Positions 1 to 43,583 of a stretch of 43,583 nt of DNA are shown piece by piece. The DNA lies in the NCBI GenBank assembly GCA_938039915.1, contig CALHUA010000227.1, positions 1 through 43,583 of the forward strand, given 5' to 3'. Under the pieces are notes generated by a model that was given only the letters and a program-made list of their open reading frames with translations, did no database searches and had not been told where the DNA came from. Position 1 is the stretch's first letter. Each line of letters starts with the position of its first letter. The DNA is from an uncultured Anderseniella sp. (lineage in GTDB: Bacteria > Pseudomonadota > Alphaproteobacteria > Rhizobiales > Aestuariivirgaceae). Made by a program: the position numbers and the translations under genes.

Positions 1-173
1 GTATTGGAGAGAAACCCAATGTTGGTATGGGCGAAAAATCCAATATTGGCACGGGCGACAAGCCCAACATTGGCAAGGGCGAGAAGCCCAACATTGGCAC
101 GGGCGACAAGCCGAATCTGGGTGCCGGTGACAAACCCAACATCGGAGTGGGCGAGGACCCTGAAATGGGGCCG
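1..173 (+). repeat. In-frame 24-nt (8-aa) tandem repeat, consensus G[ED]KPN[IVL]Gx, in the MotB linker
   Basis: Translated GEKPNVGM-GEKSNIGT-GDKPNIGK-GEKPNIGT-GDKPNLGA-GDKPNIGV-GEDPEMGP; array continues off the left edge. Confidence 0.9.
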
Positions 174-761
174 TCAGAAAAACCGGGTAAAGGTGCAGGT
201 AGAATCAAGCTTGCCACAGGACCATCGGTTGCCGGCAAGACAGGCAAGCAAGTGTCCATGAAGGAGGCAGAGGCAAAAGCACAGCAGCAAAAAGGGCTGA
301 AGGACACGAGCGAACAGATCCAGCGCAAGCTTGCTCAATCTGAACAGGCCGGAAGCCTCAGTGGCGTCAGTGTGACTGTTAGCGCGCATGCGGAGGGTTC
401 CCTGATCTCCCTCGTGGAGGGTAAGGAACATCCGATGTTCGGCATAGCAACCTCGACGCCGTCACAAGAACTTCGCGAGACGGTCAGGAAGGTGGCAGCA
501 GCATTGATGGACGTTGAGGGTGATATTGTTATCAGGGGACACACTGATGGCCGTGCCTACTTCACTGCAGACTCAGACAATTGGCGCTTGTCGAGTGACA
601 GGGCGCACGCTGCATTCAGGTTGCTTGTGTCCAACGGCGTCGCCAGCAATCGGTTCGTTCGAATTGAAGGATATGCCGACACAGTATTGAAAGTTCGCGA
701 TAAACCCAATGCGGCGCAAAACCGGCGTATTGAAATTCTCCTGAAGAGCGGCGCGCCATGA
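1..761 (+). CDS. motB: Flagellar motor protein MotB, C-terminal part (5' truncated by window edge); repetitive linker plus OmpA-like peptidoglycan-binding domain
   Basis: Frame of ORF 27..761 stays open to the left edge (IGEKPNVG before the first Met). C-terminal OmpA/MotB motif GHTDGRAYFTADSDNWRLSSDRAHAAFRLL...NRFVRIEGYAD...NRRIEILL. Directly followed by motC. Confidence 0.9.
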   Translation, partial: IGEKPNVGMGEKSNIGTGDKPNIGKGEKPNIGTGDKPNLGAGDKPNIGVGEDPEMGPSEKPGKGAGRIKLATGPSVAGKTGKQVSMKEAEAKAQQQKGLKDTSEQIQRKLAQSEQAGSLSGVSVTVSAHAEGSLISLVEGKEHPMFGIATSTPSQELRETVRKVAAALMDVEGDIVIRGHTDGRAYFTADSDNWRLSSDRAHAAFRLLVSNGVASNRFVRIEGYADTVLKVRDKPNAAQNRRIEILLKSGAP

Positions 762-1966
762 AGATACCGATGGGTCATGTGCTTGGCCGGCTGCTGCTGA
801 TCTCAGGCGTTGTGCTGCTGCCTCGTCTCGCAATCGCCGAGCAGCAGAAGATTCAGCCATATGAAGTCATTCGTTCGCTCATGCTTCTGCAAGATGATCT
901 TGTCGCAGGAAAGGGGAGGGCGATGTCTCTGCACACATCATTCATGGGGAAAATCCACAGCCATTTCCAAAATGCCGATGATGCTGTCTGGGCTGACCCA
1001 CGCAACGCCCAGGCTGCTCTGATCTATGTTCTCAGTGGCGGTGACGCGGCAATTCTGGCCAAACTGCAGAAACTTGGTGAAGCAGCTGCGCTGGATCAGC
1101 CTGTTCTGAAAGTCGCCCTGAGTATCTCTTCCGGAAAGCATGAGGAAGCCAGGGACGAAATTGCGAAAATGGAGTTGCTTGGCCTGCCCCGGCAAATTGG
1201 AGCGCTGCTGGCTCTGGCCGCGGCACAGATGTGGCAGAAAGACAATACTGATCGGGCAATCGCTTACTATGATCAAGCTCGCCTTATTGGCGGCAGCGGC
1301 CTGATCGAAGAGGCTGCCTTACGACGGCAACTGTTTGTTGTGGCCAAGCTGCGTGACTTTGACAAGGTCGAGTCCCTGGTTCGCCAGTACTGCGCCCGAA
1401 TGGGGCGTTCGGTTTTCTCGAAAAACATGGCTCAGCAGGTTGGCGCCGCGATTGTGGAACTGAACTATGAGACCGCTCCCGACAGATTGCCGAGACTGTT
1501 CGGGTTTGTTGATGCCGCGCCACTTGGTTTTCGCCGTAAAGTCTATCTCGAACTTGCCAGGCATGCAGTGGTTCTTGGTCAGTCTCAGGTTGGCACCCTG
1601 GCAGCGAAGAAGGCTTCAAGCCTGCCGGATCTGTCTGTGTCAGAAGCTGCGGCAATCAAGCTGCTGAAAGTTGCCTCTGGCCTTGCAACAGACGACCCTG
1701 AGCAACTGATGGATCAACTTCAGTCGCTGTCGGAAAAGCAACTGAAAGGTACCGACAAGCAGCTTCTGTTTGCTTTGCATCGGATCATGGAAAAAGTGAC
1801 GGAGTTGCCAATGGCTCCCGCCAAGGTCAAGAGGCCAACCCGATATCGCCCGACCAACCGGCTGAAACTTCGTGATGAAAAGACCGGGCCCGAGCTCGAT
1901 GGCGTCTCGGAACGGGCATTGAAGGAACTCGATCTGGCGACGAGAGTAATAAGGCAAGTGCAATGA
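758..1966 (+). CDS. motC: Motility protein MotC (periplasmic, rhizobial type)
   Basis: Signal peptide followed by QPYEVIRSLMLLQDDLVAGKGRAMSLH, typical of rhizobial MotC; 4-nt overlap with motB. Confidence 0.85.
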   Translation: MKIPMGHVLGRLLLISGVVLLPRLAIAEQQKIQPYEVIRSLMLLQDDLVAGKGRAMSLHTSFMGKIHSHFQNADDAVWADPRNAQAALIYVLSGGDAAILAKLQKLGEAAALDQPVLKVALSISSGKHEEARDEIAKMELLGLPRQIGALLALAAAQMWQKDNTDRAIAYYDQARLIGGSGLIEEAALRRQLFVVAKLRDFDKVESLVRQYCARMGRSVFSKNMAQQVGAAIVELNYETAPDRLPRLFGFVDAAPLGFRRKVYLELARHAVVLGQSQVGTLAAKKASSLPDLSVSEAAAIKLLKVASGLATDDPEQLMDQLQSLSEKQLKGTDKQLLFALHRIMEKVTELPMAPAKVKRPTRYRPTNRLKLRDEKTGPELDGVSERALKELDLATRVIRQVQ

Positions 1967-3348
1967 CAATGAACATCTCAGCCCTGCCAGCGTTGCCCAA
2001 GGGTGAGGCAGCACATACAAAACGCAATGAAGCCGGTGCGGCAGAGTTTGACGTTAAGACCCTGTTGAAGACGACGATTCCGGTCAGGATGCCGGGGCCG
2101 GTTGAAACAGCCATCGAGGACAAGCCCCAACCGGATGCTGACGAAGAGGCTTCGCCGGACAACGCGGACACACCGACAATTGATCCGCAGCACCTGCCGG
2201 ATCCGACACCAGTGCTGCCTGCAATCAATCTGCAGTCAATCAGCTTACCCAGCTCTTCGACCTTTTCAAGAAACACCACGGTGCCCGCATCTGCATGGAC
2301 CCGCGCAGCCGATGTCGCAGTCAGTGTTCAAACCGCTGTGCAGGCTCCGCTGCAGCAGGTGCTGCCCACCGGCGGTACAAAACCCGCGGAGCAGGTGACA
2401 GTCAAAGCAGAAGCCATGGCTGTGACAGGCAAGTCACCATCGATTGCAGATGCGCTGACGAGAGTGCAGCAGGTGAGCCAGATTGCTGCAACCCCGCTGC
2501 CTGGTTCCGTTCCGCAAGCTCGCACCATCCCGGTGCAATCGGTCACTTCAATTTCAGGTCAATTTGCACAGTCGGTAAAAATCCTGCCATCCACTGGACC
2601 GGTTACCCCGGTACAGAGCAAAATTGAACTGTCTCCTCCCGGTGACGTTGCCGACGCGATGGATACCCGACCGGACACCGCGGCGAGGATCGCCCATCCT
2701 CTGGATAGAGCCAAAGTCCCGGCTGTTGGCGACAGGTCACATGCCCTGCCGTCAATGCCACCGCTTGCAAGCGGAGGTGTACAGACGGCCGGGCCGCAGG
2801 TTACAGCAGTCGTCGAGACACCGGAGCGTCAGATAATCGAGGCGATTGATGATGAAGTAACCATCGTCGGTGCGCGACTGAAAGCACAAGCTGCACCTGC
2901 GGTGGAGACACAAGCTTCCGGCAAACTTCCGCTGCTAAGCCAGATCAAGGTTGACCTGAACCCCGGCAGTCTTGGAGCCGTGCGCATTGAGATAGCAATG
3001 TCCGCGTCAGGCGAAGTGGAGGTGCAGGTGGCTGCCGCAAAGGAGACGACAGCCATGATGATTGAAAGAGGCAGGGAAGAGGTGCTGGGAGGACTGCAAT
3101 CACGCAACGTGGAGGTGCGTGGATTCAATGTAAACATCGCTGAAACAGGAAGCGGCACGCAAACCGGTTCTCAGCAGGAAGGGTCAGCAGCGAGATTCTC
3201 CGGTCACGGCGAAGGCCAACAGTCTCGTCATGTGCCGAACGGAAGGGGAGACGGGCAAGGCAATGGAACTGGATCTGAACAAGATACAAAAGGCGAGGAA
3301 ACGTTGCAGCAGGCTGCGCGCAATTCTGGTTCTGGGATTTATATTTAG
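1963..3348 (+). CDS. fliK: Flagellar hook-length control protein FliK (MotD of rhizobia)
   Basis: Low-complexity Pro/Ala/Thr-rich N-terminus; C-terminal FliK-like LNPGSLGAVRIEIAMSASGEVEVQVAAAKETTAMMIERGREEVLGGLQSRNVEV; position after motC. Confidence 0.85.
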   Translation: MTMNISALPALPKGEAAHTKRNEAGAAEFDVKTLLKTTIPVRMPGPVETAIEDKPQPDADEEASPDNADTPTIDPQHLPDPTPVLPAINLQSISLPSSSTFSRNTTVPASAWTRAADVAVSVQTAVQAPLQQVLPTGGTKPAEQVTVKAEAMAVTGKSPSIADALTRVQQVSQIAATPLPGSVPQARTIPVQSVTSISGQFAQSVKILPSTGPVTPVQSKIELSPPGDVADAMDTRPDTAARIAHPLDRAKVPAVGDRSHALPSMPPLASGGVQTAGPQVTAVVETPERQIIEAIDDEVTIVGARLKAQAAPAVETQASGKLPLLSQIKVDLNPGSLGAVRIEIAMSASGEVEVQVAAAKETTAMMIERGREEVLGGLQSRNVEVRGFNVNIAETGSGTQTGSQQEGSAARFSGHGEGQQSRHVPNGRGDGQGNGTGSEQDTKGEETLQQAARNSGSGIYI

Positions 3349-3868
3349 CGTGTCAGGCAGTGGCGCCGGCCACGCGACTGCAAATCTTTGCGAACGCGAG
3401 ATGTCCACTGCTTCGTCCAGGCACTCGGTTCCATTGGCGGTGTTGTACGCTGTCGCGTTGAATGAGTCCGGCCGCAAAGGCCAGCTAAACCCGTATGCCA
3501 TGAACATAGAGGGCACAAGCCTCTATCCCGCCAGTCTTGCAGATGCCATGACGGGTTTCAGGAACGCCTATTCAGATGGCAAACAGTTGATCGACGTCGG
3601 GTGCATGCAAATCAATCACTATTGGCATTACAAGAAATTCCTGTCCGTGAAGCACATGTTCGACCCGCACGCCAATGTGAATTACGCCGCCCGGTTTCTT
3701 CGCCAGCTGTATGAAAAGGAAAAATCCTGGACGATGGCAGTTGCAATCTATCACGCAGGCACTCGAAACAAGGCGGCCCAAAAACGTTACGTATGTGGTG
3801 TGATCGGGAAGCTTGTCCGAAGTGGATTTGGAGCCTGGACCAGCCAGGCGAAAGCATTTTGCAGGTAG
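3263..3868 (+). CDS. Lytic transglycosylase, SLT domain, with N-terminal signal sequence
   Basis: ALNESGRKGQLNPYAMN, DVGCMQINHYWHYK, NYAARFLRQLYEKEKSWTMAVAIYHAG. Start at internal ATG 3263 preferred over ORF-track 3230. Confidence 0.8.
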   Translation: MELDLNKIQKARKRCSRLRAILVLGFIFSVSGSGAGHATANLCEREMSTASSRHSVPLAVLYAVALNESGRKGQLNPYAMNIEGTSLYPASLADAMTGFRNAYSDGKQLIDVGCMQINHYWHYKKFLSVKHMFDPHANVNYAARFLRQLYEKEKSWTMAVAIYHAGTRNKAAQKRYVCGVIGKLVRSGFGAWTSQAKAFCR

Positions 3869-4072
3869 AAAATATGGCAGCTATGTGACCAAGGGTGAGA
3901 TTTGTTTTTATCAATTGACGTTCACGTGATTGATTCTTGGCGAAAATGTGTTTCAACTCAAGGTTGTAAAATCGCACGGTTTAGATACTTTTTGGCACAA
4001 TGATGTTGACTGAATCCGCAATCATTACGAAGTGTTGCAGTTAGTTGAATTGCAATTGATTCGGGGACGACG

Positions 4073-4741
4073 ATGATTGCTGTGATTGAAGAGCGCGAAA
4101 GTGTGGCGGAGGCGTTTGTTCAAGGTTTCAAGAAGGAAGGAATACCTTCGATCGGAATGCAGTCGAATGAGCTAATTGACTGGATTAGCTGTTCAAATAG
4201 TTCTGACATCGTTTCCATTCAAGGTTTCATCCTTGGAGAATGCGGTGAAGTTCCAAACTGTCATAAATCTATCCGATTACACTCCCGCGCACCGATTATT
4301 TCGGTGCAGGAGAGTCGCAATCTGAGGTCGATGCTTGATCTTTTCGCTGCCGGCGTCGACGACGTTGTCGCAAAACCGGTCCACTCGCTTGAGTTGCTCG
4401 CACGCATCAAGGTCATTGCGAGTCGTGCTCAACAATTGGCAGTGCAGAACGGCGATACTGATATTCTGGTGTTCCCTGACGGACGTGATCCCATTGTGGG
4501 TGGCCAAACGCTTCAACTGCCGCGACGCGAGAAGCACATTCTCGAATATCTTGTAGCCAATCGCGGACGGCGGGTGACACGGGCTCAGATTTTCAACGCG
4601 ATCTACGGTATCTTTGATGATAACGTTGATGAGCAGGTGGTCGAGAGCCATATCAGCAAACTGAGAAAGAAACTTCGCAACCACCTTGGTGAAGACCCCG
4701 TCGATAGCCAACGGTATCTTGGGTATTGTTTGACCCGGTAG
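4073..4741 (+). CDS. ftcR: Flagellar transcriptional regulator FtcR/Rem (OmpR-type response regulator)
   Basis: Receiver-like N-terminus; ...VDDVVAKPVHSLELLARI...; winged helix LPRREKHILEYLVANRGRRVTRAQIFNAIYGIFDDNVDEQVVESHISKLRKKLRNHLG; synteny with rem of S. meliloti and FtcR of Brucella. Confidence 0.88.
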   Translation: MIAVIEERESVAEAFVQGFKKEGIPSIGMQSNELIDWISCSNSSDIVSIQGFILGECGEVPNCHKSIRLHSRAPIISVQESRNLRSMLDLFAAGVDDVVAKPVHSLELLARIKVIASRAQQLAVQNGDTDILVFPDGRDPIVGGQTLQLPRREKHILEYLVANRGRRVTRAQIFNAIYGIFDDNVDEQVVESHISKLRKKLRNHLGEDPVDSQRYLGYCLTR

Positions 4742-4762
4742 ATCTGGGTAGCACCTGGCTGA

Positions 4763-5674
4763 TCATTCGCCTGTCTGTGTTGAGAGGTAGTCACTGACTT
4801 TGCGCCCGGGAGCTATGCCTGATGAAAATCGTATACCGGCACTTTCGTCACCGCTCCATACCACATGACCATCCAGCGAATGATCACCGGATGTTGCGAT
4901 GACGACACTGTCTCCCGTCTGAAGACCCGGGCATCCATCAATTCCAATGCCGAACTGCGACATATCGGTGATCGTCGCCTCCATTGCCAGGCCGTCAACT
5001 TCAATCATGATCGCAATGGCGCACGTCTTGCGGCCATTGCGTCGTCGCTCCGCCCAACCGGGGATCGAAACAGCCATATCTTCGTCCAGACACGGCCACT
5101 CGCCTGTCTGGCAGGCCTCAAGCAGGCCGCGCAGAACCGTCGTGTCCGGTATCTGAATGCCAAGATCATTCGAAATCGTTGCAGTGGTTTCCAGTGCGCC
5201 AAGAAATCCGGCACATACCTCATTCCAGCGGTCAGCAAGAAACTCGCGTGATTGTTGTGAATTGATGGTGGTCGATTTCTGGGTCAGCTGAACCACAAAA
5301 TTGTATTTGGCTTCAAGCGACAGCAGCTTCAATGACAGTTCCTTGTCATTTGACACTGATGCAAGGTGTGCAGGCAGCGATTTCAAGGACACGGGCAAGT
5401 CAGGCAGAAAGCAGCTCACCGGGTCTGCAAATGAAAACTTCCCGTCGCCTGCATATTGCGCATTGGCGACGCTCGAACCGACGGTTGCAGCATATGCGTT
5501 GCCCATCAGCGTGCTGAAACAATCTAGAATTTCACAGGTCATCAGCTCGTGCTGAGCGGTTTGAGACGGTCTTTCGGTAAAATCAAAAGCTGCCTCTTCG
5601 CTATAGTAATCCTGAAGATAGTTATCAATTTTCGCCTCACTTTCGGAGGCTTCTAGAGGGACCGGATAGTTCAT
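4763..5674 (-). CDS. PilZ-domain protein (putative c-di-GMP effector) with ~200-aa uncharacterised N-terminal region
   Basis: C-terminus ERRRNGRKTCAIAI...TITDMSQFGIGI matches RxxxR...DxSxxG with ~21-residue spacing. Start chosen at MNYPVPLEAS (track start 5698). Confidence 0.8.
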   Translation of the reverse strand: MNYPVPLEASESEAKIDNYLQDYYSEEAAFDFTERPSQTAQHELMTCEILDCFSTLMGNAYAATVGSSVANAQYAGDGKFSFADPVSCFLPDLPVSLKSLPAHLASVSNDKELSLKLLSLEAKYNFVVQLTQKSTTINSQQSREFLADRWNEVCAGFLGALETTATISNDLGIQIPDTTVLRGLLEACQTGEWPCLDEDMAVSIPGWAERRRNGRKTCAIAIMIEVDGLAMEATITDMSQFGIGIDGCPGLQTGDSVVIATSGDHSLDGHVVWSGDESAGIRFSSGIAPGRKVSDYLSTQTGE

Positions 5675-6289
5675 GGTGGTACTTCCTGCTAAACACAACT
5701 GCTACTTATGAAGTTGATCAAACGACCAGCCGAATTGATGTAGGATTCTGATCCATCCTCGGCCGGCATGAAGCGCATTTTCCGTAATGCATTGTTCGTT
5801 GGTTATGACAACAAGGCCCCTGATCGCCAGTGAGTGGTGATGAAATGCAGGGCAATCTGGTGAATGGTGCTGGCAAGGGGTCGTGCAGAGGGCTCTTGTT
5901 CATGCATTGCGTGAAACACATGCATGGCAAACAGCGCGGCGCGCGGCCTCAGATTTATCTATTTTTGCACCTGGAGGAGGAATGCCGGGTTGATCGGCTC
6001 ACAGGGAACGGCATCATGCCTGTTCAGTACTGTCTTTACTGAAACCCTGAGATGATCAGATTCTACCGACCACGGATTACCAACTGATTAATCATCGCGA
6101 GTGTCTTGGACCCACGCTGGTACGTCCAGATCCGGCCCGGTGTTCCGAATCCGTAACGCGGCCGTTCTTGATCCGTTAGCAAGCCGGTTTGTGCTGGTCA
6201 AATCGCCCCTGAACTGCAGTGACAAGCTTCACGCAAGCTCAAAATTATTTAATGGAATCATAGCGATTCGGGTTTTGAGAGGCGGCAAA

Positions 6290-7549
6290 ATGGGTTTAAA
6301 TGGAATAATGCGCTCTGGCGTATCTGGTATGTCGGCGCAGTCAACCAGACTGTCTGCGATTGCCGACAACATCTCAAACAACGATACAACCGGCTACAAG
6401 CGCGTCAGCGTGGAGTTTTCTTCGCTTTTGTCCAGCAGCGGCGCTCATTGTCCCGGCAACTACGACGCTGGCGGTGTTTCAACCCATGTCCGCAACAGCA
6501 TCTCCGAGCAAGGTACGCTCGAGTACACCACGTCACGGACAGATCTGGCTATCAACGGCAGTGGCTTCTTTATGGTATCCGACGCCGCCGGCCTTCCATC
6601 GATGACACGGGCCGGCTCTTTCGTTCAGGACGGCGAGGGATTCCTCGTCAACGCTGCTGGTCAATACCTGATGGGTTACCCTGTCGTGGACGGCCAGGTT
6701 GGGGCGGTTGCCAATGGCACATCTGGTCTCGAGCGGGTCTCGTTGGATGATGTCTCATTCCAGGCTCAGGCATCCACCACCGGTGCGCTTGTGGTCAATC
6801 TGCCGTCCGAGGACGTTGACATTGCGGCGGCGAATCTGCCGTCAACCAATACGGCAACCAGCGAGTACTCACAGAAAACATCATTGGTTGCGTATGACAA
6901 CCTTGGCGGCGAGCAACTGGTAGATGTGTACTGGGCCAAGACGGCAGATGAGACATGGGAAGTCTCTGTATTCGATCGCAGTGAGGCGAGCGCTGGCGGA
7001 TTTCCTTATTCAGGGCCACCGCTCACGACGGTGACTGTAAACTTCGACCCTGCAGACGGACAGTTGCTGGGCCCGACCAGTCTGGCGTTCGGTATTCCGG
7101 ATGGCCAGCCGTTCACGCTTGATCTTACCGGCTCCAGCCAGCTTGCTGCGGACTTTTCTGTGCTTTCCTCAGATGTGGACGGCCAGGCACCTGAAGGCGT
7201 GCAGTCAATGAGCATCGAAGACGACGGTTCCGTTGTCGTCAGTTACCTCGACGGAACGCTGTCCACAGTATTCCGGGTACCATTGGCCACTTTCAACGGA
7301 ACAGACTTTCTGACCCCGGCTTCCGGCAACATATTTTTCGCCAACATTGAATCCGGCGATATCATGATCGGTTTTCCTCAAGATCCCGGCTTTGGATCGA
7401 TTCAATCCGGCGCCCTTGAGCAATCCACAGTAGATCTGGGTGATGAGTTGACCCGGATGATTGAGTCACAACGAAACTATTCTGCAAATTCAAAAGTTTT
7501 CCAGACCGGGTCTGAGTTGCTGGAAATTTTGGTGAACCTGAAGCGTTAA
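6290..7549 (+). CDS. flgE: Flagellar hook protein FlgE
   Basis: MGLNGIMRSGVSGMSAQSTRLSAIADNISNNDTTGYKR...; C-terminal ESQRNYSANSKVFQTGSELLEILVNLKR. Track start 6101 is an upstream extension. Confidence 0.95.
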   Translation: MGLNGIMRSGVSGMSAQSTRLSAIADNISNNDTTGYKRVSVEFSSLLSSSGAHCPGNYDAGGVSTHVRNSISEQGTLEYTTSRTDLAINGSGFFMVSDAAGLPSMTRAGSFVQDGEGFLVNAAGQYLMGYPVVDGQVGAVANGTSGLERVSLDDVSFQAQASTTGALVVNLPSEDVDIAAANLPSTNTATSEYSQKTSLVAYDNLGGEQLVDVYWAKTADETWEVSVFDRSEASAGGFPYSGPPLTTVTVNFDPADGQLLGPTSLAFGIPDGQPFTLDLTGSSQLAADFSVLSSDVDGQAPEGVQSMSIEDDGSVVVSYLDGTLSTVFRVPLATFNGTDFLTPASGNIFFANIESGDIMIGFPQDPGFGSIQSGALEQSTVDLGDELTRMIESQRNYSANSKVFQTGSELLEILVNLKR

Positions 7550-7590
7550 TTCTGGTTCACGCTTGACGGCTTAACTGCCAGGGGACGGGG

Positions 7591-9069
7591 ATGTCTTTAT
7601 CGTCTGCGCTAGACGCGTCGCGGTCAGCACTATCTGCTTTCGGACAGCAGACAGGTGTCTTGTCTCGTAACATCAACAATGCTTCCAATCCGGATGCAAC
7701 GCGCAAGATCGTGAATCTTGTCACATCACCCAACGGCGGCAGTACGGTAGGCCGCACCACGCGTGCTGTTGACGTGAGCTTGTTCAACGCGTCACTGAGC
7801 TCAACGTCACAGTTCCAGGAAAGCTCCACGGTACTGGATGCGCTTGATCGCCTGGATACACTGATCAACGATCCTGAATTGGGCAGGTCGCCCGCTGCCC
7901 TGATCGGGACGCTTCGCGACAGCCTGGCCACATTTGCATCCCAGCCGGACAACACGGTGCTTGCCTCGTCCGCAATCTCCAGTGCCCTGTCCCTGTCTGG
8001 CGCCCTGAATTCCATGAGCTCTCAGGTGCAGTCAATTCGCATGGATGCAGACGCAAGTCTTGCCGAGTCAGCGGCCCTCATGAACACCAATCTGGCGGAC
8101 CTTCACGAATTGACCAGCCAGATTATTAACGGCACCAAGCTTGGTACCGATGTGACCGACTTGCTGGATCAACGTGACGTGATCCTCAAGCAGTTCTCCC
8201 AGGAGATGGGCATTTCGTGGTCGATCAAGAAAGACAACGATATCAACATTTACACCGAAAGTGGTGTGACCCTGTACGATCGGGTGCCTCGTGAAGTTTC
8301 ATTCCAGCAGTCGACCTTGCTGACTGCATCGACTCCCGGCCAGCAGCTGTATGTGGATGGTGTCCAGATCACCGGGCCAGGGAGCCCCATGCCAATTACG
8401 ACGGGCAAGATTGCAGGCCTGATTGAAGTTCGCGATGAAGTAACGCAAGGCTTTCAGTCACAGCTGGATGAAATCGCGCGCGGTCTGATCGAAGCGTTCG
8501 CTGAAAGTGATCAGTCCGCGGTACCCACACTGGCAGCACAGGCTGGATTGTTTACGTGGCCGGGTGGACCGGGCGTGCCCGCACCGGCCACGCTGTCGGC
8601 CGGACTTGCGTCTTCCATTTCGGTCAACACGACGTTGCAGACGGGTGCGGTTGATGCTGCAAGGCTGCTGCGTGACGGCAGTATCAGTGATCCCGGCAAC
8701 CCGGCGTTTGAATACAATACCAACGGCTATGCCGGTTTTTCCGACCGTCTCGATCAGATGGTCGAAGGAATTGAGGGTGCCCGTACATTTGATGTTGCAG
8801 CAGGGTTGGACGGCAGTTCCGATCTTCTGTCATTTGCTGCCGACAGCGCGTCGTGGCTTGGCGGTTTGAGGGCCGATGCGTCACGCGATGCGGAGTTTCA
8901 CAACATAACAGCGATTAGGGCCAATGAAGCCCTGTCCAATGCCACAGGCGTCAACCTGGATGAAGAAATTGCACAGATGCTTCAGATTGAAAGAAGCTAT
9001 CAAGCATCCACGAAACTCATCAGCGTAGTCGACGAATTACTCGGCTTTCTGATCACTTCGATAAGGTAA
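7591..9069 (+). CDS. flgK: Flagellar hook-associated protein FlgK
   Basis: LSSALDASRSALSAFGQQTGVLSRNINNASNPDATRK; C-terminal GVNLDEEIAQMLQIERSYQASTKLISVVDELL. Confidence 0.95.
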   Translation: MSLSSALDASRSALSAFGQQTGVLSRNINNASNPDATRKIVNLVTSPNGGSTVGRTTRAVDVSLFNASLSSTSQFQESSTVLDALDRLDTLINDPELGRSPAALIGTLRDSLATFASQPDNTVLASSAISSALSLSGALNSMSSQVQSIRMDADASLAESAALMNTNLADLHELTSQIINGTKLGTDVTDLLDQRDVILKQFSQEMGISWSIKKDNDINIYTESGVTLYDRVPREVSFQQSTLLTASTPGQQLYVDGVQITGPGSPMPITTGKIAGLIEVRDEVTQGFQSQLDEIARGLIEAFAESDQSAVPTLAAQAGLFTWPGGPGVPAPATLSAGLASSISVNTTLQTGAVDAARLLRDGSISDPGNPAFEYNTNGYAGFSDRLDQMVEGIEGARTFDVAAGLDGSSDLLSFAADSASWLGGLRADASRDAEFHNITAIRANEALSNATGVNLDEEIAQMLQIERSYQASTKLISVVDELLGFLITSIR

Positions 9070-9073
9070 CGTC

Positions 9074-10126
9074 ATGGAACTTTCTCATGTCTCCACCAGC
9101 GCGCTTTACAACAACGTGAAACTCACCCTGCAGCGTTCGCAGGTTGAGCTTGCCCAGCGACAAACTGAAGTCACAACGGGCCGTCACGCGGATGTCAATC
9201 TGGCGCTGGGGCCGAGGTCCGGAGGCCCGATTACCCTGCGGGCAGAGCAGGCTCGCCTGGACGGTATCCTGAATTCCAACGCTCTGGTTGCTACCCGTCT
9301 TGACCTTATTCAGTCTTCTGTTGCGGCCGTCACCGCCAGCGCCCAGTCAATAGTTTCCAGTTTGACCACTGCGCTCGGTTCCCAAGGCACGGCAGGTATC
9401 GCAATCGAGGAGACGGCAACACAGTTTCAGAACTTCACGACGATCATGAATTCCTCCGCCAATGGCCAGTACCTGTTTGCCGGGGTGAACACTGACGTGA
9501 AACCCATGGCAGACTTTATCGGCGACCCGGCTGGCACCGCGCGAACTGCGATCAACACTGCCTTCGTAACTGAATTCGGGTTTCCGCCCGACAACCCGGC
9601 CGTAACGACAATTACGGCTGCAGCCATGGAAGCGTTCATCGACGGTGCATTTGCCGCGGTTTTCGAGGATGATGTTCAATGGAGCGCGGCATGGTCGTCT
9701 GCCGAAGACAAAAACATAAGCAGTCGTATCGGTCCCAATCTCAAGGTTGAGACAGGCATCAACGCCAACGAAACTGGTGTCCGCTCAATAGCGGCCGCAA
9801 TGACCATGGTGTCGGGCCTGGGCGGAGAGGCCCTCAATGGCGAAACGCTGGCTGTTGTTTTTGACAAGGCCTTGTCCAAGGTGGCCGAAGGCATGGCCAG
9901 CCTGAACGATGCCAGCGGACGGCTTGGACTGGTTCAGCAGCAAATATCAGAACAGAACGATGTCATGACGATCCGCAAGAGAATTAGCGAAAGTTATGTC
10001 GCAGCGCTTGAAGGCGTTGATGCCTTCGAGGCCGCCTCCCGGGTGAATCAACTCACCACCCAGATCGAAACCTCTTATTCACTCACCGCCCGGCTGCAAT
10101 CGCTGAGCCTGCTCAACTACGTCTGA
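9074..10126 (+). CDS. flgL: Flagellar hook-associated protein FlgL
   Basis: Flagellin-like N- and C-termini (LYNNVKLTLQRSQVELAQRQTEVTTGRHAD; RVNQLTTQIETSYSLTARLQSLSLLNYV); follows flgK. Confidence 0.92.
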   Translation: MELSHVSTSALYNNVKLTLQRSQVELAQRQTEVTTGRHADVNLALGPRSGGPITLRAEQARLDGILNSNALVATRLDLIQSSVAAVTASAQSIVSSLTTALGSQGTAGIAIEETATQFQNFTTIMNSSANGQYLFAGVNTDVKPMADFIGDPAGTARTAINTAFVTEFGFPPDNPAVTTITAAAMEAFIDGAFAAVFEDDVQWSAAWSSAEDKNISSRIGPNLKVETGINANETGVRSIAAAMTMVSGLGGEALNGETLAVVFDKALSKVAEGMASLNDASGRLGLVQQQISEQNDVMTIRKRISESYVAALEGVDAFEAASRVNQLTTQIETSYSLTARLQSLSLLNYV

Positions 10127-10160
10127 AAATTCACATCAAGAATAGGTTGTTTTTTGATCC

Positions 10161-10508
10161 ATGTACTCAAACTCATACTCCGAGACCTCTGTAGATTGTG
10201 AAACCCAGGCAAGAGGGGCTGAGGCGGAAGCCCTCGGCCGGTCGATGGAGCTCCTGGAAATTGCACAATCCAAGGGGGGCAGGTCGACCGAGGCTGCGGA
10301 AGCCCTGCACATCACCCGCCAGCTCTGGTGCATGCTGGTAGAGGATCTCGGCAATAAGGAAAATCATTTGCCGCCGGAATTGCGCGCCAGTCTCATCTCA
10401 ATAGGCATCTGGGTCATCAAGGAATGTGAGGCCATTCGCCAGGGCGACAGTGAAAACTTCAAGGGCATCATGGATGTCACCCAGATGATCAAGGAGGGCT
10501 TGTCTTGA
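10161..10508 (+). CDS. flaF: Flagellar biosynthesis regulator FlaF
   Basis: MYSNSYSETSVDCETQARGAEAEALGRSMELLEIAQ...ALHITRQLWCMLVEDLG; adjacent to flbT. Confidence 0.9.
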   Translation: MYSNSYSETSVDCETQARGAEAEALGRSMELLEIAQSKGGRSTEAAEALHITRQLWCMLVEDLGNKENHLPPELRASLISIGIWVIKECEAIRQGDSENFKGIMDVTQMIKEGLS

Positions 10509-10975
10509 GTTCGAGTTTCAAGTTGGCCGTGCAGGCCAACCAGAAAGTATTCATCAACGGGGCAGTCATCCGGGTCGATCGCAAGGTCGGTATCGAGTTT
10601 CTGAACAATGTTACGTTCCTGCTCGGATCCCACGTGCTGCAACCTGAAGACGTCACCACGCCATTGCGGCAGCTGTATTTCGTCGTGCAGAGCATGCTCA
10701 TTGATCCGGCCAACCGGCCCAACATCATGCAGCTTTACCGCGGCATGTCGTCGGCGATGCTGGGCGCGTACCAGGATCCTCAAATTCAGCATGGTCTGAA
10801 GATCGCAGACAGCGAGGTCATGAGCGAAAGAGATTATGACGCGCTGCGCTCGCTGAAGGGGCTTTTTCATCTGGAAGCTGAAACCTACGCCGGCACCTTC
10901 TCATCGCTCGGATTGCTTGCTGCCGACCAGGCAAACGAGACTGTAGCCAATTCAATGGCTTCAAGGAAAGGATAG
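10505..10975 (+). CDS. flbT: Flagellin biosynthesis repressor FlbT (TTG start overlapping flaF stop)
   Basis: Sequence FKLAVQANQKVFINGAVIRVDRKVGIEFLNNVTFLLGSHVLQPEDVTTPLRQLYFVVQ is FlbT-like; TTGA overlap with flaF at 10505-10508. Confidence 0.9.
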   Translation: MSSSFKLAVQANQKVFINGAVIRVDRKVGIEFLNNVTFLLGSHVLQPEDVTTPLRQLYFVVQSMLIDPANRPNIMQLYRGMSSAMLGAYQDPQIQHGLKIADSEVMSERDYDALRSLKGLFHLEAETYAGTFSSLGLLAADQANETVANSMASRKG

Positions 10976-10980
10976 ACACA

Positions 10981-11382
10981 ATGGAAATCAACGGAACCAA
11001 CCCGGTAACCGGAACCTCTTCATCACAGACAGCCAGTACCCCGACACCGACTACGGTGGACTATGATGCATTCCTTCAATTGCTGGTAACCCAGATGCGA
11101 AATCAGGACCCGACAAATCCGACTGATTCCGCAGAGTATCTGTCCCAGCTGGCGTCATTCTCATCGGTTGAACAGCAATTGCAGAGTAATGCCAAACTGG
11201 ACTCCTTGTTGAGCACGATGGCATTTGGACAGGGCGCGGGTCTGATTGGCCGGTCTGTCGCCAGCAGTGACGGGCAGACAACCGGCACGGTCGTGAGCAT
11301 CAGCCAGGTCGCAGGGCAGACAACCGTCAATCTGGACAGCGGCACATCGCTCAATGTCACCGATATCTCAACTGTGGGGTGA
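10981..11382 (+). CDS. flgD: Flagellar hook assembly protein FlgD (short form)
   Basis: DYDAFLQLLVTQMRNQDPTNPTDSAEYLSQLASFSSVEQQLQSNAKL; 133 aa. Confidence 0.93.
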   Translation: MEINGTNPVTGTSSSQTASTPTPTTVDYDAFLQLLVTQMRNQDPTNPTDSAEYLSQLASFSSVEQQLQSNAKLDSLLSTMAFGQGAGLIGRSVASSDGQTTGTVVSISQVAGQTTVNLDSGTSLNVTDISTVG

Positions 11383-11388
11383 GCAGGT

Positions 11389-11658
11389 TTGAACGAGGTA
11401 GATGCGCTCGAGCTCATTCAGGCAGCCATCTGGACCGTGATTGTGGCATCGGGTCCGGTCATCGGATCGACGATGATCGTCGGGGTCGGCATTGGCCTGT
11501 TGCAGGCGCTGACCCAGGTTCAGGAAATCACGCTTACCTTTGTTCCAAAGATCGTGGTGGTTCTGGTGGTCATCATTTTTTCCGCGCCCTTCATTGGCAG
11601 CCAGATGCAAACCCTTACCCAGCTCACCTATGGCCGAATTGAAACCGGCTTCAATTAG
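11389..11658 (+). CDS. fliQ: Flagellar export protein FliQ (TTG start)
   Basis: NEVDALELIQAAIWTVIVASGPVIGSTMIVGVGIGLLQALTQVQEITLTFVPKIVVVLVVI. Confidence 0.95.
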   Translation: MNEVDALELIQAAIWTVIVASGPVIGSTMIVGVGIGLLQALTQVQEITLTFVPKIVVVLVVIIFSAPFIGSQMQTLTQLTYGRIETGFN

Positions 11659-11730
11659 CAATCGCGGACGACGGTTGCGGCCGGAGGGAGTTGGCTCCAC
11701 GGGCTTGTTGTTCCTTTTCAGATTGCAAAC

Positions 11731-13821
11731 ATGACAAATCAGTACAAGACACATGAGCTCACTCTCCTGACTTCGCCGAAAAGCGATGTCGGCCTGGCCA
11801 TTGGTGTCACGATTATTCTGTCGACACTGTTCCTGCCGGTCCCGGCGGTATTGATAGATCTTGGTCTGGCGTTCTCAATTGCCCTGTCGGTTGTGATTCT
11901 GATGGTTGCCTTGTGGATCAAGAAGCCGCTGGACTTTTCCGCCTTCCCGACAATTTTGCTGATTGCGACGATGTTGCGATTGTCTTTGAACATCGCAACC
12001 ACGCGGCTCATCCTGTCCGATGGCGCCAGTGGAACGACCGCTGCCGGCTTCATCATCAGTGGTTTTGCAGAACTGATAATGAGCAATGACTTCGTTATTG
12101 GTGTGATCGTGTTCATCATACTGATCACGGTGAATTTCATGGTCATCACCAAGGGCGCGACGCGAATTGCCGAAGTGGGGGCCCGCTTTACTCTGGACGC
12201 AATCCCCGGCAAGCAGATGGCGATTGACGCTGACCTGTCTGCAGGTCTGATTGATGACAAGGAAGCCCAGCGACGGCGCATGGAGCTGGAGGAAGAAAGC
12301 TCATTCTTCGGCGCCATGGACGGTGCCTCCAAGTTCGTGCGAGGAGATGCGGTTGCAGGGTTGATCATTACGGCTGTCAATATATTCGGCGGTATCGTGA
12401 TCGGTGTGACGAGGCATGACCTGCAGCTCGCCGAAGCCGCAGATATTTTCACCAAACTGTCTGTTGGTGACGGCCTGGTTTCCCAGATACCGGCTCTGAT
12501 CGTGTCGCTGGCCGCTGGTCTTCTGGTATCCAAGGGCGGCACCCGCGGGTCTGCCGAAGAAGCCCTCATGGGCCAGATTGTACGGTATCCGAAAGCACTC
12601 GGCGTTTCCGCCATGTTGATGGGCGCGCTGGCGCTCATGCCGGGTTTGCCGTTTCTGCCGTTCATGGTTCTGGGGGGGATTCTTGGCAGTATCGCCTACA
12701 TCCTGCCACTACGCCTGAAGCGACAGGTCGACGAACGGCAAATGGAAGAAAATCGGGTAAATGAGGAAAAACAGCTGGAGAAGGAAGGCTCCATACAAAA
12801 CCAGCTCAAGACTGCCGAGATAGAACTCTGTCTGGGAAAACACCTGTCTGCGAAGCTTGCCGCTCCCGGTGGCGAGCTGGCAACAAGGGTCGCAAAGATG
12901 CGGCGCAGGTTTGCAAAGGAATACGGATTTGTCGTGCCTGAGATAAAGGTAAGCGATGATATTGAACTGGGGCAGAGCAATTACCTGATCAAGATACACG
13001 GAACACCTGCGGATCGCGGGCAGCTTCACCTTGGCCAGATGCTCATTATTCTGGATCAGAATCAGGATCACGATTTCCCCGGAGACGAAGTGCTGGAGCC
13101 GGCATTCGGAATGCGGGCCATGTGGCTTCCCAATGTTCTTGCCAAGGAAGCAGCCCGTGAGGGTCTTCAGACAATTGATCCTCTTTCAGTGTTGTTGACG
13201 CATCTGAGTGAAATCATTCGCTCTAACCTCGGGCAGTTGTTTTCATTCAAGGATCAGCAGGCGCTGGTTGACAATCTGGAGCCTGCCTACCGCAAATTGT
13301 TTGACGATATCAGTCCGTCCCACATAACCAATTCCGGACTGCTGGCCATATTGAAACTGCTTCTCAACGAGCGGGTATCGATCCGCAACATGAACCAGAT
13401 CCTCGAGGCGGTTGCCGAGGTCGTCGCCTATACCCGAAAATCCGAGCTCATCCTGGAACAGGTCCGCAACAGGCTCGCACCGCAGATCTGCGGAGACCTG
13501 GCAACCGACGGTGCTTTGAACGTGCTTCGGTTGGGTGAAAAGTGGGAAATGCTGTTTCACAAGGCCTTGCGCCGCGATGCAAAGGGTGAAGTTGTGCAGT
13601 TCGACATCGATCCGCCACACATTGAAGAATTTTGCGCCGACCTTAAATCCAAAGCTGCAAGCCTGCAGGACAAGGGGTGCCGGTTTGCCCTGGTGACCGC
13701 ACCTGAAGCCAGAACCTATGTCCGGATGATAACCGAGCGGTTGTTCCCCGCACTGCCGGTCTTGTCTCAGGTCGAGATCGCCCGCAATGTCCAGACTGAC
13801 ACGGTAGACAGTCTGTCCTGA
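11731..13821 (+). CDS. flhA: Flagellar export protein FlhA
   Basis: Full-length FlhA: multiple TM helices; [34 protein letters not shown] signature. Confidence 0.97.
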
Positions 13822-14573
13822 TGGCCCTGCAGGCGACAGATATAAACATGGCAATTCTGATTTTCTGCCGGCTTGGAACCTGCCTGATGATCATGCCGGG
13901 ACTATCGAGCATGCGGGTTCCCATGCGTGTCCGGCTGCTGATTGCCCTGATGCTTTCAATAACCCTGGTGCCGCTGGAACCGGGCGGCCTGCGCGCTCTT
14001 GCAAGCGCTGCCCGATCTTCAGACTTCCTGCAGTATGTGGTCACGGAGTGCCTGATTGGCGGTTTTATCGGTTTCCTGGGCCGTCTCTATTTTGGTGCAT
14101 TGCAGTTTGCCGCAACTGCTGCAGCGAACTTTATCGGGTTGGGACAGATATCGGGATTGCAGGTCGTGGATGCGGATCCGGTTCCCCAGTTGGCGACGAT
14201 AATGTCGTTGGCGGCAACCATGTTGATGTTCCTGCTCGACCTGCACTGGGAGGTCATTCGGGCACTGTTGGCGTCCTATACGGCCATGCCGCCCTCGACC
14301 GGTTTTGATCAGGAACTTGCCATCATCTCGATCATTGAGGGAGCAGGCAGAGCCTTTCTGCTCACACTTCGAATAACGTCGCCATTTCTCGTTTACGCCA
14401 TCGTGGTCAATGTTGCCGTAGGGGTCAGCAACAAGTTGCAACCCAACATGCCGGTGTTCTTTGTTTCGATGCCGTTTGTCATATTTGGAGGATTACTGCT
14501 GACCTATTTCACCCTTCCGGAAATGCTGGTGCTGTTCGAAGATTATTTTGCCAACTGGTTACGCAATGGCTAG
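13821..14573 (+). CDS. fliR: Flagellar export protein FliR
   Basis: Hydrophobic ~250 aa; ...MPGLSSMRVPMRVRLLIALMLSITLVP...; follows flhA. Confidence 0.93.
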   Translation: MALQATDINMAILIFCRLGTCLMIMPGLSSMRVPMRVRLLIALMLSITLVPLEPGGLRALASAARSSDFLQYVVTECLIGGFIGFLGRLYFGALQFAATAAANFIGLGQISGLQVVDADPVPQLATIMSLAATMLMFLLDLHWEVIRALLASYTAMPPSTGFDQELAIISIIEGAGRAFLLTLRITSPFLVYAIVVNVAVGVSNKLQPNMPVFFVSMPFVIFGGLLLTYFTLPEMLVLFEDYFANWLRNG

Positions 14574-14973
14574 GAGATCAGACAGAGTCCAGCGGACCAA
14601 CCGTCTCGTCAAACTTCAGCAGGCGCTGCGCGACCTGGAAGAGGGCAGGCGGGTAATTCTGCAAAATGAGCTGGAAAATCTTCAGCAGCGTGAGAGGCAG
14701 GCGCTGGGGCAGTTATCCGGCGGGCAGGACAGCGTTATGTCCGGCGGTATCTTGCTGGGCGACATGTTGCGTTCCTACGTGCATAGACAATCCATCATCG
14801 GCAACCTTCTGGAAAACCAGCACGAAATGGTGCGCGAGCGCGCAGCCCGCCTTGAGCTGGTACAGGCACAACACACAGATGCCGTGCGTTCAATGGTATC
14901 CGGCAAGCAGGAAACAGACAGGGATGAGGTCTCCGAAACCAGCGTTTTGCGCGCAAGCCTCCCGAAAGCTTGA
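14566..14973 (+). CDS. Small coiled-coil protein, FliJ-like (flagellar export)
   Basis: Start ATG overlaps fliR stop (ATGGCTAG); MARRSDRVQRTNRLVKLQQALRDLEEGRRVILQNELENLQQRERQALGQL, charged coiled-coil composition. Confidence 0.6.
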   Translation: MARRSDRVQRTNRLVKLQQALRDLEEGRRVILQNELENLQQRERQALGQLSGGQDSVMSGGILLGDMLRSYVHRQSIIGNLLENQHEMVRERAARLELVQAQHTDAVRSMVSGKQETDRDEVSETSVLRASLPKA

Positions 14974-15039
14974 TGGAGTACTGTAACGCTCGACGGAAAG
15001 TTTTGATGTGATCGGTGTTGTAAAACTGGAGGCGTAAAT

Positions 15040-15744
15040 ATGAATATTGGTAGTGGAATCGACCTGATCGCGGGCGTTATCAAAAACGCTGATCCTGGCA
15101 GAATGAAACAGGCCACCGTCCGATTGAATTCTGTCGCAAACCCTTCACCAACCATCCAGCTTGCGAATGACGTGGGCCGGCAGCATTCCTCAGGCGTGCG
15201 CATTGAAGCAGCCAGTTTCGTGCAGGTGCTGGACCGGGCGTCGGAGCCGAGAGTCAAACAGAACTTCAACATTGTTCGAACTGCGGCCACACCGGTCGAC
15301 AGTGCTCATGCACAGCACAGTGCATCGCGGATCAACCCATCCGGCAGGACGGCCGTGGACTCACCTGAACTGGAGGCTGCAAAAAAGGTTGAGGGGTTCT
15401 TTCTGCAGCAGATGTTGCAGTTCATCCTGCCTAAGGACACGTCTGCTGAAGGCAGTGCTGCGATGTCCACTGACAGGGCACGGACGCAGATGGCAACAGT
15501 TCTGGGGCAACAGCTTGCAGAAACCGGAACATTGGGTATAGCCAGCCAGATCGCGCCGGCACCGGCTGCAGCAGCCGGTGAAGCCCCCGTTGCGAAGCCC
15601 GCGTCTTTTGCCAGAAGTTCTGAAGCTGGCAATGGCCATCTCGATCTGAACTTTGCAACTATGCTCGGTTCGATTCAGAGCTTTCTTTCACTCCTCGGTG
15701 AAGAACGCGAAAGCCGCGAAAGACTGCCTGCAACGGACCGGTAA
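15040..15744 (+). CDS. Rod-binding protein, FlgJ N-terminal-domain/CheL-like
   Basis: LEAAKKVEGFFLQQMLQFILPKDTSAEGSAAMSTDRARTQMATVLGQQLAETGTLGIASQI resembles the rod-binding domain; no muramidase domain. Confidence 0.75.
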   Translation: MNIGSGIDLIAGVIKNADPGRMKQATVRLNSVANPSPTIQLANDVGRQHSSGVRIEAASFVQVLDRASEPRVKQNFNIVRTAATPVDSAHAQHSASRINPSGRTAVDSPELEAAKKVEGFFLQQMLQFILPKDTSAEGSAAMSTDRARTQMATVLGQQLAETGTLGIASQIAPAPAAAAGEAPVAKPASFARSSEAGNGHLDLNFATMLGSIQSFLSLLGEERESRERLPATDR

Positions 15745-15786
15745 AGCGGTGTGCAACCAACTCATCAATGTAATGGAAGAAACACA

Positions 15787-16227
15787 ATGCAACCTTCAAC
15801 CGGCATTGAATACAACAGAGAAGCAGCTGCCAAAGTAGGCCGTATCAACTCAGGTACAATTTTGCCAGTAGCTATCAGGGAATCGGCGGCAACCCAGGTT
15901 TCGGCAATCATGCGCGTGGCAACGGGGCTGCGTAAAATTCTGGAAGAAGAAGTTGAGCTGCTCAACAAGGACCCGTTGGCCGACATTTCCGAAATCACCA
16001 ACAGCAAGACGCTGTATCTGCTGGAACTGTCCCGGATGACCCGTCGGATGGGTGAACTGCCGGTTGATCAGGCGGTACATAGCCAGATCATGGAACTGCG
16101 TCAGGCGCTCAGTCTGAACGGAGACGCCTTGAAAGTTCATCTTGAGGCATCGCGCAGTGTTTCCGAGACCATCAAGAAAGCCATTCGCGATGAGGAATCC
16201 GACGGCACGTACACAGTGGGCCTATAG
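15787..16227 (+). CDS. FlgN-like flagellar export chaperone / conserved flagellar-locus protein
   Basis: Helical ~146 aa: VSAIMRVATGLRKILEEEVELLNKDPLADISEITNSKTLYLLELSRMTRRMG. ATG 15787 preferred over 15751. Confidence 0.55.
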   Translation: MQPSTGIEYNREAAAKVGRINSGTILPVAIRESAATQVSAIMRVATGLRKILEEEVELLNKDPLADISEITNSKTLYLLELSRMTRRMGELPVDQAVHSQIMELRQALSLNGDALKVHLEASRSVSETIKKAIRDEESDGTYTVGL

Positions 16228-16232
16228 CTCCA

Positions 16233-16703
16233 ATGGTGCGATATCTGATCGTCGGTGTATGGGCAATCCTGATAGCCATTGGTGGGGTTTACGGTGGTTT
16301 GATGTGGTCATCAAACAACGCATTGAATGCCAAGGAAGACGAGTTCCTGCCGGGTCTCGATTACGTGAAAACCGACACAATCACAGTGCCGATAGTCAGG
16401 GACAACAAGGTCCAGGGCTATGTTCTGGCCCAGTTGGTCTACACCGTGGATGCCCACCAGAAACAAGCACTGCCGGTCCCGCTTGATGTGTTTCTGCTGG
16501 ATGAGGCATTCCGTACCATCTACGGCAGCACAGTCATAGATTTTGAGAAGCTTGAAAAGTATGACCTCACGGAGTTCACCGCAGGTATTCTGAAAAACGT
16601 GAACAGCCGTTTCAAGTCTCAGCTGGTGCATGAAGTTCTTATTGAACAGTTGAATTTCATCACCATGGACATGGTGCGCAACAAGCTGGTGCAAAGACAC
16701 TGA
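16233..16703 (+). CDS. Single-TM periplasmic protein at flagellar locus, possibly FliL-like
   Basis: One N-terminal TM (YLIVGVWAILIAIGGVYGGLMW); C-terminal VHEVLIEQLNFITMDMVRNKLV. Family not certain. Confidence 0.5.
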   Translation: MVRYLIVGVWAILIAIGGVYGGLMWSSNNALNAKEDEFLPGLDYVKTDTITVPIVRDNKVQGYVLAQLVYTVDAHQKQALPVPLDVFLLDEAFRTIYGSTVIDFEKLEKYDLTEFTAGILKNVNSRFKSQLVHEVLIEQLNFITMDMVRNKLVQRH

Positions 16704-16754
16704 CCTCGCCCTGGGGCAACAGGACAATGTGGGTTCACCTGAACCGGAATATTT

Positions 16755-18233
16755 CTATGATTTCGGAACCCGGTCCAGTTGCTGTCCGTCCACAAGCAAT
16801 GCAGACAGATGCGCGAAAGCATCCTCGATCCTCGGGGAGTTTGGATGCTGGATCAGACCGGCGTACAGCCTGGGAACCAACTCGACACACTCATCAAGTT
16901 CGCGATCGGTTCCTTGTTTGTATCCACCGATGGAGCGAATATCCCGGCTGTCTTCATACCGCTCGATCATCGACCTCAACTTGATGATGAGCTTCCGTTC
17001 TTCTGCACTCCACAAGGTGTCGGCCAGTCGGGAAATTGACGTCAGAAGGTCTATGGCGGGATACCTGCCTTCCTGGGCCACCTTGCGGTCCAGCACAACA
17101 TGACCGTCCAGAATGCCGCGAAGCGTGTCGGACACGGGCTCTTCGGTATTGTCCCCGTCAACCAGCACCGAGAATATGCCGGTGATGGACCCTTCATCAC
17201 CGGTGCCGGGTCCGGCCCGTTCCAGGAGCTGGGCGATCTCTGCGAAGGTGCTTGGCGGATATCCTCTGGATACCGGTAGTTCGCCGGCGCTCAGCGCAAC
17301 ATCACGGCAAGCATGAGCATACCTGGTGATCGAGTCTACAATCAGCAGAACACTCTGGCCGGCACTGCTGAAATATTCCGCAATGGTCATGGCTGTGCGC
17401 GGCGCCAGGCGCCGGCGCAATGCGCTTTCATCGCTTGTCGCAACAACAACGACGGTTCGTTGTAGATTGTCGCCCAATGCATCTTCTATGAACTCGCGTA
17501 CTTCCCGGCCACGTTCGCCAACCAGAACAACGACAATCGTGTCAAACCCGTCCGTTTTGGAAAACATCGACATGAGCGTTGATTTGCCAACGCCTGATCC
17601 GGCAAACAAACCCATCCTCTGGCCGGCGCATACCGGTGTGAACAGATCAACAGCAAGTATCCCGGTCGTTACCATCTTTCCCACCCGATTGCGCCTCAGG
17701 GGCGGTGGAGACGCTGCCTTGACCGGCAAGGCGCGTGCTCCGTCCTGCAGTGTGCCCAACTCGTCAATCGGCTTTGCAAACGCGTCAATGATGCGTCCCT
17801 TCCAGCTTTGATCGGGATAGATCAGGTGCTGCCCGCGCACGATAACCCGCGCCCCGATCTTGCAGGGCAAGTCATCGCCGAAAAGCTTGATCGTCACCTG
17901 TTGCGGCTGGATCGATACGATTTCACCAAGCGTAATGGCGGTGTCGCCGCCAATTTCAACATGATCGCCAAGCTGGGCAATTGTTGAAAGCCCGGTGGCA
18001 AAAACCTGCGAAGCCTCGATGCTGCAAATCTTGCCACTGGCTTTGATGCAACTGCTTTGACGCGCAGCGTTGAGCGTGGCTGCCAATCGGTCCAGACGTT
18101 CCGCGCCGGTGTGCGGTGGTCTGCTGATACCGGCCACAGCTGGTCGGTCCTGTGTCTGAACTGATGGATCGCTCAATTCGGAATGCTCACGAAACTCCGC
18201 CAATGTCTCTGATGGCATCTCGTCTTGCGTCAT
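16755..18233 (-). CDS. fliI: Flagellar export ATPase FliI
   Basis: Walker A GLFAGSGVGKSTLMSMFSK; VVVLVGERGREVREFIED; SVLLIVDSITRYAHACRDVALSAGELPVSRGYPPSTFAEIAQLLERAG. Confidence 0.96.
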   Translation of the reverse strand: MTQDEMPSETLAEFREHSELSDPSVQTQDRPAVAGISRPPHTGAERLDRLAATLNAARQSSCIKASGKICSIEASQVFATGLSTIAQLGDHVEIGGDTAITLGEIVSIQPQQVTIKLFGDDLPCKIGARVIVRGQHLIYPDQSWKGRIIDAFAKPIDELGTLQDGARALPVKAASPPPLRRNRVGKMVTTGILAVDLFTPVCAGQRMGLFAGSGVGKSTLMSMFSKTDGFDTIVVVLVGERGREVREFIEDALGDNLQRTVVVVATSDESALRRRLAPRTAMTIAEYFSSAGQSVLLIVDSITRYAHACRDVALSAGELPVSRGYPPSTFAEIAQLLERAGPGTGDEGSITGIFSVLVDGDNTEEPVSDTLRGILDGHVVLDRKVAQEGRYPAIDLLTSISRLADTLWSAEERKLIIKLRSMIERYEDSRDIRSIGGYKQGTDRELDECVELVPRLYAGLIQHPNSPRIEDAFAHLSALLVDGQQLDRVPKS

Positions 18234-18912
18234 TTACTTTCTTGATCATTTCCGTGACTGCCTCAAATGCCCTCGATACGGTGATCAGGTCGGTAATCTC
18301 GCCTACGCCGTTGACATTGGAGCGCTCAACGAATCCCTGGTGAACACTCGCTCTGGACCCCTCAAGTATGGGGACAGCGGGTTGCTGGGCCACGACGGAC
18401 GAGTTGTCGAGGCGATCAAGGCGGACATTGTCCGGAAACTCGTATAGACCCACGCCGCCAATTCGGCGGCCGGCCTGTCGAATTTCTCCATTCTGCGCAA
18501 TTGAGGGCGGGCCTGCATTAGGGTTGAGGAGCAGGGGTGCCCCACCGGGATCAAGCACATTATAGCCGTTCAGGGTCTGCAATTCACCGGTTGGGGTAAT
18601 CTGCATCCGGCCATCCTTTGTATAGGCCAGCCCTGCAGGCGTTTGTATCGCCAGCCAGGCATTGCCCTTGATTGCCAGGTCCAGCGGATTGTCGCTTTGT
18701 ATGAACGCACCGGTCTTTGCGGACAGGTAGCTTTCTCCGTGATTTGCGAAATGGACCGGATTGTTGGTGGTCCGGCTGACCAGGCTGTCAAACTTGATCT
18801 GCTCCGCCCGGAAGCCCGCCGTGTTGGTGTTGGCCACATTGTCGGCAATCGTGTCCAGCCGTCTTTGCAGCGCCAATTGGGCTGAAATCGCTACATCAAT
18901 AGTTACACTCAT
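18187..18912 (-). CDS. flgF: Flagellar basal-body rod protein FlgF
   Basis: DVAISAQLALQRRLDTIADNVANTNTAGFRAEQIKFDSLVS; C-terminal SNVNGVGEITDLITVSRAFEAVTEMIKKVND. Confidence 0.93.
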   Translation of the reverse strand: MSVTIDVAISAQLALQRRLDTIADNVANTNTAGFRAEQIKFDSLVSRTTNNPVHFANHGESYLSAKTGAFIQSDNPLDLAIKGNAWLAIQTPAGLAYTKDGRMQITPTGELQTLNGYNVLDPGGAPLLLNPNAGPPSIAQNGEIRQAGRRIGGVGLYEFPDNVRLDRLDNSSVVAQQPAVPILEGSRASVHQGFVERSNVNGVGEITDLITVSRAFEAVTEMIKKVNDARRDAIRDIGGVS

Positions 18913-18913
18913 A

Positions 18914-19699
18914 TCAGCGCCGCCTTGAATTCAGAGATTGGATGGCGGTCAGAATAGACTCGCTCAAACCGAAGGTCGGCTGCGACGTGAACAGCGCAGC
19001 CACTGATGATGCAGGCCCTGATTGCGGGTTTTCCAAATCCCAAAGAGTGGCAAAGCGCTCAAGAAACTCCTGAACCTTTTCGGGCGACTGGAAGTCTTCA
19101 TAGTCAAGTCGTCCGTCCAGCAGACTGGCCTGGCGATCAATGTCCGTTGCAGAAATGGAAGCCGGAAGACCAAGCGCCGTCCTGGTTACATCAAGCAATG
19201 CCCGATCTGACAGAATGTCATATGCGCTTTCAATCGAGCCGGCCTTGCGCTCGAAATAGAGAGCCAGGCGCACGCCTTCGCCCTGCTGGCCGGCGTCCAC
19301 TTCAAGGGCCTGACGAAGATACTTGTCTACGGTGCCTTCTGTTGCCCGATCAAAAGATGTGGTCGCAGTATCATACCTGACAAAATTGAACGTCTCGACA
19401 AACTCGGTGTAGCGTCTGTCGGCAAGCCTGTTCGCCAGGGCAGTGTTGTCGTCGATGCCTTCTTCAAGCACTTTTCTGATCAGGCCCTTGGCGTAGGAAA
19501 TGTCCTCCATGCCATGGGCTGCCATGGCAAAGTTCACCAGCCTCGCGTCCCCCATGAAGTCGTCGATCGTTTTCACATTGCCAATGTTCTCGCGATAATA
19601 CTCCACCTCGCGATTGACTTGAGGTCTTGCCGCGACAAGGTCGATCGACCTTTGTATATCTGCGGAGATCAATCGATAGTTTAGGGGAGTTGAAAGCAT
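18914..19699 (-). CDS. DUF1217-family protein (flagellar-locus associated)
   Basis: MLSTPLNYRLISADIQRSIDLVAARPQVNREVEYYRENIGNVKTIDDFMGDARLVNFAMAAHGMEDISYAKGLIRKVLEEG; 1 nt upstream of flgF. Confidence 0.8.
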   Translation of the reverse strand: MLSTPLNYRLISADIQRSIDLVAARPQVNREVEYYRENIGNVKTIDDFMGDARLVNFAMAAHGMEDISYAKGLIRKVLEEGIDDNTALANRLADRRYTEFVETFNFVRYDTATTSFDRATEGTVDKYLRQALEVDAGQQGEGVRLALYFERKAGSIESAYDILSDRALLDVTRTALGLPASISATDIDRQASLLDGRLDYEDFQSPEKVQEFLERFATLWDLENPQSGPASSVAALFTSQPTFGLSESILTAIQSLNSRRR

Positions 19700-19769
19700 G
19701 GATGTAGCGCTCTTTTAGGTTGACCCGGGCCAAGCCTAGAGCTCCAAACTTGCGCGAACCTGACAGATT

Positions 19770-19988
19770 TTAACTTAGATGAAAGTGATGCTTGAACTCA
19801 TCGAATGATCGAAAGCGCATCCAGCCATTGCGTGTTGCCGCCTTTACCGAGCCATCAGAATATACTCTGACCGGCCGGCCTCGATAGCTGCCCTCGTCGA
19901 CAAGCTCTCTCTGCCCATCGGCGGATAATCGGATTTCTTTTCTGTGTTTTTCTGCCTGTTTGTCCGGTTTGCCAAACCAATTGAACAT
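19770..19988 (-). CDS. Small hypothetical protein (72 aa)
   Basis: MFNWFGKPDKQAEKHRKEIRLSADGQRELVDEGSYRGRPVRVYSDGSVKAATRNGWMRFRSFDEFKHHFHLS; balanced composition; internal ATG start chosen. Confidence 0.5.
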   Translation of the reverse strand: MFNWFGKPDKQAEKHRKEIRLSADGQRELVDEGSYRGRPVRVYSDGSVKAATRNGWMRFRSFDEFKHHFHLS

Positions 19989-20089
19989 GATCAACTTGCC
20001 CTGTTTTTTTGTGTTTCGTGACAGCACGGCGTGAACGCTAATCGCCTGAGCTTGCGTGAAACTGGCAGGACGCGGGGTCAGCACATCAG

Positions 20090-21487
20090 TTGCCGGTAGT
20101 GGCTGACTTATCCAGTTTCACGCCAGCCAATCGTGTACGTATGTGCCAATTCTTCGAACTGGACATGCGGGGCGGTGTAGTAATGGTAGCGGCAAAATCA
20201 GAGATAGTTGGCGACGACAACGTCCAGGAAAGAATGGGTGTTGCAACGTTGACCCGCATGGCCTTCAACGGACAGGACCTTGGCCGCACTGCAACAAAGC
20301 TGATAGTGGCACTGGCCCGCGACCCGGCAGACGCCGGCGCATTGATGGACCTGTCGGCAATCGAGCAGTTGAAAGGCAACCAGACCGGCGGGCTTGATTT
20401 TCAGGCCGCCGCGCTGAGCCATTGCCAGCTTTACACGACACAATCGTCCACCAAACAACCGAAGCTCAAGTTGCTCGCGCTGGCGGCGCCGATCCAGATG
20501 GGCGGAAACACCCCGATCGATTTCCTGTTGACGGGCTCAGACATCAGCCTGACCACGCTTTACATTTCTCCCGATTTGCCGATGCCGATCCCGGTACCCG
20601 AGCACGATCTGGCGGTTGTTGTTGCACCGGGCGACTCAGACACATCCAGGCGATTTCTCGACGAGATAGAGCGTCAACTGGTGAACTGGCCGATGCCGGT
20701 TCTGAATAAACCGAACCGTATTGTGAACCTGGAGAGAGACCAGTTGTTCAATATCCTGTGTGAGGTGCCCGGTCTCGTTGTGCCAAAGATGTCGCGCAGT
20801 GACCGGGCTGCCCTTGAGGCGGTGGCCCATGGAGAGACGGATATAAGCGAAATTCTGTCTGAGGGTGCATTCCCGGTTGTCGTTCGTCCGGTCGGATCTC
20901 ATGCCGGACGCAATCTCGAGAAGCTTACCTGTCAGCAGGATGTCTTGGCTTATCTGCACCAGTGCGACGATCTGGAGTTCTTTGTTTCCGATTTTATCGA
21001 TTACAGCAGTGTAGACGGCGCATTCCGAAAGAGCAGGATTGTCTTCGTCGATGGCGTCCCGTTCGCCTGTCATCTGGCGGTAGCTGACCAGTGGAAGGTC
21101 TGGTACCTGAATGCCGACATGGAACAAAACGATGGGAAACGGGCCGAAGAAGAACGCTTCATGGCCCGGTTTAACGAAGATTTCTGCCAACGCCACGCTG
21201 CCGCTCTGGCTGACCTGGCAAAGCGTGTGGATCTGGAATATTTCGGCATCGATTGCGCCGAGGACCGGAACGGAAAGCTGGTGGTGTTTGAAGCTGACAA
21301 TGCACTCATCGTGCACGACATGGATTCGCACGAAGTGTTTCCGTACAAAAAACCACAGATGCAAAAGGTGTTTGCCGCATTTGCCGGGATGATACGTTCA
21401 CGCTGCGCGGGACGGTCAGTGCACCCCAGTGGCAGGCCCGGACTGCGTGAGGTTGGCGTTGAGCAGACGGAGACCGATGCTGGTTAG
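20090..21487 (+). CDS. ATP-grasp/RimK-like ligase-fold protein of unknown function
   Basis: FPVVVRPVGSHAGRNLEKL, FFVSDFIDYSSVDGAFRKSRIVFVDGVPFACHLAVADQWKVWYLNADM, LEYFGIDCAEDRNGKLVVFEADNALIVHDMD: pattern of ATP-grasp lid, catalytic and Mg-binding segments. Start uncertain (TTG 20090, GTG 20099 or ATG 20141). Confidence 0.65.
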   Translation: MPVVADLSSFTPANRVRMCQFFELDMRGGVVMVAAKSEIVGDDNVQERMGVATLTRMAFNGQDLGRTATKLIVALARDPADAGALMDLSAIEQLKGNQTGGLDFQAAALSHCQLYTTQSSTKQPKLKLLALAAPIQMGGNTPIDFLLTGSDISLTTLYISPDLPMPIPVPEHDLAVVVAPGDSDTSRRFLDEIERQLVNWPMPVLNKPNRIVNLERDQLFNILCEVPGLVVPKMSRSDRAALEAVAHGETDISEILSEGAFPVVVRPVGSHAGRNLEKLTCQQDVLAYLHQCDDLEFFVSDFIDYSSVDGAFRKSRIVFVDGVPFACHLAVADQWKVWYLNADMEQNDGKRAEEERFMARFNEDFCQRHAAALADLAKRVDLEYFGIDCAEDRNGKLVVFEADNALIVHDMDSHEVFPYKKPQMQKVFAAFAGMIRSRCAGRSVHPSGRPGLREVGVEQTETDAG

Positions 21488-21636
21488 GTTCGGATCATGG
21501 ACATCGCTCGGACCCAATTGACACTGTTTTCGCCGTAGCGTTCCATGACGCTCGGCGCAACGGAGCCTGACCACTCATTGAGCTTGCCTACCGCGTATCA
21601 CCAAGCTACCACGGCTAAGGAAACATCGGGTTTCAG

Positions 21637-22596
21637 ATGGTGTTCCAACTATGCCTGAAGTCCTGGCAAGAAAGCACCTGCGAAATGTCGGCAACATCGA
21701 CCCCGTCTCCAAAGTCTGTCTGGCTGCTGGTCATCCTGCTGCTGACTGGTCTTGGCTGGGGGTTGACAATTTCGCTGGCGACGATCGCTACCGCGTCCGG
21801 TATTGATCCGCTGACCGTCGCCTTGTGGTCTGCTTTCGCAGGCGCGGTGTTGCTGAGTGCTGTGCTGCTCGCACGAGGCAAGCGCCCGCCGATGGATGGT
21901 GCGCATTTGCGGTTTTACCTGGTGACCGGGTTTTTAGGAACGGCGTTTCCGCATGCACTGTCGTTTTATGCAGCCATTCATCTGCCGGCCGGGGTGCGAG
22001 CCATCGTGTTTGCCCTGATCCCGATGATTACGCTGGCGCTGTCGATCATGCTGTCCGTGGAAAAGGCCAATGCGCGCCGCTTCACCGGCATCCTGCTGGG
22101 CTTGTCTGCGATGCTGGTCATGTTCCTGCCCGGTGTGCAGGTTCCGTTGCCCGGTCAGGTGTTCTGGACATTGGTATCATTGGCGGCGGCAACCAGCTAT
22201 GCGGTGGAGAATGTCTATATCAGCCTGAAACGCCCTGTAGAACTTGATGCAGCCACAGCGCTTTGGGGCATGACCGTCGCCGGCACGGCGATGTTGCTGG
22301 TCACCTTGTGGCTGGCGGATGCGCCGTACCTGCTGCCGTTTGACGCCAGCACGGCGGAACTCGCCATCGTGTTGATGGCGGTCGCTCATCTCAGCGCCTA
22401 TTCCGGATTGTTGTACATGCTCAGCCATGGCGGCGTGGTGTTTGCCAGCCAGGTCTCCTATATCGTTACCCCGTCCGCCGTCATGTGGGGCATGCTGCTG
22501 CTGTCGGAGAAAATCTCCCTGTCGATCGTGCTGGCGCTGGTCCTGATCATGGCAGGCCTCGCGCTCATCAAACCGAAGCGGAAAGGCGACGCGTAA
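21637..22596 (+). CDS. DMT-superfamily EamA-type transporter
   Basis: ~10 hydrophobic segments; GLGWGLTISLATIATASGIDPLTVALWSAFAGAVLL; C-terminal GVVFASQVSYIVTPSAVMWGMLLLSEKIS...LIMAGLAL. Confidence 0.85.
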   Translation: MVFQLCLKSWQESTCEMSATSTPSPKSVWLLVILLLTGLGWGLTISLATIATASGIDPLTVALWSAFAGAVLLSAVLLARGKRPPMDGAHLRFYLVTGFLGTAFPHALSFYAAIHLPAGVRAIVFALIPMITLALSIMLSVEKANARRFTGILLGLSAMLVMFLPGVQVPLPGQVFWTLVSLAAATSYAVENVYISLKRPVELDAATALWGMTVAGTAMLLVTLWLADAPYLLPFDASTAELAIVLMAVAHLSAYSGLLYMLSHGGVVFASQVSYIVTPSAVMWGMLLLSEKISLSIVLALVLIMAGLALIKPKRKGDA

Positions 22597-22613
22597 ACGG
22601 GCCGGACTTGCCG

Positions 22614-24158
22614 TCAGGCGCCACGCATGAGGTGGAGATAGGGGTCGGCCGCACCGATGTCAGAGCCAATGTCAGGCAGGTCGGAATTGTCATCCGGCAA
22701 TCCGCACAACTCATTGACCCGACCAACAACCGCAGCCGGATCTGCTATCATGTCGGCATACTCCACGACAATGGCACGCTGGCGCAATTTTTCTGACAAC
22801 ACATCGATCATCTCGCGATACCAGTCGATATAGGCATAGGCGTTGTTGAGATCATGATTGTAGTGATTTCCCGAACTGTAGTTTTTCATGAAAATTCTCA
22901 AAGCCGTGTCATCCCTGCTGCGCCTTACAAACACAAACCGGGCTTCCGGCAGGGTCTGCGCCAGCAGGCCGGCCTTTGAAATCAATCCCGGCGTGGTGAT
23001 GCTCACCAATTTGTGGTGTGGATTGGTTTCAGCCAGGCGTTGCCGGAACTCGGTAGCAAATGCACCGTGCAGGTTTTTCGGCAGTTGCCCTGGGTCTGCA
23101 ATATTAACAAGGCCAGCTTTTTGAGCCGCTCGCCGGCAGGCAAACTGAACCACCTCACCTTCATATCCCCGGTTCACGTCGTCATGTGCGCCAACCAGAG
23201 TTTCCAGCGTGGTTTTGCCGGCCCGTGACGGGCCCAGAATGAACAGTGGCGCCGGTTTGGCGGTGGATTTTCTGTCGCGGGGACGGGGCAATTTGCTGCC
23301 GTCAAGCGCGGTAGTGGCGGCAAGAGATTGCTTATGGCCTTCCGACTGGGCAATCCACAAGCTCTGCGCCTCACGGTTCAGCTTGCCGTTGATGTCACAC
23401 AGCACCTGCCAGGCTTCGGCATGCTTGTCCTCCCGGTCCAGTATAGTAGCTTCCACGAAGGCTTTCTTGGTGTCGAATTCGGCTTGCGTCTGGCTCTGGG
23501 ATTTTCTGGTTTTGCGGACAAGGCCATGCAGATCGGTTGAACTGTCCAGCAATTGCCGTGGCAGCTGCAGCATTATGTAGAGTACAGAAATACTATCTGG
23601 CCGTACCTTTCGCAAGCGCGCCACAATTTCGGTTGCCTGGTCGTAATACCCGAGGTTCAGATAGCACTGGCAAAGTTGCAGCAACGACTGATCGAAATCG
23701 GGATCAATGGCGAGTGCGTCCCGGTAGGATGTCATCGCCTCTGCAAATTGCTTTTTGTGGCGGAACACGTCACCAAGCAGGTGATGAACAGCCGGGTTCG
23801 TGTCATCAATCCGGAGCGCCTCGCGCAACATGACGGCGGCCATATCGGGTATTTCAAGTCCGAGCCAAGCAGCCGCCAGATTGGTGAAGTTGGTAGGATC
23901 GGTCGGCGCGTTCGCAGCGGCAGTGAGGAAGCAGGTCACTGCCTGGCGGTAGTTCTTCTGTTCAATGGCCACAAGGCCGAATGTCTGCAGGGCGCCGACA
24001 TAGGTTGGGTCTGTCTCCAGCAACTCCCGGCAGACGGTTTCCGCTTCCTTCAGCCGGCCCTGCTTGCGCTTTTTTTCCGCATCGCCGAGGCGTTTATGAA
24101 GTGAATTGATTGTTGGTTTGGCGCTTGAACCGGTCGCCGTTTTTCCAGTGAAATTCAT
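22614..24158 (-). CDS. TPR protein with C-terminal sulfotransferase-like domain
   Basis: TPR repeats (A...Y..AL..DP); PLFILGPSRAGKTTLETLV; LPEARFVFVRRSRDDTALRIFMKNYSSGNHYNHDLNNAYAYIDWYREMIDVL; VVEYADMIADPAAVVGRVNELCGL. Confidence 0.8.
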   Translation of the reverse strand: MNFTGKTATGSSAKPTINSLHKRLGDAEKKRKQGRLKEAETVCRELLETDPTYVGALQTFGLVAIEQKNYRQAVTCFLTAAANAPTDPTNFTNLAAAWLGLEIPDMAAVMLREALRIDDTNPAVHHLLGDVFRHKKQFAEAMTSYRDALAIDPDFDQSLLQLCQCYLNLGYYDQATEIVARLRKVRPDSISVLYIMLQLPRQLLDSSTDLHGLVRKTRKSQSQTQAEFDTKKAFVEATILDREDKHAEAWQVLCDINGKLNREAQSLWIAQSEGHKQSLAATTALDGSKLPRPRDRKSTAKPAPLFILGPSRAGKTTLETLVGAHDDVNRGYEGEVVQFACRRAAQKAGLVNIADPGQLPKNLHGAFATEFRQRLAETNPHHKLVSITTPGLISKAGLLAQTLPEARFVFVRRSRDDTALRIFMKNYSSGNHYNHDLNNAYAYIDWYREMIDVLSEKLRQRAIVVEYADMIADPAAVVGRVNELCGLPDDNSDLPDIGSDIGAADPYLHLMRGA

Positions 24159-24261
24159 TGGTTTGCACTCAAGGCTCGGGCCGTGTCAGGGAATTGATCG
24201 ATTTCGGCATGGTAGGACACAAGATGACACCTATACCAGCAGCTTTCGACCAGCCAGCATG

Positions 24262-24279
24262 TGTGACAAAATTGTCACA
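24262..24279. promoter_or_regulatory. Perfect palindrome TGTGACAA-AA-TTGTCACA, candidate operator in divergent region
   Basis: 8-bp perfect arms, ~97 nt upstream of the Omp25-like ORF and ~103 nt upstream of the minus-strand TPR gene. Confidence 0.45.
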
Positions 24280-24375
24280 GTTTCCAAAATAATGCAGCAG
24301 GCTGACAGATCGACGTTGCGTAATTTGTGAATCGTCGTAATTTGAAGCTTCAATTTAGACAAGGGGCAGGTATCC

Positions 24376-25035
24376 ATGTACAGCAAACCACTTACCAGTT
24401 TGGTCGCGTCGGTCGCGATGTCGGCGGTCGCGCTTGGCGTCTCCGCTCAGGAATCCCGTGCTGATCATGCCGAAACTCACGATTGGACAGGTCCGTACAT
24501 CGGGGCAATCGTCGGGGTTGGATCAGTTGATGCCAGCTTTAATTTGAGTTCCTCAAGTTCTTCAGGTTCCTTTGACGCATTTTCGTCTGACGCCGGCTTT
24601 ATGGGAGGCCTTACGGTCGGCTGGAATGCCCAGGACGGCCACCTGGTTTACGGCATCGAGGGTGATGTCAGCTTTGGTGACGTTGACACGACAGGGAGTA
24701 TTACCGGAAGCGAAATAACCTTGAACACTGATCTGTTCGCCACTATCCGCGGCCGGGTCGGCGTCGCTTCAAATGATATTTTCCTTTATGGTACAGCAGG
24801 CCTGGCGATAATCGACGGCGATGTCAGCTTCGAAGGTGGTGGGCCCTCACCGAGTTATACAGAGCTCGGTGCCGTAGTAGGGGCCGGTGCAGAACTGGCG
24901 ATCAACCAGGATGTAAGCGTCAAGGCAGAACTGCTGTATGGCATCTTTGATGAGTCTATTGATCTGGGCGGCGGTGACGCGATTGACATAGACAACTTCT
25001 ACACGGTCCGCTTCGGGGTAAACTGGCACTTCTGA
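24376..25035 (+). CDS. Outer-membrane beta-barrel protein (Omp25/Omp31-like)
   Basis: Signal peptide; DWTGPYIGAIVGVG...GGLTVGWNAQDGHLVYGIEGDVSFGD...FATIRGRVGVASNDIFLYGTAGLAI...VRFGVNWHF (C-terminal Phe). Confidence 0.88.
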   Translation: MYSKPLTSLVASVAMSAVALGVSAQESRADHAETHDWTGPYIGAIVGVGSVDASFNLSSSSSSGSFDAFSSDAGFMGGLTVGWNAQDGHLVYGIEGDVSFGDVDTTGSITGSEITLNTDLFATIRGRVGVASNDIFLYGTAGLAIIDGDVSFEGGGPSPSYTELGAVVGAGAELAINQDVSVKAELLYGIFDESIDLGGGDAIDIDNFYTVRFGVNWHF

Positions 25036-25089
25036 TCGGGAGGCCAGCCAGAGGGCGGCGAAAGACGTGGTCGTCTGCCGCAACTCAGG

Positions 25090-25842
25090 TTATCCGAACA
25101 GTCCGCCTTCGTCTGCATCAAGAACAATTGACGCCATGGTGACATGGCGCGGGCGGGTGAGCGCAAAAATACCTGCTTCCACAACATCTCGTGATGTGGC
25201 CATGGCCACATCGCCACGCTCTGCGTTCCAGTCTTCTTCATTCAGCGGCGAGATGGTTTCCAGGTAGGGCGGGTACAGTGCATGCACGCGCACCGGCTTT
25301 CCCTTCAGTTCCTGCCGCAATCCGTCGGTCATGCCGGTCTGTGCATGCTTGGCCATCAGATAAGGCACCGCTGCGGATTGCAGGGCACTGTTGGCGATGC
25401 CGCATATGGAGACGATGTTGACAATGTCACCGGCACCGGTCGCCAGCAGCGACGGCAGCAATTGCCGGGTCAGCAGGAATGTACCCGTGGCGGCAGCATT
25501 TATGGTGCTGACGACCGAGTAGGCATCATAATCATCCATCGAACCGGACAGCCACTGCGCACCATTGTTGATCACGATGTCGAGTTTTGGATGGGCCTTG
25601 GCGATGGTTTCGCCAAATTCGGTGACGGCGCCCGGATCAGACAGGTCCAGCAGATGGGTTTCCGGTCCGATGCCGCAGCGCAACCGGATTGTCTCTGCCG
25701 TGCCTTCCAGCATTTCAGTCAGTCGTCCTGTCATGATAACCTGCGCGCCTGCGTCTGCCAGCACGGTTGCAAACGCGGCACCCAGGCCGCGCGCAGCACC
25801 GGTGATCAGGACTTTCTTCCCGTTGAGCGCACTTGCATCCAT
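25090..25842 (-). CDS. SDR-family oxidoreductase
   Basis: KKVLITGAARGLGAAFATVLADAGAQVIMTGR; DIVINNGAQW; YLMAKHAQTGMTDGLRQEL. Confidence 0.88.
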   Translation of the reverse strand: MDASALNGKKVLITGAARGLGAAFATVLADAGAQVIMTGRLTEMLEGTAETIRLRCGIGPETHLLDLSDPGAVTEFGETIAKAHPKLDIVINNGAQWLSGSMDDYDAYSVVSTINAAATGTFLLTRQLLPSLLATGAGDIVNIVSICGIANSALQSAAVPYLMAKHAQTGMTDGLRQELKGKPVRVHALYPPYLETISPLNEEDWNAERGDVAMATSRDVVEAGIFALTRPRHVTMASIVLDADEGGLFG

Positions 25843-26901
25843 TCACACGGCTCCTTCCGTGACGATGATCAAGGGCCGCTCGACCTCGCCAAACGCCTTG
25901 AGACCGGCAAGGCCGGCTGCACCCGATGGTGTGGTCGCCAGGCCCTGACTGCCCAGCCTGTTGGCTGCGTCCTGTGCCTCGGCGTCGGTGACAGTCATGA
26001 AGTGAACGCCGGTACGCTCAAAAATACCAAAGGCGATGAGGGAAGGTTCCTTGCAGTCGAGCCTGCCCATATTGGACACACCGCCCGATACCTGCACCGG
26101 GTATCCTGCCGCGTGGCTCTCGGTCAGGCAGGGCGCTTCGTTGGGTTCAACGATAATGATTTCCGGCTGTACAGCCCAGTTTTCCCGGATCATATGCGTA
26201 ACGGCTCCCGCTATGCCGCCGACGCCTGCCTGCAGAAACACGTGAGTGGGCCAGTCACTGCTTTGCTCGAATGCTTCGCGCAGTTCTTCGGCTATCACCG
26301 TATAGCCTTCCATTATCATCAACGGTCGCTCGCTGTATCCGGGCCAGGATCCGTCCGCCAGCAACAAGGCGCCTGTTTCGGCGGCATCTGCCTCGGCGGC
26401 GGCCAGGCTTTGCGCATAATCATCGCCGGCGCGCACAACTTGCGCGCCCTGGGTTTCCTTCAGGCGGTTTTCAAATCCTTCCGGCACTTCACGGGCCAGG
26501 AAAATGCGTGCCTGTGCGCCGAAGATGCGGGCACCGGCGGCAACCGCCATGCCGTGATTGCCGGCTGTGGCGCAGACAAACGTCATGTCTGCTGCAAACG
26601 CCTTGACCGCATCGGACATGTATTGCTCAGGACTGAGCGGATCATTGCCAGCAGCCTGCCAGGCATCACCGATCATGCGGGCAACCGCGTAAACGCCGCC
26701 CAGTGCCTTGAAGGCTCCAAGGTTCATGCGTTTGGTCTCGTCCTTGACCAGCATGGTGCGCCCGGTAGGGCCTGTCTTGGTGACAAGCGGCGTGACTGCA
26801 TGGGCAGGACACGCGGCCAGAAGGGCAAGTGGTGAAGCTGGATCGGGCGTAAACACCGGAACATCTTCGAGCGTAGCGATTTGTTTTGTCATGGCCGGCA
26901 A
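25843..26901 (-). CDS. PLP-dependent lyase, diaminopropionate ammonia-lyase/threonine dehydratase-like
   Basis: LVKDETKRMNLGAFKALGGVYAVARMIG (PLP Lys); CATAGNHGMAVAAGARIFGAQARIFL; QAGVGGIAGAVTHMIRENW. Confidence 0.8.
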   Translation of the reverse strand: MPAMTKQIATLEDVPVFTPDPASPLALLAACPAHAVTPLVTKTGPTGRTMLVKDETKRMNLGAFKALGGVYAVARMIGDAWQAAGNDPLSPEQYMSDAVKAFAADMTFVCATAGNHGMAVAAGARIFGAQARIFLAREVPEGFENRLKETQGAQVVRAGDDYAQSLAAAEADAAETGALLLADGSWPGYSERPLMIMEGYTVIAEELREAFEQSSDWPTHVFLQAGVGGIAGAVTHMIRENWAVQPEIIIVEPNEAPCLTESHAAGYPVQVSGGVSNMGRLDCKEPSLIAFGIFERTGVHFMTVTDAEAQDAANRLGSQGLATTPSGAAGLAGLKAFGEVERPLIIVTEGAV

Positions 26902-26941
26902 CTTATGGCCAGTTGCACGACACCGCTAGTGCTTGATGAGA

Positions 26942-27298
26942 CTAATTTACGACCTTGATCGACACTTTCGTCACCCCGGCCTGGATTAGACCGATTTTCC
27001 GGGCAGCACCTTTTGACACGTCGATGATGCGGGACTTGATGAACGGTCCGCGATCATTGATGCGCACCACAACGGTTTTGCCGTTGCGCAGGTTTTTGAC
27101 ACGCACCTTGGTGCCGAACGGCAGTGTGCGGTGCGCCGCTGTCAACCCATCGGGTTTGAAGCGTTCGCCGCTAGCAGTCTTGGTGCCCATCTTGTACCAA
27201 GATGCCTTGCCGGTCTCCGCGGCATTGGCGGGCGCCATGGCGAGCAGGAAGACTGCGCAGGCGCTCAGAACGCCTGCTGCAAACAGAAATTTATTCAT
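26942..27298 (-). CDS. RlpA-like double-psi beta-barrel protein
   Basis: [79 protein letters not shown]; signal peptide. Confidence 0.92.
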
Positions 27299-27325
27299 TT
27301 GAAGTCCCCGGTTTGTAAATCGGTG

Positions 27326-27372
27326 CTCCTTAAACGCCTTGATTGAGGCTAATTCTTGTCGTGTTTAAGGAG
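27326..27372. promoter_or_regulatory. 10-bp perfect inverted repeat CTCCTTAAAC...GTTTAAGGAG with nested GCCT/AGGC hairpin in divergent rlpA-SDR intergenic region
   Basis: Arms 27326-27335 and 27363-27372, followed by TTTT. Confidence 0.4.
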
Positions 27373-27404
27373 TTTTCCTGATAGCCCTGAGGCCGGTTAA
27401 CTAC

Positions 27405-28175
27405 ATGACAGGGCAGGAAAAGATGACATCCAAAGGTACAATTCTGGTAACAGGCGGCAGCAGGGGCATTGGTGCGGCATGTGTGAAGCTGCTGGCGCGT
27501 AACGGGTATGACGTTGCAATCAATTACGCGCGGTCTGCCGCGCAGGCTGAACAACTCGCCGGTGACGTCAAGGCGCTGGGAAATCGCAGCATCACCGTCA
27601 AGGCCGATGTCGGTTCTGAAGCCGACGTTACCGACATGTTCGCACAGATCGACGAGGCCATGCCGCCGCTTGTCGGACTGGTCAACAATGCCGGCATCCT
27701 GTTTGAAAAGGCCCGGCTTGAAGAGTTTGGTGCCGACCGCATAAACGAGACCATGCGGGTCAACATAACCGGCAGCTTCCTGTGCGCCCGTGAAGCCGTG
27801 CGCCGCATGAGCACGGCCCGCGGCGGCAAGGGCGGCGTGATTGTCAATCTGTCGTCGGCCGCAGCGCGTATCGGTTCGCCCAACGAGTTCATCGACTATG
27901 CCGCGTCCAAGGGGGCCATTGACGCCATGACGTTAGGGCTGTCGAAAGAAGTCGCCAGCCAGGGCATACGGGTAAATGCCGTACGCCCGGGACTGATCCA
28001 TACCGACATTCATGCCTCATCCGGCCAGCCGGACCGGGTCGAGCGTTTGCAGGGCCAGGTGCCGATGGGCAGGGGCGGCTCGGCTGAAGAAGTAGCGGAA
28101 AGCATTGCCTGGCTGCTGTCACCGGCAGCGTCCTACGTCACCGGGGTGTTGCTGGACGTGACGGGTGGGCGGTGA
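27405..28175 (+). CDS. SDR-family oxidoreductase (FabG-like)
   Basis: TILVTGGSRGIGAACVKLLARNGYDVAINYARS; LVNNAGILFE; YAASKGAIDAMTLGLSKEVASQGIRVNAVRPGLI. Alternative start 27423. Confidence 0.92.
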   Translation: MTGQEKMTSKGTILVTGGSRGIGAACVKLLARNGYDVAINYARSAAQAEQLAGDVKALGNRSITVKADVGSEADVTDMFAQIDEAMPPLVGLVNNAGILFEKARLEEFGADRINETMRVNITGSFLCAREAVRRMSTARGGKGGVIVNLSSAAARIGSPNEFIDYAASKGAIDAMTLGLSKEVASQGIRVNAVRPGLIHTDIHASSGQPDRVERLQGQVPMGRGGSAEEVAESIAWLLSPAASYVTGVLLDVTGGR

Positions 28176-28182
28176 GTGACGC

Positions 28183-29001
28183 TCAGGTTCGCCAGCGCAG
28201 CACGTAGCGCTCGATTGCGCCGATCGCGGTGCTGAGCAAGACGCCGAGCAGGGACAGGATGACGACGCCTGCAAACAGCCGTTCAAGATTGTAGAGTGCC
28301 CCGGCTTCCAGAATGTAGGCGCCGATGCCATGTTCCGCGCCCAGCATTTCTGCGGCCACCAGCAGGATGATGGCGATGGCCAGCGAAATGCGCAGACCTG
28401 ACAGAATGCCCGGCATGGCGCCCGGCAGGATGATTTTGCGAACGATGGATTTCCAGCTCATGCCGAAGCTCTGTCCCATGCGGATCAGGGTGCGATCGAC
28501 ATTGTCCACCGCGCCATAAGTGGCAACGACGGTCGGCGTAAACGTACCAAACGCAATCAGTGCATATTTTGAGGCTTCATCGATACCGAACCAGATGACG
28601 AACAGGGGCAGCAGGGCGATCTTGGGAATCGGAAATATGGCTGCGACAAGCGGCACCATGCCGGCGCGGATATAGGAAAACAGCCCGATCAGCACGCCCA
28701 GGCCGATACCGAGCGTTGCGCCGAGCGCAGCGCCAACTGCGAGCCTGGTCAGGGAAGGGGCCAGATGTGTCCACAACAGTCCGGAGTCATAAAGTTCGGC
28801 GAAAGTCAGTAAGACGTCAGACGGCTTGGGCAGTGTCAGTGGCGAGATGAAACCGGATTGCGTGCCGATTTCAGCGAGGCCGACCAGCACGACGAACACG
28901 GCCAGTCCAATCCAACGATAAGGTGTCGGTGCAAACCCGCCGCCGCGAAAGGCAACCTGGCGGGCGATGTCTGTTTCTTCCGTATCAGGGTCAGGACCCA
29001 T
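28183..29001 (-). CDS. ABC transporter permease (SsuC/TauC-like)
   Basis: Permease with EAA-loop-like SFGMSWKSIVRKIILPGAMPGILSGLRISLAIAIILLVAAEML. ATG at 29001 lies inside the left inverted repeat of the MITE-like element; track start 29043 is inside the element. Confidence 0.88.
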   Translation of the reverse strand: MGPDPDTEETDIARQVAFRGGGFAPTPYRWIGLAVFVVLVGLAEIGTQSGFISPLTLPKPSDVLLTFAELYDSGLLWTHLAPSLTRLAVGAALGATLGIGLGVLIGLFSYIRAGMVPLVAAIFPIPKIALLPLFVIWFGIDEASKYALIAFGTFTPTVVATYGAVDNVDRTLIRMGQSFGMSWKSIVRKIILPGAMPGILSGLRISLAIAIILLVAAEMLGAEHGIGAYILEAGALYNLERLFAGVVILSLLGVLLSTAIGAIERYVLRWRT

Positions 29002-29253
29002 TAATCTTATCCATTCTGCGGGAGGATATTTTGCCTGTGGCAAGGCGAAAAGGCGCAGGAAACCTTCCGGTTTTCAAGCCTTTTCAACGCAGTCAGGGGC
29101 AAAACAGACCCCGCCCTTCGGGTTTGAAAGAAAACACCCGCCTGAAAGCGAAAAATGCTCGACAAGGCACAAAGCCTTGCGTTGCGCTTTTTCACCATCA
29201 TTCGACTGTTTTCGTTCAAACAGAATTGCATAAGATTAATGGGTCCTGACCCT
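28987..29253. mobile_element. MITE-like/REP-like non-autonomous element, ~267 bp, with 24-bp perfect terminal inverted repeats
   Basis: Left AGGGTCAGGACCCATTAATCTTAT (28987-29010), right ATAAGATTAATGGGTCCTGACCCT (29230-29253), exact reverse complements; similarity continues inward imperfectly (CC-ATTCTG vs GCAATTCTG). No transposase inside. Confidence 0.75.
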
Positions 29254-30019
29254 AGACATTGATCAGCTCCGAATCTGCAGCCTTTGCTTCGTCACGCATC
29301 AGGTTCCACAGGTATTTCTGCCGGAACTGGAGATCGCTGTCACCGTAACTTCGCTCGTCCAGAGGTTTTTCCAGATGTATGACTTCCCGTATCTGGCCGG
29401 GACGGCGCGACAGCACGACAATTGAATGACCCATGCGAACCGCCTCGTCCAGATTGTGGGTCACATAGACTGCCGAAAACGGCTGCCGGGTCCACAACGC
29501 GACCAGATCGTCCATCAGCAGTTCACGGGTCTGGCTGTCCAGTGCCGACAGCGGTTCATCCATCAGCATGACGGCGGGCTTTACCGCCAGCGCCCGGGCA
29601 ATTGCCACGCGCTGCTTCATGCCGCCTGAAAGCTGTTTGGGCAGCGCGCGTGCAAAATCGGTGAGCTTGGTCCGGGCGAGAACGTCGCTGATCGTCTTCC
29701 TTGTTTCAGCGCGTGACAGGTCGTGATCTTCCAGCACCAGGGATACGTTGCCCGCCACACTTCGCCATGGCAGCAGGGCAAAATCCTGAAACACATAGGT
29801 CAACGGGTTCAGGCAGTCCTCAGCAGGCACGCCCAGTTGCAGCACACTGCCCTTGCTGGGAGTCTCCAGCCCGCCGATCAGCCGCAGCAGTGTCGACTTG
29901 CCGCAACCGGTGGGCCCGACAATGCAAACGATCTTGCCTGATGGAACGTCCAGGGAGATATTGCGGAGAACCTCGAGGTCGCCGTAGGAATGGCTGATCC
30001 CTGATAGACGGATATCCAT
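29252..30019 (-). CDS. ABC transporter ATP-binding protein (SsuB/TauB-like)
   Basis: CIVGPTGCGKSTLLRLIGGLE; LSGGMKQRVAIARALAVKPAVMLMDEPLSALD. Confidence 0.94.
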   Translation of the reverse strand: MDIRLSGISHSYGDLEVLRNISLDVPSGKIVCIVGPTGCGKSTLLRLIGGLETPSKGSVLQLGVPAEDCLNPLTYVFQDFALLPWRSVAGNVSLVLEDHDLSRAETRKTISDVLARTKLTDFARALPKQLSGGMKQRVAIARALAVKPAVMLMDEPLSALDSQTRELLMDDLVALWTRQPFSAVYVTHNLDEAVRMGHSIVVLSRRPGQIREVIHLEKPLDERSYGDSDLQFRQKYLWNLMRDEAKAADSELINV

Positions 30020-30047
30020 GAACAGTGCTCCGGCGGTAGTGTGGGCC

Positions 30048-31067
30048 CTAGGCGCGGATCGTTTTCACATAGCTCGTATCAACAAGCGTATCCATCGTTA
30101 CATCGGCATCGACCAGTGTCTCGGACTGAAACCATTTCAATTGATCCTCGATCGATGTCAGGTTCAGGGCGGCTCCCTCGTTCAACCGCATGGTGCCGTT
30201 GATGATCGATGGGGCTGCTTTTTCAAGCGGTCGGTCGGCGTAGACATATTTATGGATCAGGCGGACCATGTCATCGACACCGTCCTTGCCACCGGTTCTG
30301 GCAATCATTGCCGCATTGTAGTCGGCAACCCCTTTGGAAAACCCGCCGAGGAAGTCACCCGTCATGCCTTTTTGTTCTGCAGCGTTTCGCGCAGACGTAA
30401 ATACAGTCGTGATCTGGTAATTAGGCAGGTAGTCGGAGACGTTGCCGATGATGTGCGCTGCACCAGACTTGGCGAGCGGCTTGGCGATATGCGGCACGAT
30501 CGACCAGGCATCAATCTGGCCTGATTTCAGGGCGCCGATTATCGCGCCGACCTTTTGCAGCGCTTTGAATTTCATCGACGCGCCTTCGGCTGTGGCGATT
30601 TTTGAACCCATATAGTGGAAACTGGAGCCCGCCGTGGACATGCCGAAGATCTTGCCGTCCAGCTTCTTCGGCGACGTCAGACCTGCCTTGTATGCAGCAT
30701 CAGAGGCCAGAATCTTCTGCCCGTCTATGCCCGGCTCTTCGGAAAGTGCGCCACCGATGACCTTGACGGCGCCTTTCTGGGCCAGCGAAATCAGACCGCC
30801 CGAAACGGCGGTTACGGCATAGTCGATACTGCCCGAGGCGATCGCAATGGCCATTGGCTGGGCTGCCTGAAAGAACTTCAGTTCAACATCCAGACCCGCA
30901 TCGGCAAAATATCCTCGTTCAAAGGCGATGAAGCTGCCGGAATGGCTGGTGAAGCGCAGCGCACCAACGGTGATTTTCCTGTTCTGAGACAAGGCTGGCG
31001 TTGCCAGACCTGCAGTTGCAGCGGCCCCTCCAATAAGTGTAATCGCCTTGCGTCGGTTCATTGTCAC
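30048..31067 (-). CDS. ABC transporter substrate-binding protein (SsuA/NMT1-like), Tat-like signal
   Basis: MNRRKAITLIGGAAATAGLATPALSQ; RKITVGALRFTSHSGSFIAFERGYFADAGLDVELKFFQAAQPMAIAIASGSIDYAV. Confidence 0.88.
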   Translation of the reverse strand: MTMNRRKAITLIGGAAATAGLATPALSQNRKITVGALRFTSHSGSFIAFERGYFADAGLDVELKFFQAAQPMAIAIASGSIDYAVTAVSGGLISLAQKGAVKVIGGALSEEPGIDGQKILASDAAYKAGLTSPKKLDGKIFGMSTAGSSFHYMGSKIATAEGASMKFKALQKVGAIIGALKSGQIDAWSIVPHIAKPLAKSGAAHIIGNVSDYLPNYQITTVFTSARNAAEQKGMTGDFLGGFSKGVADYNAAMIARTGGKDGVDDMVRLIHKYVYADRPLEKAAPSIINGTMRLNEGAALNLTSIEDQLKWFQSETLVDADVTMDTLVDTSYVKTIRA

Positions 31068-31140
31068 CGGTGCGTCTCCCTGAATTCGTATTGGTATGAG
31101 GTCTTGTCTGCCTGCTTCGTTTCTGTTTCGGATTCTCCCC

Positions 31141-31166
31141 GGGATAAGTCAATGGCACCCACTTAA
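31141..31166. repeat. Possible solo end of a repeat element (GGGATAAGTCAATGGCACCCACTTAA), TAAGT/ACTTA stem
   Basis: Shares an ATAAG-(A)T(C/T)AATGG core with the terminal repeat of the 28987-29253 element; in the non-coding gap between the SBP gene and moaA. Confidence 0.3.
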
Positions 31167-31245
31167 ATACAGACCCAAACAAGGTTCCTGGATGCAGGTA
31201 TGCTTAATGGCAGTCTTTTCAGTGTGCCGTTTACCGCCCGGTGTT

Positions 31246-32277
31246 CTAGCCTCCTGTCACGCTCATGTGGCGGGTGACCGCGGGAGATTTGGTGCGCCGG
31301 TCGATAACGAAGTCATGCCCCTTCGGTTTGCGGCCTATGGCTTCATCAATTGCCGTGCTCACCAGTTCATTGCCCTCGGACGCGCGCAGCGGATCACGCA
31401 GGTCGGCTGCATCATCCTGGCCAAGACACATGTAAAGCGTGCCGGTGCAGGTCAGTCGCACCCGGTTGCAGCTTTCGCAGAAATTATGTGTCATCGGTGT
31501 AATGAACCCGAGTCTGCCACCGGTTTCCCTGACCTCGACATAGCGTGCCGGACCGCCGGTCTTGTAAGGGATGTCCTCCAGGGAATAATTATCCAGCAGA
31601 TTGGCGCGCACCACCGACAGGGGCAGGTACTGGTCCGTGCGGTCTTCTTCGATCTCGCCCAGCGGCATGGTTTCGATAAGCGTAAGGTCCATGCCTTGCC
31701 CATGACACCACTTCATCATCGGTTCGATTTCGTCTTCGTTGAAATTCTTCAGCGCGACCATGTTGATCTTGATTGCCAGGCCTGCTGCCTGGGCCGCCCT
31801 GATCCCGCCCATCACTTTGTCCAGGTCACCCCAGCGGGTGATGTCCCTGAATTTCTTGGCATCGATCGTGTCCAGCGAAACATTGATGCGCCTGACACCA
31901 TGATCGACCATCTGTGAGGCGTACTTCTCAAGCTGCGAGCCATTCGTCGTCAGGGTCAGTTCTTCCAGCGCGCCGGTTTTCAGGTGCCGCGACAGGTTCT
32001 CAAACAGCGACATTATATTACGGCGTACCAGTGGTTCACCGCCGGTCAGGCGCAGCTTCCTGACCCCTTTCTCGACAAACACCGTGCATAGCCGGTCCAG
32101 TTCTTCCAGCGTGAGAATGTCTTTCTTCGGCAGAAAGGTCATGTTTTCCGACATGCAGTACACACACCGGAAGTCGCACCGATCGGTGACCGATACGCGC
32201 AGGTAGTTCACGTGGCGCCCAAACGGGTCGATCATTTCAGAAGTCGGGTCGGATGGCAGTTGTATGGAAGTGTTCAT
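31246..32277 (-). CDS. moaA: GTP 3',8-cyclase MoaA (molybdenum cofactor biosynthesis, radical SAM)
   Basis: [18 protein letters not shown] radical-SAM motif; [13 protein letters not shown]; second cluster [21 protein letters not shown]-terminal MSVTGG. Start at MNTSIQ (track 32313). Confidence 0.95.
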
Positions 32278-32585
32278 GCCGACATATTTGGCGACCCGAC
32301 ACGGTTCCGTCAAGCTGCAACAGCCAGATTTAAAATGCCCTGCCGCACAGTGGAATGATGCCTGAGGAACAAGGGGGTGTTTGGCACGCTTGTTGCGTGG
32401 GGTTAACCAATCCGGCCGTTATGACGCGATTTGAACAGGAAAAGGCGTTTCCGCTGTTGATTATGGTGAAAAAATGATCACTGTTGCTAAATTGTCAGGC
32501 AAGCGTTTATGTTTGCCGCGACTAAAAACGAGACCATGCGGCAAAAAGTGTGGTCAATTGGGTGGAACGTTGTTCGGGGTGTTGA

Positions 32586-33698
32586 ATGGGTAATGCTGGT
32601 GGAACCGGCGAACCGATGGTTCGCTTTCAGAATGTTCAGAAGAGTTACGACGGTGAAACGCTCGTCGTAAAGGATCTGAATCTCGATATCGCCACGGGCG
32701 AGTTTGTTACCATGTTGGGCCCATCGGGTTCCGGCAAGACAACAACGCTGATGATGCTGGCCGGTTTTGAACCAGCCACCCACGGCGAGATTTATCTCAA
32801 TGGCAATCCCATCAACAATGTGCCGCCGCACAAACGCGGCATTGGCATGGTGTTCCAGAACTACGCCCTGTTCCCGCACATGTCGGTTGCAGAAAACCTG
32901 GCCTTCCCTCTGGCTGTTAGAGGCCAGTCTAAATCCGAACAGGAAGACCGGGTAAAGAAAGTCCTGGAAATGGTTGAACTGCCGGAATTCGGCGGCAGGC
33001 GCCCGGCCCAGCTTTCCGGCGGCCAGCAGCAGCGTGTCGCGGTAGCCCGCGCACTGGTGTTTGAACCGGACCTGGTGTTGATGGATGAACCGCTTGGCGC
33101 GCTGGACAAGCAACTGCGTGAACAGATGCAGTATGAAATCAAGCATATTCACGAGTCACTCGGTGTGACCGTGGTGTACGTGACCCACGACCAGTCTGAA
33201 GCACTGACCATGTCGGATCGCGTTGCGGTCTTTGAAGATGGTATCATTCAGCAATTGTCGAGCCCGGAAGAGCTTTATGAACGCCCTGAGAATTCCTTTG
33301 TGGCCCAGTTCATCGGCGAGAACAACAAGCTGCGCGGCACGGTGCTGGAAGTTGGCAGGGACAAGCTGGCAACGGTGAAACTGGACAGCGGTGACATGGT
33401 CAAGGCGCTTGCGGTGGGTGTTGGTGCCAAGGGAGAGCGCACCTTGCTGTCGGTTCGCCCTGAACGTGTTGCCATAGAGCCGAAGAAGACCAGAAACACG
33501 GTGACGTTGACCGGCAAGGTCGAGGAACTGATTTACCTGGGCGATCATATCCGCACCCGCATGTCGGTTGCCGGGCACACGGACTTTATCGTCAAGGTGC
33601 CCAACAACGCCGAGCATCATGAACTCAGCGAGGGCCAGACCACGACCGTTGGTTGGCAAGCCGAGGATTGCCGTGCGCTGGATGATATGGCAGCCTGA
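32586..33698 (+). CDS. ABC transporter ATP-binding protein, PotA-like (spermidine/putrescine type)
   Basis: [65 protein letters not shown]-like C-terminus. Confidence 0.93.
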
Positions 33699-33796
33699 TC
33701 TGAGTTTTGAAATTCTGTTCTGCCTCAATAGTGAGAGCAGGGCGGTTTACCGGGGGTTTTGTTGAGCCTCCGTTCTACCAAAGGGAGTAAGTCTGA

Positions 33797-34882
33797 ATGA
33801 AGAAATTTTTAACAACAAGCCTGTCGATTCTGGCACTTGGAGCTGTCTCGACAGCGGCCAGCGCTGAAGGGTCGATTACGGCTGTTTCGTGGGGCGGCGC
33901 CTACACGAAAAGCCAGGTGAAAGCCTATCATGAGCCTTTCACTGCCAAGACCGGCATCAAGATCAACTCGGTTGACTACTCCGGCGGCGTCGCTGAAGTG
34001 AAAGCCCAGGTTGAAGCCGGCAACGTGTCCTGGGACATCGTTGACGTTGAGCTGTCCGACGCTGTTCGCGGTTGCGATGAAGGCATCTTCGAGAAAATCG
34101 ATCACTCGACCCTGCCGGCCGGCGCTGACGGCAAACCGGCTCAGGAAGATTTCCTGCCCGGAACACTGCATGAGTGCGCTGTAGCAAACATCGTGTGGTC
34201 GACCATCTATGCCTATGACGACACCAAGATCGGCGACAAGAAGCCAACCACCATGGCTGACTTCTTCGACACCAAGACCTGGGCCGGCAAGCGTGGCCTG
34301 CGCAAGGGTCCAAAGCCGAACCTTGAGTTCGCCTTGATCGCTGACGGTATCGCTGCCAAGGACGTCTATGCTGAACTGGCAAAGCCTGAAGCAATCGACC
34401 GTGCATTCGCCAAGCTCGCCACCATCAAGGGTGACGTTGTATGGTGGGAAGCCGGCGCGCAGCCACCACAGCTTCTGGCTGACGGTGAAGTGCTGATGAC
34501 CACGGCTTACAATGGCCGTATCTTCAATGCCGTTGCTGCCGAGAGTAAGCCGTTCGTCATCGTATGGGACGGTCAGGTTTGGGACATCGATCTTTGGGCA
34601 ATTCCAAAGGGTGCGCCAAACAAGGACAAGGCCATGGAGTTCCTGAAGTTCTCCACCGAGACCCAGCAGCTTGCCAACCAAGCCAAGTACATTGCGTACG
34701 GCCCGGCTCGTCTGTCTTCTGCTCCGCTCGTGGGCAAATATGAAGACGGCAAGATCGACATGGGTCCACAGATGCCAACGGCACCTGACAACCTGACCAA
34801 TGCTGTTCAGAACGACTTTGAATGGTGGGCAGACAACCAGGATGCGCTGAACGAGCGTTTCAACGCCTGGCTTGCACAGTAA
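33797..34882 (+). CDS. Extracellular solute-binding protein, PotD-like
   Basis: Signal peptide; GSITAVSWGGAYTKSQVKAYHEPFTAKTGIKINSVDYSGGVAEVKAQVEAGNVSWDIVDVE. Confidence 0.9.
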   Translation: MKKFLTTSLSILALGAVSTAASAEGSITAVSWGGAYTKSQVKAYHEPFTAKTGIKINSVDYSGGVAEVKAQVEAGNVSWDIVDVELSDAVRGCDEGIFEKIDHSTLPAGADGKPAQEDFLPGTLHECAVANIVWSTIYAYDDTKIGDKKPTTMADFFDTKTWAGKRGLRKGPKPNLEFALIADGIAAKDVYAELAKPEAIDRAFAKLATIKGDVVWWEAGAQPPQLLADGEVLMTTAYNGRIFNAVAAESKPFVIVWDGQVWDIDLWAIPKGAPNKDKAMEFLKFSTETQQLANQAKYIAYGPARLSSAPLVGKYEDGKIDMGPQMPTAPDNLTNAVQNDFEWWADNQDALNERFNAWLAQ

Positions 34883-34898
34883 GGCTTATTTAGCCTGT

Positions 34899-34928
34899 GG
34901 CCGGATGGGCATCGTTGCCCGTCCGGTC
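34899..34928 (+). terminator. Strong hairpin between potD-like and potB-like genes (attenuator/mRNA-stability stem-loop)
   Basis: GGCCGGATGGGCA-TCGT-TGCCCGTCCGGTCC, near-perfect stem with G-U pairs; 17 nt after the potD-like stop; short T-rich stretch downstream. Confidence 0.65.
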
Positions 34929-35005
34929 CTATTGAGTTCTTTTAATGACGTGATTTGAACGACACTATTTGAGTCCGCCGACAGCGACGGGGAAGAGGGC
35001 ATATC

Positions 35006-36286
35006 ATGACCGATGTAACTGCATCTGGCGTGCCGGAGGCCATAACCACCAGCGACGGTGTGCCGCTAAAGGTCTCTCTCGCACGTGCTACCAGACGCCA
35101 GCGGATGCAGGCGCTTCTGCTTGTACTGCCCTTGCTGCTGTTCCTTCTGGTTGCATTTGTTTTGCCGATTGGCGAGATGTTGTTCCGATCGGTATATAGT
35201 CCGATCGGCCCAAATGTGTTGCCGAACTTCTCGAAAGTGATTCATGAATGGGATGGTGAGGATCTCCCGCCTGAAGCCGTGTTCGAAGTCTTCGTCAAGG
35301 ACATGACAGAGGCCAAAAAGAGCAATGAAATTGGCAAGACTGTCGGAAATCTGGCAACGCGGGTGAACTACGAGATACCCGGTTCGCGTGGCCTGTTCAC
35401 CAAATCGGCCCGCAAGGTCAAGAACATTACCGAGGGTCCCTACAAGGAAGCCCTGATTGCCTTGGACAAGCGTTGGGAAAACCAGCACATCTGGCGGACA
35501 CTGCAGCGGATTTCCAGCAATTACACTGCCTCGTTCTATCTGGCTGCGACAGACAGAAAGTATAATGAAGATAACGAGATAGTCAGAGCTGACCCGTTGT
35601 ACCAGATTTATCTGCCAATTCTGGGCAAGACACTATGGCTGTCTGCACTGATCACATTCATATGCCTGCTGATCGCCTATCCGGTGTCATATCTTCTCGC
35701 GACATTGCCATTGCGAACCTCAAATCTGCTTATGATCATGGTTCTGTTGCCGTTCTGGACATCGCTTCTGGTGCGCACGACCGCCTGGATCGCCATGCTG
35801 CAAACCGAGGGCATCGTGAACAATATACTGGTTTTCACCCGGGTCATATCCGAAGAAAGCCGAATTCAGATGATCTACAATCAGACCGGCACAATCGTTG
35901 CGATGGTGCACATTCTGTTGCCGTTCATGATCCTTCCGCTGTATTCGGTGATGAAAACCATTCCACCCTATTACATGCGTGCGGCGCGTTCCCTGGGAGC
36001 AACCGGAACGTACTCATTCATCAAGGTTTATTTCCCGCAAACCATACCCGGAATTGCCGCCGGCACCCTGCTCGTGTTCATCCTGGCAATTGGCTACTAC
36101 ATTACGCCGGCTTTGGTCGGCGGCAGCGATGGTTTGCTGATCTCAAATCTCATTGCAGATCACATCAAGAAGACTCTCAACTGGAGTTTGGGCTCGGCGC
36201 TCGGTGCCATCCTGCTCGCAATAGTGCTGATCTTCTACTGGATCTACAACAAGCTTGTCGGCGTCGACAATTTGAAGTTCGGGTGA
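35006..36286 (+). CDS. ABC transporter permease, PotB-like, with large loop insertion
   Basis: TM1 then ~130-aa hydrophilic insert, then PotB-like core: MRAARSLGATGTYSFIKVYFPQTIPGIAAGTLLVFILAIGYYITPALVGG. Confidence 0.9.
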   Translation: MTDVTASGVPEAITTSDGVPLKVSLARATRRQRMQALLLVLPLLLFLLVAFVLPIGEMLFRSVYSPIGPNVLPNFSKVIHEWDGEDLPPEAVFEVFVKDMTEAKKSNEIGKTVGNLATRVNYEIPGSRGLFTKSARKVKNITEGPYKEALIALDKRWENQHIWRTLQRISSNYTASFYLAATDRKYNEDNEIVRADPLYQIYLPILGKTLWLSALITFICLLIAYPVSYLLATLPLRTSNLLMIMVLLPFWTSLLVRTTAWIAMLQTEGIVNNILVFTRVISEESRIQMIYNQTGTIVAMVHILLPFMILPLYSVMKTIPPYYMRAARSLGATGTYSFIKVYFPQTIPGIAAGTLLVFILAIGYYITPALVGGSDGLLISNLIADHIKKTLNWSLGSALGAILLAIVLIFYWIYNKLVGVDNLKFG

Positions 36287-36296
36287 GGAAAAGGTC

Positions 36297-37364
36297 ATGA
36301 CTGCATTGGATAAATTGCCAGCACCCGGTTATATCGCCTACGCGGTGGCGTGCATTGTTGCTTATCTGTTCACCGGAACACTGGTTGCCACAATCGGTAT
36401 AGCGCTGATCATCGGACTGCCTCTGTTTTTTATGAGTGACTTGCCGCCCTATGCGACGTGGCTGGAGAAATTCGGTCAGTACATTTTTCTGCTGATCTGC
36501 ACGATGATCTTTATTTTCCTCATCACGCCCGTACTCATAATAATGCCGCTGTCGTTTAACTCCGAACCCTATTTCAGCTTCACGCAGGGGATGATGTCTC
36601 TTGATCCCGCTGCGTTCTCGACCAGATGGTATCAGGACATCTTCCTGTTCGGCATGAACGATCCCAACCGCACAGAGGGCTGGTGGTCAGATGTGTGGAA
36701 CAATGCGACCTGGGTAAAGGCTGCAGCCAACTCGTTCAAGTTTGCCGTTCTGGCCACTATCCTGGCTACCTTCTTCGGCACACTTGCAGCGCTTGGGCTT
36801 TCGCGCCCCGAGATGCCGTGGAGATCGGCCATAACGAGCCTGTTGATTTCGCCGATGATCGTGCCATTGGTGATCACGGCAACAGGCATGTTCTTCTTTT
36901 ATGCAAAAAAGGACACGTTCCCGTTCTTCCCCAGGGGCCTCATCAATGAAGATATCGGCATTGTTCTGGCTCACGCCACGCTGGGGGTGCCGTTTGTGAT
37001 CATCACTGTCACTGCAACCCTGACCGGTTTCGACAATTCACTGATACGGGCATCGAAAAGCCTGGGCGCAAATGGCTGGACCACGTTCCGCCGTGTGATC
37101 ATGCCTTTGATCATGCCGGGAATGATCTCAGGTGCCCTGTTTGCTTTCATCACTTCACTGGATGAAGTGGTTGCGGTGATCTTCCTGGCCGATGTGCATC
37201 AGGTTACGATCCCGCGCCAGATGTTCTCCGGTATTCGTGAGCAGATTTCGCCAACCATCTTGGCAGTGGCGACGGTATTGGTCCTGATCTCGATTTGTCT
37301 GTTGACCACATTGGAGTTGCTGCGTCGTCGCTCTGAGCGTCTTCGTGGTTTGTCACCTGGTTAA
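36297..37364 (+). CDS. ABC transporter permease, PotC-like
   Basis: Multiple TMs; IRASKSLGANGWTTFRRVIMPLIMPGMISGALFAFITSLDEVVAVIFL. Confidence 0.92.
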   Translation: MTALDKLPAPGYIAYAVACIVAYLFTGTLVATIGIALIIGLPLFFMSDLPPYATWLEKFGQYIFLLICTMIFIFLITPVLIIMPLSFNSEPYFSFTQGMMSLDPAAFSTRWYQDIFLFGMNDPNRTEGWWSDVWNNATWVKAAANSFKFAVLATILATFFGTLAALGLSRPEMPWRSAITSLLISPMIVPLVITATGMFFFYAKKDTFPFFPRGLINEDIGIVLAHATLGVPFVIITVTATLTGFDNSLIRASKSLGANGWTTFRRVIMPLIMPGMISGALFAFITSLDEVVAVIFLADVHQVTIPRQMFSGIREQISPTILAVATVLVLISICLLTTLELLRRRSERLRGLSPG

Positions 37365-37393
37365 ACCGCAACTGGCAGAGATACAATATCATC

Positions 37394-38137
37394 ATGAACA
37401 GTGACAGCATTCGTCAGCTACTAACGCGCAGGCGGATGCTGTTTCTTTCAGGGGCAGCCGCAGCCGGCAGCGCGGCCGGTGCCATGTATGTCGCCGGTCC
37501 CGGCAATGCCCAGGCCGGTGGTGAAGTGGACCTCATTCTGGTGCTGGCAGTTGACTGTTCGTATTCGGTGGATGCGCGTGAATTCCGGTTGCAGATGGAT
37601 GGCATCGGCCAGGCCTTCCAGACCAGAGAGGTGCACCGTGCCATTGAAAGCGGGCCGCTCGGGCGTATAGCGGTGACGGTTTTCCAGTGGTCGGATGCCG
37701 AAAACCAGGCTTTGTCCACCCCGTGGACGGTGATCGACGGTCCCGCATCGGCCAACGCATTTGCCCAGAAGATGTTTTCGGTCCAGCGCGAGTTGGCCGA
37801 AGGCGGCACTGCAATCGGGGCAGCCCTGCAGTTTGCCGCTGCTGCCGCAACCGCGGCCCCGTTCACGTCCAACCGGCGGGTTATCGACATCTCCTCCGAC
37901 GGTCGCAACAACCGTGGTGAGATCGTCGAGGTTGCCCGCGATGAAGTGATTGCACGCGGAATTACCATCAACGGCCTGGCCATCCTGAATGAATGGCCGA
38001 CGCTTGATCACTATTTTCGGAAATCAATCGTTGGCGGGCCGTATCACTTTGTGTTGCCCGCCAATGATTACGATGCCTACCGTGAAGCGATTTACCGCAA
38101 GCTGCTGAAGGAAATCACCGGCCCCGGTTTGTCATGA
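37394..38137 (+). CDS. DUF1194 / VWA-like exported protein, Tat-like signal
   Basis: TRRRMLFLSGAAAAGSAAGAMYVAGPGNAQA; VDLILVLAVDCSYSVDAREFRLQMDGIGQAF...IDISSDGRNNRGEIVEVARDEVIARGITINGLAI. Confidence 0.82.
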   Translation: MNSDSIRQLLTRRRMLFLSGAAAAGSAAGAMYVAGPGNAQAGGEVDLILVLAVDCSYSVDAREFRLQMDGIGQAFQTREVHRAIESGPLGRIAVTVFQWSDAENQALSTPWTVIDGPASANAFAQKMFSVQRELAEGGTAIGAALQFAAAAATAAPFTSNRRVIDISSDGRNNRGEIVEVARDEVIARGITINGLAILNEWPTLDHYFRKSIVGGPYHFVLPANDYDAYREAIYRKLLKEITGPGLS

Positions 38138-38143
38138 GGCAGA

Positions 38144-38674
38144 TCAGGCTGCTTCGCCCAGCAGGGCGTCCAGGTCCAGCCGCTCGGTGATCATGGCAAG
38201 TGTGCCATCGTCATTGTGTGGCCAGTCAGCCTGCGGCCGGTCCCAGTAAAGTTCGACGCCATTGCCGTCCGGGTCACGCAGGTAGAGCGCCTGTGACACA
38301 CCATGATCTGATGCTCCTTCAAGCTCATAACCTGCTTTTCTCACGCGCTTCAGCGCATCAGCCAGGTCAGCCCGTTCGGGATATACGATAGCCAGGTGAA
38401 ACAGGCCGGTGGTGCCGCGCGGTGGTGGCGAGCCACCCTCGCTTTCCCAGGTGTTGAGGCCGATATGATGATGGTAGTCGCCGGCTGCGATAAAGGCAGC
38501 CTGTTCGCCATAGCGTTGTTTGACGCCGAAGCCCAGCACGCCTACGTAGAAGTCCAGCGCCCGGTCGATATTGGCGACCTTGAGGTGGACATGCCCGATG
38601 CGGGCGCCGGCAGCGACAGGCGCTTGCGGGGCAGGGGGAATGGTCTTTGACATTGTGCTGTCTCCTGGGGTCAC
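38144..38674 (-). CDS. VOC-family (glyoxalase/extradiol dioxygenase-like) protein
   Basis: IGHVHLKVANIDRALDFYVGVLGFGVKQRYGEQAAFIAAGDYHHHIGLNTWES...ALYLRDPDGNGVELYWDRP. Confidence 0.9.
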   Translation of the reverse strand: MTPGDSTMSKTIPPAPQAPVAAGARIGHVHLKVANIDRALDFYVGVLGFGVKQRYGEQAAFIAAGDYHHHIGLNTWESEGGSPPPRGTTGLFHLAIVYPERADLADALKRVRKAGYELEGASDHGVSQALYLRDPDGNGVELYWDRPQADWPHNDDGTLAMITERLDLDALLGEAA

Positions 38675-39090
38675 GCGTTGGCTGATGTTTTGCGGGCCTG
38701 CATATCATCTACCGCAAACGCACCGCTGCCAAGCATCGCCTGTACCACCAGCACCACGGACCAGAACAACGGGTATTCCCATCCGCCGCCCTGATTGGAA
38801 AACACCCAGCCATTGCCGGAATGAGCCCACATGGCACCCAGCAGAATGGGAACCATGGCGAGAGAGACCAGTCGCGTCCGGAACCCGGCAATGAGGGCAA
38901 TGCCGCCAGCGATTTCCACAAACGCGGTGACATAGGCAAGGAAACCCGGCAGGCCGAGTGTTTCAAAAAAACCGGCGGTGCCGGGCAGGGTGAAAACGAA
39001 TACTTTCAAGAGTCCGTGCGCAAGTGCGGCGACGCCTAATGTAATTCGCAGCAGTGCGGTGCCATTTGCAGTCAGTTGATCATTGCTCAT
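38671..39090 (-). CDS. DoxX-family membrane protein
   Basis: Four TM segments; LRITLGVAALAHGLLKVFVFTLPGTAGFFETLGLPGFLAYVTAFVEIAGGIALIAGFRTRL; 4-nt overlap with VOC gene. Confidence 0.88.
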   Translation of the reverse strand: MSNDQLTANGTALLRITLGVAALAHGLLKVFVFTLPGTAGFFETLGLPGFLAYVTAFVEIAGGIALIAGFRTRLVSLAMVPILLGAMWAHSGNGWVFSNQGGGWEYPLFWSVVLVVQAMLGSGAFAVDDMQARKTSANA

Positions 39091-39149
39091 GGGAGCGTTC
39101 CTTTCGATGAACCAAGTGTCGATGACCCACAGATAGTGTGTTTTATGTT

Positions 39150-39199
39150 GGAGATAATCTGACGATTATGAGATAAATTATCTCTTGAAAGGAGATAAT
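39150..39199. promoter_or_regulatory. Candidate LysR operator cluster in divergent DoxX-LysR intergenic region
   Basis: Palindromes ATAATC-TGAC-GATTAT (39154-39169) and GAGATAA-A-TTATCTC (39170-39184); three GAGATAAT copies (+39151, -39177..39184, +39192). Confidence 0.6.
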
Positions 39200-40123
39200 A
39201 TGGATCGCTTCCGGGCCATCGAGGTGTTCGTCACCATTGTTGATCACGGCAGTTTTGCAGCTGCCGCGGAGGCTCTTGGCCTGTCCCGCAACATGGCATC
39301 GCGCCATCTGGCAGATCTTGAAGCCTATCTTGGTGCGCGCCTGCTCAATCGCACAACCCGCTCGCTCAGCCTGACCAGTACCGGCGCTGCCTATATCGAA
39401 CGGGCCCGGGAGATACTGGCGCAGCTTGATGAGGCGGACCGGCTGGCCGGTCTTCAGACCGTAACCCCGCAGGGCCGGCTTGCGCTGTCTGCGCCGATGT
39501 CATTCGGTGTGCGCCATCTGGCACCCTATCTGGGGCAGTACACGTCGGCAAATCCGAGTGTCGCGGTGGACATGTCTCTGAATGATCGCACTGTCGATCT
39601 GGTGGAAGAAGGCTTCGACGTTGCCATCCGCATCACCGCCAGGATGGCGGATTCCAACCTGATTGCCAGACGCATTGCCGATGCCGAGGTAGTCTTGTGT
39701 GCAAGTCCCGACTACATTGCAGCCCATGGTGCTCCCACAACACCGCAATGTCTTACTGATCACCTATGCCTTGGGTACACATTTGGCCATGAAGGCAATG
39801 TATGGTCGCTGCGTGACGGTGAAGGCAGCCTTGAAAAGGTGCGTGTATCGCCGGCGGTGTCGGCAAACAGTGGTGATGCGATAGAAGAAATTGCAATCGC
39901 AGGTGGCGGGCTTGCCCTGCAGCCGGACTTTATTGCCAATCGCGATATTGCATCCGGCAGGCTGGTTCGGGTGCTTCCCGGTTGGTCGGGCGGTGTGCTG
40001 GGGATTTATGCGCTGTGCGCCGGCCGACTGTATGAACCCTTGAAAGTCCGCAGTTTTATGGACTGGATAGGCAAACTTTATCGCCCAAAACCGCCATGGA
40101 CTGTGGATTTCGAGCCTAATTGA
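39200..40123 (+). CDS. LysR-family transcriptional regulator
   Basis: MDRFRAIEVFVTIVDHGSFAAAAEALGLSRNMASRHLADLEAYLGARLLNRTTRSLSLTSTG; RBS AGGAG upstream of ATG 39200. Confidence 0.94.
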   Translation: MDRFRAIEVFVTIVDHGSFAAAAEALGLSRNMASRHLADLEAYLGARLLNRTTRSLSLTSTGAAYIERAREILAQLDEADRLAGLQTVTPQGRLALSAPMSFGVRHLAPYLGQYTSANPSVAVDMSLNDRTVDLVEEGFDVAIRITARMADSNLIARRIADAEVVLCASPDYIAAHGAPTTPQCLTDHLCLGYTFGHEGNVWSLRDGEGSLEKVRVSPAVSANSGDAIEEIAIAGGGLALQPDFIANRDIASGRLVRVLPGWSGGVLGIYALCAGRLYEPLKVRSFMDWIGKLYRPKPPWTVDFEPN

Positions 40124-40199
40124 GAAAAAATTGCAACGAGGACTTGGCAAATCAGTGGAAAAACTATGACAATAATGTGACGGGCGGCACCCTGCGATC

Positions 40200-40241
40200 T
40201 GATTTTCGACGGCAACCACAAGTTGATTTTCGACGGCAACC
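40200..40241. repeat. Direct repeat TGATTTTCGACGGCAACC x2 (period 24 bp)
   Basis: Exact 18-bp copies at 40200-40217 and 40224-40241, immediately upstream of the oxidoreductase start. Confidence 0.75.
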
Positions 40242-40257
40242 TGAATGTGATGTTCTC

Positions 40258-42267
40258 ATGAGCAATCCCTATCCGCATCTGTTTACCCCTATTACCATCA
40301 ACCACAAGCGGTTGAAAAACCGCATCGTGTTTGGTGCGCATACCAACAACATGGCCGAGAACGGATTGCCATCGCGGCGAACCAAGGCCTATTACGTCGA
40401 GCGCGCCAAGGGGGGCGCCGGCATGATCGTGGTCGAGCCGGTGCCGGTGCATGCCTCAGGTGTCCTGACCCGTGGCAACTTCCGGGCCAATGATGACGCC
40501 ATCATTGCACCCCTTCGCAAGATCAACGAAGCCTGCAGCAACTATGACACGGTCATGCTGCACCAGCTGTATCATGTCGGTCAGCACGGTGATGGCGCCA
40601 ACTCCTTCCATGCCAACTGGTCAGCGTCGGGCATGCCGTCCATGCATGATTCAGACGGTGGTCATGAGGTCAACGAAGCAGAGATCGAGGAACTGATAGC
40701 CTCGTTTGTGGCCGCCGCCGACCGCGCCCAGCAGGCAGGCTTTGACGGCATTGAAATCTTTGCCGCCTATCATTCCCTGGTTGACCAGTTCTGGACACCC
40801 TGGTCCAACCGGCGCGATGACAAGTGGGGCGGCAGCCTGGAGAACCGGGTGCGGTTTTCGGCTGAAATTCTCAAACGCATCCGTGAGGCCTGCGGCTCCG
40901 ACTTCATCATCGGCATGGCAGTGTCCGTAGACCAGAAGGCCGAACCGGCCTTGTCACTGGAAGCCCTGAGCGAAATCGCCGCCTGGCACGATGAGCGCGG
41001 CCTGATGGATTACGTGACCTGCGGCACCGGCAGTTACTTCCGCGACCAGCCGATCATACCGAGCCACATTCACGAAGGTGTGGAAGGCGCTCATCTGTCT
41101 GATCATCTCAAGCATCAGCTGCGCCATGCCCGGGTCCAGGCGGAAGCCGGCATTCATTCGCCTGAAAAGGCTGAACAGGTCATCTCGACCGGTCAGGCTG
41201 ACACTTGTTCCATGGTGCGGGCCCAGATTGCGGACCCGCATCTGGCCAACAAGGCGCAAGCCGGCAACGGCGCCAGCATCCGTCCGTGTATTCACTGCAA
41301 TCAGCAGTGCATAGCGCGCCGCTACAAGGACTACTGGATTTCCTGCCTGGTCAACCCGTCGGTGGGGCGTGAATGGGAATGGCGCGGCGACAGGATTGCC
41401 AAGACCGAGCGCCGCAAGTCGGTGCTGGTTGTAGGCGCCGGGCCAGCCGGCCTGGAAGCGGCACGGGTCGCCGCAGAGGCAGGTCACAAGGTCACGCTGA
41501 TAGAGCGCGGGCCGATGATCGGTGGCCAATGGCATCTGGCCGGGCGCCAGCCGACCCGGTCGAGAATTAACGACCACATCAGTTGGTACAGCCATGAACT
41601 GGAGCGTCTGGGGGTAGATGTAAAGCTCGGCGAAGCCGCAACACCGCTGACCGTGCGCCATCTCCATCCCGATCACATCATAGCGGCAACCGGCATCAAG
41701 CCGGTCACGTCCGGCTTCCAGCGGGCCCTGCCGATGAACGATGTACTGCCGGGCCATGATGAGGCAAATGTGATCAGCTATCACACCGTGTTGGAGAACG
41801 GTGCGATGATCGGCGAGCGGGTGCTGGTGTTAGATGATCTGCATTCCTGGCGCGGTATCGGGACTGCACTGTATCTGGCCGAAGCCGGCCACAAGGTAAC
41901 CGCCATGACGGCCAATGGCGTATTGGCGGCAGAACTTTCAGGAACCGGGGCAGATGATGTGGCGCGCGCGCGTTTTGCGCGTCACGGCGGCGTGGCGCTG
42001 ACAGATACCGCGCTGCAATCATGGGGCAAGCCTGACAATGAAGGCTCGGTAGCGCGTTTCATCGACCTGTTGACCGGTGAAACCTTCGAGCGGAATTTCG
42101 AAACGCTGGTACTGGCGACGGTAGCCAGCCCCAACACGGAGTTTTCCGACGACATCCAGGCGCTGGGCGATTGCCCCCCGTTTGCCGTCGTGGGTGACTG
42201 CAACGCCCCGCGCAAGGCCCACATGGCCATCTACGAAGGCCGCAAGGCGGCACTGGAGATCGCTTAG
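40258..42267 (+). CDS. NADH:flavin oxidoreductase/FAD-binding fusion (DgcA/StcD/2,4-dienoyl-CoA-reductase-like; N-methyl amino-acid demethylase candidate)
   Basis: N-terminal OYE barrel (LFTPITINHKRLKNRIVFGAHTNNMAENGLPSRRTKAYYVERAKGGAGMIVVEPVPVH); Cys cluster CIHCNQQCIAR; C-terminal KSVLVVGAGPAGLEAARVAAEAGHKVTLIERG. Start MSNPYPHLF preferred over 40120. Confidence 0.88.
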   Translation: MSNPYPHLFTPITINHKRLKNRIVFGAHTNNMAENGLPSRRTKAYYVERAKGGAGMIVVEPVPVHASGVLTRGNFRANDDAIIAPLRKINEACSNYDTVMLHQLYHVGQHGDGANSFHANWSASGMPSMHDSDGGHEVNEAEIEELIASFVAAADRAQQAGFDGIEIFAAYHSLVDQFWTPWSNRRDDKWGGSLENRVRFSAEILKRIREACGSDFIIGMAVSVDQKAEPALSLEALSEIAAWHDERGLMDYVTCGTGSYFRDQPIIPSHIHEGVEGAHLSDHLKHQLRHARVQAEAGIHSPEKAEQVISTGQADTCSMVRAQIADPHLANKAQAGNGASIRPCIHCNQQCIARRYKDYWISCLVNPSVGREWEWRGDRIAKTERRKSVLVVGAGPAGLEAARVAAEAGHKVTLIERGPMIGGQWHLAGRQPTRSRINDHISWYSHELERLGVDVKLGEAATPLTVRHLHPDHIIAATGIKPVTSGFQRALPMNDVLPGHDEANVISYHTVLENGAMIGERVLVLDDLHSWRGIGTALYLAEAGHKVTAMTANGVLAAELSGTGADDVARARFARHGGVALTDTALQSWGKPDNEGSVARFIDLLTGETFERNFETLVLATVASPNTEFSDDIQALGDCPPFAVVGDCNAPRKAHMAIYEGRKAALEIA

Positions 42268-42367
42268 ATCAGGATGATTTCTGGTTGAATAAACCAAAAT
42301 CATAAACCTGATCGCTTTCAAAGTGATAGAGCAACTTTATGGGTTCGCTTGAACCCATGTTGCTCTA
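42267..42367. repeat. Triple-palindrome intergenic mosaic element (RIME-like) between convergent genes; may act as bidirectional terminator
   Basis: GATCAGG...CCTGATC (42267-42313, inner ATGATTT..GGTT/AACC..AATCAT), ATCGCTTT-C-AAAGTGAT (42311-42327), TAGAGCAAC-TTT-ATGGGTTC-GCTT-GAACCCAT-GTTGCTCTA (42327-42367). Confidence 0.75.
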
Positions 42368-43583
42368 GTCTTCAACCGGCTGCATTACCAGGGCGACCAG
42401 GTCCGATACGCTGTCGGCCTCCCACAGCCCCGTGCACGCTTCAAGCAGCCTTGCAGCCCGGGTGCTGTCCAGCACCGGTTGAGCGAGGTCGGTGAACTTG
42501 GCATGAAGGTCAGCGTCGCTGATCGGGTCTTCAGGATCACCAACCGCCTTCATCATTCCGCTCTCCAGGGTTCGCCCGTCGGTCAGTGATATGTGGACGC
42601 GGGCCAGGCGGTCCGCCGGAAAGGCGGCATTGGCCTCATCATCCTCGGTGACCTCGATCATGTTGGCCAGCCGCAGGATGTCAGGGTCCGTCAGGGCCTG
42701 TCCGGTTACTTCTTCCACGCCAATGCGCCCGCGCACCAGGGCAGCGGCGACGGGAAACTTGATCGAGTATTGCGCCTGCTCGGTATTGGCCGGTTCTGCC
42801 AGCGGCAGGCGTCTGGCCTGGTGAAAGGTTTCGATGCGGATACCGGATATGTCGGCAAAATCAAACTGGTCACTCAGTGACAGGGCAGCCGCAATGGCTG
42901 GTTGTGCCCATCGGCACACCGGGTAAAGCTTTACGTACTGATCGGCTACATACCAGCGTCCGCCCAGGTCATTCCAATATGAGGCCAGGTTCGGATCTTC
43001 CATGGTGATCGCCGGCGCGCCGGTGTGACCCAGCTGGGCAAGCTGGGCAGCGGCAATACCGGTGAAACCGCCCAAGGTCGCGCCGTCCTTGACCATGGTC
43101 GGATGATCGATGCAGCGCATCATCTGCGAGCGCGGGCCGTTGTACTCTGCAATACCCAGCGCGTGCCGTGTCCAGTCGGTATCAAGCTTCAGCGCACGTG
43201 CGCCAATCGCAGCTGCGGCCAGCGCATTCCATGCTCCCGAGGTATGATAATCCGATACGCTGGCGTGCAGCGCCAATCCGGCCCGCGTCGCGATCTCGTA
43301 GCCGATCACCAGTCGGGTCATGAATTCCGGGCCGGAAACGGGTATGTCGCCATCCGCAAACGCAAACAGCGCGGGGATGACGACGACCCCCATATGGCCC
43401 TTGGTGGCCTTCTGCCCATCATGGGCGTCAAGTGAATCGATAGATCCCGAATTGGCAAAGCCTGCGCCGGGCAGGGAGACGGCGCGACCGTCGAACATCA
43501 GGCCCGCCGCCTTGCCCGGTGCACCGAATGCCGTGCTGGCAAAGTCGCGCAGGATGCGGGAGTTGTCTGTCTGCGTGGCCGCC
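42365..43583 (-). CDS. MmgE/PrpD-family protein (5' end beyond the right window edge)
   Basis: Frame stays open to the edge (AATQTDNSRILRDFASTAFGAPGKAAGLMFDGRAVSLPGAGFANSGSIDSLDAHDG...); KGHMGVVVIPALFAFA; GPRSQMMRCIDHPTMVKDGATLGGFTGIAAAQLAQLG. Confidence 0.88.
   Translation of the reverse strand, partial: AATQTDNSRILRDFASTAFGAPGKAAGLMFDGRAVSLPGAGFANSGSIDSLDAHDGQKATKGHMGVVVIPALFAFADGDIPVSGPEFMTRLVIGYEIATRAGLALHASVSDYHTSGAWNALAAAAIGARALKLDTDWTRHALGIAEYNGPRSQMMRCIDHPTMVKDGATLGGFTGIAAAQLAQLGHTGAPAITMEDPNLASYWNDLGGRWYVADQYVKLYPVCRWAQPAIAAALSLSDQFDFADISGIRIETFHQARRLPLAEPANTEQAQYSIKFPVAAALVRGRIGVEEVTGQALTDPDILRLANMIEVTEDDEANAAFPADRLARVHISLTDGRTLESGMMKAVGDPEDPISDADLHAKFTDLAQPVLDSTRAARLLEACTGLWEADSVSDLVALVMQPVED

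Follow-up and report, generated by a model that had tools for sequence, protein, structure and literature searches.

A family of IS5-type MITEs whose terminal repeat appears to supply start codons to host genes, as seen at an ABC transporter operon junction

MITE insertions that fuse to open reading frames (ORFs) or supply stop codons have been described (PMC5896051, PMC2759123, PMC2229807, PMC10969869). The QMITE1 and QMITE2 elements of Coxiella burnetii overlap genes and can supply a stop codon; the study describes functional genes with an insertion at the 3' end and no effect on the 5' end of any gene of known function (PMC5896051), whereas the element reported here has 5' ends and start codons among its main sites. 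The Rickettsia palindromic elements and the enterobacterial RU/ERIC repeats are small repeats found fused in frame to ORFs, one RU-2 fusion contributing to an N-terminal signal peptide (PMC10969869, PMC2759123, PMC2229807). These are mainly internal or terminal peptide fusions, while in our family many genes unrelated to one another appear to be initiated from the terminal inverted repeat (TIR), and empty sites are documented. Bacterial IS5-derived MITEs are the most similar in construction, being short and multicopy, with TIRs shared with IS5_3 (NF033580), a TA duplication, no transposase of their own and a strongly palindromic interior; our element differs from them in that the outward ATG of the outer repeat is repeatedly the apparent start of a host gene and in that the copies in gaps between co-directional genes all have one orientation. 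In an unrelated system, the attI1 site of class 1 integrons, a short translated ORF (ORF-11 / ORF-17) passes ribosomes by termination-reinitiation to genes without an initiation region of their own (PMC8876359). The bridging ORF proposed below would work in the manner of ORF-11, but attI1 stays put while the cassettes move, and here the bridging ORF itself would be mobile. In the open-access literature we found no report of a family whose TIR repeatedly becomes a host start codon, and none of a strict MITE orientation between co-directional genes.

The window analyzed is a stretch of 43,583 nucleotides from an uncultured Anderseniella sp., and the coordinates of its relevant features are given in Table 1. 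The element is bounded by 27-nt inverted repeats (28987-29013 and 29227-29253) that are 96% complementary, with the outer 24 bp perfect, and the terminal pattern GGGTCAGGACCCATTAATC occurs at two places in the whole window, both of them element ends, where shuffled sequences are expected to give 0. The repeat search therefore upheld the segment of about 267 bp with 24-bp perfect TIRs that the first-pass annotation had proposed. That annotation also placed a GGGTC-AG-GACCC mini-hairpin in each TIR; the 12-bp motif (GGGTCAGGACCC) is present in both ends, but the palindrome it forms is imperfect, and the 2 bases at its centre could not by themselves make a closed loop. The target duplication being TA, the mobile core is 28988-29252. 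The longest sense ORF has 74 residues, which is below transposase size, so the element has no transposase of its own. It thus combines the features that define a MITE: a length below 600 bp with TIRs, multiple dispersed copies, a target duplication with empty sites, and no transposase gene.

Table 1. Positions of the element, its parts and the surrounding operon genes in the window
Feature	Position	Strand	Basis or remark
MITE copy, 267 bp	28987..29253	- (sense strand = window minus)	TIRs, 5 further full host-genome copies, empty orthologous sites
Left TIR (L end, permease side)	28987..29010		sequence, repeat search
Right TIR (R end, ATPase side)	29230..29253		sequence, repeat search
TA target copy, ATPase side	29253..29254		with the element's first G (29252) makes the ATPase stop TAG
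Second target copy, mutated	28986..28987		TG on minus strand (CA on +); TA in G001 and G002
ABC transporter ATPase gene (PF00005)	29252..30019	-	ends ELINV-TAG at junction
ABC transporter permease gene (PF00528)	28183..29001	-	as read from the element's ATG
Substrate-binding protein (NMT1 / SsuA-like)	30048..31067	-	first of these three operon genes
Original permease ATG, now cut off from gene	29257..29259	-	matches the ATGTCTGA overlap seen in alignments of G004 and of 77 other operons
7-codon mini-ORF left at old start, ATG TCT AGG GTC AGG ACC CAT TAA	29236..29259	-	sequence; equivalent ORF in three congeners
74-residue ORF crossing element, putative translational bridge	29007..29231	-	stop TAA 5 nt before donated ATG; translation inferred
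Donated ATG, L terminal repeat, candidate new permease start (MGPDP...)	28999..29001	-	congener alignment, reading frame, codon selection

Five further full-length copies, 88-92% identical to the window copy, are found in the host genome (six in all). Matches occur in 17 of the 60 genomes searched, and full-length copies in other genera and families reach down to about 71% identity. Most copies are flanked on both sides by TA, within the target consensus YTAR. IS5-family transposase genes with ends near-identical or similar to those of the MITE are present in two genomes: in G049 the ends CTAGGGTCAGGACCCATTAATT surround IS5_3-like ORFs, so that the MITE shares its ends with an autonomous element of the IS5 family (IS5_3, NF033580), and G004 holds an 844-bp insertion sequence with TAGGGTCCGGACCCA ends and NF033580 hits. 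No IS5 relative was found at E 1e-15 in the host genome (G000), which is 78% complete. IS630, also TA-targeting, was our initial guess for the partner and was dropped once IS5_3 elements with similar ends had been found. Membership in the REP/RAYT or IS200/IS605 groups, which are marked by hairpin ends, a TnpA/RAYT partner and the lack of a target duplication, does not fit the TA duplication and the DDE IS5-type relative; of the transposase types first suggested for matching ends, RAYT/IS200-like or DDE, only the DDE type found support. The multiple host copies, the empty sites and the IS5-family partner type with similar ends bear out the early description of the segment as MITE-like. On its sequence features, the 267-bp segment can be classed as a nonautonomous MITE of IS5 type with a TA target duplication.

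Some observations on the wider distribution may be recorded here. A search of phage records with the element gave no match, and the sole plasmid-record match was a 118-bp stretch of a Sphingopyxis alaskensis plasmid (NC_008036.1:26462-26579), 73% identical to one element end. One IS5_3-type element with MITE-like ends (L136:1-1658, G049:C422) has room, between the left end and the transposase gene, for an additional ORF of 192 residues. At L262 (G005:C550), and also beside L182 and L183, there are 12-bp TIR remnants resembling GGGTCAGGACCC that look like footprints of element deletion or excision.

The element sits exactly between the ATPase and permease genes, as first described, with the ATPase stop overlapping the right terminus and made jointly by the target TA and the first G of the element. 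Three other genomes (G005, G002 and G001) carry the MITE at the identical ATPase/permease junction, while G004 and G013 have no MITE there and their permease start overlaps the ATPase stop. Among 80 related operons in named genomes, in 77 the permease start precedes the ATPase stop by 5 nt (ATGnnTGA type); the remaining three comprise two with the element, both from Anderseniella MAGs, and one with a gap of 26. Two Anderseniella MAGs hold the named permeases most similar to that of the window (98% and 91% identity), which makes the host a probable congener of Anderseniella (Alphaproteobacteria, Parvibaculaceae). Because both target copies are TA in G002 and G001, the ancestral site reads ATGTC TAA TACGG. 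We propose that a single insertion in the common ancestor of four Anderseniella-like species would have entered the TA of this ATGTC^TAA overlap of ATPase stop and permease start. As GGG opens each end of the element, the TA of the ATPase would have regained a stop (TAG), and the outward ATG of the L end would have fallen in the permease frame, giving a permease that now begins MGPDP or similar. The surviving old permease ATG opens a 7-codon ORF that ends inside the R repeat. Insertion with donation of both start and stop at this junction is very probable from these alignments. The first-pass annotation had suggested that the element was recruited as a stop/start junction, and had held that a segment single-copy everywhere and conserved in orthologous operons would speak against it. 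The five further host copies dispose of the former; conservation holds only for the three congeners, as a shared derived insertion, with G004, G013 and 77 of the 80 operons free of the element. The suggestion gains support from the empty sites, the element-free orthologous operons and purifying selection just past the junction.

Translation from the ATG of the L end yields MGPDPDTEETDIARQ. We compared permease codons 6-33, that is, the region from the junction to the first downstream in-frame start (GTG, codon 34), over four species and obtained a pN/pS of 0.18, the six pairwise comparisons together giving 45.5 synonymous differences against 24.5 nonsynonymous ones. All in-frame permease starts upstream of codon 34 are inside the element. 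Since codons 6-33 are under purifying selection and the earlier in-frame starts are confined to the element, these codons should be translated and the start should lie in the element. The permease could instead start at the GTG, 87 nt past the element end, or at an in-frame TTG inside the element, about 42 nt upstream of the ATG and kept in the four species. Either start is highly improbable: the pN/pS value excludes the GTG as sole start, and the ATG is conserved throughout the four species, with no other ATG in the open frame ahead of the gene body. No clear Shine-Dalgarno sequence was evident before the donated ATG. The donated ATG, already the best permease start at first reading (ATG 29001, MGPDP...), is the obvious candidate beside the upstream TTG.

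To look at other genes, 60 loci were fetched with their flanks, the copies were located and frames were read outward from each end, and counts were taken over 55 independent copies from several genera. Many L ends open straight, in the frame of their ATG, into genes for TsaC/Sua5, MobA, malonyl-CoA synthase, an OppD-like ATPase, CcoG and HisN, and likewise into those for YihY, YraN, an aminotransferase, uracil-DNA glycosylase and others. Element-free orthologs were found with a chimeric DNA query and then aligned, and the alignments show precise TA empty sites for Sua5/TsaC, MobA, malonyl-CoA synthase, the OppD-like ATPase, CcoG, YihY and others. The native start is just upstream of the insertion in TsaC (ATGAGCCACGTCAC^TAAAG), malonyl-CoA synthase (ATGGC^TAACC) and MobA (GTGAA^TAAGG), likewise in the OppD-like and CcoG alignments, and in YihY as inferred from the joined site. 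Among the 55 independent copies, at least six genes besides the ABC permease are thus severed from their native start and read from the ATG of the element; in ArgC, GSA-like and HlyD-like genes the native ATG survives a few nt downstream of the element. As judged from alignments and reading frames, start donation is a recurrent property of the MITE family.

Three individual loci deserve mention. At the malonyl-CoA synthase start of G004 there is a 63-bp internal-deletion derivative (L278, C7:66711-67588) that retains the in-frame ATG (MSPDPNHLF), with an AAGGA motif upstream. In the upstream flank of G004 ccoG (L201) the abandoned native start seems decayed, ATGGCATCT in relatives being ttgcatct here, as is expected once the ATG of the element took over. 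At mobA the element is at the same TA in G001 (L186) and G005 (L174) with different upstream flanks, and G005 also has an element-free mobA (L268), which may reflect an independent insertion, a rearrangement or bin contamination.

For 15 of the 16 independent cases in which an upstream sense gene reads as coding right to the R junction, the target TA falls in the frame of that gene's stop codon. With flanking genes called by a simple purpose-made codon model, we counted 21 sense and 0 antisense insertions between co-directional genes (genus 14:0, other genera 7:0; p 1e-6). Since GGG and ATG are present at both ends alike and the interior is close to palindromic, the orientation must be read from an asymmetric feature. 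Compared with a null built from 443 kb of one congener plus the window, sense insertions at a stop-codon TA number 14-15 of 55 versus 5-11% expected, and start-donating insertions number at least 7 of 55 with empty-site support (ABC permease included) and up to 12 by frame versus 2-5% of tolerated sites; these comparisons are rough, as they depend on a simple gene caller and a one-congener null and do not separate insertion from retention. Retention may reflect selection or targeting. Pure survivorship would have the MITE insert at any YTAR in either orientation, with most in-gene insertions dying and those beside starts or in stop codons persisting just because the ends chance to read inward as TAG and outward as ATG, with an unselected interior and no bridge. 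YTAR sites do concentrate at stop codons, where about 21% of the tolerated ones lie when both orientations are counted, not far from what is observed, and the interior ORF shows no selection at the amino-acid level. We nevertheless regard this explanation as unlikely, given that the 21:0 bias demands a non-palindromic feature, that start donation, with its joined or orthologous empty sites, exceeds expectation, and that the ABC permease, malonyl-CoA synthase and MobA represent three independent insertions into an RTGnn^TAA-type overlap, of which 443 kb yielded just 2.

A candidate for the asymmetric feature is an ATG-initiated ORF of 65-82 codons on the sense strand, present in 46 of 55 copies and on the antisense strand in 12 of 55 (counted at a minimum of 60 codons and reaching the outward ATG). 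It opens close to the R end, and in 32 copies its stop comes 5 nt ahead of the donated ATG; the other ends are a TAATG overlap with that ATG (8), a stop just past it (3) and an in-frame run-on (3). In bacteria, coupling by termination-reinitiation is an established mechanism for genes that overlap or lie close together (PMC6728339). Ribosomes coming off the ATPase, or off the old permease start, would reinitiate on this ORF near the R end and be carried through the hairpin to the stop beside the donated ATG, and so on to the permease. Such a bridge would explain why the element is tolerated in operons in one orientation only; by keeping the inserted RNA translated it would limit polarity, which could explain the sense orientation even where the native downstream start is intact. 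Several observations count against the bridge. Selection of the ORF as a peptide found no support when tested, synonymous variants being 36 observed versus 35.5 expected. Nonsense variants are only weakly depleted (2 observed versus 5.8 expected, p 0.07), and in three operonic copies of G015 (L207, L210 and L212) the sense ORF is broken. We hold the bridge by itself to be a serious possibility that stops short of probable, and the combined statement of insertion, start/stop donation and bridge to be probable.

The fold of the element bears on a further alternative. On both strands the near-palindromic interior folds very stably (z -12 and -11). Covariation over 40 copies is strong, with 96.4% of cells paired versus 84.8% in shuffles, and in 46 of 88 pairs both sides have changed. 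The TIRs of single copies from the genus (L165-L223) also change together, with 25 two-sided changes versus 5 expected, and in 24 of the 25 both sides took the same base; this may be due to hairpin-templated correction or to selection for pairing. A stable and conserved structure makes an RNA role possible, and the orientation bias could come from an orientation-dependent promoter, terminator or RNA-processing site, the start codons being incidental. This we consider quite unlikely. Scans of the element gave no sigma-70-like promoter, and the one terminator-like site, a weak one, is on the sense strand; effects that stem from a near-palindromic structure should hardly depend on orientation; and the loss of the native start at several genes calls for a translational explanation. 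An Rfam covariance-model scan of the segment gave no match at E up to 1. Returning to the translational reading, we put forward tentatively that the mobile family may be an operon-compatible translational relay, in which the stop is regenerated, the hairpin is crossed on the sense ORF and translation restarts at the TIR ATG, so that overlapping genes could be invaded with little harm to the host, and which is then locked in as their start codon.

Where an operon junction is tightly coupled, one would usually expect an insertion to disable one gene or more. By way of its empty sites, this MITE family shows how an element can land inside a stop/start overlap with both genes left readable, and how a transposon end can turn into a start codon on which a gene depends. 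Host genes tied to a selfish element can here be counted directly, and the strict orientation in operons is given a mechanism open to test. There is also a consequence for annotation, namely that many MGPDP/MSPDP-type N-termini in these genomes would be element-derived.
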